Of a stretch of 40,840 nt of DNA, positions 1 through 40,840 are shown piece by piece. The DNA lies in the IMG/VR virus record IMGVR_UViG_3300020408_000012, positions 1-40,840 of that record; one strand, given 5' to 3'. Numbering within the stretch: position 1 is the stretch's first letter; the number at the start of each line of letters is the position of its first letter. The DNA comes from a virus. Below the pieces are notes generated by a model, which saw nothing but the letters and a program-made list of their open reading frames with translations, made no database searches and was not told the origin of the DNA. The translations under genes and the position numbers were made by a program.

Positions 1-1406
1 ATGTCAGATACTTTCATATCATTCATGCTAGCAAAACGCCTACCTTCTTCCACAATGTTTTGTAGTAGTTGATACAAAGTTCCTGATGGTTCTTTGTATG
101 GTAAGAAGGTTATGTTATCTCTAATAGCACCACCGGGAACATCAACATCTCTAAACTCTCCGGGCATTATAGGAGTATCATCGCCTTTGATTCTAAGACC
201 TCTAGCCTTTAGACCACCCGGCAAGTTAGATAATGTTCCAGCATCTACAAGCTGTCTCAAGATTGATGTTGCTGATTTAGCTAAACCACCAACCATATGT
301 ATCAGACCAAAGCCATAGAAACCAAGACCCGGCAGGTATTGATAGTGAACAAAGTGCATACGCCTAAGTTTCTTTGGGTCATCCTGAAAATAATTTCTTC
401 TGATACTTAATACTTGACCGCTAGGATAATCAATAGATACAACATAAGGCAAAGCTATCCCAGTTTGTTTGCCATCAGCCATATCTTCATAACCTTCTAA
501 ATCAAGGTCTACCTGCATTTCTAAAATAGTATGCCTATCATCGTAGTTATAAGTTCTGCTTTCGCCAGTCATTTCGTCATACTTCTTGCGAATATCAGAC
601 TGATTATCTGCTGGCTCAGGTATATCTATGTCTCGGTAGAATCCAGCTACTTGCATCTTACGAACTTCGTTAGATGATTTGTGCATCACATGAGTTGCAC
701 GCTGACAAGTTTCTAAATCGCTTGCACCATAATTAACTACAACATCTTCTGCTGGCACAAAGATAGAAGCAGGTCTTTCTAAGTTAGGGTCATAATAAAC
801 TTTTCTAAATGCAGAACCTGCCAAGGGTAAAGAAAATAACATCTTCTCTGTTTCAGTTCGGTACTCTGACATCTCATGTGTCAAAAGATAATTGAGATAA
901 TCTTGTACTCGACCAGCTTGTTTTGTTTTATCTTCTGTAATCTTACCAACAATCTTTGTTCTTACTGGTCCTTGTGCTGGAAACATCTCTGCAATAGATT
1001 GCGATTGAAACCTGATAACTGCTTCACTCAACATCGGATGGAATACACCACAAGCTCCCGCCCAAGGTGTAGTTCTTTCTTCAATCTTCAAACCTAGTTG
1101 GTCTAAACCTTTGACATAACTTTCTTCCCATTCAGAACGAGAGTCTTTGTCTGCTTGATACTGACTAATTAAATCACCACCTAATTCATTCAGGGTTGAT
1201 TCATCCATATAGTCAGCAAGGTTTGAATCAAAGTCCTCAGCCATTATGTTTTGTTTATCAGGCTCAAAATCTATAATCATCCCTCCATCATCGGTAGCTA
1301 TTGCTACCGAATCAGGATTATCTATGGAGATTGATAATTCTTCTTGCTCTGGCATTTCGTCTGTACCAGCTATGGGAGTTGCTGGATTATCTCTTTCTAT
1401 TGCCAC
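1..1406 (-). CDS. Portal protein, partial (C-terminus beyond left edge)
   Basis: Open reading frame of about 468 codons running off the left edge with no stop in the window. I chose the GTG at 1406, which reads MAIERDNPATPIAG after a GAGGT ribosome binding site 9 nt past the TerL stop. The first ~70 residues are acidic and low complexity. They are followed by a region typical of large phage portals (ADKDSRSEWEESYVKGLDQLG, then KMLFSLPLAGSAFRKVYYD and LRQLVDAGTLSNLPGG). Portals form the dodecameric ring at the capsid vertex that docks terminase and the tail. Position directly after TerL in the same operon supports the call. The family is recognised from sequence feel and context rather than a single catalytic motif. 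Confidence 0.8.
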   Translation of the reverse strand, partial: MAIERDNPATPIAGTDEMPEQEELSISIDNPDSVAIATDDGGMIIDFEPDKQNIMAEDFDSNLADYMDESTLNELGGDLISQYQADKDSRSEWEESYVKGLDQLGLKIEERTTPWAGACGVFHPMLSEAVIRFQSQSIAEMFPAQGPVRTKIVGKITEDKTKQAGRVQDYLNYLLTHEMSEYRTETEKMLFSLPLAGSAFRKVYYDPNLERPASIFVPAEDVVVNYGASDLETCQRATHVMHKSSNEVRKMQVAGFYRDIDIPEPADNQSDIRKKYDEMTGESRTYNYDDRHTILEMQVDLDLEGYEDMADGKQTGIALPYVVSIDYPSGQVLSIRRNYFQDDPKKLRRMHFVHYQYLPGLGFYGFGLIHMVGGLAKSATSILRQLVDAGTLSNLPGGLKARGLRIKGDDTPIMPGEFRDVDVPGGAIRDNITFLPYKEPSGTLYQLLQNIVEEGRRFASMNDMKVSD

Positions 1407-1414
1407 TTAGTACC

Positions 1415-2911
1415 TCAGTAATAGTCTGCGACTTTATTATGTTCTAATGGTTCTTCTTCCTCGTCACTATCCAAAGGAATAAAACCACCTTGTCTAAATC
1501 TTAACAGAGCTTGCGTGCTGCTATCAACTAAATCATCATGTTCCATATTAGGAAACCCTGCAAACTCTTCGACAACTTCTTCTGCCCAACGAGTCTCAGG
1601 ACACCATACTACTCCTGATGAAAATAAATCTGATACAGCATTTACTCTCGAAATCTTATCGTTACCTCTGCTTGGCGTGTACTCTTGTACTGGTATTCCT
1701 GTAGCACGCAGTTCAAATATCAAAGGCATCCCTGCTGCTTTTGCCTCAACAATGAAAGCATCGGGTTTGAATTCTTTATACTTGTCCATAGCTTTAACCT
1801 TTAGCTCTGGAAACTCTAGCCTATCTTTATAGGCATCTAGCAATATCACATTGGGTGCTAGCATCCCTTCATCGTTTTCTTTATAGAACACTCCCCATGT
1901 AGTACAAGCAGAAAAGTCAGCACGCTGGTTCTTCATAAAGGCAGTATCCCAAGATTGTATTATAAACTCACAGTCTGGTGGATTTCTGCCTTCCCATGTT
2001 TTCCACCATTCCCTCTTAACCAAAGCACTCTCTTCTGCTGTAGGGTCTTGTTGATACTGTGCTTGCCATTTGCTATTAGGCAGTTCTGCTCTTAAAGCTT
2101 CTAATTCTGTGAGCGACCAAAACTCTTCCCACAATGGATTACCTGAAGGCATGATGGCTGGGAGTTCTATTACTTCCCATTGGTCTGCACCACCTCGCTT
2201 TATGCTAGCATCTATAACCTGACCAGTAAGGTCTCGCTGATGCCATCTTGTCATTACCACAACAATAGCACCATTCGGTTGCAAACGCTGTCTTGGTCCT
2301 GATGTATACCACTCGTAAGTTCTATTGAATACATTGACATCGCCACTCGCACCCTCTTGTTCTGAATGAGGGTCATCAATTATCAATAGGTCTGCACCTT
2401 TACCAGTAACCGCACCGCCTACACCTATCGCAAAGTATTCGCCACCTTTGTTGGTATTCCAACGACCAGCAGCTTTACTATCTGCTTGCAAACTGACATC
2501 AGGGAATATCCTTTTGTAGTCTTTGCTGTTCACAAGGTTTCTAACCTTCCTACCAAAACCCACCGCTAATTCTGCAGTATGGGCAGTCTGGATTATCTTC
2601 TTGTCAGGAGAACGCCCTAAGAACCACGCAGGGAGCAAATAAGAGGCGAACTCACTCTTGGTATGTCTAGGAGGCATATTGATAATTAAACGCTTTATCT
2701 CGCCTCTAGCGACCTTCTCGAAAGCCTCAGCCATTATCTCGTGATGTTTACCATGAATAAACGCTGACCACATCTCTTGTACGAAGTTTAGGTAGTTATC
2801 GTGGGATAACTCTCTCTGCTTCGCATCCTCGTATTCCTCAAGCAAATCCAATAGCTCTGCTTTCTGAGAATTACTAAGACTCCTTATTTGATTTAAAACA
2901 TTTTGATTCAT
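1415..2911 (-). CDS. terL: Terminase large subunit (TerL)
   Basis: DNA-packaging motor, 498 aa, a usual length for the family. The N-terminal ATPase has a Walker A-like MPPRHTKSE at residues 79-87 and Walker B LLIIDD at 175-180. The C-terminal RNase H-like nuclease has acidic positions D322 (SWDTA), E389 (IVEAKAAG) and a DDLVDS cluster at 459-464, as expected for the metal-binding headful or cos nuclease. It pumps DNA into the prohead through the portal encoded just downstream. TerS lies upstream in the same orientation across a ~440-bp repeat-rich gap. The gap between the two subunits is unusually long, since terS and terL usually abut. Confidence 0.95.
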   Translation of the reverse strand: MNQNVLNQIRSLSNSQKAELLDLLEEYEDAKQRELSHDNYLNFVQEMWSAFIHGKHHEIMAEAFEKVARGEIKRLIINMPPRHTKSEFASYLLPAWFLGRSPDKKIIQTAHTAELAVGFGRKVRNLVNSKDYKRIFPDVSLQADSKAAGRWNTNKGGEYFAIGVGGAVTGKGADLLIIDDPHSEQEGASGDVNVFNRTYEWYTSGPRQRLQPNGAIVVVMTRWHQRDLTGQVIDASIKRGGADQWEVIELPAIMPSGNPLWEEFWSLTELEALRAELPNSKWQAQYQQDPTAEESALVKREWWKTWEGRNPPDCEFIIQSWDTAFMKNQRADFSACTTWGVFYKENDEGMLAPNVILLDAYKDRLEFPELKVKAMDKYKEFKPDAFIVEAKAAGMPLIFELRATGIPVQEYTPSRGNDKISRVNAVSDLFSSGVVWCPETRWAEEVVEEFAGFPNMEHDDLVDSSTQALLRFRQGGFIPLDSDEEEEPLEHNKVADYY

Positions 2912-3000
2912 AGTAGGTACATACTAGATTAGTAGATACTAATTAAAAATTCTTTAGTGGGTATATAACTGAGTGGGTATATACTAAGTAGTAGGTATAT
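2912..3000 (+). repeat. Cluster of four AGTRGGTAYAT(A) direct repeats
   Basis: Copies start at 2912 (AGTAGGTACATA), 2956 and 2972 (both AGTGGGTATATA) and 2990 (AGTAGGTATAT), the last three spaced 16 and 18 bp. A related cluster lies at 13911-13972 upstream of the primase-helicase gene. Iteron or operator function is inference. Confidence 0.5.
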
Positions 3001-3071
3001 CTACTGCTAGACTTTACCATATTATAGGGTCTTAACATCAAATGCAACATATAAATCAAAAAATATACTAT

Positions 3072-3282
3072 GGGGGGGTGTAGGATTCCTACCCTGTTTC
3101 CACATTCGATTATATATATGGATTAAAAAACGCTATCATTTTGCAATACAATAGGGGGGGTACATGAAAGTGCAACATCAAATGTGTGAATCACTATGTA
3201 TGTATGATATGCAAGTGCATCTGTCTGCAAGGGGGGGTGGCGGTCTACTAATTTTCTAACTTTCTAAAATCAAAGGGGGGGT
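3072..3282 (+). repeat. Four G7-T tracts in the terL-terS gap
   Basis: Runs of exactly seven G followed by T at 3072-3078, 3154-3160, 3231-3237 and 3275-3281 in an otherwise AT-rich stretch of 438 bp with no convincing gene. Spacings are 82, 77 and 44 bp. Together with the adjacent dyads they mark a non-coding control or packaging region. The role is unknown. Confidence 0.6.
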
Positions 3283-3357
3283 GGTTAATTTTTAACCATC
3301 TGTTTTGGCTGGCTGGTTTGGGTGGTTAATCTTTAACCATTGGTTAATCTTTAACCA
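3282..3357. repeat. Three perfect dyads TGGTTAA-N3-TTAACCA at the terS 3' end
   Basis: Copies at 3282-3298, 3323-3339 and 3341-3357, each with seven-base arms and a 3-base centre (TTT, TCT, TCT). The last copy includes the terS stop codon. A fourth copy sits immediately before the terS start. Candidate TerS recognition (pac/cos) site or operator; this is inference. Confidence 0.75.
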
Positions 3358-3836
3358 GTTGGGTCATTCGTGGTTTCTTCTAATAGAGCGATAATCTTCT
3401 CCTCTATATCAGATGCTATCTCTTCGCTATCTCTCGTCTCCTTTACCTCGACTGTGTCTGTGAATAATCCGATTGTCTTTCCTAGAAGTTCCAATGCCCT
3501 GACTCTGCTTGCATCACTATCCGCTTCCTTACTCTCATTCATTAGCCTCTCAAGAACGTACTCTCTCGTTCTGACTGAGGATGCTACTGAGGACTGCTCT
3601 ACCTTCTGTATTGCTCTTTGTATGCTTAGTGCAATCTTAGGGTTAGCTAATAATTTGGATGACTCTGTCTCTGTCCATTTAGGAGGACTTCCATCCTTTT
3701 TCATCTTTACATCATATGCCTCACAGTAAGCGTCTTTATATGTATGCTTTCCTTTTATGATTAGGTCTACAAATTTTCTTTGCTTCGGTGTGAGGTCTGT
3801 TTGATTCGGAACGATTTTTAAATCAGGTTTTTTCAT
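3351..3836 (-). CDS. terS: Terminase small subunit (TerS)
   Basis: 161 aa. The N-terminal segment LTPKQRKFVDLIIKGKHTYKDAYCEAY (residues ~15-41; read with key residues LTPKQ, F, AY, AY) is the Terminase_2-type helix-turn-helix signature used for recognising phage DNA. A central helical region (SIQRAIQKVEQSS) probably supports oligomerisation, and the C-terminus is acidic (SEEIASDIEEKIIALLEETTND). TerS binds the packaging site and regulates TerL, encoded downstream. The gene is bracketed by identical palindromes, one at 3839-3855 two bases before its ATG and three at its 3' end. This fits either a packaging site around the gene or autoregulation. No clear Shine-Dalgarno sequence precedes the ATG; the palindrome occupies that place. 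Confidence 0.9.
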   Translation of the reverse strand: MKKPDLKIVPNQTDLTPKQRKFVDLIIKGKHTYKDAYCEAYDVKMKKDGSPPKWTETESSKLLANPKIALSIQRAIQKVEQSSVASSVRTREYVLERLMNESKEADSDASRVRALELLGKTIGLFTDTVEVKETRDSEEIASDIEEKIIALLEETTNDPTG

Positions 3837-3838
3837 GG

Positions 3839-3855
3839 TGGTTAAATTTTAACCA
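3839..3855. repeat. Fourth TGGTTAA-N3-TTAACCA dyad, upstream of terS
   Basis: Perfect seven-base arms with centre ATT, located 2 nt upstream of the terS ATG on the minus strand. Binding here would mask the ribosome binding region or promoter of terS. Confidence 0.75.
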
Positions 3856-3861
3856 GTTGGA

Positions 3862-3884
3862 GAAAATATTCCTAGTCACAGTTC
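3862..3884. repeat. Dispersed quasi-palindrome copy (core AATATTCCTAGTCA)
   Basis: Copy of the genome-wide repeat, 35 bp before the -35 box of the early promoter and next to the terS dyad. It matches the consensus except for C at one core position. Confidence 0.6.
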
Positions 3885-3918
3885 CTCTGAAACTACTATC
3901 TTTTTGCTTACTAAATGC

Positions 3919-3946
3919 TTGCTTGCACATATGAGAGGTATATAAT
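3919..3946 (+). promoter_or_regulatory. Sigma70-like promoter for the early rightward block
   Basis: TTGCTT at 3919-3924, a 16-bp spacer and a perfect TATAAT at 3941-3946. Transcription would start near 3953 and run through the long structured leader into the first ribozyme and the 38-aa gene. Confidence 0.65.
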
Positions 3947-3952
3947 TAGCAG

Positions 3953-4381
3953 TATGAAGAACAGATTTGAACAGACACGAAACAAGCGACACGATTTGTC
4001 GCTCTCTCGTGGACAGAATATGGAGGTGCAAATAACAGACTGGTAAGAATTTTGATTTGTCCGCTTGCGGTAAACATCTAGAGAAGGTGGCAAGCGTGGA
4101 GTCTCTCCTTGGCTCTCTAACTCAGGAAGGAAAACTCGCAGACAGGCAGACGAGGGAAAAGAAGGACACCTCCGACCGACAGCGAAACAAGACTAGCACT
4201 TGTTAGCACGAAACAAGATGTCGCAAAATGTAAATGATGGTCACTAACGAGTGACGATTGGATAGACATAAAGTTCTGACCTATCCGACTCTGAGATGAG
4301 AATAAAAAAACATTTATGTAAAACAAATTCCTTAAAGAAAATTTTTTGTGAGGGATGGCTCTTTGCTATCCCTCGCAATAT
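3953..4381 (+). other. Long structured 5' leader, apparently non-coding
   Basis: About 430 nt between the promoter and the first hammerhead ribozyme without a convincing gene. It is rich in hairpins: AGCGACA-cgatt-TGTCGCT (3976-3994) nested inside CACGA/TCGTG; GTCACT-aacg-AGTGAC near 4240-4255; GGATAG/CTATCC around 4259-4286; and the strong hairpin at 4348-4376. It contains a GGAGGTGCA at 4022-4030 with no start codon, and a CACCTCC (4167-4173) complementary to the block's ribosome binding sites. The same AGCGACA/TGTCGCT hairpin recurs in the small RNA at 10748. A 30-codon frame from ATG 3954 (MKNRFEQTRNK) is possible but has no ribosome binding site. Confidence 0.45.
4348..4376 (+). terminator. 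Hairpin A upstream of ribozyme 1
   Basis: GAGGGATGGC-TCTTT-GCTATCCCTC, ten pairs with one G-U, extendable by two more pairs. It ends 5 nt before ribozyme 1. There is no U-run after it, so it is better read as an RNA structural or stabilising element than a terminator. Confidence 0.55.
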
Positions 4382-4429
4382 CTGTCGCAAGGTGTGTGCC
4401 TTGCCTGAAGAAGCGAAAGCAGAAACAGA
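4381..4429 (+). ncRNA. Hammerhead ribozyme 1 (before the 38-aa gene)
   Basis: Order of elements is that of a type III hammerhead. Stem III 5' is TCTGT (4381-4385), followed by the scissile C4386. Stem I is GCAAGG/CCTTGC closing a TGTGTG loop (4387-4404). The core CTGAAGA is at 4405-4411, with a short GC-GAAA-GC stem II flanked by A residues (4412-4421). The core GAAA is at 4422-4425, and ACAGA pairs back to stem III. Predicted cleavage is after C4386. Stem II has only two pairs plus a GAAA tetraloop, the weakest of the four copies. It is followed by the box CTTTTAACTTT and an AGAGGTGCA ribosome binding site. Confidence 0.82.
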
Positions 4430-4462
4430 AACTTTTAACTTTTAATTTTGCAGAGGTGCATT

Positions 4463-4579
4463 ATGAAAAATTTCTATATCAGAAATATCAAGGGGAACAG
4501 AGATAGCAGAAAGCAATCTGTTCGTAAATTTAAAAACAGTTCTCAATACTGGGAAGCAACATCAAAGGAGGTGGTCTAG
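4463..4579 (+). CDS. Small basic protein, 38 aa, unknown
   Basis: ATG at 4463 follows AGAGGTGCATT, the conserved ribosome binding box of this block. It reads MKNFYIRNIKGNRDSRKQSV and ends at TAG 4577-4579, which overlaps the GTG of the next gene by one base, so the two are translationally coupled. It is highly basic (Lys/Arg rich) with no recognised family. Its support is the ribozyme leader and ribosome binding site shared with the other block genes. It may be a small early host-takeover protein, but that is a guess from position only. Confidence 0.6.
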   Translation: MKNFYIRNIKGNRDSRKQSVRKFKNSSQYWEATSKEVV

Positions 4580-5016
4580 TGAATAGATACACAGAAGATG
4601 GAAAGCTTAGATGGATTAGGTCAAATTATCCTGACAAGTTTTATGACAAATTCTTTTTCGATGATGATGAAAGAATATTTCTTATCAGAGAAGGAGAGTC
4701 TTTCGAGGATGCGATGACTACTCACAGAAACTTGGGTCTCAATCTGAATGGCTACAAAACTGTAGCTGGTCTCAGAAGTGCCATCACAAGATTAGTGAAT
4801 GGTGGTCACGATATTTGGGAGTGCTTTAGTTGTTTAGGTTGGAGTAGATACTTCGATGGGTGCAAGCAGACTTTCTACTACAAATTTACTGGCGAACAAA
4901 AAAATGTGAAGCTGGTTAAATTTCAAAACACAGCTATGACTTATGGAGGTCATAAGTGGTTTGAGCCTGATGTTGATACTGCGGTCTATCTGAACGAAAG
5001 TCTCTACCAAGGATAA
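4579..5016 (+). CDS. Unknown early protein, 145 aa
   Basis: GTG start at 4579 preceded by AAAGGAGGTGGT and overlapping the upstream stop (TAGTG). The sequence begins MNRYTEDGKLRWIRSNYPDK and is rich in Phe, Tyr, Asp and Gly. It has two Cys in WECFSCLGW and no signal peptide or membrane segment. I do not recognise a family. It is the last gene before hairpin B and ribozyme 2, so its mRNA would end at that ribozyme's cleavage site. The strong ribosome binding site and absence of a competing frame support it as real. Confidence 0.75.
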   Translation: MNRYTEDGKLRWIRSNYPDKFYDKFFFDDDERIFLIREGESFEDAMTTHRNLGLNLNGYKTVAGLRSAITRLVNGGHDIWECFSCLGWSRYFDGCKQTFYYKFTGEQKNVKLVKFQNTAMTYGGHKWFEPDVDTAVYLNESLYQG

Positions 5017-5023
5017 TTTTGAG

Positions 5024-5053
5024 GAGAGGGTTGAGCAATCAATCCTCTCTTTC
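5024..5053 (+). terminator. Hairpin B upstream of ribozyme 2
   Basis: Eleven-pair stem GAGAGGGTTGA / TCAATCCTCTC with a GCAA tetraloop, followed by TTTC. It is terminator-like with a weak U tail. It lies between the stop at 5016 and the ribozyme at 5058, so after cleavage it would form the 3' end of the upstream mRNA. Confidence 0.65.
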
Positions 5054-5057
5054 AAAA

Positions 5058-5113
5058 AACTGTCAGCAAGTGTGTGCTTGCTCTGATGATGGAACAAAAG
5101 TTCCGAAACAGTT
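5058..5113 (+). ncRNA. Hammerhead ribozyme 2 (before the MoxR gene)
   Basis: Stem III AACTGT (5058-5063) pairs with ACAGTT (5108-5113). Scissile C is 5064. Stem I AGCAAG/CTTGCT closes a TGTGTG loop (5065-5082). Core CTGATGA is 5083-5089, with U5090 unpaired. Stem II GGAAC-AAAA-GTTCC is 5091-5104 and core GAAA is 5105-5108. All stems are perfectly paired and differ in sequence from the other three copies, which is covariation support. Cleavage after C5064 would leave the ATPase mRNA with a 5'-OH end capped by stem I. The box CTTTTAACTTTC and GGAGGTGCA follow. Confidence 0.9.
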
Positions 5114-5144
5114 CTTTTAACTTTCACAAACTGCGGAGGTGCAA

Positions 5145-6215
5145 ATGAGTGAAGAAAATAAAATGATGGAAGCCTCTCCATCTAAAGCGTTGAGGCTAAT
5201 GAAAACTAACATTAAAGCTGGAAGAGTTCCTATGCTCTTAGGTGGTGTTGGTGTTGGTAAATCTGCAACAGTATCTCAGCTTGCTGAAGTGCTGGCTGGA
5301 GATAGAAAAGTGGTTGAGACAATTAGACCTAAGAAAGATGAATATGGATTCATCGATTTTAGAGCGAGTCTGTATGAGACCATTGAGTTGGGTGGTCTAC
5401 CTTTCATTGAGAAGGGAGAACAGAAGAGAGCATTTCTCGGAAATCTTCCAGTAGCAAATGAGGGTCTACTTTTTATTGATGAGTTCGCACAAGCGACAGC
5501 AGATATGCAGAAGCTTCTCGGACAGTTGGTCAATGAGAAAAAGTTGGGCGAGTATCACTTGCCTGAAGGCTGGGATATTGTCATGGCTGGAAACAGAGCG
5601 AGTGATAGGTCAGGTGCTAACAAGTTGCTAGCACATATGTCTGACAGAGTCTCGGTCTATCACTTCAAACATGATGTGAACGACTGGCTCGTTTGGGGTT
5701 CTGAGAATGGTGTTCATCCATCAATCTTAGGGTTTATAAATTTCATGCCTAAGTTGTTATGGAAGTTCGATGCCAAGGACAGCAATCCTCAGCCATCTCC
5801 TAGGTCATGGACAAGGTTGTCTGACATCATGAAGGCTGAGACTGACAAAGACTTGATGCCTTTTCATGCTCAAGGAAATGTCGGTATCGAGGCTGGGTTA
5901 GAGTTTATGAATTTCATTACTCTGTCTCAGGATATTCCAAACCTTGCGGACATTGTCGATGGCAAGGAGGTCGATGTTCCTGAAGGGTTGGGTCTGCAAT
6001 ATGCGACTGCTGTTGCTTTGGTCTCTGCTATTCAAGATGCAGACGATAAGTTGAAGCCTTCATACTTCGACAATGCTCTGAGATGGATGGATACTTTTCC
6101 ATCGAAAGAGTTCCCTATATTTTTCGGTAGGGCGGTTGTCGGTGCTGTTCCTGATTTGAAAAACACAAAGACTTTCTCTGTGTTCAATTCAGAAAACAAG
6201 GATGTGCTGATTTAA
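5145..6215 (+). CDS. MoxR-type AAA+ ATPase
   Basis: 356 aa from ATG 5145, 4 nt after GGAGGTGC; an in-frame GTG at 5139 would fall inside the ribosome binding site. Walker A is GGVGVGKSA at residues 33-41, Walker B LLFIDEF at 108-114, and sensor 1 MAGN at 147-150 followed by NRASDRSGANK. This is the MoxR/CoxD branch of AAA+ proteins, which act as chaperones or remodellers with a VWA-domain partner. Such a partner (7323-8864) is encoded two genes downstream with a helical protein between, a common MoxR-X-VWA arrangement. The substrate is unknown. It is distinct from replicative or CobS proteins only by context, so a CobS-like label is also possible. Confidence 0.88.
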   Translation: MSEENKMMEASPSKALRLMKTNIKAGRVPMLLGGVGVGKSATVSQLAEVLAGDRKVVETIRPKKDEYGFIDFRASLYETIELGGLPFIEKGEQKRAFLGNLPVANEGLLFIDEFAQATADMQKLLGQLVNEKKLGEYHLPEGWDIVMAGNRASDRSGANKLLAHMSDRVSVYHFKHDVNDWLVWGSENGVHPSILGFINFMPKLLWKFDAKDSNPQPSPRSWTRLSDIMKAETDKDLMPFHAQGNVGIEAGLEFMNFITLSQDIPNLADIVDGKEVDVPEGLGLQYATAVALVSAIQDADDKLKPSYFDNALRWMDTFPSKEFPIFFGRAVVGAVPDLKNTKTFSVFNSENKDVLI

Positions 6216-6220
6216 CTTGA

Positions 6221-6269
6221 GAGCGTGTGGGAGAAATATTTACCAGTAATATTTTTCCCACCTCGCTTT
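6221..6269 (+). terminator. Hairpin C upstream of ribozyme 3, built around a dispersed repeat
   Basis: Outer stem AGCG/CGCT followed by TTTT, a small internal loop, then a 13-pair stem TGGGAGAAATATT / AATATTTTTCCCA with loop TACCAGT. The upper stem and loop are one copy of the dispersed quasi-palindrome (6233-6257), so that repeat has been used in an RNA hairpin here. Terminator-like. Confidence 0.65.
6233..6257. repeat. Dispersed quasi-palindrome copy inside hairpin C
   Basis: AAATATTTACCAGTAATATT with an extra T in the left arm; the most symmetrical copy. Confidence 0.7.
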
Positions 6270-6272
6270 TGG

Positions 6273-6330
6273 AAACTGTCATCGAGTGTGGTACTCGGTC
6301 TGATGATGGAATGAAATTCCGAAACAGTTT
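6273..6330 (+). ncRNA. Hammerhead ribozyme 3 (before the 322-aa gene)
   Basis: Stem III AAACTGT (6273-6279) pairs with ACAGTTT (6324-6330), seven pairs. Scissile C is 6280. Stem I ATCGAGT/ACTCGGT (6281-6299) closes a GTGGT loop and includes one U-G pair. Core CTGATGA is 6300-6306, with U6307 unpaired. Stem II GGAAT-GAA-ATTCC is 6308-6320 and core GAAA is 6321-6324. Stem I sequence is different from the other copies yet fully paired. It is followed by TTTTAACTTTC and GGAGGTGCA. Confidence 0.9.
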
Positions 6331-6361
6331 TTTAACTTTCTTTTATTTTGCGGAGGTGCAT

Positions 6362-7330
6362 ATGAAAAAGAAAAAAATCGATACAGTCTTTGCTGATACT
6401 TTCACTAAGGTCAGATTTTATTCGTCTGCTATTAGCGGTATCAAAAAAGACAATGGTGCTACCATCGAATTGTCTGCTCTTAAAAATGCAGACTATGACT
6501 TGGTAGGTGTTAATAAAAAAATCTTTGGTCGTGACATCAACAAAGAGTTCAGACAAATTCAAAATGAATTTAGAAATAAAGTTCTCTATCCAATGACTTA
6601 TCCTTGGAGTGATGGTGGCAAGATGGGTTCTGAGTGGAGGATAGTTTCTAACGAAAAGTATGACTCCTTGATGGCTGGTTTTGATACTTACAGCAAGAAG
6701 TTTTGGTTGTTGGTCGAAAGTGTTCAGACTTCTTACGAGGACATGATTGACGAAGGCATGAAGAGACTCGGTAAGCTTGCTAACAGTAGCGACTACAAAG
6801 AGTGGGAGGACATTGAGCATAAGTTCAATTTCCAAATTACTCCTGATGTTTTTACTTCTTACAATACAAGTAATGACACGAGAGTTAATCTGTCAGAGAA
6901 GCAGAGGAAAGCGATAGAGAATTCTATTGCCTCTAACTACGAAGCTAACTTCAAGTCTTTGTTAGAAGAGGAAAAGAAAACTCTCGAAGAGTCTGTCCAA
7001 AATATCATCGATGCTCTTAAGAAAGATGGGTCAGGAAAATCTTTCTTCAAGGACAGCGTGTTCAAGAATCTGAAAGAGAAAGTTGAGAGGGTCAGAGACC
7101 TTAACAGAAACATCTATCAGAGTGCTGAGTTGGACAAGGCTATCGACATCATTGTTGGTTCGCTTGCTTCGGTCAATGACATTGACTCATTGAGAGACAA
7201 GGGAGAGATTGGTAAATCTAAAAGAGCCAAGGTCTCTGCTGACATGGAGAAAGCTAAGTCAAGCTTAAATCAAAATACGCTTGGCAAGATTTTCTCAGGT
7301 ACTGGATTATCGGAGGGCAACGATGAGTAG
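6362..7330 (+). CDS. Helical partner protein of the MoxR-VWA module, 322 aa
   Basis: ATG 6362 follows GGAGGTGCAT. The protein starts MKKKKIDTVFADTFTKVRFYS and is mostly alpha-helical, with charged coiled-coil-like segments around residues 190-260 (NFKSLLEEEKKTLEESVQN). There are no signal or membrane segments. Its position between a MoxR ATPase and a VWA protein, and its general make-up, recall the DUF3150-type proteins often found beside such pairs in phages. That name is tentative. The 3' end overlaps the VWA gene by 8 nt, so the two are coupled. Confidence 0.75.
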   Translation: MKKKKIDTVFADTFTKVRFYSSAISGIKKDNGATIELSALKNADYDLVGVNKKIFGRDINKEFRQIQNEFRNKVLYPMTYPWSDGGKMGSEWRIVSNEKYDSLMAGFDTYSKKFWLLVESVQTSYEDMIDEGMKRLGKLANSSDYKEWEDIEHKFNFQITPDVFTSYNTSNDTRVNLSEKQRKAIENSIASNYEANFKSLLEEEKKTLEESVQNIIDALKKDGSGKSFFKDSVFKNLKEKVERVRDLNRNIYQSAELDKAIDIIVGSLASVNDIDSLRDKGEIGKSKRAKVSADMEKAKSSLNQNTLGKIFSGTGLSEGNDE

Positions 7331-8864
7331 CTACGATAAATCTAAGAGGGCATTGCATGGTGTCCTCTCTGCCAATGAGGTCATGGTCAAAGCCAAAAGC
7401 AAGTTGATGAATTCCGAATCAGGTCTTGCTTCAATTCTTTTGGGTCTACCTTTGGAAGAGGACAGTTCCTTTGACACGATGGCAACAGATGGGAAGGTAA
7501 TCAAATACAATCCTGACTTTGCTCTCAGTCTGCCAATGGATGAAATCAAAGCTGTTCTAATTCATGAGGCTCTTCATGTTGTATGGGGTCATCATCTTAG
7601 AAGAGGAGACAGACATCCGAAGCTTTGGAACATTGCTACTGACTATGCAATCAATGGCTACATTGTTTATAAGCTTGGCGAAAGATTGAACAAGTTGCCT
7701 GAAGGTGCTTTGGTCTCGAACAAGTATGTCAATAAAGATTACTCGGTCATGAGTGCTAATGAAATCTACGACATATTATTTGGCGATGACGAGGCTCTCG
7801 AAGAGGCTATCGAACAAATGCAACAGCAGATGGGCGATGACTCAGACGAGAACGAAAGTCAGGGTCAGGGTCAGGATGAATCCGAAGAGGATACTCAAGG
7901 CTCAGGCTCAGGCGATGGCGATGAGGAATCCGATGAGGAATCCGAAGGTCAGGGTTCAGGCGGAGATGCAGACGATGATGCAGAAACTGGTGATGACGAA
8001 AATATTACTGGTAATGGTTTGTCCGATGAGCGTTCTCCTCAGACTAATCAATCAGGTCAAATTGATTTGAATGATTTACCTCAGATGGCTGGCGGTGTCT
8101 TTGATATGACTAACGAAGATGGCTCTGAGTTATCTGATAATGAGTTGCAAGAGCAGATAACTAAACTTGATGCTCAGGTAATGATGGCTGAAAAAGTTCA
8201 GGGTATGCTCGTCTCAGGCGGTGCTGGGGTTGATTACCTCGGAGGTCGTAAGTCTGAGTTGGTTGAGCAAGTTGTTCCTTGGGAAGATATGTTCAGAGAT
8301 ATGTTCACTAGGGTTCAATCTCAAAACAACACTTGGAAGATGCCTAATCGCAGACACATGGCTCGTGGTATCCATATGCCTAGCAAGGACACCGAACCAT
8401 CCATCAAAAATGTTGTGATGCTGGTTGATGTTTCAGGCTCGACTTATGGAGACAGAGACTCATTCGTGACTGAGGCTCTCGCTATCCTTGAGGAGTTCCA
8501 AGTCAAGAAACTCATGGTCAATAGGTATGCTGGTATCTCTCTCAGAAATGAGCAAGGAGAATACTTCGATGTCTACGATACTGACCAAGGAGATGAGATG
8601 CCTGACAAAGATGAAATCAATTTCAATGGAGATGGAGGTACTAACTTCGATGCACCTTTCAACGCTGTCGAAGAGTTCCTAGACATTGATGAGATTGATT
8701 TGATTGTTCACTTCTCGGATGGAGAGGGATACTTCAGTCAAGACCACGATGCCTTGCTTGATACTCCAATCTGTCATGTCTTTAGCTATGGTAAAGATGG
8801 CGATAACTATGGCGGTAATGAGATTGAAAAGAAAGGCTTCGGAGAAGTTATCTACATGAGTTAA
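7323..8864 (+). CDS. Metallopeptidase-like (DUF2201-type) protein with C-terminal VWA domain
   Basis: 513 aa from ATG 7323, preceded by GGAGG. The N-terminal domain has a zinc-protease-like HEALHVVWGHH (residues 81-91, HExxH plus further His), matching the predicted metal-dependent peptidase family paired with VWA domains (COG3864/DUF2201). A ~90-residue acidic, Gln/Gly/Ser-rich linker with near-repeats follows (about residues 155-250). The C-terminal VWA domain has an intact MIDAS motif DVSGS at 369-373 and a final HFSDGEGYF strand. It is the expected partner of the MoxR ATPase upstream. In known systems the pair remodels or matures a protein complex; the phage target is unknown. Whether the HExxH site is catalytic cannot be told from sequence. 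Confidence 0.85.
   Translation: MSSYDKSKRALHGVLSANEVMVKAKSKLMNSESGLASILLGLPLEEDSSFDTMATDGKVIKYNPDFALSLPMDEIKAVLIHEALHVVWGHHLRRGDRHPKLWNIATDYAINGYIVYKLGERLNKLPEGALVSNKYVNKDYSVMSANEIYDILFGDDEALEEAIEQMQQQMGDDSDENESQGQGQDESEEDTQGSGSGDGDEESDEESEGQGSGGDADDDAETGDDENITGNGLSDERSPQTNQSGQIDLNDLPQMAGGVFDMTNEDGSELSDNELQEQITKLDAQVMMAEKVQGMLVSGGAGVDYLGGRKSELVEQVVPWEDMFRDMFTRVQSQNNTWKMPNRRHMARGIHMPSKDTEPSIKNVVMLVDVSGSTYGDRDSFVTEALAILEEFQVKKLMVNRYAGISLRNEQGEYFDVYDTDQGDEMPDKDEINFNGDGGTNFDAPFNAVEEFLDIDEIDLIVHFSDGEGYFSQDHDALLDTPICHVFSYGKDGDNYGGNEIEKKGFGEVIYMS
7998..8020. repeat. Dispersed quasi-palindrome copy inside the VWA gene
   Basis: AAAATATTACTGGTAATGG, within the acidic linker codons (ENITGNG). Confidence 0.65.
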
Positions 8865-8880
8865 TCTCAATGAGCGTTCT

Positions 8881-8927
8881 GAGAGGAGGTTTTTAGGGTG
8901 GTAGTAAACCTTAGCCTCCTCTCTTTT
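8881..8927 (+). terminator. Hairpin D / intrinsic terminator after the VWA gene
   Basis: Nine-pair stem GAGAGGAGG / CCTCCTCTC around a partly paired 25-nt insert, followed by TTTT. It is placed 16 nt after the VWA stop and 40 nt before ribozyme 4. Confidence 0.65.
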
Positions 8928-8966
8928 CGCCAGCGAGAGAGCCTCTATGGAGGTCGAAATCAGGAA

Positions 8967-9048
8967 ACTGATAGGGAAAATGTGTGTTTTCCCCTGATGA
9001 CTCAATATGAGAGCGTGTAAGCGTTGGTTCAAAAGAACCGAAATCAGT
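8967..9048 (+). ncRNA. Hammerhead ribozyme 4 with insertion next to stem II
   Basis: Stem III ACTGAT (8967-8972) pairs with ATCAGT (9043-9048). The cleavage nucleotide is A8973 (GAUA, allowed by the NUH rule). Stem I GGGAAAA/TTTTCCC closes a TGTGTG loop (8974-8993). Core CTGATGA is 8994-9000. A 25-nt insert (9001-9025) containing CTC-AATAT-GAG precedes stem II GGTTC-AAAA-GAACC (9026-9039), and core GAAA is 9040-9043. Compensatory changes in all three stems relative to ribozymes 1-3 support function. The insert between core and stem II is atypical and may weaken activity or form a third junction arm. CTTTTAACTTTC and CGAGGTGCA follow. Confidence 0.78.
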
Positions 9049-9077
9049 TCCTTTTAACTTTCAAATGCGAGGTGCAT

Positions 9078-9389
9078 ATGAAAAAAATATATGAAAAGTT
9101 TTTGAGTCTTTTCAAAACTCAAAGGGTGGAAGATAAACCTTATTATCTTTCGTATGAGAATGGCGGTGTTCTTGTTCTTAAGAGACCTACCAAGCATCAG
9201 ATTGAAACCAATCTAGAATTGGCTGGGTCATCTACAAAGACAGCATTTACTGGCAGAGGTTTGCTGAGTGGCAGAAAAGCAAAGCGTGTACAGGAAAGCT
9301 TGAAGCGTAGAAACAAGTTCAAGAAACAGCTAAATCAAACTATGACTGGTAATATTTTTTCTAATCCAGTCAAACAGGGAGGTGCGTAA
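9078..9389 (+). CDS. Unknown basic protein, 103 aa
   Basis: ATG 9078 follows GAGGTGCAT and the fourth ribozyme leader. It begins MKKIYEKFLSLFKTQRVEDK, with a Lys/Arg-rich C-terminal half (GRKAKRVQESLKRRNKFKKQ). No family is recognised. The end overlaps the next start (TAATG). A copy of the dispersed palindrome lies within its 3' coding end. The shared leader architecture makes it a bona fide member of the early block. Confidence 0.75.
   Translation: MKKIYEKFLSLFKTQRVEDKPYYLSYENGGVLVLKRPTKHQIETNLELAGSSTKTAFTGRGLLSGRKAKRVQESLKRRNKFKKQLNQTMTGNIFSNPVKQGGA
9337..9361. repeat. Dispersed quasi-palindrome copy
   Basis: ACTATGACTGGTAATATTTT, coding for TMTGNIFS near the end of the 103-aa gene. Confidence 0.7.
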
Positions 9390-9664
9390 TGGCTTTTGTA
9401 TCAGATGATTTGTTGGACTTAGACCAGCGATACCAATTAAAGAAAGAAGCTTCAGACATCTTGGCTATGATAACTCACGAGTTAAAAGTTCTTGATGATG
9501 TGAGAGAGTCAATTAATAGATTAGATATGATTAATTACGACTCTGTTAATGATTTGAGAAACCGATTGGCAAGGTTAATTGTCACTTGTACTGTGGCACA
9601 GACTAAAGTCAATATGGTCAGAGAAGATGTTTTGGCTAGCTTGGAAGAGGAGGATTCGCTATGA
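9389..9664 (+). CDS. Unknown helical protein, 91 aa
   Basis: ATG 9389 with ribosome binding site GGGAGGTGCGTA; start overlaps the upstream stop (TAATG) and end overlaps the next gene by 4 nt (ATGA). It reads MAFVSDDLLDLDQRYQLKKE and looks entirely alpha-helical (DDVRESINRLDMINYDSVNDLRN region). No membrane segment. Function unknown; the tight packing implies co-translation with the 285-aa gene. Confidence 0.75.
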   Translation: MAFVSDDLLDLDQRYQLKKEASDILAMITHELKVLDDVRESINRLDMINYDSVNDLRNRLARLIVTCTVAQTKVNMVREDVLASLEEEDSL

Positions 9665-10518
9665 GTATCTTAGATAAGAAATGGAATAGGGATGCCTTTG
9701 ATTACACCAGTTGGAGTATGGATATGTATTGGTATGTCAAAAATTATGGAGAGTGGATAGACCTAAATCTTGACGAGGATGACTTGCTCAAAAGGATTAA
9801 GGCTCATATGCACAGTCTCCATGAGATTGATGACAGTTGGGATGAACGACTCGTAGACTCTTTAGCAGATAGCAAAAGAGAGTATGGAGAGCGTGGTAAT
9901 TTTATGCTTCATCATCCTTGCCTAATCTCTATCGTGTATCCATCTACAAGGTGGCATATTCATGAAACCAATCTTAAGTATTGGAATAAAGTTTTCTATC
10001 TGAGAAAAGCTTATCTTGAAAAAGATGTTGATGCTTACCTCATGATGATAGAAAGACCTTATCGAATACCTGAGTTCATTGCTTGGTGCTTAGACAAAAG
10101 AAACAAGTTGTCTAAGAAAAAATACTGGGAAATCATTCGTTGGTTGTGGACTGACACAGAGAATGTGTATGAACATTTCAATGAATGGCTCGCTCTGTTG
10201 TTAGACTTTGATACCAAGGAAGTGAGGAAAATGATGGACAAAGAGGATAAGAAAACCTTTGACTCTTTGCCTGATGACTTCATGGTTTATCGAGGTGGAG
10301 AACACGAGCATATGTCTTGGACTTTAAGCAAAGAAAAAGCTGAATGGTTTAGGGATAGATATAAAGGGTTGCGAGACTGCAAGCTTTTTGAAAAGCGTAT
10401 CAAGAAAGATGAGGTGCTTGCCTACATCAATGCAAGAGGCGAAGAGGAGATAATTCTCAGACCTAGTCTTGATTGTTTTGTCGATTACCTAATCGATGAG
10501 GTCTATCTAGAAGCATAA
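9661..10518 (+). CDS. Putative ADP-ribosyltransferase-like protein, 285 aa
   Basis: ATGA overlap with the upstream gene. The N-terminal ~200 residues are rich in Trp and Tyr (for example MDMYWYVKNYGEW) and unrecognised. The last ~75 residues show an order like the R-S-E class of mono-ADP-ribosyltransferases: VYRGG with Arg211, SWTLSKEKAEWF with S219-W-T221, and RGEEEII with E261-x-E263. T4-type phages use such enzymes (Alt, ModA, ModB) to modify host RNA polymerase or translation proteins early in infection, which fits this early block. The motif match is by eye and the fold is not confirmed. It is the last gene before a strong terminator at 10541. Confidence 0.55.
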   Translation: MSILDKKWNRDAFDYTSWSMDMYWYVKNYGEWIDLNLDEDDLLKRIKAHMHSLHEIDDSWDERLVDSLADSKREYGERGNFMLHHPCLISIVYPSTRWHIHETNLKYWNKVFYLRKAYLEKDVDAYLMMIERPYRIPEFIAWCLDKRNKLSKKKYWEIIRWLWTDTENVYEHFNEWLALLLDFDTKEVRKMMDKEDKKTFDSLPDDFMVYRGGEHEHMSWTLSKEKAEWFRDRYKGLRDCKLFEKRIKKDEVLAYINARGEEEIILRPSLDCFVDYLIDEVYLEA

Positions 10519-10540
10519 AAAAACAAGGAAGTAAAAACTA

Positions 10541-10589
10541 GCGGAGGCTATGTGGTATTAATTTACTGCATAGTCTCCGCTTTTTTTTT
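10541..10589 (+). terminator. Strong intrinsic terminator ending the early block
   Basis: Stem GCGGAG-CTATG / CATAG-CTCCGC (with a G/T mismatch) and a 15-nt loop, followed by nine T (10581-10589). Confidence 0.9.
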
Positions 10590-10607
10590 GGTCAAAATCC
10601 TCTCCCG

Positions 10608-10632
10608 AAAACCATGACTGGTAAATATTTTT
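10608..10632. repeat. Dispersed quasi-palindrome copy in the control region
   Basis: ACCATGACTGGTAAATATTT, 48 bp left of the DnaA-box pair and not in a gene. Confidence 0.7.
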
Positions 10633-10679
10633 CAAACGTGCAGAAACTCTTGGGTGCAAACTAGTGGCAGAAAATTGTA

Positions 10680-10700
10680 TGTGGATAACTCTGTGGATAA
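10680..10700. promoter_or_regulatory. Two DnaA-box matches (candidate replication origin)
   Basis: TGTGGATAA at 10680-10688 and 10692-10700, both exact to the complement of the consensus TTATCCACA, 12 bp apart in the same orientation. They lie just before a strong promoter and a short terminated RNA, in a non-coding region between gene blocks. Origin function is inferred. Confidence 0.5.
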
Positions 10701-10712
10701 GCTGTTAATAGT

Positions 10713-10741
10713 TTGACGAGGTGCAAGCCGATTGCTATACT
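10713..10741 (+). promoter_or_regulatory. Strong sigma70-like promoter for the small RNA
   Basis: TTGACG (10713-10718), 17-bp spacer, TATACT (10736-10741). Start expected near 10748. It is the best promoter match in the window. Confidence 0.75.
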
Positions 10742-10747
10742 AGATGA

Positions 10748-10845
10748 ACAGCGACAGAGATTGTCGCTATTAAGAAGTGTTTTAACGACACCTCCTAAGA
10801 AAGTTAAAAGTTGAGAGAGGTAATAGACTGCCTCTCTCTTTTTTT
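10748..10845 (+). ncRNA. Compact small RNA antisense to the early-gene leaders
   Basis: A ~98-nt transcription unit with its own promoter and terminator and no credible gene. Three hairpins are visible. The first is AGCGACA-gagat-TGTCGCT (10750-10768). The second is TTTTAAC (10780-10786) pairing with GTTAAAA (10803-10809), which presents the loop GACACCTCCTAAGAAA. The third is the terminator. The loop holds CACCTCC (10789-10795), complementary to GGAGGTG, and GAAAGTTAAAAG (10799-10810), complementary to CTTTTAACTTTC. Both targets recur in order in all four ribozyme-bearing leaders (with minor differences). CACCTCCT also mimics the 16S rRNA 3' end. Likely a trans-acting translational regulator; a replication primer role is an alternative given the neighbouring DnaA boxes. 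Confidence 0.62.
10813..10845 (+). terminator. Intrinsic terminator of the small RNA
   Basis: GAGAGAGG / CCTCTCTC stem, 10-nt loop, seven T. Confidence 0.85.
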
Positions 10846-10891
10846 GTACAATGGGTTATTGGTTTATTTTTTTCATACCAATTCTCCCAAT

Positions 10892-10937
10892 GAGGAGGTG
10901 CTAGTACAACAAAATAATTCTTCTCTAGTGCCTCCTC
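10892..10937 (+). other. Long hairpin burying a GAGGAGGTG element
   Basis: Thirteen continuous pairs (two G-U) between GAGGAGGTGCTAG (10892-10904) and CTAGTGCCTCCTC (10925-10937), with a 20-nt loop. The 5' arm carries a Shine-Dalgarno-like sequence but no start codon follows. There is no U tail, so it is probably not a terminator. It may act as an RNA decoy or DNA cruciform; unknown. Confidence 0.5.
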
Positions 10938-10949
10938 TCTAAATTAAAA

Positions 10950-10978
10950 TTGAATTACTGATAGCATTTCTCTACAAT
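10950..10978 (+). promoter_or_regulatory. Sigma70-like promoter, possibly giving a leaderless mRNA
   Basis: TTGAAT (10950-10955), 17-bp spacer, TACAAT (10973-10978). Transcription would start at about 10985, which is the A of the next ATG. Confidence 0.6.
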
Positions 10979-10984
10979 AGCATT

Positions 10985-11296
10985 ATGTATGCAGTTGTAA
11001 GACACACTTACGAATTAGATTTGCCTGAACCTTTTGTTAAATCTTCTCAAAAAAGTATAGGGAGATGGGTGCATAAGGTGTGGGTACATGACTCCGAGTT
11101 AGATGCGATTGCTCATGCGATTAAATTACTTGACGAACCTCTGTTGAAACATGATGAGTGGGCGATGGATATTGCTATAGAACAGTTAAAAAATAATAGG
11201 TTCTATCAGTTGGGTAAAGAAAGCGTAGCGATAGCAGAAGTAGAACCTTCGCCTGACATAGTGTACTTACATGATGACGATAACCAAATTAATTGA
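10985..11296 (+). CDS. Unknown protein, 103 aa
   Basis: Starts MYAVVRHTYELDLPEPFVKS at the ATG 6 nt after the -10 box, with no ribosome binding site, so it is probably translated from a leaderless transcript. The composition is soluble and mildly acidic, with an acidic tail (YLHDDDNQIN). No recognised family. It is followed after 9 nt (GAGGAGGCTAT) by the ribbon-helix-helix gene, so the pair likely forms a small regulatory operon. The function of this member is unknown. Confidence 0.7.
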   Translation: MYAVVRHTYELDLPEPFVKSSQKSIGRWVHKVWVHDSELDAIAHAIKLLDEPLLKHDEWAMDIAIEQLKNNRFYQLGKESVAIAEVEPSPDIVYLHDDDNQIN

Positions 11297-11305
11297 GGAG
11301 GCTAT

Positions 11306-11644
11306 ATGGCTGAGAAAAATTTATATATTAGGTGTGATGAAGAAACCTATGTGAAGGCAAGAGAGTTGGCACAAAAAAATCTTCGCTCTTTAAACAGACA
11401 AGTAATTCATTTAATCAATGAAGCTTATGATAGCGTTGTGAAATCAGAACCAGCGATTGCAGAACCACAACCTATCCAAGATGAAGAAGATGACAAGTAT
11501 CTAGGCATGAGCAAGGAGGATTATTATAAACACAGAGACGATGTTCCTCGTGAAGTCTTAGAAGAGTGGGAAGGTCAAGGCAGACTTACTCAGTCAGGTT
11601 TAGAAAAGCTTTCTGAAATAAGGAAATCGGACTCGTCTGACTAA
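11306..11644 (+). CDS. Ribbon-helix-helix (Arc-type) DNA-binding protein
   Basis: 112 aa, ribosome binding site GAGGAGGC. Residues 1-45 fit the Arc/MetJ-type fold: a short strand NLYIRCDEE, then helix TYVKARELAQ, then LRSLNRQVIHLINEAY, where the conserved NRQ turn begins helix 2. The rest is an acidic linker and a helical tail. Such dimers bind short palindromic or tandem operators. It is the only clear DNA-binding regulator in the window, so it is the first candidate to recognise the dispersed AATATTAC palindromes; that link is inference. The 3' end overlaps the convergent gene at 11586-12110 by 59 bp. Confidence 0.75.
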   Translation: MAEKNLYIRCDEETYVKARELAQKNLRSLNRQVIHLINEAYDSVVKSEPAIAEPQPIQDEEDDKYLGMSKEDYYKHRDDVPREVLEEWEGQGRLTQSGLEKLSEIRKSDSSD

Positions 11645-12110
11645 GATACCAAAAGTTTAGCATTGCATTTGAGCAATCAATCACACTATCAAGTTGCGAC
11701 TGAGTAATCCTATCAGGGTTCTCAGTCATGACTTTCCAAAACTCTTTCTCCTTCTTACTCCCACAATCCTCCACCAATCTGTTTTGAACTTGACTTAGTA
11801 CGAGTGGTTTTGTATTGACGCTGGGAGAACTATTACTAGTAAATATTTTGTCAAGGTCGCCAGCCGAACTCTGTGGAAAAACTCCTGACCTAGAAATCAA
11901 ACCAAGATATTTGTCACAAACATTGTGTTGCTTCTCGTTGATTAGTTGTTCGGTATAAAGCTTGTCGATGATATGCTGGTCAAAGACTATGGCTCTACCA
12001 ACCTTGGTATTATCGATGCTTCTAACTTCTACCTTGTGTCTCAGATGTAGATAGGAATTTCCTACATCATTTACGATAAGAACTTCCTCAGAAATCCCAG
12101 TCGAAGTCAT
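11586..12110 (-). CDS. Unknown protein downstream of primase-helicase, 174 aa
   Basis: I chose ATG 12110 (MTSTGISEEVLIVNDVGNSY), which overlaps the primase-helicase gene by 23 nt; an upstream in-frame start at 12143 is possible. The first ~60 residues could form a small beta-rich domain (RHKVEVRSIDNTKVGRAIVF); the C-terminal half is helical. No known family. The gene is transcribed with the primase-helicase and its tail overlaps the convergent ribbon-helix-helix gene by 59 bp, which is unusual and could allow antisense interference. A copy of the dispersed palindrome is inside. Confidence 0.65.
   Translation of the reverse strand: MTSTGISEEVLIVNDVGNSYLHLRHKVEVRSIDNTKVGRAIVFDQHIIDKLYTEQLINEKQHNVCDKYLGLISRSGVFPQSSAGDLDKIFTSNSSPSVNTKPLVLSQVQNRLVEDCGSKKEKEFWKVMTENPDRITQSQLDSVIDCSNAMLNFWYLSQTSPISLFQKAFLNLTE
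11827..11852. repeat. Dispersed quasi-palindrome copy
   Basis: ACTATTACTAGTAAATATTT; the central ACTAGT is perfectly symmetric. Inside the 174-aa gene. Confidence 0.7.
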
Positions 12111-13899
12111 CTTCTTGTTCTTCAATTTCTGCATACCTTCCATTTACTGCATTGTATTTAAGCTTAACACAGCCAAGTTTAGCGTTCCAATACCATCTTG
12201 CTTTGGTGCAATGTATTTCGACAGCCTCGTTGCCTCTATGGACTGCGAGGCATACATCAGGCTTGGTACTCCATGCCATTGACTTAGCTATATCAAGCGG
12301 TGTTGGGTGTCCTACCTTCTCTTTGTTGAATGGCTTACTGGGATGAGCCACGAACCAAACTAAACAGTCAGTCTGTTTTGCGAAGAGTTGTACCTTGCTC
12401 AACATATCGCTTACCATATCTGTTTCTAAAGCATAAGACTTATCGGTATGTATAAAGTTGAATGGGTCTATCACTAACATCCTACATCCCATCCTCAGAA
12501 TACTTGCTTGTGCTTTTTCTAGGACAGCTTCTATTGTCGGCAATCCTCCATCCAAATAATCTTGGAACAGTATGTGTTCCTCTATCCATGCAGAAGCATC
12601 ATCTCTTTCTGCCTCTGTCATTCTTTCATTGTGTCCTTTGAAGAAAGGCTTACCAGTTATTATCTGTGCGAGTTGTACGCTGTGAAATGAGGGCGGTTTT
12701 TCAAAGCTAGCATAACAAGTTTTCCAGCCATACAGCTTGCCAGCATTGACTATCACTTGGTCAAGGAAAGCAGACTTCCCATGCCCAGCCCATCCAGTCA
12801 CTACATAAAGCTGACCAGTCTGAAGCGTAAACAAATCATCTAAAGACTTTATCCCAGTCGATATACCTGATGGCTTACCATCTTTGTACAAAGTCTCGAA
12901 CTCATCTGAGTAATGCTTCATGCTGTGCAATCCATGTAATTCAATAGGCTCTGCATTGAGGACTTGCTTTCTCAGAGTAGTCTCATCTGTGTTGATAAGT
13001 AATTCATTGGCATCCTTGTATCCTTTGTAATCAACACGATAGCACTTTGCTTTCCCAATCCTTCTGCTCAATTCGTGAACCAAACAATCTCCAGCAGTAT
13101 CAGTATCTGAGGCTAGTATTATTTTGTCGTACTTGTCTAACAAATCTTTATCATTCCAAACATACTTGAACCTACCATCTTCACTTGGGTCTACCTTCCC
13201 ATCAGTAATCTTGTTAGGACTTCCATTTGGCACAGAGAAAACAGAGACATCCATATCTGCATCCAAGAAAGCTTGCTTGATTGACAAGGCATCCATCTCT
13301 CCTTCTGTTATAACCAATCCCTCAATCCTTTTGCTTTCATCTCCTTCCTTTCCCCACAATCTGCTAGCAGAATTTGTCCACCAAAAGTCTTTCTTGCCAT
13401 TGGCTGTACGCCATTTACAAGCAGAAACTTTTCCGTTTTCCCAGTATGGAAAACCTATTACCAGTAAATGTTTTGTCTCCTCCCAGACACAATCCATTTT
13501 TCTAGCTGTATCCAAATCAATCTTTCTATTGCCCAGCCATTGTTCAATCTTCTGCTCGCACTCCGATAGCTTCTCTTCTTTTATTGTGCCTATAGATATG
13601 CTTCCTCCTTTGGAACTCATGATACTTAAACTACCACTTGTTGTTAGTGTGGCTGATGTTGTTGAGTCGCTTACTATTTCCATACTTCTTTCTCCTTTTC
13701 TAGATATGCCTCCCTTGATATTACAATGATGGCAGTAATAGGTAATCATATCTATGCTAATGTTCACACTCAAAGGTGTGTCCTTTTTGTTTTTTCTTTG
13801 GCTGGAACAGTTAGGACAAATGATTTTGTATTGACCTACCTTCAGACCTGATGTCCTTGGGTTGCTATCAATATGCTGGCGAATTTCTTTCTTTTCCAT
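12088..13899 (-). CDS. T7 gp4-like primase-helicase
   Basis: 603 aa from ATG 13899 (ribosome binding site AGGAGA). Order of domains: zinc ribbon with C28-x2-C31 and C56-x2-C59; TOPRIM primase core with VITEGEMDALS and an acidic ASDTDTAGD motif; RecA-like helicase with Walker A GWAGHGKS, Walker B MLVIDPFNF and the later VWFVAHPSKP motif. It would unwind DNA 5' to 3' and lay primers at the fork. No DNA polymerase gene is seen in the window, so synthesis may use the host enzyme or a gene outside. It runs against the surrounding plus-strand early genes, behind a cluster of direct repeats at 13911-13972. Confidence 0.93.
   Translation of the reverse strand: MEKKEIRQHIDSNPRTSGLKVGQYKIICPNCSSQRKNKKDTPLSVNISIDMITYYCHHCNIKGGISRKGERSMEIVSDSTTSATLTTSGSLSIMSSKGGSISIGTIKEEKLSECEQKIEQWLGNRKIDLDTARKMDCVWEETKHLLVIGFPYWENGKVSACKWRTANGKKDFWWTNSASRLWGKEGDESKRIEGLVITEGEMDALSIKQAFLDADMDVSVFSVPNGSPNKITDGKVDPSEDGRFKYVWNDKDLLDKYDKIILASDTDTAGDCLVHELSRRIGKAKCYRVDYKGYKDANELLINTDETTLRKQVLNAEPIELHGLHSMKHYSDEFETLYKDGKPSGISTGIKSLDDLFTLQTGQLYVVTGWAGHGKSAFLDQVIVNAGKLYGWKTCYASFEKPPSFHSVQLAQIITGKPFFKGHNERMTEAERDDASAWIEEHILFQDYLDGGLPTIEAVLEKAQASILRMGCRMLVIDPFNFIHTDKSYALETDMVSDMLSKVQLFAKQTDCLVWFVAHPSKPFNKEKVGHPTPLDIAKSMAWSTKPDVCLAVHRGNEAVEIHCTKARWYWNAKLGCVKLKYNAVNGRYAEIEEQEDDFDWDF
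13451..13477. repeat. Dispersed quasi-palindrome copy in primase-helicase
   Basis: CCTATTACCAGTAAATGTTT; one arm is degenerate, within coding sequence. Confidence 0.55.
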
Positions 13900-13910
13900 T
13901 CTCACTCTCC

Positions 13911-13972
13911 TATATACTTACTATGTATATACTTACTAAAATACTTACTAAGTACCTACTACCACTTACTAT
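13911..13972 (-). repeat. AGTAAGTATATA-type direct repeats before primase-helicase
   Basis: On the minus strand: AGTAAGTATATA (13911-13922 and 13927-13938), AGTAAGTATTTT (13939-13950), AGTAGGTACTT (13951-13961) and AGTAAGTGG nearby. It is the same motif family as the cluster at 2912-3000. It lies directly upstream of the primase-helicase start, so it is a candidate operator or iteron set. It also covers the 3' end of the 83-aa gene upstream. Confidence 0.5.
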
Positions 13973-14210
13973 CTACCATGCGATTTATTTCATTCGCAAG
14001 TTTTTTTCTAGACACAAGCGGATAATCATAAAGGTTCTTAACAGCCTCCAAGATATTCCTAGAATTCATTTCATATCTCATGCAGAGATTCTTAAAAGAC
14101 TCTGACTGGAAATACTCAATGGCTTCTGTGGAAATATCTAGGTTTTTGGAAGCGAGGTCTCGTATTGCTTGTTGCAAAATTTTCTTATCGAGATGCTTAC
14201 CAAAATCCAT
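13959..14210 (-). CDS. Unknown small helical protein, 83 aa
   Basis: ATG 14210 reads MDFGKHLDKKILQQAIRDLA; a TTG at 14246 would add a Lys-rich dozen residues. The protein is highly helical and basic at the end (RKKLANEINRMVDSKW). A segment LCMRYEMNSRNILEAVKNL could be a helix-turn-helix, but this is weak. It is first in the minus-strand primase-helicase unit and divergent from the 83-aa plus-strand gene. No ribosome binding site is obvious. Function unknown. Confidence 0.6.
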   Translation of the reverse strand: MDFGKHLDKKILQQAIRDLASKNLDISTEAIEYFQSESFKNLCMRYEMNSRNILEAVKNLYDYPLVSRKKLANEINRMVDSKW

Positions 14211-14271
14211 GAAAGGCAGTATAAATTTTTTTTTAATTTTTTTCAAATTTAGTGAACCGCTTTCTCATTTT

Positions 14272-14301
14272 TGTGGTACAGTATGTACATATTATATACA
14301 C
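14272..14301 (+). promoter_or_regulatory. Possible promoter and small dyad between divergent genes
   Basis: A TTGTGG-like -35 and TATTAT/TATATA -10 precede the ATG at 14312. The spacer contains the short dyad GTACA-gta-TGTAC. Weak match and no clear ribosome binding site for the following gene. Confidence 0.35.
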
Positions 14302-14311
14302 ATTAACTACT

Positions 14312-14563
14312 ATGAAATACGAAATTGAAAAAGATGTGCCGATGCCTGAGCGTAATGTGAGAGGGAAACCTATCAAGTACGACTTGCCTCTTGCCGAAAT
14401 GGACAAGGGAGACCATATCTTTATCAAGATTAGTAAGTCTAAGATTGATAAGGAAATCAAGATAATAAGAAACGCTGTGCATAGATTTAAATCTGTGCGA
14501 CTTGATATGTCGTTCTCTGTTATTAAGATGAAAGGTGGTGTTGGTATATGGCGAACTAACTAA
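14312..14563 (+). CDS. Conserved-looking small phage protein, 83 aa
   Basis: I chose ATG 14312, giving MKYEIEKDVPMPERNVRGKP. The frame upstream is open but lies in the promoter region. The pattern (a short strand, a VPMPE-like opening, a GDHIFIKISKSK strand, then helix IIRNAVHRFK and a final GVGIWRTN) is one I associate with small proteins of many large and marine phages. Their function is unknown. It heads the recombination block. The initiation region lacks a ribosome binding site. Confidence 0.65.
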   Translation: MKYEIEKDVPMPERNVRGKPIKYDLPLAEMDKGDHIFIKISKSKIDKEIKIIRNAVHRFKSVRLDMSFSVIKMKGGVGIWRTN

Positions 14564-14582
14564 CTTTATAAGGGAGGCTAAA

Positions 14583-15401
14583 TTGGAAACAAATCAAATC
14601 AAAAATGGTCAGATGTTTCAGAAAGTAAATGAGACAGACCGCAATGGTGGTGGTGGACTATACGAAGTATTGGACATTACTGTAAATAAAATCAGAGACT
14701 ATGAAGTAGGAGTAGCTATCATTGGTAAGGTAGGCACTACTGACACTATGGCTGTCCAGCTATCTGACCTGACTAATCACAGACAGTTTAGATTTAAAGG
14801 CGAGGCATCTTTAGAAGTTATCAAAGTACATAGACTCAAGTATGCAGATGGCACGATAGACATTCTCTCAGAGAAACTCTTGAGTACATCGAAGGTTGAT
14901 AATGTAAAAGAAGTTATCAATGCTGAGGCTGAAAAGAAATCTAGACCAGTCACAGTTTATAATATTACAAACAACCATCGAGACACAGCCATGTCGAAAG
15001 CCTTCGCAGATGCAGAGGTCAAGAAATCCAAGGCTGTTGAGAAGCAAGAGCAATCCGAAGAAAAGGATGCAGAAGTTGTTTTGACTTTCGATTGCAAATC
15101 GATAGCGTTCTGTACTTATCATGACCTTCATGTCATAGGTCAATTCTTGAAGGGTCATCCTGAGAGAATGACTAACTGCCATACTAGGTTTAAAAATGCT
15201 TCTAGCAAGATTGCACACCAGCAAACTCTTGATAGGTTTAGGGATGGCAATATAAGTCTCAGGGATTTAAGAAGATACTCGCACAGCACTACAAGAAACA
15301 TGGGTTCTACTCTAAGCTTGGCTGGAGTTGTGACTAGGATAGCTAAAGCAGTTGTACAGCTTGGCACTCCTATAGAGAAGAAAGACTTCGGAGTTGAATG
15401 A
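14583..15401 (+). CDS. Unknown protein with TTG start, 272 aa
   Basis: The only good ribosome binding site, AGGGAGGC, lies 5-6 nt before TTG 14583 (METNQIKNGQMFQKVNETDR); the next ATG is at 14613. The N-terminal ~100 residues look beta-rich. A Lys/Glu-rich linker follows (KKSKAVEKQEQSEEKDAE, about residues 145-165), and a C-terminal helical segment with THDLHVIGQ-like and RDLRRYSHST sequences that may bind DNA. No family recognised. The end overlaps the nuclease gene by 4 nt (ATGA), suggesting a role with recombination genes. Confidence 0.7.
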   Translation: METNQIKNGQMFQKVNETDRNGGGGLYEVLDITVNKIRDYEVGVAIIGKVGTTDTMAVQLSDLTNHRQFRFKGEASLEVIKVHRLKYADGTIDILSEKLLSTSKVDNVKEVINAEAEKKSRPVTVYNITNNHRDTAMSKAFADAEVKKSKAVEKQEQSEEKDAEVVLTFDCKSIAFCTYHDLHVIGQFLKGHPERMTNCHTRFKNASSKIAHQQTLDRFRDGNISLRDLRRYSHSTTRNMGSTLSLAGVVTRIAKAVVQLGTPIEKKDFGVE

Positions 15402-16288
15402 AGTACACTAATAAGAATAACTTGCCTGAAGAGATTGTTCGTGCTGTCCAGCAAGACACATACTCTAAGGGCGAGGCTTCAATAAGTGTGACTGGATTAC
15501 TCTCTGCACCTCGACCTAATATCTTGGCGAGAGAACATCACAACGAATTAGTTGTCGATGTATCAGACGAGATATGGAAGATATTAGGAACAGCTTCGCA
15601 CTACATTATGGAACAAGCCAACATCGGTCACGAAGGAACGATAACCGAAGAACGCTTGTACTGGAATGTGCGAGGCTGGACTATCTCAGGACAGTTTGAC
15701 TCGATGTCATTGAAGGACTCTACTCTCAGAGATTTGAAGGTCACTTCCTCATGGACTGTGATGCACGCTCTGAAGGAAGGGAAGATTGAATGGGAACAAC
15801 AGTTGAATTGTTATGCTTGGTTATACAAGAAGAATCACAACAAGGATGTTGAGAAGCTGGAGATTATAACCATCAATAGAGATTGGTCTGAGAGACAGAA
15901 GCAGAGAAGCGGTGGGGATTATCCTGATGCTCAGGTATCAGTAATACCTATCAAGCTTTGGACTGAAGAAGAGCAAGAAGAATTCATTGTGTCTAGAGTC
16001 AAGGCACATCAAGAGGCAGATGCTGACTATCTTATTAGTAAAGACTTGCCCTTGTGTACTGACGAGGAACGATGGAAACAAGCTGACTCTTATAGAGTAT
16101 TGAAGAAAAACAGAGTACGAGCAATTCGTGTTCTGAATACTGAAGAGGAAGTGAACGATTTTATTAACGAACAAAACGATAAAGATTTGTATGTGGACTT
16201 TGTCAAAGGCGAGAGTCGTAAATGCAAAGACTACTGCAATGTCTCACAGTTTTGTAATCAATATGCTATGGAGGTAGCCGATGGATGA
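15398..16288 (+). CDS. PD-(D/E)XK exonuclease with C-terminal Cys cluster (Cas4/RecB-like)
   Basis: 296 aa, ATGA overlap with the upstream gene. The nuclease core shows GQFD with D101, then RDLKVTS with D112-x-K114, and a QLNCYAWL helix, the RecB/Cas4-type order. An early GTASHYIMEQ supplies the usual helix with His/Glu. Four cysteines (one near LPLCTDEE, then CKDYC and QFC close to the C-terminus) resemble the iron-sulphur cluster of Cas4/AddB, though the spacing C-x3-C-x5-C differs slightly. It likely works as the 5'-3' resecting partner of the annealing protein encoded at 16660. Confidence 0.82.
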   Translation: MKYTNKNNLPEEIVRAVQQDTYSKGEASISVTGLLSAPRPNILAREHHNELVVDVSDEIWKILGTASHYIMEQANIGHEGTITEERLYWNVRGWTISGQFDSMSLKDSTLRDLKVTSSWTVMHALKEGKIEWEQQLNCYAWLYKKNHNKDVEKLEIITINRDWSERQKQRSGGDYPDAQVSVIPIKLWTEEEQEEFIVSRVKAHQEADADYLISKDLPLCTDEERWKQADSYRVLKKNRVRAIRVLNTEEEVNDFINEQNDKDLYVDFVKGESRKCKDYCNVSQFCNQYAMEVADG

Positions 16289-16667
16289 AAATATAACTGG
16301 TAATATTTACCTAATCACCACGACTTGTCGTGATGGTTTTCACGAATACCATGATAAAGCAATGGTATCTAGTAAATACAAATGGGGAGAACATCCCAAA
16401 GCTGAGGATGATGTGACTGAGCAATGTTATCTTTCTTGGAACTACTCAAGTTGTCAGGATGCTGACAATCAGAACTGGTACACAGATGGAAACAGACTTA
16501 TCAGAATCGAAGAGGTTAGGAAACTCAAGAAGTCTGAAGCTAAGGTTATGCAGAAGCATGGAGTTGCTTATTGCTACGACCTTGATGACATTATACGAGG
16601 ACAGTTGCCTGACCTAGAGGCATACTGGAATGAACAGATGGAGATGGAGGCTAGTGCAAATGTCTGA
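16281..16667 (+). CDS. Unknown protein, 128 aa
   Basis: ATG 16281 with GGAGG ribosome binding site, overlapping the nuclease end by 8 nt. It begins MDENITGNIYLITTTCRDGF. Rich in Cys, Tyr and Trp. The first codons contain a dispersed palindrome copy, so the N-terminus ENITGNI is dictated by the repeat. No known family. It is sandwiched between nuclease and annealing protein, so an accessory role in recombination is possible. Confidence 0.7.
   Translation: MDENITGNIYLITTTCRDGFHEYHDKAMVSSKYKWGEHPKAEDDVTEQCYLSWNYSSCQDADNQNWYTDGNRLIRIEEVRKLKKSEAKVMQKHGVAYCYDLDDIIRGQLPDLEAYWNEQMEMEASANV
16287..16310. repeat. Dispersed quasi-palindrome copy at a gene start
   Basis: GAAAATATAACTGGTAATAT, beginning 3 nt after the start codon of the 128-aa gene. 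Confidence 0.7.
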
Positions 16668-17340
16668 CTATAAAGAAATATGGGAGACACTATCTCAGGT
16701 AGATGTCTCAGAATATGTAGAAGAGAAGATGAATCTGTCTTACCTCTCATGGAGTAGAGCATGGTACTTGCTCTGTCAGAATTATCCTGATGCTAAGTAT
16801 CTGTATCATGAGCCGAAGAAATTTGAGGATGGCACTTTGGAAGTTGCTGTCACTATAACCATTGGCGAGTGCAGTCGTTCTGCTACCTTGCCAGTTATGG
16901 ACTACAAGAACAATAGCATAATCAATCCTGATAGTAGGCAAATCAACGACAATAAACAGAGATGTTTTACGAAGGCGATTGCCATGTTCGGATTGGGTAT
17001 ATCATTGTACATGGGTTTCTCGGATGACTTGCCTGACGAAAGCAAGGACAAGAAGTCTGAGGAAGTAAAAAAGAAAACAGCTAAGAAGGTTGTCAAGATG
17101 AAAGAAGAACAGCCTCAGAAAGAAGAAGAGCCAGCTTATGATGAAGCTTGGGCAGAAGCTTTTGTTGAGGGAATGTCTTTGATTATCACAGCCTTTGATA
17201 CTACCGAAGAACTTAGAGGGAACTACAAGTCTAATGCAAAGCACATAGCAGTATTGGGCGAGAAGTTTCCTGACCACAAGGAAAAGTTAGATACGCTGTT
17301 CACAGATAAAGCCGAAGAACTAACTAAAAAGGAGGGTTAA
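16660..17340 (+). CDS. DUF1071-type single-strand annealing protein (Sak/Rad52-like)
   Basis: 226 aa from ATG 16660 (GGAGG upstream, 8-nt overlap). The opening EKMNLSYLSWSRAWYLLCQNYP is the hallmark of DUF1071 recombinases (N-x-SYLSW-A-W pattern). The conserved domain ends about residue 130 (CFTKAIAMFGLGISLYMG). A Lys/Glu-rich linker and a helical C-terminal part follow. These proteins anneal complementary single strands in phage recombination. It pairs with the PD-(D/E)XK exonuclease upstream and the SSB-like protein downstream. Confidence 0.82.
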   Translation: MSDYKEIWETLSQVDVSEYVEEKMNLSYLSWSRAWYLLCQNYPDAKYLYHEPKKFEDGTLEVAVTITIGECSRSATLPVMDYKNNSIINPDSRQINDNKQRCFTKAIAMFGLGISLYMGFSDDLPDESKDKKSEEVKKKTAKKVVKMKEEQPQKEEEPAYDEAWAEAFVEGMSLIITAFDTTEELRGNYKSNAKHIAVLGEKFPDHKEKLDTLFTDKAEELTKKEG

Positions 17341-17341
17341 T

Positions 17342-17662
17342 ATGGCAGACGAAAGACCGCAAAGCGATGGTGCAATCTATCAGAACAATTACAAAAAGAC
17401 TGACAAACAGCCTGATTGGACTGGGAAGATTGAGATACACAGAGATACTCTGAAAGAGTTGGTAGAGAAAGTTAAGACTGGAGAACCAGCAGAACTCAGA
17501 GTTGCTCTTTGGGATAGGACTAGTAAGAATGGCAACGACTACAAGTATGCTCGTCTTGATATTCCTATGAAACAAAATACTGAGACTAAAGCTGAAGAGC
17601 CGAAGCCTGAAGAGGAGAAGCGAACTCATCCAGTCTTGGAAGATATTGATGTGCCATTCTAG
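17342..17662 (+). CDS. Probable single-stranded DNA-binding protein
   Basis: 106 aa, ribosome binding site AGGAGG, starting 1 nt after the annealing protein's stop. The core (WTGKIEIHRDTLKELVEKVK, then PAELRVALWDRTSKNGNDYKYARLDI) could be a small OB-like fold. The C-terminus is acidic and ends EDIDVPF, like the D-D-x-PF tip that bacterial SSBs use to recruit partners. The position beside the annealing protein fits. The OB fold itself is not proven from sequence. Confidence 0.6.
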   Translation: MADERPQSDGAIYQNNYKKTDKQPDWTGKIEIHRDTLKELVEKVKTGEPAELRVALWDRTSKNGNDYKYARLDIPMKQNTETKAEEPKPEEEKRTHPVLEDIDVPF

Positions 17663-17667
17663 TTGTT

Positions 17668-17883
17668 ATGGAATTTGAGTATGACAGCAAGATAGGTTTT
17701 GAAGAGAACTTCAAGCTTTGGTACAACGAGAACTCTAGGGAAAGGAGGGCATATAACCAAGAGCCTCATCCTTTTCCTATTGGCAAAAGGATTTTCACAG
17801 AACTCTATGGCAATAGAATTCTTGAAAGGAAAGACTTAACTAATTTTTTTGGAGGTGCAGATGGCACAGAAACAGAGAAGTAA
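17668..17883 (+). CDS. Unknown protein, 71 aa
   Basis: Begins MEFEYDSKIGFEENFKLWYN 5 nt after the previous stop, without a clear ribosome binding site. It overlaps the next gene by 23 nt. Charged and Asn/Tyr rich, with no family recognised. The frame is the only open one across this stretch. Confidence 0.6.
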   Translation: MEFEYDSKIGFEENFKLWYNENSRERRAYNQEPHPFPIGKRIFTELYGNRILERKDLTNFFGGADGTETEK

Positions 17884-18139
17884 TTTACCATCATACGATG
17901 GCTACCATAAGATATTCGATAGGATATATGGGATAGTAGAAAGGAGATTTGAATTTGAGGTTCATGAAGTTTTAGAAACTGTATTCAATGAACTGGAAAA
18001 GAAAGAAGAACCTAGCTACTCGGCAATCAAGGATATGATGGATGCACTTAAGCAAAGGACTATCAGGGAACTTCAAGACTTTGAATGTGAGATAGGAGAA
18101 TTGCTTGAAGGCAGAGCATCAATGGGGGTAGAAGAATGA
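17861..18139 (+). CDS. Unknown helical protein, 92 aa
   Basis: ATG 17861 after GGAGGTGCAG. It reads MAQKQRSNLPSYDGYHKIFD and is largely helical and acidic (HEVLETVFNELEKKEE). Overlaps the next gene by 4 nt. It has the same ribosome binding box as the ribozyme-led genes but no ribozyme. Function unknown. Confidence 0.7.
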   Translation: MAQKQRSNLPSYDGYHKIFDRIYGIVERRFEFEVHEVLETVFNELEKKEEPSYSAIKDMMDALKQRTIRELQDFECEIGELLEGRASMGVEE

Positions 18140-18408
18140 GCAGAGGACTTTACACATTTGAGCAATCTATCAATAGGATTGAAGAGATAACAGTTGAAGC
18201 TGACAGCCTTGAAGATGCTAAAAGGCAAGTAGACCTAGCTGACGATGAACAATGGGAAGTTGTCTATAGCGAAGGAGTTGATTTGGTTTGTGTCTGCACA
18301 CCAGCCATGAGAGACGAGATAGAAGATGCAGTAGTCATCGAAGAGAACGCTGACAAATATCAAGCTATCAAATCTGACAACGCAGATTTTTTCACGCAGA
18401 AATTATGA
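18136..18408 (+). CDS. Unknown small protein, 90 aa
   Basis: ATGA overlap. It begins MSRGLYTFEQSINRIEEITV and contains VEADSLEDAKRQVDLADDE. That short strand-helix module (V-x-A-xSLE-A) recurs in the 66-aa protein at 19983 (VEAESLEEAVDKLMDG), so the two may be distant paralogues. Two Cys in LVCVCTP. Function unknown. Confidence 0.7.
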   Translation: MSRGLYTFEQSINRIEEITVEADSLEDAKRQVDLADDEQWEVVYSEGVDLVCVCTPAMRDEIEDAVVIEENADKYQAIKSDNADFFTQKL

Positions 18409-18424
18409 TTGGTAATATTTTGTT
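18401..18424. repeat. Dispersed quasi-palindrome copy between genes
   Basis: AATTATGATTGGTAATATTT, filling the 16-bp gap and the end of the upstream gene. Confidence 0.65.
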
Positions 18425-18766
18425 ATGAGTGAAGAAGTTATTGAAAACTGGCAACACATGATTAGAAAGTTAGCACCTCTAATCGAAGATGCGATGGTTC
18501 AAGTACACACGAAAGAAGCGGAGGTCAAGCAGTTGCAAGCTGTGTTGAAGCTGAAAGCTTTGGATAGCGGTATCAAAACCAATAGCGGTCAGGAGACTTA
18601 TGCCGAAGCATCAGAAGAGTTGAAAGATGCTAGGATAAAAGTTGGGGTAGCCAAGGGAACTCTAGAAGCTATACGAGTAAAGCTGAAGAGTCTTGAGGTT
18701 GGCTATGAAGTTTGGCGAACAAGAGAAGTTTCTCAGAGGAGAGAACAAGCTAGGTATGGTGCTTAG
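18425..18766 (+). CDS. Unknown coiled-coil protein, 113 aa
   Basis: Begins MSEEVIENWQHMIRKLAPLI. Almost entirely helical with heptad-like Leu/Ala/Val spacing (KEAEVKQLQAVLKLKAL, LKDARIKVGVAKGTLEAI). The ribosome binding site is missing because the dispersed repeat occupies the upstream gap. No family recognised. It may be an oligomeric accessory protein. Confidence 0.7.
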   Translation: MSEEVIENWQHMIRKLAPLIEDAMVQVHTKEAEVKQLQAVLKLKALDSGIKTNSGQETYAEASEELKDARIKVGVAKGTLEAIRVKLKSLEVGYEVWRTREVSQRREQARYGA

Positions 18767-18808
18767 ACTTAATTGGTACTTTGCTAACATCATACCTAGT
18801 CATAACAC

Positions 18809-19120
18809 ATGAAGGGCAAGACACCTACTAAAGAAGAACAGAAACATATGGACAGAGTAAGAGCGTTGGGTTGTATAGTGTGCCTCAATAATGGGTATCC
18901 AAATACACCAGCAGAAATACATCACATCATAGATGGCGAGAGAAGTCATATGAAAGTCTTGCCTTTGTGTGCCATCCATCATAGGAATGGCAGTCACAAT
19001 CCACCGATAAGCAGACATCCCAACAAGAAAAGATTTGAAGAAGCTTATGGAACTGAAGAAGAATTGTTAGAGCAAATCAGGCTCTTGTTAGAAGAAAATA
19101 TTACTGGTAGTAGTTTATGA
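18809..19120 (+). CDS. HNH nuclease, Ref-like (DUF968-type)
   Basis: 103 aa. Cys-x2-Cys (C22, C25), IHHI with H39-H40, LPLC-AIHH with C54, H57, H58: the zinc-bound HNH layout of small phage recombination nucleases such as P1 Ref. Located in the recombination block, next to a resolvase-like gene it overlaps by 4 nt. Likely nicks or cuts recombination intermediates. No strong ribosome binding site is visible. A dispersed repeat covers the last codons (EENITGSS). Confidence 0.78.
   Translation: MKGKTPTKEEQKHMDRVRALGCIVCLNNGYPNTPAEIHHIIDGERSHMKVLPLCAIHHRNGSHNPPISRHPNKKRFEEAYGTEEELLEQIRLLLEENITGSSL
19094..19116. repeat. Dispersed quasi-palindrome copy at the end of the HNH gene
   Basis: AAAATATTACTGGTAGTAG, coding ENITGSS just before the stop. 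Confidence 0.65.
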
Positions 19121-19461
19121 AACCACAATCCGCAAAAGCAAAAGGAAGGAATTTACAGAAATGGTTTGTAGAAAAACTGGTGGAGTTTTTGAAACTAGAC
19201 GAAGAGGATTTAGAGTCAAGACCTATGGGTAGTCAAGGCGAGGATATAATCATGGGTAAGCAATCAAGAGAAGTGTTTCCCTACAGTATTGAATGTAAGA
19301 ACCAAGAAGCCTTGAATGTATGGAAAGCTTACGAACAAGCTACTGAGAACTGCAAGGGGTACGAACCTTTGGTAGTCATCAAAAGAAACAGAACAAAGCC
19401 ACTCGTTGTGGTGGATGCAGAACACTTTATTAAATTATTTATGGAGGTAAATGATGAGTGA
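19117..19461 (+). CDS. Holliday-junction-resolvase-like PD-(D/E)XK nuclease
   Basis: 114 aa. An N-terminal helix KGRNLQKWFVEKL with E19/K20 area, then SQGEDIIM with D43, and YSIECKNQE with E59-x-K61, the order of the PD-(D/E)XK resolvase/VRR-type nucleases. Small size and context in the recombination block suggest resolution of branched DNA before packaging. Overlaps the HNH gene by 4 nt and the next gene by 8 nt. Confidence 0.72.
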   Translation: MKPQSAKAKGRNLQKWFVEKLVEFLKLDEEDLESRPMGSQGEDIIMGKQSREVFPYSIECKNQEALNVWKAYEQATENCKGYEPLVVIKRNRTKPLVVVDAEHFIKLFMEVNDE

Positions 19462-19795
19462 AAACGAAAAGACATTTTATGTCTCTAAAAAGGGCGATGA
19501 GTGTGTTCCACAATATAACTTCTCTGTTGATGTTGTAGAACAGACTGTCGATTTAAGAAACTTTACTATCGAAAGCACCAATCCTTTGGGCGATGACGAG
19601 ATGGATGAAGTAATTGAAGCTTTGTCTCAGGTAGATATAACTACTGAGGGTAGTGCCACACACTATACAAACGATAAAGGCAACGACATATTCATTATCT
19701 TTCGTGGCACAGATTATGGCGATGATGCTCAGATAAGTTTAGAAAACTTCATTAACTTTGAAGATACTAACGAATTAGGGAGGTCAGTAAAATGA
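19454..19795 (+). CDS. Unknown acidic protein, 113 aa
   Basis: ATG 19454 is 6 nt after GGAGG; the ATG immediately before (19451) is the alternative. It begins MSENEKTFYVSKKGDECVPQ and is strongly acidic with probable beta strands (NDIFIIFRGTDYGDD). No family recognised. Overlaps the next gene by 4 nt. Confidence 0.7.
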   Translation: MSENEKTFYVSKKGDECVPQYNFSVDVVEQTVDLRNFTIESTNPLGDDEMDEVIEALSQVDITTEGSATHYTNDKGNDIFIIFRGTDYGDDAQISLENFINFEDTNELGRSVK

Positions 19796-19977
19796 TTGCC
19801 TATAAGATTAGTTATGTAAATTCTTATGGAGAGAGGGAGGATGTCGGTATTACAGACAATCCTGATAAGTGGTTGAAACACTACAATGAAATAAGAGTAG
19901 GCGATGGCAATGAGCCTGATGAACTAGATGACTTTGAAATCGAACAAGTCGATATAGAACTTTACGATAAGGAGTAA
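19792..19977 (+). CDS. Unknown acidic protein, 61 aa
   Basis: Begins MIAYKISYVNSYGEREDVGI, overlapping the upstream gene by 4 nt (ATGA) after GGGAGG. Two probable strands, one helix and an acidic end, with no known family. The 4-nt overlap and the ribosome binding site support it. Confidence 0.65.
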   Translation: MIAYKISYVNSYGEREDVGITDNPDKWLKHYNEIRVGDGNEPDELDDFEIEQVDIELYDKE

Positions 19978-19982
19978 GACTT

Positions 19983-20183
19983 ATGGCTAACAAAGTAAAG
20001 GTCATCATGCTTGAAAAGACTTATCAATGCTACCATGTAGAAGCTGAGTCTCTAGAAGAAGCTGTCGATAAACTCATGGATGGGTTAGACAATGAAGGCA
20101 AGCCAATCGAGGATGGTATCGAAAGGACTTGGCGAGATATTGAAGAGACAGAATTCATGGATGAAAACTATCTAGAGATATGA
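19983..20183 (+). CDS. Unknown small protein, 66 aa
   Basis: Begins MANKVKVIMLEKTYQCYHVE, with GGAG upstream. The module VEAESLEEAVDKLMDGL is shared in outline with the 90-aa protein at 18136. Acidic with a single Cys. Overlaps the next gene by 4 nt. Function unknown. Confidence 0.68.
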   Translation: MANKVKVIMLEKTYQCYHVEAESLEEAVDKLMDGLDNEGKPIEDGIERTWRDIEETEFMDENYLEI

Positions 20184-20527
20184 GTCTACTAGCGGAACAA
20201 CTTAAGGAAGAACTCGAAGAACGAAAGAGACATTGGTGGGATTGGCATAAAAAAAATCCTCAAGTGTGGGAAGCGTTTGAAGAGTACACGCTAAGAGCGA
20301 TACAGTCAGGAAGGAAACATTATTCCCAATGGGCGATTATCAATCGGATACGCTGGGATAGAGAGATAGAAACTCAAGGAGGAGACTTCAAGATTAGTAA
20401 TGATTACATATCTTTCTATGCTAGGTTGTTCCATGCTAGGCATCCACAACACAAAGGGTTCTTTAGAACCAAACCATTCAAAGAAGAAAAGCTAATAGAA
20501 AAACTAGGCGAAGCTTTAGACTTCTAA
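20180..20527 (+). CDS. Unknown basic protein, 115 aa
   Basis: Begins MSLLAEQLKEELEERKRHWW. Helical, rich in Trp, His, Arg and Lys. The central region QSGRKHYSQWAIINRIRWDRE resembles a nucleic-acid-binding helix pair, and FYARLFHARHPQHKGFFRTK follows. I recall similar W-x-I-x-R-IRW segments in small phage proteins without known function. Last gene of the rightward block. Confidence 0.7.
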   Translation: MSLLAEQLKEELEERKRHWWDWHKKNPQVWEAFEEYTLRAIQSGRKHYSQWAIINRIRWDREIETQGGDFKISNDYISFYARLFHARHPQHKGFFRTKPFKEEKLIEKLGEALDF

Positions 20528-20548
20528 ACCAAAACAACTTCCACCTGC

Positions 20549-20567
20549 GAGCTAGATTTTTTAGCTC
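20549..20567. terminator. Weak hairpin between convergent blocks
   Basis: GAGCTA-gattttt-TAGCTC, six pairs with T-rich loop but no T tail. It may help end the rightward block. Confidence 0.3.
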
Positions 20568-20571
20568 CATC

Positions 20572-20594
20572 GAAAATATTACCAGTCATAGTTT
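20572..20594. repeat. Dispersed quasi-palindrome copy, intergenic (1 of 2)
   Basis: AAAATATTACCAGTCATAGT, 91 bp from the next copy in the convergent gap. Confidence 0.75.
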
Positions 20595-20662
20595 GTACTA
20601 CAAGGGTTTCAGTTTTGCTGATTTCTGGCTGTCACCTGCAACCCAGATTTTTCGGGGTTTGA

Positions 20663-20686
20663 GAAAATATTACTAGTCAATGTTTC
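20663..20686. repeat. Dispersed quasi-palindrome copy, intergenic (2 of 2)
   Basis: AAAATATTACTAGTCAATGT; same orientation as the copy at 20572. Confidence 0.75.
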
Positions 20687-20715
20687 ACACACAAGTGTTT
20701 CACGAAAACAAATCA

Positions 20716-20776
20716 GGGGGTCGAAGGCTGGCTGATGTCGAAAGGGGGTCGAAGGCTGGCTGATGTCGAAGGCTAG
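20716..20776 (+). repeat. Tandem 28-bp repeat at the 3' end of the giant virion gene
   Basis: Two identical 27-bp copies (20716-20742, 20744-20770), each beginning GGGGGTCGAAGGCTGGC, then a partial copy GTCGAAGGCTA. The stop codon of the minus-strand 2733-aa gene lies in the partial copy. No long ORF crosses it. Confidence 0.85.
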
Positions 20777-23700
20777 TTGTAGTTGATATATGTACCAGCT
20801 TCTCTTCTAAGTTCAGGTACTTTGGAAAGTCTTAGGTTTCTTTCCATCTCTAATTGTTCAAGCATCTGTTTCTTAAGCTGAGGACTAATAGTTTCGTTTC
20901 TGTAGACTTTGTCTCTTCTGTCTCTCCACTTAGTCATGTATCTATTCAATGCCAATACTTGTGGTCTTGTTCTTATCAGACCTTCGTTGTTCTTTCTGTA
21001 AGCTTCATACTCGTCATATAAGCCTCGTTCTTTGAGTCTGTTAAGGGTTGCTACTACCTTGGCACTTTCTTGTCTCAGTTCGTAGAAATCTTGCTGTAAG
21101 CCTCCTCCTATCTCAGAGCCTAATACACGCTTCAGGAGAGGTAATTGGTCAATCCTAGGGGGTATGATGTCCTTGCCAGTAGCAAGCCTTAGAGTGCCGT
21201 CTATTAAGCTTAGAAGGTATCCTCCTAATGTACCGCCATATCCATTCAAAACATACTCTAGTTTTATAGGAGACATATTGAAGGCTCTACCTATTGCTAT
21301 AGCCAGTTGATTTGTGTTCTCTCGGTACTGCTGGAAATCTTCTAGACCTTCCTCCATATACTGTGGAACGATAGGACTTCTAGTAAAGCCACTTTGATTA
21401 TCTACATAAGCTTCATACAAAGGTTTGATAGCTTGAAATCCTAAAGGGTCTACACCAAAAGTATTTGTTAATGCCCTCAGAGAAGAGTCTCCTAAATCTT
21501 CTAGACTACCTCTACCAGTTATAGTATCCATCAATCTCTCAGGTAATGTCTTGAACAAAACTCCTACTTCAAAAGGTACTGGTATCTTTAAAGGTGGTAG
21601 GTCACTACCTGTAAATATCATCCAGTTGTCATCTCGTTCTTCTCTTCGTCTCGCACGATACTCAGGTTCGTCTGATACAAGAGCATAGTACATAGCTGTT
21701 ATCAACATTAACATTCCGCCTCTAGTTATAAAGCCAGCTATGACATCTCTTTGTAATTGTGCATCAGGCGTGTTGTCAGAGAGTTTTGTCATAGGAGAGG
21801 TGAAAGTCACTCCCGGCTTTGCTGCAGAATATTTACCAGTCATACTTCTGTACAATACATCTAGTCCTTGTATTCTTGCATTTAAGAATGGAATAGCTGT
21901 AGTCACCAACCTAAAGAAAGGATTGCTTCCTCTTCTAGAAAAGTTAATTATTTCTGCGGCTTGGTAAGCGGCTTCGGCTTGACTACCAGTTTCTTCTAAT
22001 ACTTTTAGATAGACAGCTTTTCTAGTAGCACCATCTGACTCATAAGTTTTTCTGCCTAAGTAATCCCATAATCTTACTGTTGCATCTATAGGATTAAGAG
22101 AACCATTGTTTGTTATACCTTCTTCTCTAAGAATTCTTTTTGTGTAATTAACTACACTCACACCATCTGCTGAATAATCATATCCACCTAATACTCCAAA
22201 TGTTTCTAGGTCAGATAAATCTTCTTTACCAAATACTTTAAAGTTTTTAAAAGTATCAACAACAGGTGTTATGCCAGCACCACTTGTCACAGTTGCAGAC
22301 AAAGTATCTCTTAACATATTAACCAATACAAAACCGGGGTCTCTTGTGACAGTCTCTCTTAATACAGTTGCTGGAAATGCTAATGCTTTTACAATGCCAG
22401 CATCATCAACCATGCCTAAGTTTTCTAAACCTTTCAAATAAAAAGCATCATCAACTCTAAAGAATCTTCTTCTGCCGTTTACATATGCTGATAGCACATC
22501 CATACCACTAGCATCTTTCGCATCTATTTCTATTGCTCTTCCAGATAAAACAAAGTTTCTTAATAGTTTTTGTAAGGCATCATTCTTTGAGCCAGCAGTC
22601 ACTATTGATAGTTGGTTTCTATAGATTGCTTCTAAGAATGGCACATCGACAGCCTCTTCAGAACCTTTGAGTTTTACATTCAAAGGATTACCAGTCATCA
22701 TACCGCCAGCTATGTTAGGACCTTGAATAGAATCATCTTCCATCTTTCTATAAAAAGGATAATACACAGAGTCATCTTTCCAGATTTGTGCAGTAGACCT
22801 AAGTTCTATTCTGTTCTCAGGCTTGACTCTTTCATTGTAATTTCTAGCAAGCTCTAATATTTCTTCTGGAGTTTTGCCCTTAGTAGATTCAATGCCAGCT
22901 TTTTTCAAAGCATCTGTAATTTCTTTTATGTTAGGTTCATTAGATAATATTCCCGAATCAACAGCAAAGTCTATTGTCTTGTTGTTATATTCTTGAAAGT
23001 TATCAAAGACTTCTTCTATAAAAGGATAATCTATTGCTATCTGTAATCCTTGTTCTATCTCTGCTTCTGTAAGAGGAATAGCTTTACCTTTCTCATTAAG
23101 CTTTTCTCCTCTTCTTGAAATAAAATAAAGCTTGGCAAGTTCATCATAATTAACATTATCGTTTTCGCCTTTTTGATATAAAGGTGCAAGAATATTTATA
23201 AGGTTTAGTTTTGAATCTTTCTGTACAGATGTTAGTCCTTTATCAAGTGTGACAAAACCATGCTTTAACATAGAAGCAAAAATACCTTTAGCCTTATCTA
23301 CCCAACGCAATGCTTGTATTGCACCTGTTGCAGCATCTGCTTCTAATGTTCTTAGAGCTTCGTTCTTTGTAATGCCCATTCTGACAGATAATTCTTGAAC
23401 AGCATTTTTATCTACTATATTTTTTCTTAATGTAGTTAGCCATCTTCTTACAGGAGTATCATCATTAAGTAAGTCAAGTGCAACTTCTCCATAAGACTTA
23501 GTAGTTCTTGCTGGACCATTAACTTTTTCTACAAGCTTTTCATATTTTTTAGGTACTGGTGCATCTGCTATTTTAAATGCTGGTATATCTAGGTAGTTGT
23601 CATTGCCACCTTCTTCAAAATCAAAAGCAACTTTTAAAGCAAAACCACTAGCATTGTTATTAATTCTAGGAATAGCAGTAGGACTGGTATTAGCTACTTC

Positions 23701-26700
23701 TGCATCAGCTTTGGCTTGTGCTTCTATTATTCCTTTGGTATCTGTTATTACAGAACTATTACCTTCTTCAAAAGGTTTGGTAGGTGGTGGTGTTATCCCT
23801 TCTTGTTCTGCGAATTTTTCGTAGGTTCTGTAGAAGGGGAGATAGAGATTACTGATGGCACTTCGCTGTACAAAGGATGCGTCTCCGGCAGGACTGGCAT
23901 CTCCAAGCGTTTGGATAGCTCCTCGATAGTCGCCTGATTTATGTTCGTAGTATCTTCCTTCTTGTCCATATAAAGATAAATTATACTCTGTTTCTTGTGT
24001 TGGGAAAACCTCTCTAAAAAATTCTGTAAATGTATCTAAATCATTTCGATTGTAGTCTGATTTATTAAAACTTAAATCATCAATAAAAGTCACACCATTA
24101 GCTTTTTCATGGGTCATATAAGTAAAGTTTTTAGCATTGTCTCGCTCTTGAACTCTATTAAATATATCTCTTAATTCTTGAGCTTTAAAAGGTTTGCCAT
24201 CTCTACGCTCTAAATAAATACCAGTCTTTTGATAACCTCTTGCTTTGGGTTGAGTGACAATTACTGAGTCTTGTAAAGTTGCATCACCAAAAACTTTTGC
24301 TATAGCTTCTATAACTTGAGGAGGTTGATTAGGAATAGATAACTGTGTATTCAAGTTTAACTCGCCTTCATAAGTACCAGCCGATACTTGTATCCTATGT
24401 GGTATTCCAATATCTCTTAAGAATCTAATTGATTGCCCTGTTGTAATAGCATTTAAAGAATCTTTATAAAAATTATTCCTTGCATCTTGAGATATAATTT
24501 TTCCTTTAGGTGCATATCCTCTAGCTCTTCCAACCATATGTTCAAATGTAATGAATGGTGCAGCGTTTAACGCTGCTTCCTGCAGCACGGAAATATTACC
24601 AGTCGTATTTGTTCCTGTCTGGTTTGTAAAAGTTGGTGAGTAAATAAAGTAGTCTTTTAATGGCGTATCCATTTGCCATTGTCCATTTTGCATCATAGCT
24701 TTCATTTCATTTACTGCTGTCTTTGACTCCATAACAGACCTTTGAAAACTACCTTCGTTAGGTACATTGGTTTTATATCTTTGATAACCCCATAGCAAAG
24801 CTTGTATTTGATGTGCTGATGGAAAAATATAATCTTTACCTTCAACTCTAAATGTTTTGTCTGCTAACAGTTGCATCTGTGCTTCACCAATTTGATAATC
24901 TAAATCGCTAGCAGATGTAGGTTCGTTTTTAAGATTAGGTCTTACTAATCCTAAGTTCCTTATCATGTGTCTATCTATAACTGTAAAAGGAGAAAATCTT
25001 CCTTGTGCTAACTCTTTAATTATTTGAGCATATGTTGCAGTTTTTTGACCAGTCTTTACTCTTTCAAATATTCCATCTTGATAAAACTTAACTAGTTTAT
25101 CTATTCGTTTTGGTTCTTTTTTACCAACACCATTTTCTAACAAAGCATTTTTAAATTCTTTAGGATTAGCAACTGGGTCTATTTTCCTAGCTTCAATCAT
25201 GGTACGCAAAGTATCTTTAAAGTTTTGTTCAGGTGTGCCTTGTTCAGAAGTAACTCCAAAGACTCCACTAAACTCTGTAATGTTGGCATCTCCTATAAGT
25301 GCAGGTAATTGTAAAGACCATCTCTGATACCAATCGGCATCTACACCTAAGCGTATAGCTTCTTTAACTTCATTAGCTAACTGCCTCATATCTTTAAATG
25401 GTGGTGGAGTCTGTGTACTAGATGTTTTAACTTCGTTATAAAGATTCTGTAAATCTTCTGCTGTTATTCTTAAAGGATTTCCTTTTTCTCTTGCTAGATT
25501 TATGACTGCAACTTGAGCATCAGATGTTCCTAACAAAGTGTCTATGTCAAGCGTAGGTTTTAATCTGTAAGCAGGGTCTGCTAAATAACTATCTAAATTA
25601 TTTGTTTTTCTTATTGCATCACTATCACTAGCATCTTCTTCACTTACAATTTTTTGAGCATCTTCGGCTCTTAATTCTGAATTTAATAATCTATCGCTAA
25701 AAGCATCTGTGTCTCTTCTTGAACGAATAACATTTCTTTCTCTAGCACCAATGACTCCACTATTAATATCTTCTAAAATTTTAACTGGATTTCTAAAGTC
25801 ACTATTAAAAGTTGCTCCAATAAATTCTCTAAAGAAATCTAAAATCTTTTGAAAGATAGTTCTTGTTGGTTTGTTTAAAACTTCAGGATTAGTTGTATGT
25901 AATCTTAATAACTCAGCAACCATTTCTTCTTGAAGCATTGCAGAATCTTCAGCTAATACGCCAGCTTCTACATAATCCTTATAAAGTTCTTCTAATACAT
26001 TGTCAGGTAATTTTGCTTTAGCTTCTTTTACTAAAGACTCATGTTCTCTTTGCGTAATCAAATCTAAAACACGCAAGCTATGATATACCTCATGAGGAAA
26101 AGTTCCTTGTATTTGTTCTTCAAAGTTTTTTCTATCGTAAGTCCTATTGGGGTCTATAGTTCCCATATAAAAAACTAGCTCTTGCATAGCCTTATCTGTT
26201 TCTGCTAAAGGAGTAATAGGATTGCCTTTGGCATCCTTAAGTGTTTTCAAAGCTACTATGTTTCCATTGTCATCTCTTACAGCATTTCTTACTTGTCGCA
26301 TTTGGTCTGTAAATCTTAAACCTATGTCGTAAAGACCTAATTCATTTAAACGATTTCTTAAATCCTCATAAAGAGAATCATAAGTTTTATTTGTTATAGG
26401 GGGGTCTAAGGCTAGAACTTCAACTTCTGCTGGTTGATTTGCCTCATCGAACTGTCGCTGTTCTTGTTGTTGTAGAAATAAAGGATTACCTTGTACTCGG
26501 TTTCCTACTTTAGTTGCACGACCACTATTAAGTAAATCGTTTTTAAATTTATCTCTTTGTGTTTTTGTGTTTGTTAAGTTTTGTGATTTAAAGAAAGCTT
26601 GTATTTCTTTGTCAGTAATTTTGCCATTAACATATCCTTGATAAAAAGCATTGAGTTGTTGTGCTGTATATTGTCTAGGTTTTAAATCAGGTATCTTAGT

Positions 26701-28974
26701 TAAAGTATTAAATCTAGGTAGACCTTGTATTCTAGTCATCAAGAGTTCTTTCTGACCCCTGTTCATTCTAGAAAACTTAGCTTCTCCTGATAATTGAGAG
26801 TTAATAAAATCAAACTCTGGACTAGTAATATTTCCGTCAATATTTTTAGCTGCTAATATTTCTTCAAAAGCTTCAGGACTTACATCTATTTTATCTTTGT
26901 TTCTGCCAATAGCTTTTATGTTTCCTAACTGCTCATCTAATCTATAAATTACATTTGCTCTATCAGATAAAGCTTGGTTAAAGTCTTTTGGTTTTAAAAG
27001 CTTTTTAACTTCAGGTATTGTGTAATATCCTTTTCTTTCTATACCTTTTGCATCTGCTATTTTATATAAATCTTCTAGCAAGCTACCTTGAGTTTCTTTC
27101 ATTGCCTCTTGGATAGGTGAAACAATGTCGCCATTATCATAGCGTTCCATAAGGTCTTTTGCTCTTTCAGAACCAAACTCTGCAGTTAGTTCTTTTTTAA
27201 GTTGTGCTTTGGTTTTCTTTCTGCCATTAGGATATTTAGGTGGAATTGCATCTAATGGATAGGCAGGTCTATTTAGAGCAATTAATTTTTCTAGTTCTTT
27301 TATTTTATTTTCATCTAGCGTACCTTCTCCAGTAAGGTCTCTTATCATCTGTGCATTAAGAACTTTTTCTAAGTTTTCTATTTCATCTATTCTAGCTAAC
27401 TGTTCTTGTCTTGCTTTGCTATTAGTAGATTCCATAACAGCAACTTTCCTAGCATCAACTTGATTTGCTAAAGGGTCATACAAATTTTGAGTTAGTCTTT
27501 GGAGTGTTGGATTGTCTTTCATTCCAACAATATCTGATATTTGACTACCAGTATCTTGTATAAATTTTGTTCTTAATTCATCAGCTACTACTAAAGCATT
27601 TTTAGATGCTTCTTCCATTGCACCTAGTACATCAGGATTTGTTTGAATTAAGTTGCCATTTCTATCAAAGCTTTCTATAGGTATAAAATGATTGCTGTAT
27701 TCTGTTCCTGATACCATGCCAACAACAGAAGAAGAACCATCTTCATTGTTTACAACCTCTACATTTTCTAAGAAAGGAAGTTCTTCTCTTTGTGATGTTG
27801 TAGCATCTGACTCTGGTATAGGCTCGCTTTTTATTAAAGGTCCAAGGCTACCATCGCCTCTTTGACTTGCTGCAATAACAACTTCATCTTCTACAAAAGG
27901 AACATTGTTGTCATAAATAGCTTGTTGTTCTGCTTTTTGTTTTGCTCTTAATTCATCTGCTTTTTTTCTAGCTAAAGTTTCTTGTTCTAAATCATAACTT
28001 TGACTAATGCGAGCAGGTCCAGCAAACCCTCGTAATACTAAATCAGCAAAAGCACCAACAGCACCACCAGTCACTATGCTATCAAATACAGATTCTCCAA
28101 CAGGCAGTTCATCGCTATATACACCAGCAGCTACTGCATCTTGTAATATTTCAGCTAACCCTTCTTGCAATCCTTCTACAGTACCTGTAGCCATAGCAGA
28201 TTTAATTCTATCTAAAACATTAAGTTGTGTAGCACCTGCTTTAGTTATCTTTCTTAATAAGAAAGTAGGTGCAAATATTTCTGTAGCACCAATACCTGCA
28301 CCAAGTAATTCAGATAAAATTTCTTGACCTGCACCAACATCTTCTCCTAATGCTTCTGCTTGTTCTATTCTTCGACCTTGTTCAGATATACCTACAGGCA
28401 TAGCTACACTTAGGGCAGAAGCAGTTTGTACTTTGTTTAATCTTTTGGTGACTTCATCTAAACTTTTTGTAAGTTTTTCTGTAAGTTTTGGATTTCTTCC
28501 TTGCAACACACTTTGATTAACTAAACCTTGTAAGTTTTTAGCTTTGCCTGCTAACCCAGTAAGTCTTGCTGCAGCAGTACCCGGAATTAAAAATGCAGCA
28601 AAAGAACCTAAACCTTGTCCAAACTGTGTGCTAAATCTATCTTCGTATCCTTCTGCTGCACCTAAAGCACTTTCATTTATTACTTGTTGTGCATTTCTTA
28701 AAGCATTACTGACTGCATTATCATTATCGTTATCAAATAAATTAGCTATACCTTCTCCAGCAGATAAAAAAGTATTTACTAATCCTCTTGGTATTCCTTT
28801 AGCAACCTCCGCTAAATCACCACCAAAAGTAGTTTCAACTGGTTCTGTATAAGGACTAATAAACTCAGGATATTCCTGAGCTAAAGTATTTTGTAATCTA
28901 ATAAGATATTGTCTATCAGGATTATCAGGAACATTTACAAATCTACCATCAGGTAAATCATATCTTGTAGGCAT
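20773..28974 (-). CDS. Giant polyvalent internal virion protein, 2733 aa
   Basis: Ribosome binding site GGAGG 8 nt before ATG 28974. Starts MPTRYDLPDGRFVNVPDNPD. A Gly/Ala hydrophobic region at ~60-330 (GLGSFAAFLIPGTAAARLTG, TGGAVGAFADLVL) could interact with membrane. About residue 960 is FPHEVYHSLR, an HExxH zinc-protease-like motif with a downstream EEMVAELL that may give a third ligand. The C-terminal third holds VLRETVTRDPGFVLVNMLRD and FSRRGSNPFF, which I associate with the LPD38 large-polyvalent-protein domain. Such multi-domain proteins are packaged in podovirus heads and ejected with the DNA. It is the last gene of the structural operon, 6 nt after its neighbour. Confidence 0.8.
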   Translation of the reverse strand: MPTRYDLPDGRFVNVPDNPDRQYLIRLQNTLAQEYPEFISPYTEPVETTFGGDLAEVAKGIPRGLVNTFLSAGEGIANLFDNDNDNAVSNALRNAQQVINESALGAAEGYEDRFSTQFGQGLGSFAAFLIPGTAAARLTGLAGKAKNLQGLVNQSVLQGRNPKLTEKLTKSLDEVTKRLNKVQTASALSVAMPVGISEQGRRIEQAEALGEDVGAGQEILSELLGAGIGATEIFAPTFLLRKITKAGATQLNVLDRIKSAMATGTVEGLQEGLAEILQDAVAAGVYSDELPVGESVFDSIVTGGAVGAFADLVLRGFAGPARISQSYDLEQETLARKKADELRAKQKAEQQAIYDNNVPFVEDEVVIAASQRGDGSLGPLIKSEPIPESDATTSQREELPFLENVEVVNNEDGSSSVVGMVSGTEYSNHFIPIESFDRNGNLIQTNPDVLGAMEEASKNALVVADELRTKFIQDTGSQISDIVGMKDNPTLQRLTQNLYDPLANQVDARKVAVMESTNSKARQEQLARIDEIENLEKVLNAQMIRDLTGEGTLDENKIKELEKLIALNRPAYPLDAIPPKYPNGRKKTKAQLKKELTAEFGSERAKDLMERYDNGDIVSPIQEAMKETQGSLLEDLYKIADAKGIERKGYYTIPEVKKLLKPKDFNQALSDRANVIYRLDEQLGNIKAIGRNKDKIDVSPEAFEEILAAKNIDGNITSPEFDFINSQLSGEAKFSRMNRGQKELLMTRIQGLPRFNTLTKIPDLKPRQYTAQQLNAFYQGYVNGKITDKEIQAFFKSQNLTNTKTQRDKFKNDLLNSGRATKVGNRVQGNPLFLQQQEQRQFDEANQPAEVEVLALDPPITNKTYDSLYEDLRNRLNELGLYDIGLRFTDQMRQVRNAVRDDNGNIVALKTLKDAKGNPITPLAETDKAMQELVFYMGTIDPNRTYDRKNFEEQIQGTFPHEVYHSLRVLDLITQREHESLVKEAKAKLPDNVLEELYKDYVEAGVLAEDSAMLQEEMVAELLRLHTTNPEVLNKPTRTIFQKILDFFREFIGATFNSDFRNPVKILEDINSGVIGARERNVIRSRRDTDAFSDRLLNSELRAEDAQKIVSEEDASDSDAIRKTNNLDSYLADPAYRLKPTLDIDTLLGTSDAQVAVINLAREKGNPLRITAEDLQNLYNEVKTSSTQTPPPFKDMRQLANEVKEAIRLGVDADWYQRWSLQLPALIGDANITEFSGVFGVTSEQGTPEQNFKDTLRTMIEARKIDPVANPKEFKNALLENGVGKKEPKRIDKLVKFYQDGIFERVKTGQKTATYAQIIKELAQGRFSPFTVIDRHMIRNLGLVRPNLKNEPTSASDLDYQIGEAQMQLLADKTFRVEGKDYIFPSAHQIQALLWGYQRYKTNVPNEGSFQRSVMESKTAVNEMKAMMQNGQWQMDTPLKDYFIYSPTFTNQTGTNTTGNISVLQEAALNAAPFITFEHMVGRARGYAPKGKIISQDARNNFYKDSLNAITTGQSIRFLRDIGIPHRIQVSAGTYEGELNLNTQLSIPNQPPQVIEAIAKVFGDATLQDSVIVTQPKARGYQKTGIYLERRDGKPFKAQELRDIFNRVQERDNAKNFTYMTHEKANGVTFIDDLSFNKSDYNRNDLDTFTEFFREVFPTQETEYNLSLYGQEGRYYEHKSGDYRGAIQTLGDASPAGDASFVQRSAISNLYLPFYRTYEKFAEQEGITPPPTKPFEEGNSSVITDTKGIIEAQAKADAEVANTSPTAIPRINNNASGFALKVAFDFEEGGNDNYLDIPAFKIADAPVPKKYEKLVEKVNGPARTTKSYGEVALDLLNDDTPVRRWLTTLRKNIVDKNAVQELSVRMGITKNEALRTLEADAATGAIQALRWVDKAKGIFASMLKHGFVTLDKGLTSVQKDSKLNLINILAPLYQKGENDNVNYDELAKLYFISRRGEKLNEKGKAIPLTEAEIEQGLQIAIDYPFIEEVFDNFQEYNNKTIDFAVDSGILSNEPNIKEITDALKKAGIESTKGKTPEEILELARNYNERVKPENRIELRSTAQIWKDDSVYYPFYRKMEDDSIQGPNIAGGMMTGNPLNVKLKGSEEAVDVPFLEAIYRNQLSIVTAGSKNDALQKLLRNFVLSGRAIEIDAKDASGMDVLSAYVNGRRRFFRVDDAFYLKGLENLGMVDDAGIVKALAFPATVLRETVTRDPGFVLVNMLRDTLSATVTSGAGITPVVDTFKNFKVFGKEDLSDLETFGVLGGYDYSADGVSVVNYTKRILREEGITNNGSLNPIDATVRLWDYLGRKTYESDGATRKAVYLKVLEETGSQAEAAYQAAEIINFSRRGSNPFFRLVTTAIPFLNARIQGLDVLYRSMTGKYSAAKPGVTFTSPMTKLSDNTPDAQLQRDVIAGFITRGGMLMLITAMYYALVSDEPEYRARRREERDDNWMIFTGSDLPPLKIPVPFEVGVLFKTLPERLMDTITGRGSLEDLGDSSLRALTNTFGVDPLGFQAIKPLYEAYVDNQSGFTRSPIVPQYMEEGLEDFQQYRENTNQLAIAIGRAFNMSPIKLEYVLNGYGGTLGGYLLSLIDGTLRLATGKDIIPPRIDQLPLLKRVLGSEIGGGLQQDFYELRQESAKVVATLNRLKERGLYDEYEAYRKNNEGLIRTRPQVLALNRYMTKWRDRRDKVYRNETISPQLKKQMLEQLEMERNLRLSKVPELRREAGTYINYN
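21827..21848. repeat. Dispersed quasi-palindrome copy inside the giant gene
   Basis: GAATATTTACCAGTCATACT; one extra T in the left arm. Confidence 0.55.
24589..24611. repeat. Dispersed quasi-palindrome copy inside the giant gene
   Basis: GGAAATATTACCAGTCGTAT; the sense strand encodes TTGNIS. Confidence 0.6.
26812..26834. repeat. Weak dispersed quasi-palindrome copy
   Basis: AACTCTGGACTAGTAATATT; the sense strand encodes GNITSPE. Right half is a good match, left half poor. Confidence 0.4.
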
Positions 28975-28980
28975 ATATTA

Positions 28981-30732
28981 TTATCCTCCAAGCGTTGCTA
29001 TATTTTCAAATTGTTTTTCTAACGCAGCTATTCCTTGAGCATTACTGCCAGTTAATTTTGCAATAATACTATCTAAAGCACTCTCTGCAGCTTTATATCT
29101 TGGCGAAGTTGTATCGTTTATGTTTGTTAAAACATCAGCTATTGCATTTATAGCAGCTATATCATTAGCATCACCTTTTAATTTAGCTTGCTCTTGAGCT
29201 TGGTCTATTTTCTTCAAAGCAATTTGTATATTAAGTTTTTGTAAAGCATCTGCTCTTCTATCGCTTTCAAAATCTCTAACTTCTTTTCTTTGCTCTTTTC
29301 TAGATGCTGCAAGCTGTGCAGGTAATCCAGATAATTTTTGGAATATTTCTGCAGGTGTTGTAGAACTACCAATAGCAGTACCTACAGTCATAAGAACATC
29401 TGCGTTAAGTTGTTGTTTCATTTGTGCTTCAGTTCTAGGTTTTTGTGTCCTTTCAGGTATATTCAAATCCATGTCTGCAAACTTCTTAGATTTAGAAGTA
29501 TCAGTTGTACCATCTTTAGAACCATCATCAGTTTCAATTTTTATCTTGCCATCAATAAGGTTGCTGAACTCAGCTATTTGTTGTTTAACTGGTTCATCAA
29601 CTTTCTCTCTAGCCTCTGCTATTTGAACATTCAAATCTCGTCTATTTAACAAAGCTGCAAGTCTTTTTTCTTGTGTGTTAAGCAAATTTTCTGCTCTTTC
29701 TATATAAGATGTACCTCCGCCAAGACTTCCTCTGTCGCCAATTTTCCTTTGTCTATTAAGATTCTCTCTAGCTTCATCTACTTTCTTTTGTTGATATGCA
29801 ATAGAGCCTTCATTCGCTGGTCTTTCAGGTTCACCAAAAGGCATAAAAGGTAATGATGTGACAACAGCACTATCTAAATCTGTTTGAGTAGGTGTTAATG
29901 CACTAATGCCACTCATATCCATACTAAAGTCAGGAGTAGTGCTAAGCATAGGAAATTTTAAATCATTTTGCCCAAGATAAGATTGTTCTCTCTGGTCCAT
30001 AGTGCTGGTTCTTCTTTTCATGTCTAAATAATCTTCTAAATTATTTGCATAGTTATCGCCATAAATAAAAGTATTAGTTAGTGCAGTTTGATTACCAGTT
30101 TGATAACTAGTTAATCCGCCTTCTTGTTTTTTATTATTAGGTTTATCTGTAGGTCTCCTTACATCTGGTGTAAAATCTTCTCCTCTTCTGCCTTGTAAAT
30201 AATTAGATATTTGTTGTCCATCAGGTATGTATCTAAAAAATTTATTAAGAGGATTATCAGGGTTATTTATAAGTCTACCTATTTGTTGGCTTTTTCTATA
30301 ACGCTCTAACCTAGACATTGATTCATCAAGAGTTTTTGGATTGGTTGGACCTAACTTAGCACCAACTAATTGATTTATTTTTCCACGATATTTGGTTTCG
30401 TCTCCAGTAGCATAACCAACTAAACCACCATCAGCCATGTTAGAGGAAGGCATATCTCTATTATATACAGTTGGGGGGAGGATACCTGTAGCATCCTGAG
30501 ACATACCTTCCAAGCCTTGCCTACTAGGCATAGCAAATTCTTGAACCATTTCTTGTGCAACTGTAGTTTTAGGCATTGGTTCAGATGCTCTGTTTCTCAT
30601 ATCAGTTCTTCTTTTTATTTCTGATATAACTACAAAAGGTGGAAAGCGAGGGTCACTTCCATTAGCTAATTGTATTAGTTGTTCATCAGGAACATATTCT
30701 AAATCTTTTGCTATCTCTACTAAATTGCTCAT
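28981..30732 (-). CDS. Internal virion / structural protein, 583 aa
   Basis: Starts MSNLVEIAKDLEYVPDEQLI with an ATGA overlap to the upstream gene. The N-terminal short helical domain (EQLIQLANG) is followed by low-complexity Pro/Gly/Asn sequence containing DGGLVGYATGD and EGGLTSYQTGN. The C-terminal half is long charged helix (KEQRKEVRDFESDRRADALQKL). These glycine motifs recur in the 616-aa protein at 32148. The position in the internal-virion block suggests an ejected or head-internal protein. No enzyme motif seen. Confidence 0.7.
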   Translation of the reverse strand: MSNLVEIAKDLEYVPDEQLIQLANGSDPRFPPFVVISEIKRRTDMRNRASEPMPKTTVAQEMVQEFAMPSRQGLEGMSQDATGILPPTVYNRDMPSSNMADGGLVGYATGDETKYRGKINQLVGAKLGPTNPKTLDESMSRLERYRKSQQIGRLINNPDNPLNKFFRYIPDGQQISNYLQGRRGEDFTPDVRRPTDKPNNKKQEGGLTSYQTGNQTALTNTFIYGDNYANNLEDYLDMKRRTSTMDQREQSYLGQNDLKFPMLSTTPDFSMDMSGISALTPTQTDLDSAVVTSLPFMPFGEPERPANEGSIAYQQKKVDEARENLNRQRKIGDRGSLGGGTSYIERAENLLNTQEKRLAALLNRRDLNVQIAEAREKVDEPVKQQIAEFSNLIDGKIKIETDDGSKDGTTDTSKSKKFADMDLNIPERTQKPRTEAQMKQQLNADVLMTVGTAIGSSTTPAEIFQKLSGLPAQLAASRKEQRKEVRDFESDRRADALQKLNIQIALKKIDQAQEQAKLKGDANDIAAINAIADVLTNINDTTSPRYKAAESALDSIIAKLTGSNAQGIAALEKQFENIATLGG

Positions 30733-31685
30733 GCTTGACCTCCACCACTAGGTTGTAAAGCTCTATATATACCAAGTCCTGTAAGACCAGCACCTGTAGC
30801 TTGGCTTATCAATCCGGGTTGTCTTTGAAATGTTGATACTGTTTGGTCTGGTTTAATAGGAACACCTTGAAGCACATTACTAAAGAATCCTATTTGGTCT
30901 CTATCAAAGTCTCTTTGTCTTACAAAATCATCATAACCTATATCAAGACCAGCTTGTCTCATTGCTCTTTCTTGCTCACCTATTCTGCCTAAAGCACCAA
31001 TTCTATTAACAGCATCTTGCTGAATTAAAGAACCTATATCTGCAAGTGAACGACTTCCTTGTATTCCAAGTCTTTCTCCAGCTTGTCTTAGCTGTTCTTC
31101 TTGTAGACCTACTTGTCTTTCTCTAGCTAATTGTTGCATAGCCATATTAAATGCTCTGTCTTGTCCTCTAGCTTGTATATCATCTAATCTTTGCCCTAAG
31201 TTTCTTTCTCTTTCAGATTGCATAATAGCTTCACGATAACCGCCTAAACCTCCAGACTGTGCAGCTTTAGAAGCTATTTGATTACCTTGTATAGCAGAAC
31301 CTCTTATTGCTTCTCTCTTAGCTATATCTGTTACTGCTTGTTGATATGGATTCATAAACTGACTTATGCCATCTTCAAAAGATAATCTTTCATATGGATT
31401 TATATTTGGTCTGCTTGTAGCTATTTGTCCAAGGCTATCAGCAGCTTGAGTAAATTCATCAGGCGTACCTGCAGTAGCAAAACCTCTAGTCATAGCTTGT
31501 GATAAAGCTTCATCAGGTCCAAAGTCTGCAAGTCTTATTCCACCATATGGAGTGTATTGTTGTAAACTTGCTGACTCAGACCTTTGTAAAAGTCTGTCAA
31601 AATAAGGTTGTGCAAATGCTGGAAGTTTTGTAGAAAAAACTTCTTGTTTCTGCGGAGTACCTCCTCCGCCTTTATATCTTCTCAT
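30729..31685 (-). CDS. Internal virion protein, 318 aa
   Basis: ATG 31685 with GAGGT ribosome binding site, 14-nt overlap with the upstream gene. Starts MRRYKGGGGTPQKQEVFSTK; Gly-rich N-terminus and a central long Arg/Gln-rich helix (EAIMQSERERNLGQRLDD; LARERQVGLQEEQLRQAGER). The C-terminus is Gly-rich (GAGLTGLGIYRAL). I associate this type with the small internal/ejection proteins of marine podoviruses. Role in DNA ejection is inferred. Confidence 0.65.
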   Translation of the reverse strand: MRRYKGGGGTPQKQEVFSTKLPAFAQPYFDRLLQRSESASLQQYTPYGGIRLADFGPDEALSQAMTRGFATAGTPDEFTQAADSLGQIATSRPNINPYERLSFEDGISQFMNPYQQAVTDIAKREAIRGSAIQGNQIASKAAQSGGLGGYREAIMQSERERNLGQRLDDIQARGQDRAFNMAMQQLARERQVGLQEEQLRQAGERLGIQGSRSLADIGSLIQQDAVNRIGALGRIGEQERAMRQAGLDIGYDDFVRQRDFDRDQIGFFSNVLQGVPIKPDQTVSTFQRQPGLISQATGAGLTGLGIYRALQPSGGGQA

Positions 31686-32151
31686 CTTTTACCTCAAAGT
31701 TATATTCGAAAAAAACTGCTAGCTTTTTCCAATCTTTATCTTTAATCCAGTTCCAAAATCCTGCACGACCTATACCTTCTATACCATCGCATCCATCTCT
31801 TTTACCAACTACTTCTAACTCTTCTATAAGAGTTTCAACCCAGTCCTCCATATTATTTCCAGTAATATGTTCAAGACTTAACATGGCTTTGCCTGTTGGA
31901 TAAATTACTTTTTGTGTCACCACTATTCCTTTTATATCAAATGAGCCAGTATCAAATACTATCCAAAGTCTATGACTGCCATTTAAACAATCATAAAAAA
32001 CATCTTCAGGTCTAATGCGACCATTAGAACGCTTACAAGATTTTTCTAAGTATTTTTTAGCACCTTCCCAAACTAAAACTAATTCATCATTATTGACTAT
32101 AGAAAAATTATATTCTCCAGTAGCTTCATTTTTTAATGCAACATCATTCAT
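31672..32151 (-). CDS. GNAT-like protein in the virion operon, 159 aa
   Basis: Starts MNDVALKNEATGEYNFSIVN. The pattern of strands and helices (RLWIVFDTGSFDIKGIVVTQ, then an RxGxxxW region RAGFWNWIKDKDWKK) resembles the GNAT-fold proteins often encoded among podovirus internal virion genes. There is no clear acetyl-CoA Q/RxxGxG/A loop, so enzymatic activity is doubtful. ATGA overlap with the upstream gene. Function inferred from position. Confidence 0.5.
   Translation of the reverse strand: MNDVALKNEATGEYNFSIVNNDELVLVWEGAKKYLEKSCKRSNGRIRPEDVFYDCLNGSHRLWIVFDTGSFDIKGIVVTQKVIYPTGKAMLSLEHITGNNMEDWVETLIEELEVVGKRDGCDGIEGIGRAGFWNWIKDKDWKKLAVFFEYNFEVKDEKI
31851..31872. repeat. Weak dispersed quasi-palindrome copy
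   Basis: ATTATTTCCAGTAATATGTT in the GNAT-like gene; sense strand encodes HITGNN. Confidence 0.4.
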
Positions 32152-33998
32152 GCTGGCAACACCTTGCTGTTATCTATAGGTTTAGCTTGTTTTGTAGTTC
32201 CATATTTTTCTTTACGAACTCTATCCATCATGTCATATAGTTCTTTTGCACCAGCATCAGAACTGCCATCGCCTAACATAGACACTACATCTGCAGGAAC
32301 TATAAATTCATCTTGAGATACAGCTATAGTTTCTTTACCTCCAATGTTTCCTCGAAGGTCATCATCCATACCGCCATTACCTATACCTGCAATTAATCCT
32401 TCTGTTTGTGCATTAGGTATTAAAGATTGTAAAACCTCTTCTCTCAAAGCTAAGTAAGCATCTGTTCCATATTTTTCTACAAACTTTTGTACAATACTGT
32501 CATCTTCTGTTTCTCCCATAATAAAAGCTTTTGCCTCTTTTATTAGAGGGTCGATAGCTGTTTCGCCACCTTCATTAAAAAGATTTTGACTGGCTGTTCC
32601 ACTACCTATTTCTCCTCCAGAATCTATATACCTTTTTAAGTCTCCTCTAGGTTTTAACCCCATACCCATAGTTATACCAGCAAGTGCTGACATAGGAATT
32701 CCATTAAAAGTATCTGGTATATTATCCATAAAATAATTTTGTGTTGGCATAGGCTCTAATGGTTTTAAGTTCATTTCAGGACTAGCTATAGCTGACTTTT
32801 CTAAAAAAGCTGGAGGTGCAACACCTGTATATTTTTGATAAGGGTCTATAGATGTTTGAGTTGGAACACTTTTATAATCTACATCAAATCCACCTTTGCT
32901 AAAGTTATCGTAAAAATCTGGTGACATTGGTTGTTGCTGTATAGTTCTATTTGCATCAGTACCATCTTCCATAATAGTCATAGCTGCAGGATTCATAGTT
33001 GCTGGATTAAAATATAAAACTTCAGGATTTATGCCGGGCATATAATCTGTGTTAATTGCATAAGGTCTTTTTTGTCTAGAAATAACTTGTGGTTTTGTAT
33101 CGCCACCTTCATTAAATTGTGTTAGACCTCCTGAAGCTGAATACAATATAGGCTCAGGTCTCATCATAGCTTCATACTCTCTTTGCAATAAGTCTTGCCT
33201 TTGACCTTCTGCTAAATCTTCTTCATATTGTTCTTGTGCTTGTATCATTCCTAAGCCACTACCGCCTATACCAATAGGTAAATAAGCTGCTGGCTGTGCA
33301 GCACCTGAAGCTAAATTATCAAATACAGAAGTAAACTTACCAAAACCTTCTGCTCCTGATACAGGAGTAAAAGCATCTTTAGCAGATGTTAATAAACTGG
33401 TAGAACCATCTTTTGCAGCTTGCAATGCTGATTGTGTAACTGCTTCTCCTGCTTTTTGAGAAGCTTCAGCTATACCAGCTTTTGCAGTTTCTGACAAAAC
33501 TTCTTTACCCGCTTCTTGTACTAAAGCTTCTGTTCCAGCAGAACCAAGTTCTTCTAATGCACTTCCTAATGCTTGACTTGTTAATTCTTCTGCACCAGCT
33601 TCAGCAGCAGCTTTAGCAGTTTGTTCTGTAGCAGTTTTTGCTGCAGCTTCTGCACCTTTAGCAGCAGCACCAGCACCCTGTAATATAGAACCAAAACCAT
33701 ACGAAGTTAGACCAGCTAACAAACCTTTCTTTAAATCTCCTTCTAACAAACCTGTTGCTAGACCTGAGCCAAGACCAGCACCTACTGGTCCGCCAAATAC
33801 ACCGCCTACAACACTTGCAGCAATAGGTATTAAGTCTTTTAAACCAAAAGCTTCAGCTAATCCAGTTTGTGGATTGATAGTCATTGCACCCATTTGTGCT
33901 AACCCAGCAACTTCAGTTGGGTTCATATGCACAAGAGTAGTGTCTCCATATCTTCCTCTAGAAGCTATGTTTTTAACTTGGCTTTGAATATTATTCAT
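32148..33998 (-). CDS. Internal virion / tail structural protein, 616 aa
   Basis: ATG 33998 follows GAGGACTAAT, just after the upstream stop; an in-frame ATG at 34025 lies inside the upstream gene. Starts MNNIQSQVKNIASRGRYGDT and contains HMNPTEVAGLAQMG, followed by a Gly/Ala hydrophobic segment (IAASVVGGVFGGPVGAGLGS) that could insert in membrane. The middle is Ala-rich helix and the second half has SGGLTQFNEGGD and LFNEGGETAID. Near the C-terminus is ETIAVSQDEFIVPADVVSML. Similar architecture is common in marine podovirus ejection proteins. No enzymatic motif seen. Confidence 0.65.
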   Translation of the reverse strand: MNNIQSQVKNIASRGRYGDTTLVHMNPTEVAGLAQMGAMTINPQTGLAEAFGLKDLIPIAASVVGGVFGGPVGAGLGSGLATGLLEGDLKKGLLAGLTSYGFGSILQGAGAAAKGAEAAAKTATEQTAKAAAEAGAEELTSQALGSALEELGSAGTEALVQEAGKEVLSETAKAGIAEASQKAGEAVTQSALQAAKDGSTSLLTSAKDAFTPVSGAEGFGKFTSVFDNLASGAAQPAAYLPIGIGGSGLGMIQAQEQYEEDLAEGQRQDLLQREYEAMMRPEPILYSASGGLTQFNEGGDTKPQVISRQKRPYAINTDYMPGINPEVLYFNPATMNPAAMTIMEDGTDANRTIQQQPMSPDFYDNFSKGGFDVDYKSVPTQTSIDPYQKYTGVAPPAFLEKSAIASPEMNLKPLEPMPTQNYFMDNIPDTFNGIPMSALAGITMGMGLKPRGDLKRYIDSGGEIGSGTASQNLFNEGGETAIDPLIKEAKAFIMGETEDDSIVQKFVEKYGTDAYLALREEVLQSLIPNAQTEGLIAGIGNGGMDDDLRGNIGGKETIAVSQDEFIVPADVVSMLGDGSSDAGAKELYDMMDRVRKEKYGTTKQAKPIDNSKVLPA

Positions 33999-33999
33999 A

Positions 34000-34335
34000 T
34001 TAGTCCTCAGATGTTTCACAGCCAAATGCGTTAAAGCTTAAATTAGCTGTAGACGCATATGCCTTTATTTTATCAGTTTCATTAAGGGTAATGCCAATGA
34101 CGATTGTGTCAGTTGTATTACCACTTAATGCTTTGTCATAAATTAAATAGTCTTTGTTTGATGTAGCAGAACCAGTAGCAGATACTGAAATTCTATATGT
34201 AGCTGCACCCGAATCTCTATTAGCTATTACTAACGAACTAATAGTAGTTTGATTTGATGCAGGTACTTCATATAAGTCTGTTTCAGTAGTTGCATTTGGT
34301 GCTACTTGTCCTAGTATTTTTAAAGTATCAGACAT
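34000..34335 (-). CDS. Small beta-rich virion protein, 111 aa
   Basis: Starts MSDTLKILGQVAPNATTETD after AAAGGAA. It is rich in Ser/Thr/Ala with alternating hydrophobic residues (TTISSLVIANRDSGAATYRI; NETDKIKAYASTANLSFNAF), the look of a small beta-sandwich used in capsid decoration or tail fibre tips. Short overlap with the upstream gene. Exact role unknown. Confidence 0.65.
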   Translation of the reverse strand: MSDTLKILGQVAPNATTETDLYEVPASNQTTISSLVIANRDSGAATYRISVSATGSATSNKDYLIYDKALSGNTTDTIVIGITLNETDKIKAYASTANLSFNAFGCETSED

Positions 34336-34534
34336 TTCCTTTAGTACCCATTAATAAAAATTGATGACGTTTAATTGACTTAGATAATGCAGCAGTTCTT
34401 AAAGTATCTACATTAGCTAAATCATTAAATATGTCTTGTATTATTTGCTCAATAGTTCTTCTAGTAACTAATTCATTATCTAATTGATAATCTGTTTCAG
34501 GTAATGGTAAAGGTGGTGACGATTTAGCTGCCAT
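34328..34534 (-). CDS. Small structural-operon protein, 68 aa
   Basis: Ribosome binding site GGGAGGAAGTA before ATG 34534, overlapping the stop of the tail gene by one base. Starts MAAKSSPPLPLPETDYQLDN: Pro-rich head and one helix (RRTIEQIIQDIFNDLANV). Function unknown; tight packing in the virion operon supports it. Confidence 0.65.
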   Translation of the reverse strand: MAAKSSPPLPLPETDYQLDNELVTRRTIEQIIQDIFNDLANVDTLRTAALSKSIKRHQFLLMGTKGNV

Positions 34535-36378
34535 TACTTCCTCCCATCAGCACGAATATCAAATCTAGAATCTCCTAGTCTCCAACGAAAATCACCAGCA
34601 TTGTTTTCAATACGAAGAGAAACTTGTCTTGTTCTGCCTCTTGTATTTTTAAACTGTGTGGTTGGTGTTAAAGAAATAGTAGATAAAGTTGAACGACTTT
34701 CTGCAGGATACCTTCTACCTTTTAAAGTCAAATTAACAGTATCATTAGCATTACTAGATTCTAAAAACTCAATGTCTGGAATAACTTTACTAATAAACAT
34801 AAATGATTCTCCATCTGGGTCTAAATCAATATCTGCTGATTCTATATAGGCACTAAAACCAGAACCATCTGCAGTATTACCGCTTTCATGATTATAAAGA
34901 TAATTATTATTTGTATTATCTAATTTTCCAGTTGCTAGTGGAAAATCTAACAAAGGTGCTTGATTCCAAGATGTTCTTGTAAAGCCATCTGTAGTAGTTC
35001 CAACAGTCCAAACTTTTTCTGCATAGTTATAAGTTACATACCTATCTATTTCTGTACTACTTGCAGAAGGATAAAACCAAATTATTTCATTATGAGCTTG
35101 ATTGTGTCCTGCAAAAATTTTAAATCTTTGTGATTTATTTATGTTGCTAAAAACATGGTCTAACACAGTACAAGGTATTCTTTCTATATTACCTGTTGCT
35201 CTGTAAAAAGCACCATCATCCATAAAGTAAACTTGACCACCTACTGCAACTCCTGCTTTAGGTGCAATCATTCCTATTCCTCTAGCTATTTCATTAAAAG
35301 AAAAATAAAAAGGACTGCCAACAAATCTCATAGAAAAAATACTTGTATCAGTAAAAACTAATGTTTCTTGTCTTGTTTGTATAGCACCAATAATTTGACT
35401 ACCTGATGATAGCTTTACTCCACCTGCTGAGTTTGTAGCAGATGGTGTCCAATCAAACATATTTTCAGAGTCTGACCATCTAACAAATAAAGGGTCTACT
35501 GTATTACTACCTATTGGATTACATCCTAATGCTATTAAATGTCTATCAACATCAGAAGTCATAACTTGAAAAGCTGATATAGGACAATTACTTGCACCTG
35601 CTACAGAACTAGCTAATATTCCTCTAGTGTTTGTGCTATTAGCATTTTGCCATACAAATAATGGACCACCTCTAGGTATAGCAACTAAATCTTCTCCAAA
35701 GTTATCAATAGACCATAGTCTTAATTGACTAAAAACCGCAACAGGACTTGTGCTACCCCATGTTCCTGTATTCCATTGACCCGCACCCCAACCTGAACCT
35801 GCGACAAATACATCTAAACCTGAGCCATATAAATATGTACCAACTGTATTTGAACCGCCACCACTACCAGTATGGTTTGAAGCTTGAGCTAAAGTGACTG
35901 TATAAGTATTAGTTGTTGTAGTTTGTATTTGATATTCTTGGTTCAAAACATTAGCAGTAACATTACCGCCTAAAGCTACAGCACCAGAAAAAATTACAAA
36001 ATCTCCGGGATTTGTATTATGTGCTGTGTCATTTACTGTTAAAGTTGTAGAACCGCTTGTTGCTGTAAAAGTCACATCACCTGCAGCAGTAGTATTATCA
36101 ATAGGTGTAATATCATAAAAAGTATTACCTTCTTGTATATACCATTTTAAATGTGTGCCTAAAGAATTATAACTTTGCAAAGTTGATGTTTTGTAAGTAT
36201 GTAATGCTCTGCAAGTTCCTAAAAAACTATTAGTTGAATTTTTGGACCAACCTCCTATTTTTTCAGGTTTACCAAATCTAAATCTAATTTTGTCAGAATC
36301 TGTCCAGCCACCTTCATTTGCATATGAAGTTAGCTCTTTATTTATTCCGGGTCTGAATTGATATTTAACTAATGCCAT
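34534..36378 (-). CDS. Tail/DNA-stabilisation protein (P22 gp10-like), 614 aa
   Basis: Starts MALVKYQFRPGINKELTSYA; the opening RPGI-x-KE-T-Y-x-EGGW-x-DSDKIRFR-G-PEKIGGW is characteristic of packaged-DNA stabilisation/tail hub proteins of podoviruses. Repeating beta blades with Gly/Ser/Thr (SQIIGAIQTRQETLVFTD; APKAGVAVGGQVYFMDDG) fit a beta-propeller. It would sit below the portal. The assignment rests on the N-terminal pattern and context. Confidence 0.72.
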   Translation of the reverse strand: MALVKYQFRPGINKELTSYANEGGWTDSDKIRFRFGKPEKIGGWSKNSTNSFLGTCRALHTYKTSTLQSYNSLGTHLKWYIQEGNTFYDITPIDNTTAAGDVTFTATSGSTTLTVNDTAHNTNPGDFVIFSGAVALGGNVTANVLNQEYQIQTTTTNTYTVTLAQASNHTGSGGGSNTVGTYLYGSGLDVFVAGSGWGAGQWNTGTWGSTSPVAVFSQLRLWSIDNFGEDLVAIPRGGPLFVWQNANSTNTRGILASSVAGASNCPISAFQVMTSDVDRHLIALGCNPIGSNTVDPLFVRWSDSENMFDWTPSATNSAGGVKLSSGSQIIGAIQTRQETLVFTDTSIFSMRFVGSPFYFSFNEIARGIGMIAPKAGVAVGGQVYFMDDGAFYRATGNIERIPCTVLDHVFSNINKSQRFKIFAGHNQAHNEIIWFYPSASSTEIDRYVTYNYAEKVWTVGTTTDGFTRTSWNQAPLLDFPLATGKLDNTNNNYLYNHESGNTADGSGFSAYIESADIDLDPDGESFMFISKVIPDIEFLESSNANDTVNLTLKGRRYPAESRSTLSTISLTPTTQFKNTRGRTRQVSLRIENNAGDFRWRLGDSRFDIRADGRK

Positions 36379-36822
36379 TTATACTTCGTGCCAAGGCTCT
36401 CCTTGAAAAAGCAAAGCTTCTGCTTCTCTTCTTCTAACTAATCCTTGTAATACTTCTCCTCCAGCCTTATTCCATCTCTTCATTTGATATGGAACTTCTT
36501 CGTACATTTCTTTATTTAAAACTTTAAGCATAGTAGAACTAGCTAAATTTGTTGGTCCTAAGTTATATGTCCAACAAACCAAAGCATCAAACTGACATTG
36601 CTCTAATTCTACATCTACTAAATCTTCGACATAACTTTCAAACTCTTCAAGCTCTATTTCTAAAAATGCTTCTGCTTCTTCTTTAGATATTTCCATGCCT
36701 TCAAATACATCTTTAGTGTGACCCCAACCTATAGTCCAAACCCCAACACTATCTTGATAAGCTGTAAGTTCTAAGCCTTCAAATTTTTTTATAAGGGCAA
36801 TACCCTCTTTAGATATTTTCAT
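36379..36822 (-). CDS. Phage lysozyme (T4 type, GH24)
   Basis: 147 aa from ATG 36822, with GAGGAA 7 nt upstream and just after the o-spanin stop; a longer frame from 36882 lies inside that gene. Catalytic triad pattern is intact: E15 in KKFEG, D24 in AYQDSVG, T36 in GWGHT. The C-terminal half has QFDALVCWTYNLG and LVRRREAEALLF, as in endolysins. It cuts the glycan strands of peptidoglycan. There is no signal peptide, so release needs a holin, which I cannot identify in the window. Confidence 0.93.
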   Translation of the reverse strand: MKISKEGIALIKKFEGLELTAYQDSVGVWTIGWGHTKDVFEGMEISKEEAEAFLEIELEEFESYVEDLVDVELEQCQFDALVCWTYNLGPTNLASSTMLKVLNKEMYEEVPYQMKRWNKAGGEVLQGLVRRREAEALLFQGEPWHEV

Positions 36823-36826
36823 TTTC

Positions 36827-37201
36827 TTATTCCTCGTTGGTAGTGACTTTTCTATAGTAGACCACCACTTCTTTAAGCTCATTTATATACCTCTTCAGTT
36901 CTTGCATATTGTAAGCCATCAACTCATAGTCTGGAATTGACATAGCTACGAATACTATACGACCTTCTTCTTTTTTTACTCTTTCTAAAAACTCATCAAC
37001 ATTAATCTCTGATACTACAAACCAATATGGCTCTTTCAAATCTATCTCTCTAGGCATAACTGGTTGAGCTATGGTTCTTTTGAGAGGCTTGCTTATTACA
37101 TCTACTTGTTTAGGAATCAGGCTGCAACTGTAAGCCATTATCGAGACCATCAATAATACGACTATCTGTTTCAATACCTTCAAATACTTCTTTAGTTCCA
37201 T
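36827..37201 (-). CDS. Probable o-spanin lipoprotein (Rz1-like)
   Basis: 124 aa with ribosome binding site GAGGG inside the preceding gene. N-terminal hydrophobic segment VVLLMVSIMAYSC is a lipobox with Cys26. It starts 92 nt inside the i-spanin gene in another frame, the classic Rz/Rz1 nesting, and the lysozyme gene follows. It is longer than usual Rz1 proteins, with a folded part (PYWFVVSEINVDEFLERVKK; KRYINELKEVVVYYRK). The folded region could give another function, so the spanin label is likely but not certain. Confidence 0.65.
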   Translation of the reverse strand: MELKKYLKVLKQIVVLLMVSIMAYSCSLIPKQVDVISKPLKRTIAQPVMPREIDLKEPYWFVVSEINVDEFLERVKKEEGRIVFVAMSIPDYELMAYNMQELKRYINELKEVVVYYRKVTTNEE

Positions 37202-37502
37202 TGTTCACCCTCTTTTCTATCAACCCCGGTTTAGCTGCTGCTAGCTTGCTAAGATTGTGTCTTTTAAAAATATCAAGATACCTATTCATCTCTAGTTCGA
37301 TTTCTTGGTTTCTTGTTTGAAGTTCTACTAATCCTCGTGTTTGCATTTCAAAATCTTGTTGCATACTTTCTATTGCTTCTTTTTGTTCTTGGTCTCTTAA
37401 CTCATATGCTCTATTCAAAGATTGAAGAGAAGAATTTTGCCAATACAAAAATCCACATATAGAAATCAAAACTGCTATAACTCCTAAAAGTATTTTACTC
37501 AT
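37110..37502 (-). CDS. Probable i-spanin (Rz-like)
   Basis: 130 aa from ATG 37502 (ATGA overlap with the upstream gene). One N-terminal membrane segment (ILLGVIAVLISICGFLYW, residues 4-21) is followed by a long coiled coil (LRDQEQKEAIESMQQDFEMQ; LQTRNQEIELEMNRYL). This is the inner-membrane spanin plan. With the overlapping lipoprotein it would span the periplasm and fuse the membranes at lysis. Confidence 0.75.
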   Translation of the reverse strand: MSKILLGVIAVLISICGFLYWQNSSLQSLNRAYELRDQEQKEAIESMQQDFEMQTRGLVELQTRNQEIELEMNRYLDIFKRHNLSKLAAAKPGLIEKRVNNGTKEVFEGIETDSRIIDGLDNGLQLQPDS

Positions 37503-37690
37503 TGACCACACACCACAAAGATTCCATCAACTACTTGACAGTTATCGTTCTTATCTACAGTAATTGTTCCTGCAGTTGCTTTGCCTTGCTTCATAATAAA
37601 ATTATTTGTAGCTTCATCATAAGCTACGATTGTTTCTGTACAACCTAATAAAAATGCAAATGTAATTATTGTTAATAATATTTTTCTCAT
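37499..37690 (-). CDS. Small lipoprotein, 63 aa
   Basis: Starts MRKILLTIITFAFLLGC: signal peptide with lipobox LLGC, Cys17. The mature part has two Cys (DNCQVVDGIFVVC) that could pair. Tight overlaps on both sides place it between the curli-like and lysis genes. Whether it serves the curli system, lysis or superinfection exclusion is unknown. Confidence 0.65.
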   Translation of the reverse strand: MRKILLTIITFAFLLGCTETIVAYDEATNNFIMKQGKATAGTITVDKNDNCQVVDGIFVVCGQ

Positions 37691-38808
37691 TGACTTTGTC
37701 TTATCACTATTACTGATGACCCTCCACCATTCACTTTAACTTGATTCATTACTCCATCTTGTTCTAATACAACTAAATAACTTTCACCACTATCTATTTG
37801 TATAGATGTTGATTGTGCAACTTCTCTTGTAAGTTTTATTTCTTGACCTGAAACTACTGTTGTTATCTGTGTTTTTTGGTCTTGACCTATATTAGTTCCT
37901 TCTATATTTACAGCAGATATTGTTTGAGTAAGTTCTTCTTCATTATCTAAAACATCAAGCTCTGTAATTATATCAAGTAAATCTTCTAAAAAATTTACAT
38001 TCAAAGCATCATAATCTAGTTCTGTAAATTCTAATTCGTCTTTATCTAAAGAGTCATCAGCTAAATAATCAATATCTAACTCACCAAAATCTAACAAGTT
38101 GTTATCTTGCTTGCTTTCTGATTGCTCTTCTTCTTGTTCTTTGTTTTCTTCTGGTGGTGCAATCAACAACATATTGTTAATAAAATCTAAAGACAAATCT
38201 AAAATAACTGGTTTACTTGGCATAGCTTCGTAAACTCTAGTTGTTGTTGCTTGATAAGGTTTATTTAATATAACTGTTCCAATAGCAGTTGTGACTGATA
38301 TTTCTCCAGAAGGATTGCCATTTTCATCTGGCAATAATATAAATAAACTCTTACCAGTATCAGGTTCTACTGTAATAGTAAAATCTGTGCCTCGTATACC
38401 AACTACTGCAGAATTAGTTTTTAACTTAATATTTTTTTTTGATATTGCATTGGTTAAGCTTGAAGTAAATCTAGCTGTACCCTTTACAAAATTCAGAGCT
38501 AACTTTGAGTTATCAGGATTTGGGTCAAAAACAAATTCATCTATAACAACCATAGAATGTTCTGTAATTCTTATAGTTGTATCATCTACAAACCTTATGC
38601 CCATACGACCTGCTTCAGTTTGTGCTTTGTCGTAAGACTGAATCCCAAAGTCAGTCACTACATCATAGTTCTTATCTCTTTCTATCCGAGCATATCCTGA
38701 TACTTGTTCTACTGTTCCTATATCAACAACTTGTGCTAGTGCCTTGGTCGTTTTGATTGACACAGAAAGTACCATTAGAACCAGAAGAAGTAATCTTGAG
38801 CCAATCAT
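37687..38808 (-). CDS. Secreted FecR-domain protein, 373 aa
   Basis: I chose ATG 38808 (MIGSRLLLLVLMVLSVSIKT), which gives a clean signal peptide ending near ALAQ; an ATG at 38835 adds nine residues. Residues ~30-180 are a FecR-like domain (GTVEQVSGYARIERD; SYDKAQTEAGRMGIRFVDDT; TNSAVVGIRGTDFTI). An acidic Asp/Glu/Leu-rich stretch follows (about 215-290, for example DELEFTELDYDALNV). The end is a beta segment ending SSVIVIRQSQ. FecR domains occur in envelope-linked signalling and in surface proteins. It overlaps the curlin gene by 86 nt, so they are tied genetically. A role in fibre anchoring is conjecture. Confidence 0.75.
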   Translation of the reverse strand: MIGSRLLLLVLMVLSVSIKTTKALAQVVDIGTVEQVSGYARIERDKNYDVVTDFGIQSYDKAQTEAGRMGIRFVDDTTIRITEHSMVVIDEFVFDPNPDNSKLALNFVKGTARFTSSLTNAISKKNIKLKTNSAVVGIRGTDFTITVEPDTGKSLFILLPDENGNPSGEISVTTAIGTVILNKPYQATTTRVYEAMPSKPVILDLSLDFINNMLLIAPPEENKEQEEEQSESKQDNNLLDFGELDIDYLADDSLDKDELEFTELDYDALNVNFLEDLLDIITELDVLDNEEELTQTISAVNIEGTNIGQDQKTQITTVVSGQEIKLTREVAQSTSIQIDSGESYLVVLEQDGVMNQVKVNGGGSSVIVIRQSQ

Positions 38809-39430
38809 TATCAAGTGTACTTTGTTGTGTGACATTAATAGTTCTAGAGCCTCCAGTATGAGTCAGATGAAAATATGCACCTTGGTAGCCATCTCCATCA
38901 AAAGTGACTGTATTATCAGAGCCACTAATATTCATATAGTTTGTAGCTAAATCTTGGTCAATAGAAGATGTTATGCTGTTGTTTGAACCATTAATAGTCC
39001 AATCTAAATCTAGTGTAGATGCCATTGCATTAGTAGCTTGGTTTAAAGTAAAAGCATTTGAAGAGCCTGATACTTGTACATTTACATTTGAGCTATCTGC
39101 ACCATAAGTATTGTTTGGGTCTGTTTGCATAGCAAATGTATTAGAGTCTCCTGTGAATTCAAAAAACCCTGTATAGCTGTCTGCATATATGTCGCCTCTA
39201 AATAAATTAGAATTACCTAATTGGTTAATATCTAAAGTCATCGTTGCACCATCTAAATCTAAGGCTGTCATAGAACCAGCAGTTGCAGTTAAACCACCAA
39301 TTAAGTTTCCAGAACCTAATTGCTCTATATCTAAATTAGCTGTAGCTCCAGTTTGGTCAATAGATATTTCATTGTCTGCAACAAAAATATTTATTGATAA
39401 CAAAAATATAACTGGTAATAGTTTTATCAT
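38723..39430 (-). CDS. Curlin-repeat (CsgA/CsgB-like) secreted protein, 235 aa
   Basis: Signal peptide MIKLLPVIFLLSINIFVADN. Curlin-type repeats with the S/I-x-Q-x-G-x-x-N pattern are clear early (SIDQTGATANLDIEQLGSGN; LDINQLGNSNLF), then more divergent strand units with GSSN, GSNNS and GSDNT turns up to the end (CVNQNDQGTSTSC). It lacks the regular five repeats of CsgA and has two C-terminal Cys. Encoded right after CsgG, it is the probable amyloid-like export substrate. The dispersed palindrome lies in its first codons (39401-39425). Confidence 0.8.
   Translation of the reverse strand: MIKLLPVIFLLSINIFVADNEISIDQTGATANLDIEQLGSGNLIGGLTATAGSMTALDLDGATMTLDINQLGNSNLFRGDIYADSYTGFFEFTGDSNTFAMQTDPNNTYGADSSNVNVQVSGSSNAFTLNQATNAMASTLDLDWTINGSNNSITSSIDQDLATNYMNISGSDNTVTFDGDGYQGAYFHLTHTGGSRTINVTQQSTLDNDWLKITSSGSNGTFCVNQNDQGTSTSC
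39401..39425. repeat. Dispersed quasi-palindrome copy at the curlin gene start
   Basis: AAAAATATAACTGGTAATAG; the only good copy in the right 12 kb. Confidence 0.6.
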
Positions 39431-40230
39431 TCCTTATAACTCCAAAAATTTTTTTGAATTCCTTTTTCTATAGTAGCTAATATTGCTTCTTCTATAGCAG
39501 ACTGCAATGCTATCGTAACGCTTTCATTTTCTACATCGCCATTTTCTATTTCTATTAGCTCTGTTCTATTTTCTATAAATCTAAATCCATCTTGATTTGT
39601 GCCAACACTTAAAATGCTTTTTGTAATTGAAACTTCTATTAATACTCTACCTGTTAATACAGATACAGTTCTTAAAGATAAAGTCACAGTATCTTGTTTA
39701 TATTCTTTAGAAGCACCTATACCTAATAATCTTGCACCTCTACCACCGCTCCTAGTATTAGTCTCATAGCCTATTATTGCACCTTCCATTATCAAACCTG
39801 CAAACATTAAAGGCTTAAGCTTTTGTGGGTCATCAAAAGATTCTCTTGTGCTTCTTATAAGCTGTCTTTCTTTTGTAAGGTTATCTAATCCTACTCTTTC
39901 TACTACTTCAAAAAACTCTCCACCTGAAACTTCCTTTAATGTTTTTATAAGTAAAACATAAGGTGCTTGTGTGACTGCTGTGCTAAATGTTGCAAAACTA
40001 TTATTGCTTCTCCTTTGTCCAGTTTGGTCTGTAAATGAAGTTGGATATACAGCTACTATAGGTTTTTTTTCTGCAGGTGGTGTTTCAGTTATAGCTTTAT
40101 TTATTACTCCAACTCTTTCAGGATACTTAGAAATCTCTTGATTAGGCAAAGCATCATCATAAAAAACAGTACAACTAGAAAGTAAAACTATTGAGAGGAA
40201 AAGTAATAACTGTCTGTTTGTTATCTTCAT
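39427..40230 (-). CDS. csgG: CsgG-like outer-membrane curli secretion lipoprotein
   Basis: 267 aa, close to bacterial CsgG. Lipoprotein signal LLLFLSIVLLSSC with Cys20. The domain runs from KKPIVAVYPTSFTDQTGQRR through NSFATFSTAVTQAPYVLLIK, EVVERVGLDNLTKERQLIR and GLIMEGAIIGYETNTRSGG to LLGIGASKEYKQDTVTLSLR, all familiar CsgG blocks. CsgG forms a nonameric pore for unfolded curlin. ATGA overlap with the curlin gene; overlaps csgF by 56 nt. Confidence 0.93.
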   Translation of the reverse strand: MKITNRQLLLFLSIVLLSSCTVFYDDALPNQEISKYPERVGVINKAITETPPAEKKPIVAVYPTSFTDQTGQRRSNNSFATFSTAVTQAPYVLLIKTLKEVSGGEFFEVVERVGLDNLTKERQLIRSTRESFDDPQKLKPLMFAGLIMEGAIIGYETNTRSGGRGARLLGIGASKEYKQDTVTLSLRTVSVLTGRVLIEVSITKSILSVGTNQDGFRFIENRTELIEIENGDVENESVTIALQSAIEEAILATIEKGIQKNFWSYKE

Positions 40231-40717
40231 TCGTGACTGTCAATGTAATGTTTGTAGTATCTACTTTATAATCAATAGTGTTCCCCTCTAACTCTATTGT
40301 TCCATTATCTTGTGGAGTCTCTCCAAATAATTTTTCTACAAGTTGTTGCGAAAGTTTGGCATAAACTCTAGTTTCAAAGTTTCTTATAAATCTAGCTGTA
40401 GTAGTATTTTGTTCGTCTCTTTCTGCTTGCTCTACTAAAGCTTCTATTTCTTCTTGTATAGTTTTATATCTAGTATGTTCTTGATTTTCTATTGTTAAAT
40501 AATGTTGAGATGTATTGACTCCTGAAAAACTAGGAGACTTAAACTTAAAAGTCATTTCACTAGCTAGTGCAAGATTTACACAAAAAGCTATAGCAATAAA
40601 CAATCCAACATACATACAAATAATTAAAGCTAAATCTTTTTGCTCTGCTCTTTTTCTGGCAGCTACTTCTGCATTAGATGGTCTGCCTCTTTTTCTTTTA
40701 ATCTTTTCTTTGGTCAT
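40175..40717 (-). CDS. csgF: CsgF-like curli assembly factor with basic N-terminal extension
   Basis: 180 aa. Mature part starts SEMTFKFKSPSFSGVNTSQH, which matches the CsgF N-terminus (GTMTFQF-NPNFGG type) that inserts into the CsgG pore, then helices and a final beta part (YKVDTTNITLTVTNEDNKQT). A hydrophobic segment (ICMYVGLFIAIAFCVNLALA) acts as signal or anchor. The first ~28 residues are very basic (KIKRKRGRPSNAEVAARKRA), unusual for CsgF; a start at 40615 would remove them, but no ribosome binding site is seen there. CsgF couples the pore to the nucleator. Confidence 0.82.
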   Translation of the reverse strand: MTKEKIKRKRGRPSNAEVAARKRAEQKDLALIICMYVGLFIAIAFCVNLALASEMTFKFKSPSFSGVNTSQHYLTIENQEHTRYKTIQEEIEALVEQAERDEQNTTTARFIRNFETRVYAKLSQQLVEKLFGETPQDNGTIELEGNTIDYKVDTTNITLTVTNEDNKQTVITFPLNSFTF

Positions 40718-40840
40718 CTCTTTCTGCCTTTGCTATTTTATCTTTCTGTACTAATTGTGGTACACCTAACATTGTTTTTAATAATGTATCTTGTCTTATT
40801 ATTTCATTATCTACACTTCTTACTCGGTCTATAAGTGATA
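40698..40840 (-). CDS. Unknown protein, C-terminal fragment at right edge
   Basis: Open frame entering from the right edge and ending at TAA 40698-40700, overlapping csgF by 20 nt. The visible ~46 residues include LLKTMLGVPQLVQKDKIAKA and end ERDDQRKD. Charged and helical, not recognisable. It is consistent with the gap-free overlapping style of this operon. Confidence 0.5.
   Translation of the reverse strand, partial: SLIDRVRSVDNEIIRQDTLLKTMLGVPQLVQKDKIAKAERDDQRKD

Follow-up and report, generated by a model that had tools for sequence, protein, structure and literature searches.

Candidate serial hammerhead ribozymes between genes of an uncultured marine phage, and a family of relatives with variant stem II architectures

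The stretch of DNA analyzed here, which we call the window, is the 40,840-nt virus record IMGVR_UViG_3300020408_000012, and all coordinates are positions in that stretch. We propose, with a probability of roughly three in four, that four elements in the window are self-cleaving type III hammerhead ribozymes that would cut a polycistronic phage transcript between genes. Their assignment to the type III hammerheads is strongly supported by their architecture, by covariation, and by the absence of G17, and comparison of sequences places them in a large hammerhead family of uncultured marine phages.

Four type III hammerheads in the window

All four copies present the same order of parts: stem III, an NUH site, stem I, CUGANGA, stem II, GAA-A, and stem III again. 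The core residues C3 U4 G5 A6 N7 G8 A9 and G12 A13 A14 occur in order in every copy, as does an A15.1-U16.1 pair followed by an H at position 17, which is C, C, C and A in copies 1 to 4. Stems I, II and III are all present and supported by covariation, and it is stem III that is open, as in type III hammerheads. The elements are as follows, with E-values that are rough, the models having had a short calibration.

4381..4429, + strand: hammerhead copy 1; predicted cleavage after C4386; R1 model E 8.8e-12
5058..5113, + strand: hammerhead copy 2; predicted cleavage after C5064; R1 model E 6.9e-12
6271..6332, + strand: hammerhead copy 3; predicted cleavage after C6280; R1 model E 2.9e-9
8966..9049, + strand: hammerhead copy 4, five-helix class; predicted cleavage after A8973; R3 model E 3e-13

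A first-pass annotation of this DNA had proposed four hammerheads with the same stems and with sites at C4386, C5064, C6280 and A8973, and reading of the sequence confirms them. Its bounds for copies 1 and 2 are identical to ours, whereas copies 3 and 4, placed there at 6273-6330 and 8967-9048, are extended slightly here. It was right about hammerhead identity but overlooked the stem II variants and the different architecture of copy 4. With a strict descriptor, two of the four copies were recovered from the window and nothing matched in 50 shuffled windows.

Detection by covariance models

The outcome of an Infernal search depends on the model. A scan of the window with Rfam found no copy at the gathering cut-offs, and RF00008 (Hammerhead_3), which has the same topology as the window copies and their relatives, matched none of the four even at E <= 10. 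Models built from relatives, in contrast, matched all four: R1 matched copies 1 to 3 (E 3e-9 to 9e-12), and R3, which holds no sequence of copy 4's lineage, matched copy 4 over its full length. The gathering cut-off of RF00008 is 48.5 bits, a score that no tested relative attains; the best, among relatives with a canonical stem II, scores 39.4 bits (E 2e-9). Pseudomonas phage PaP3, intended as the positive control for Rfam, also gave no hammerhead at the cut-off, which indicates that this threshold is set too high for the group, and RF00008 at low score was used in its place. We therefore attribute the failure of Rfam to find the window copies to their divergence together with the strict cut-off, and not to absence of the ribozymes.

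Covariation and the catalytic signature

Differences between the stems of the four copies had been read in the first-pass annotation as covariation. The four copies alone do not demonstrate this, but the comparison of related phage leaders does, with covariation in all stems. Across 49 gap-free elements both partners vary in 14 of the 16 pairs, giving 256 double changes as against 69 in shuffles, and RNAalifold predicts the same hammerhead structure on its own. The paired percentages of stems I and III are inflated because the descriptor required both stems; stem II, which it did not require, is 100% paired. Covariation, together with conservation at orthologous junctions, rules out chance similarity and plain duplication.

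We also used a relaxed scan that tolerated a single core mismatch and left the base at positions 16.1 and 17 unrestricted. The core was perfect in 141 of 153 candidates and G17 occurred in none of these 141; in many of the scanned loci the seed pattern had constrained part of the core but had left position 17 free. G17 was found three times, each time with a core mismatch. The absence of G17 from intact cores is what the cleavage chemistry demands, and a purely structural element would not show it. Positions in loop I (UG.G) and loop II (.AAA) are nearly invariant across elements.

Relatives and spread of the family

A scan for the MoxR-like ATPase encoded in the window, which is independent of the ribozymes, returned 14 related viral contigs. 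Hammerheads, one or more per contig, are present in all 14, even where protein identity is only 45-53%, and they sit mostly at the same gene junctions. Scanning for the pattern of one stem II form matched at least 120 stretches, and the loci fetched hold about 145 distinct elements among the matches listed; these relatives were mostly gathered through the hammerhead motif itself, and the elements are not all independent, some loci sharing a contig. Searches of whole records found 1-7 elements per record in 24 of 24 uncultured records, a figure that is not an unbiased prevalence because the motif or the ATPase had served to select the records. In the same search PaP3 yielded one element, and two cultured pelagiphages yielded none. 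With blastn, the window region had no match among cultured phages, and two 53-nt consensus queries retrieved no full element. The window terminase is nearest to those of Phage DSL-LC04, 023Pt_psg01, and Pelagibacter phages HTVC027P and HTVC023P; the hammerhead model has no match in any of these phages. The description of the window phage and its relatives as marine rests on these nearest terminases and on a reading of the contig sets.

Stem II variants and a five-helix class

None of the window copies has the canonical G10.1-C11.1 pair directly after A9. Copy 1 has A-A at 10.1-11.1 and a 2-bp stem II, and copies 2 and 3 each have an extra nucleotide (U5090 and U6307) followed by a G-C-closed 5-bp stem II. 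Copy 4 is interrupted at the same place.

9001..9025, + strand: two-hairpin insert of copy 4, 25 nt between A9 and stem II
9026-9039, + strand: stem II proper of copy 4

These departures, A-A or an extra U in copies 1 to 3 and the insert in copy 4, could slow or prevent cleavage. Given that active exceptions such as U-U have been published, we treat deviation from G-C at 10.1-11.1 as a core variant and not as exclusion from the hammerheads. Among 144 elements, U-U occurs at this position in 84, G-C or G-U in 20 and A-A in 6, and one extra U or A precedes a G-C-closed stem in 12. In the hammerhead of chrysanthemum chlorotic mottle viroid the extra nucleotide reportedly sits after A9 and before 10.1, the place of the extra U in copies 2 and 3. 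A single nucleotide is added there, in contrast to the two hairpins of copy 4. A published precedent for an extra core nucleotide in that viroid is cited, by its title, in PMC6155905.

In the five-helix class, two hairpins lie between A9 and stem II with no linkers, the first of them short and usually capped by a GNRA loop. The length and sequence of the second hairpin differ between lineages. A dedicated scan raised the class to 17 distinct examples resolvable by the parser; many long-insert matches of the pattern scan had been dropped because their stems did not form. RNAalifold recovers all five helices, with double changes in 22 of 27 pairs, and in 12 of 15 pairs when only the three hairpins between A9 and G12 are counted. 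Stem II is mostly 5 bp long where either kind of insertion precedes it (13 of 17 distinct stems) and mostly 4 bp where there is none (9 of 11; p = 0.006).

The U-U, G-C, inserted and five-helix forms all precede orthologs of the 6362-7330 gene, at 27-35% identity to the window protein, and thus seem to substitute for one another at a single position. We lean slightly towards the view that the five-helix copy 4 is active, that its insert, which recurs before unrelated genes, alters folding or control, and that it would form, with the other forms, a general gene-separation system of marine phages. We found no earlier report of the five-helix form in the open literature searched. Its existence suggests that the hammerhead core can accommodate a large structured insert beside it, a tolerance that would be useful in structural studies of ribozymes and for controllable ribozymes.

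Leader layout and gene junctions

The window copies sit among the following genes and hairpins.

4347..4377, + strand: hairpin just upstream of copy 1, from sequence reading; a general feature of the family
4463..4579, + strand: 38-aa ORF after copy 1; homologs follow copy 1 in relatives
5017..5057, + strand: hairpin after the stop codon and before copy 2, with 7 nt left to the cleavage site
5145..6215, + strand: MoxR-like AAA ATPase; phrog_1297 E 5.6e-70, Pfam AAA_5 just under cut-off
6219..6270, + strand: hairpin after the stop codon and before copy 3, with 10 nt left to the cleavage site
6362..7330, + strand: uncharacterised protein; hammerheads precede orthologs down to 27-35% identity
7323..8864, + strand: putative metallopeptidase (DUF2201_N); Pfam PF13203 E 5.6e-40; ribozyme-free start
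8881..8923, + strand: large hairpin after stop codon, upstream of copy 4; from sequence reading and the fold of the same leader in L003
8942-8953, + strand: small hairpin between the large hairpin and copy 4
9078..9389, + strand: uncharacterised 103-aa protein after copy 4

Across the family, a leader runs from stop codon through a hairpin, a short tail, the cleavage site and the ribozyme to the start codon. A hairpin of at least 6 bp is present in 94 of 105 leaders, starting about 7 nt past the stop codon and stopping about 8.5 nt short of the cleavage site. It largely occupies the gap between stop codon and ribozyme (median 54 nt). The 45 nt upstream of ribozymes fold at -13.8 kcal/mol, compared with -8.8 for post-stop sequence at ribozyme-free junctions (p = 3e-7). 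A U-tract follows the hairpin in only 11 of the 94; since the other 83 show at most 4 T among the 8 nt that follow, we reject intrinsic termination as the role of most of these hairpins. On the downstream side, a ribosome binding site and ATG follow within 90 nt in 133 of 144 distinct elements, a setting found for 8.5% of random positions, and the distance from ribozyme to start has a median of 28 nt (5-95% range 20-35).

Ribozymes of one locus are always on the same strand, a median of 1.45 kb apart. The genes downstream of them fall into 92 clusters, the largest being orthologs of the 6362-7330 gene and the second MoxR ATPases; the element is therefore not tied to one gene.

A processing model and its alternatives

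If the elements cut as predicted, each cut would leave the upstream message with a 3' hairpin, about 8 further nt, and a 2',3'-cyclic phosphate, while the downstream message would begin with a 5'-OH and the stem I hairpin at its very end, with the start codon about 28 nt past the ribozyme. Hairpin and ribozyme together would then separate genes without calling for a new promoter or a terminator. The first-pass annotation had likewise proposed mRNA processing, with hairpin-protected 3' ends and stem I at the 5' ends; the strict and conserved layout fits that proposal and supports it in part. We infer that the RNA is cut in the cell, that the resulting ends are protected, and that the phage benefits.

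The fixed distance of the ribozymes before start codons would also be expected if a promoter overlapped the upstream hairpin and the ribozyme trimmed the 5' end of its own transcript to a uniform 5'-OH leader. In the haloviruses HF1/HF2, according to PMC3088659, a mapped transcript 5' end lies at most 3 nt from the hammerhead site, and the short motif ACYRGTAAT, which is overrepresented in the window, occurs in the hairpin before copy 3. (A repeated C-terminal peptide was considered as the source of this motif and gave only weak matches.) The short, hairpin-filled gap between stop codon and ribozyme nevertheless leaves little room for a promoter, and no promoter-like site of the sigma-70 type was seen on the + strand in the gaps before copies 2 to 4, where phage promoters may be of another type. 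We consider 5' trimming unlikely. Slightly less likely still is cleavage regulated by a ligand, a protein or an ion, with the two-hairpin insert of copy 4 as the sensor. The insert is a covarying, structured domain adjoining the core, it recurs in many leaders, and variant cores are often slower according to PMC3088659, all of which would suit such control; it is absent, however, from most copies, forms with and without it precede orthologs of the same gene, and its second hairpin is variable between lineages, unlike a ligand pocket.

Given that Rfam does not recognize the window copies and that they deviate at 10.1-11.1, the elements might instead be structured leaders that affect translation or mRNA stability without cutting. 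We regard this as improbable, since it leaves unexplained the near-invariant catalytic core, the absence of G17, and the match to PaP3. Should cutting between genes be what these hammerheads do, many uncultured marine phages would separate their messages by RNA catalysis, without promoters, terminators or host RNases. The hairpin and ribozyme would be a portable gene separator, and the purpose of serial phage hammerheads, left open in 2011, would have an answer.

Relation to known hammerheads

The first-pass annotation had taken four serial phage hammerheads to be new in kind, a claim that does not hold: PMC3088659 (2011) already reported clustered hammerheads in prophages, proposed that they process long phage transcripts, and noted a U10.1-U11.1 mismatch among active exceptions to G-C at 10.1-11.1, so that neither serial copies, the processing idea nor the U-U form is new. 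The same paper describes cleavage in vitro, for Agrobacterium also in E. coli, and cutting of polycistronic RNA by tandem hammerheads. Its prophages of Clostridium scindens, Azorhizobium caulinodans and Agrobacterium tumefaciens carry several ribozymes between genes of one transcript, like the window, in which four lie between same-strand genes and which thus belongs with the serial phage hammerheads of that paper. The clustered prophage hammerheads differ from the window in that their types and genes vary, and the text of PMC3088659 describes for them neither a fixed hairpin-ribozyme-start layout nor a two-hairpin insert. HHphage of HF1/HF2, which lies just before an early helicase gene and 13 nt upstream of its start codon, resembles the window copies in preceding a phage gene, but is described there as a single copy and has its insertion near C3 and stem I, whereas that of copy 4 lies between A9 and stem II.

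Our search of the open literature for marine phage hammerheads and inserted core helices yielded only PMC3088659 and PMC10085705. The marine subfamily, its strict hairpin-ribozyme-start layout and the five-helix form thus seem to be undescribed there. Matches mispaired at 10.1-11.1 were discarded in PMC3088659 unless activity had been measured, and the marine family may have been passed over because of this filter. Current RNA family models and published filters overlook a whole hammerhead subfamily.

A close described counterpart in form is the PaP3 element (AY078382, 45469-45417, minus strand), the only match in PaP3 to the model from relatives. It is likewise type III, with a UGUGUG loop I, a UAAA stem II loop and, in common with most relatives, U-U at 10.1-11.1, and it lies directly before an ORF. 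PaP3 has one element per genome rather than a series, and no close relation between its proteins and those of the window was seen. PMC3088659 lists a PaP3 hammerhead among the active variants, and we infer that the RNA tested there is this U-U element. The PaP3 hammerhead region was found by blastn in 71 Pseudomonas phages.

Hammerheads at related loci

Among the whole records searched, the highest hammerhead density was observed in the array at locus L128 (positions 36690-41275 of the 53-kb record G027), where seven hammerheads lie within 4.6 kb. Hammerhead pairs of the window's type were also found at loci L137 and L138, whose contigs had been assigned by binning to genomes of Rhodobacteraceae and Gammaproteobacteria. 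These are probably phage contigs, and their binning is a weak clue to the host. At three further loci, L020, L083 and L106, loop I of the hammerhead differs and carries AGTA, for which TACT in loop II is a potential pairing partner; such an interaction would resemble the pseudoknot contact reported in a 2011 paper on phage hammerheads (PMC3088659).

Other features of the window

The roughly 400 nt upstream of copy 1, the ribozyme at 4381-4429, have no assigned gene (3950-4346). This stretch may represent a stable RNA, because the predicted cleavage at copy 1 would leave its transcript with a hairpin 3' end. Short inverted repeats are abundant here, and an RBS-like GGAGGTGCA occurs at 4022.

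The gene at 7323-8864 (+) matches DUF2201_N, a putative metallopeptidase domain, in Pfam. Its family is named HNH endonuclease in PHROG, a name that looks wrong.

A 20-nt motif, ATGACTRGTAATATTTTTTC, occurs six times in the window when up to three mismatches are allowed, compared to 0.03 occurrences expected:

3860-3879, minus strand, ATGACTRGTAATATTTTTTC-type motif
9342-9361, plus strand, same motif
10614-10633, plus strand, same motif
18405-18424, plus strand, same motif
20570-20589, minus strand, same motif
20661-20680, minus strand, same motif

Its core, ACYRGTAAT, occurs 15 times in the window against 1.5 expected. The motif may be a phage promoter or a protein-binding site.

At 10800-10815 (minus strand), the leader spacer CTTTTAACTTT is followed by an RBS-like GGAGGTG, and the ribozyme is absent.
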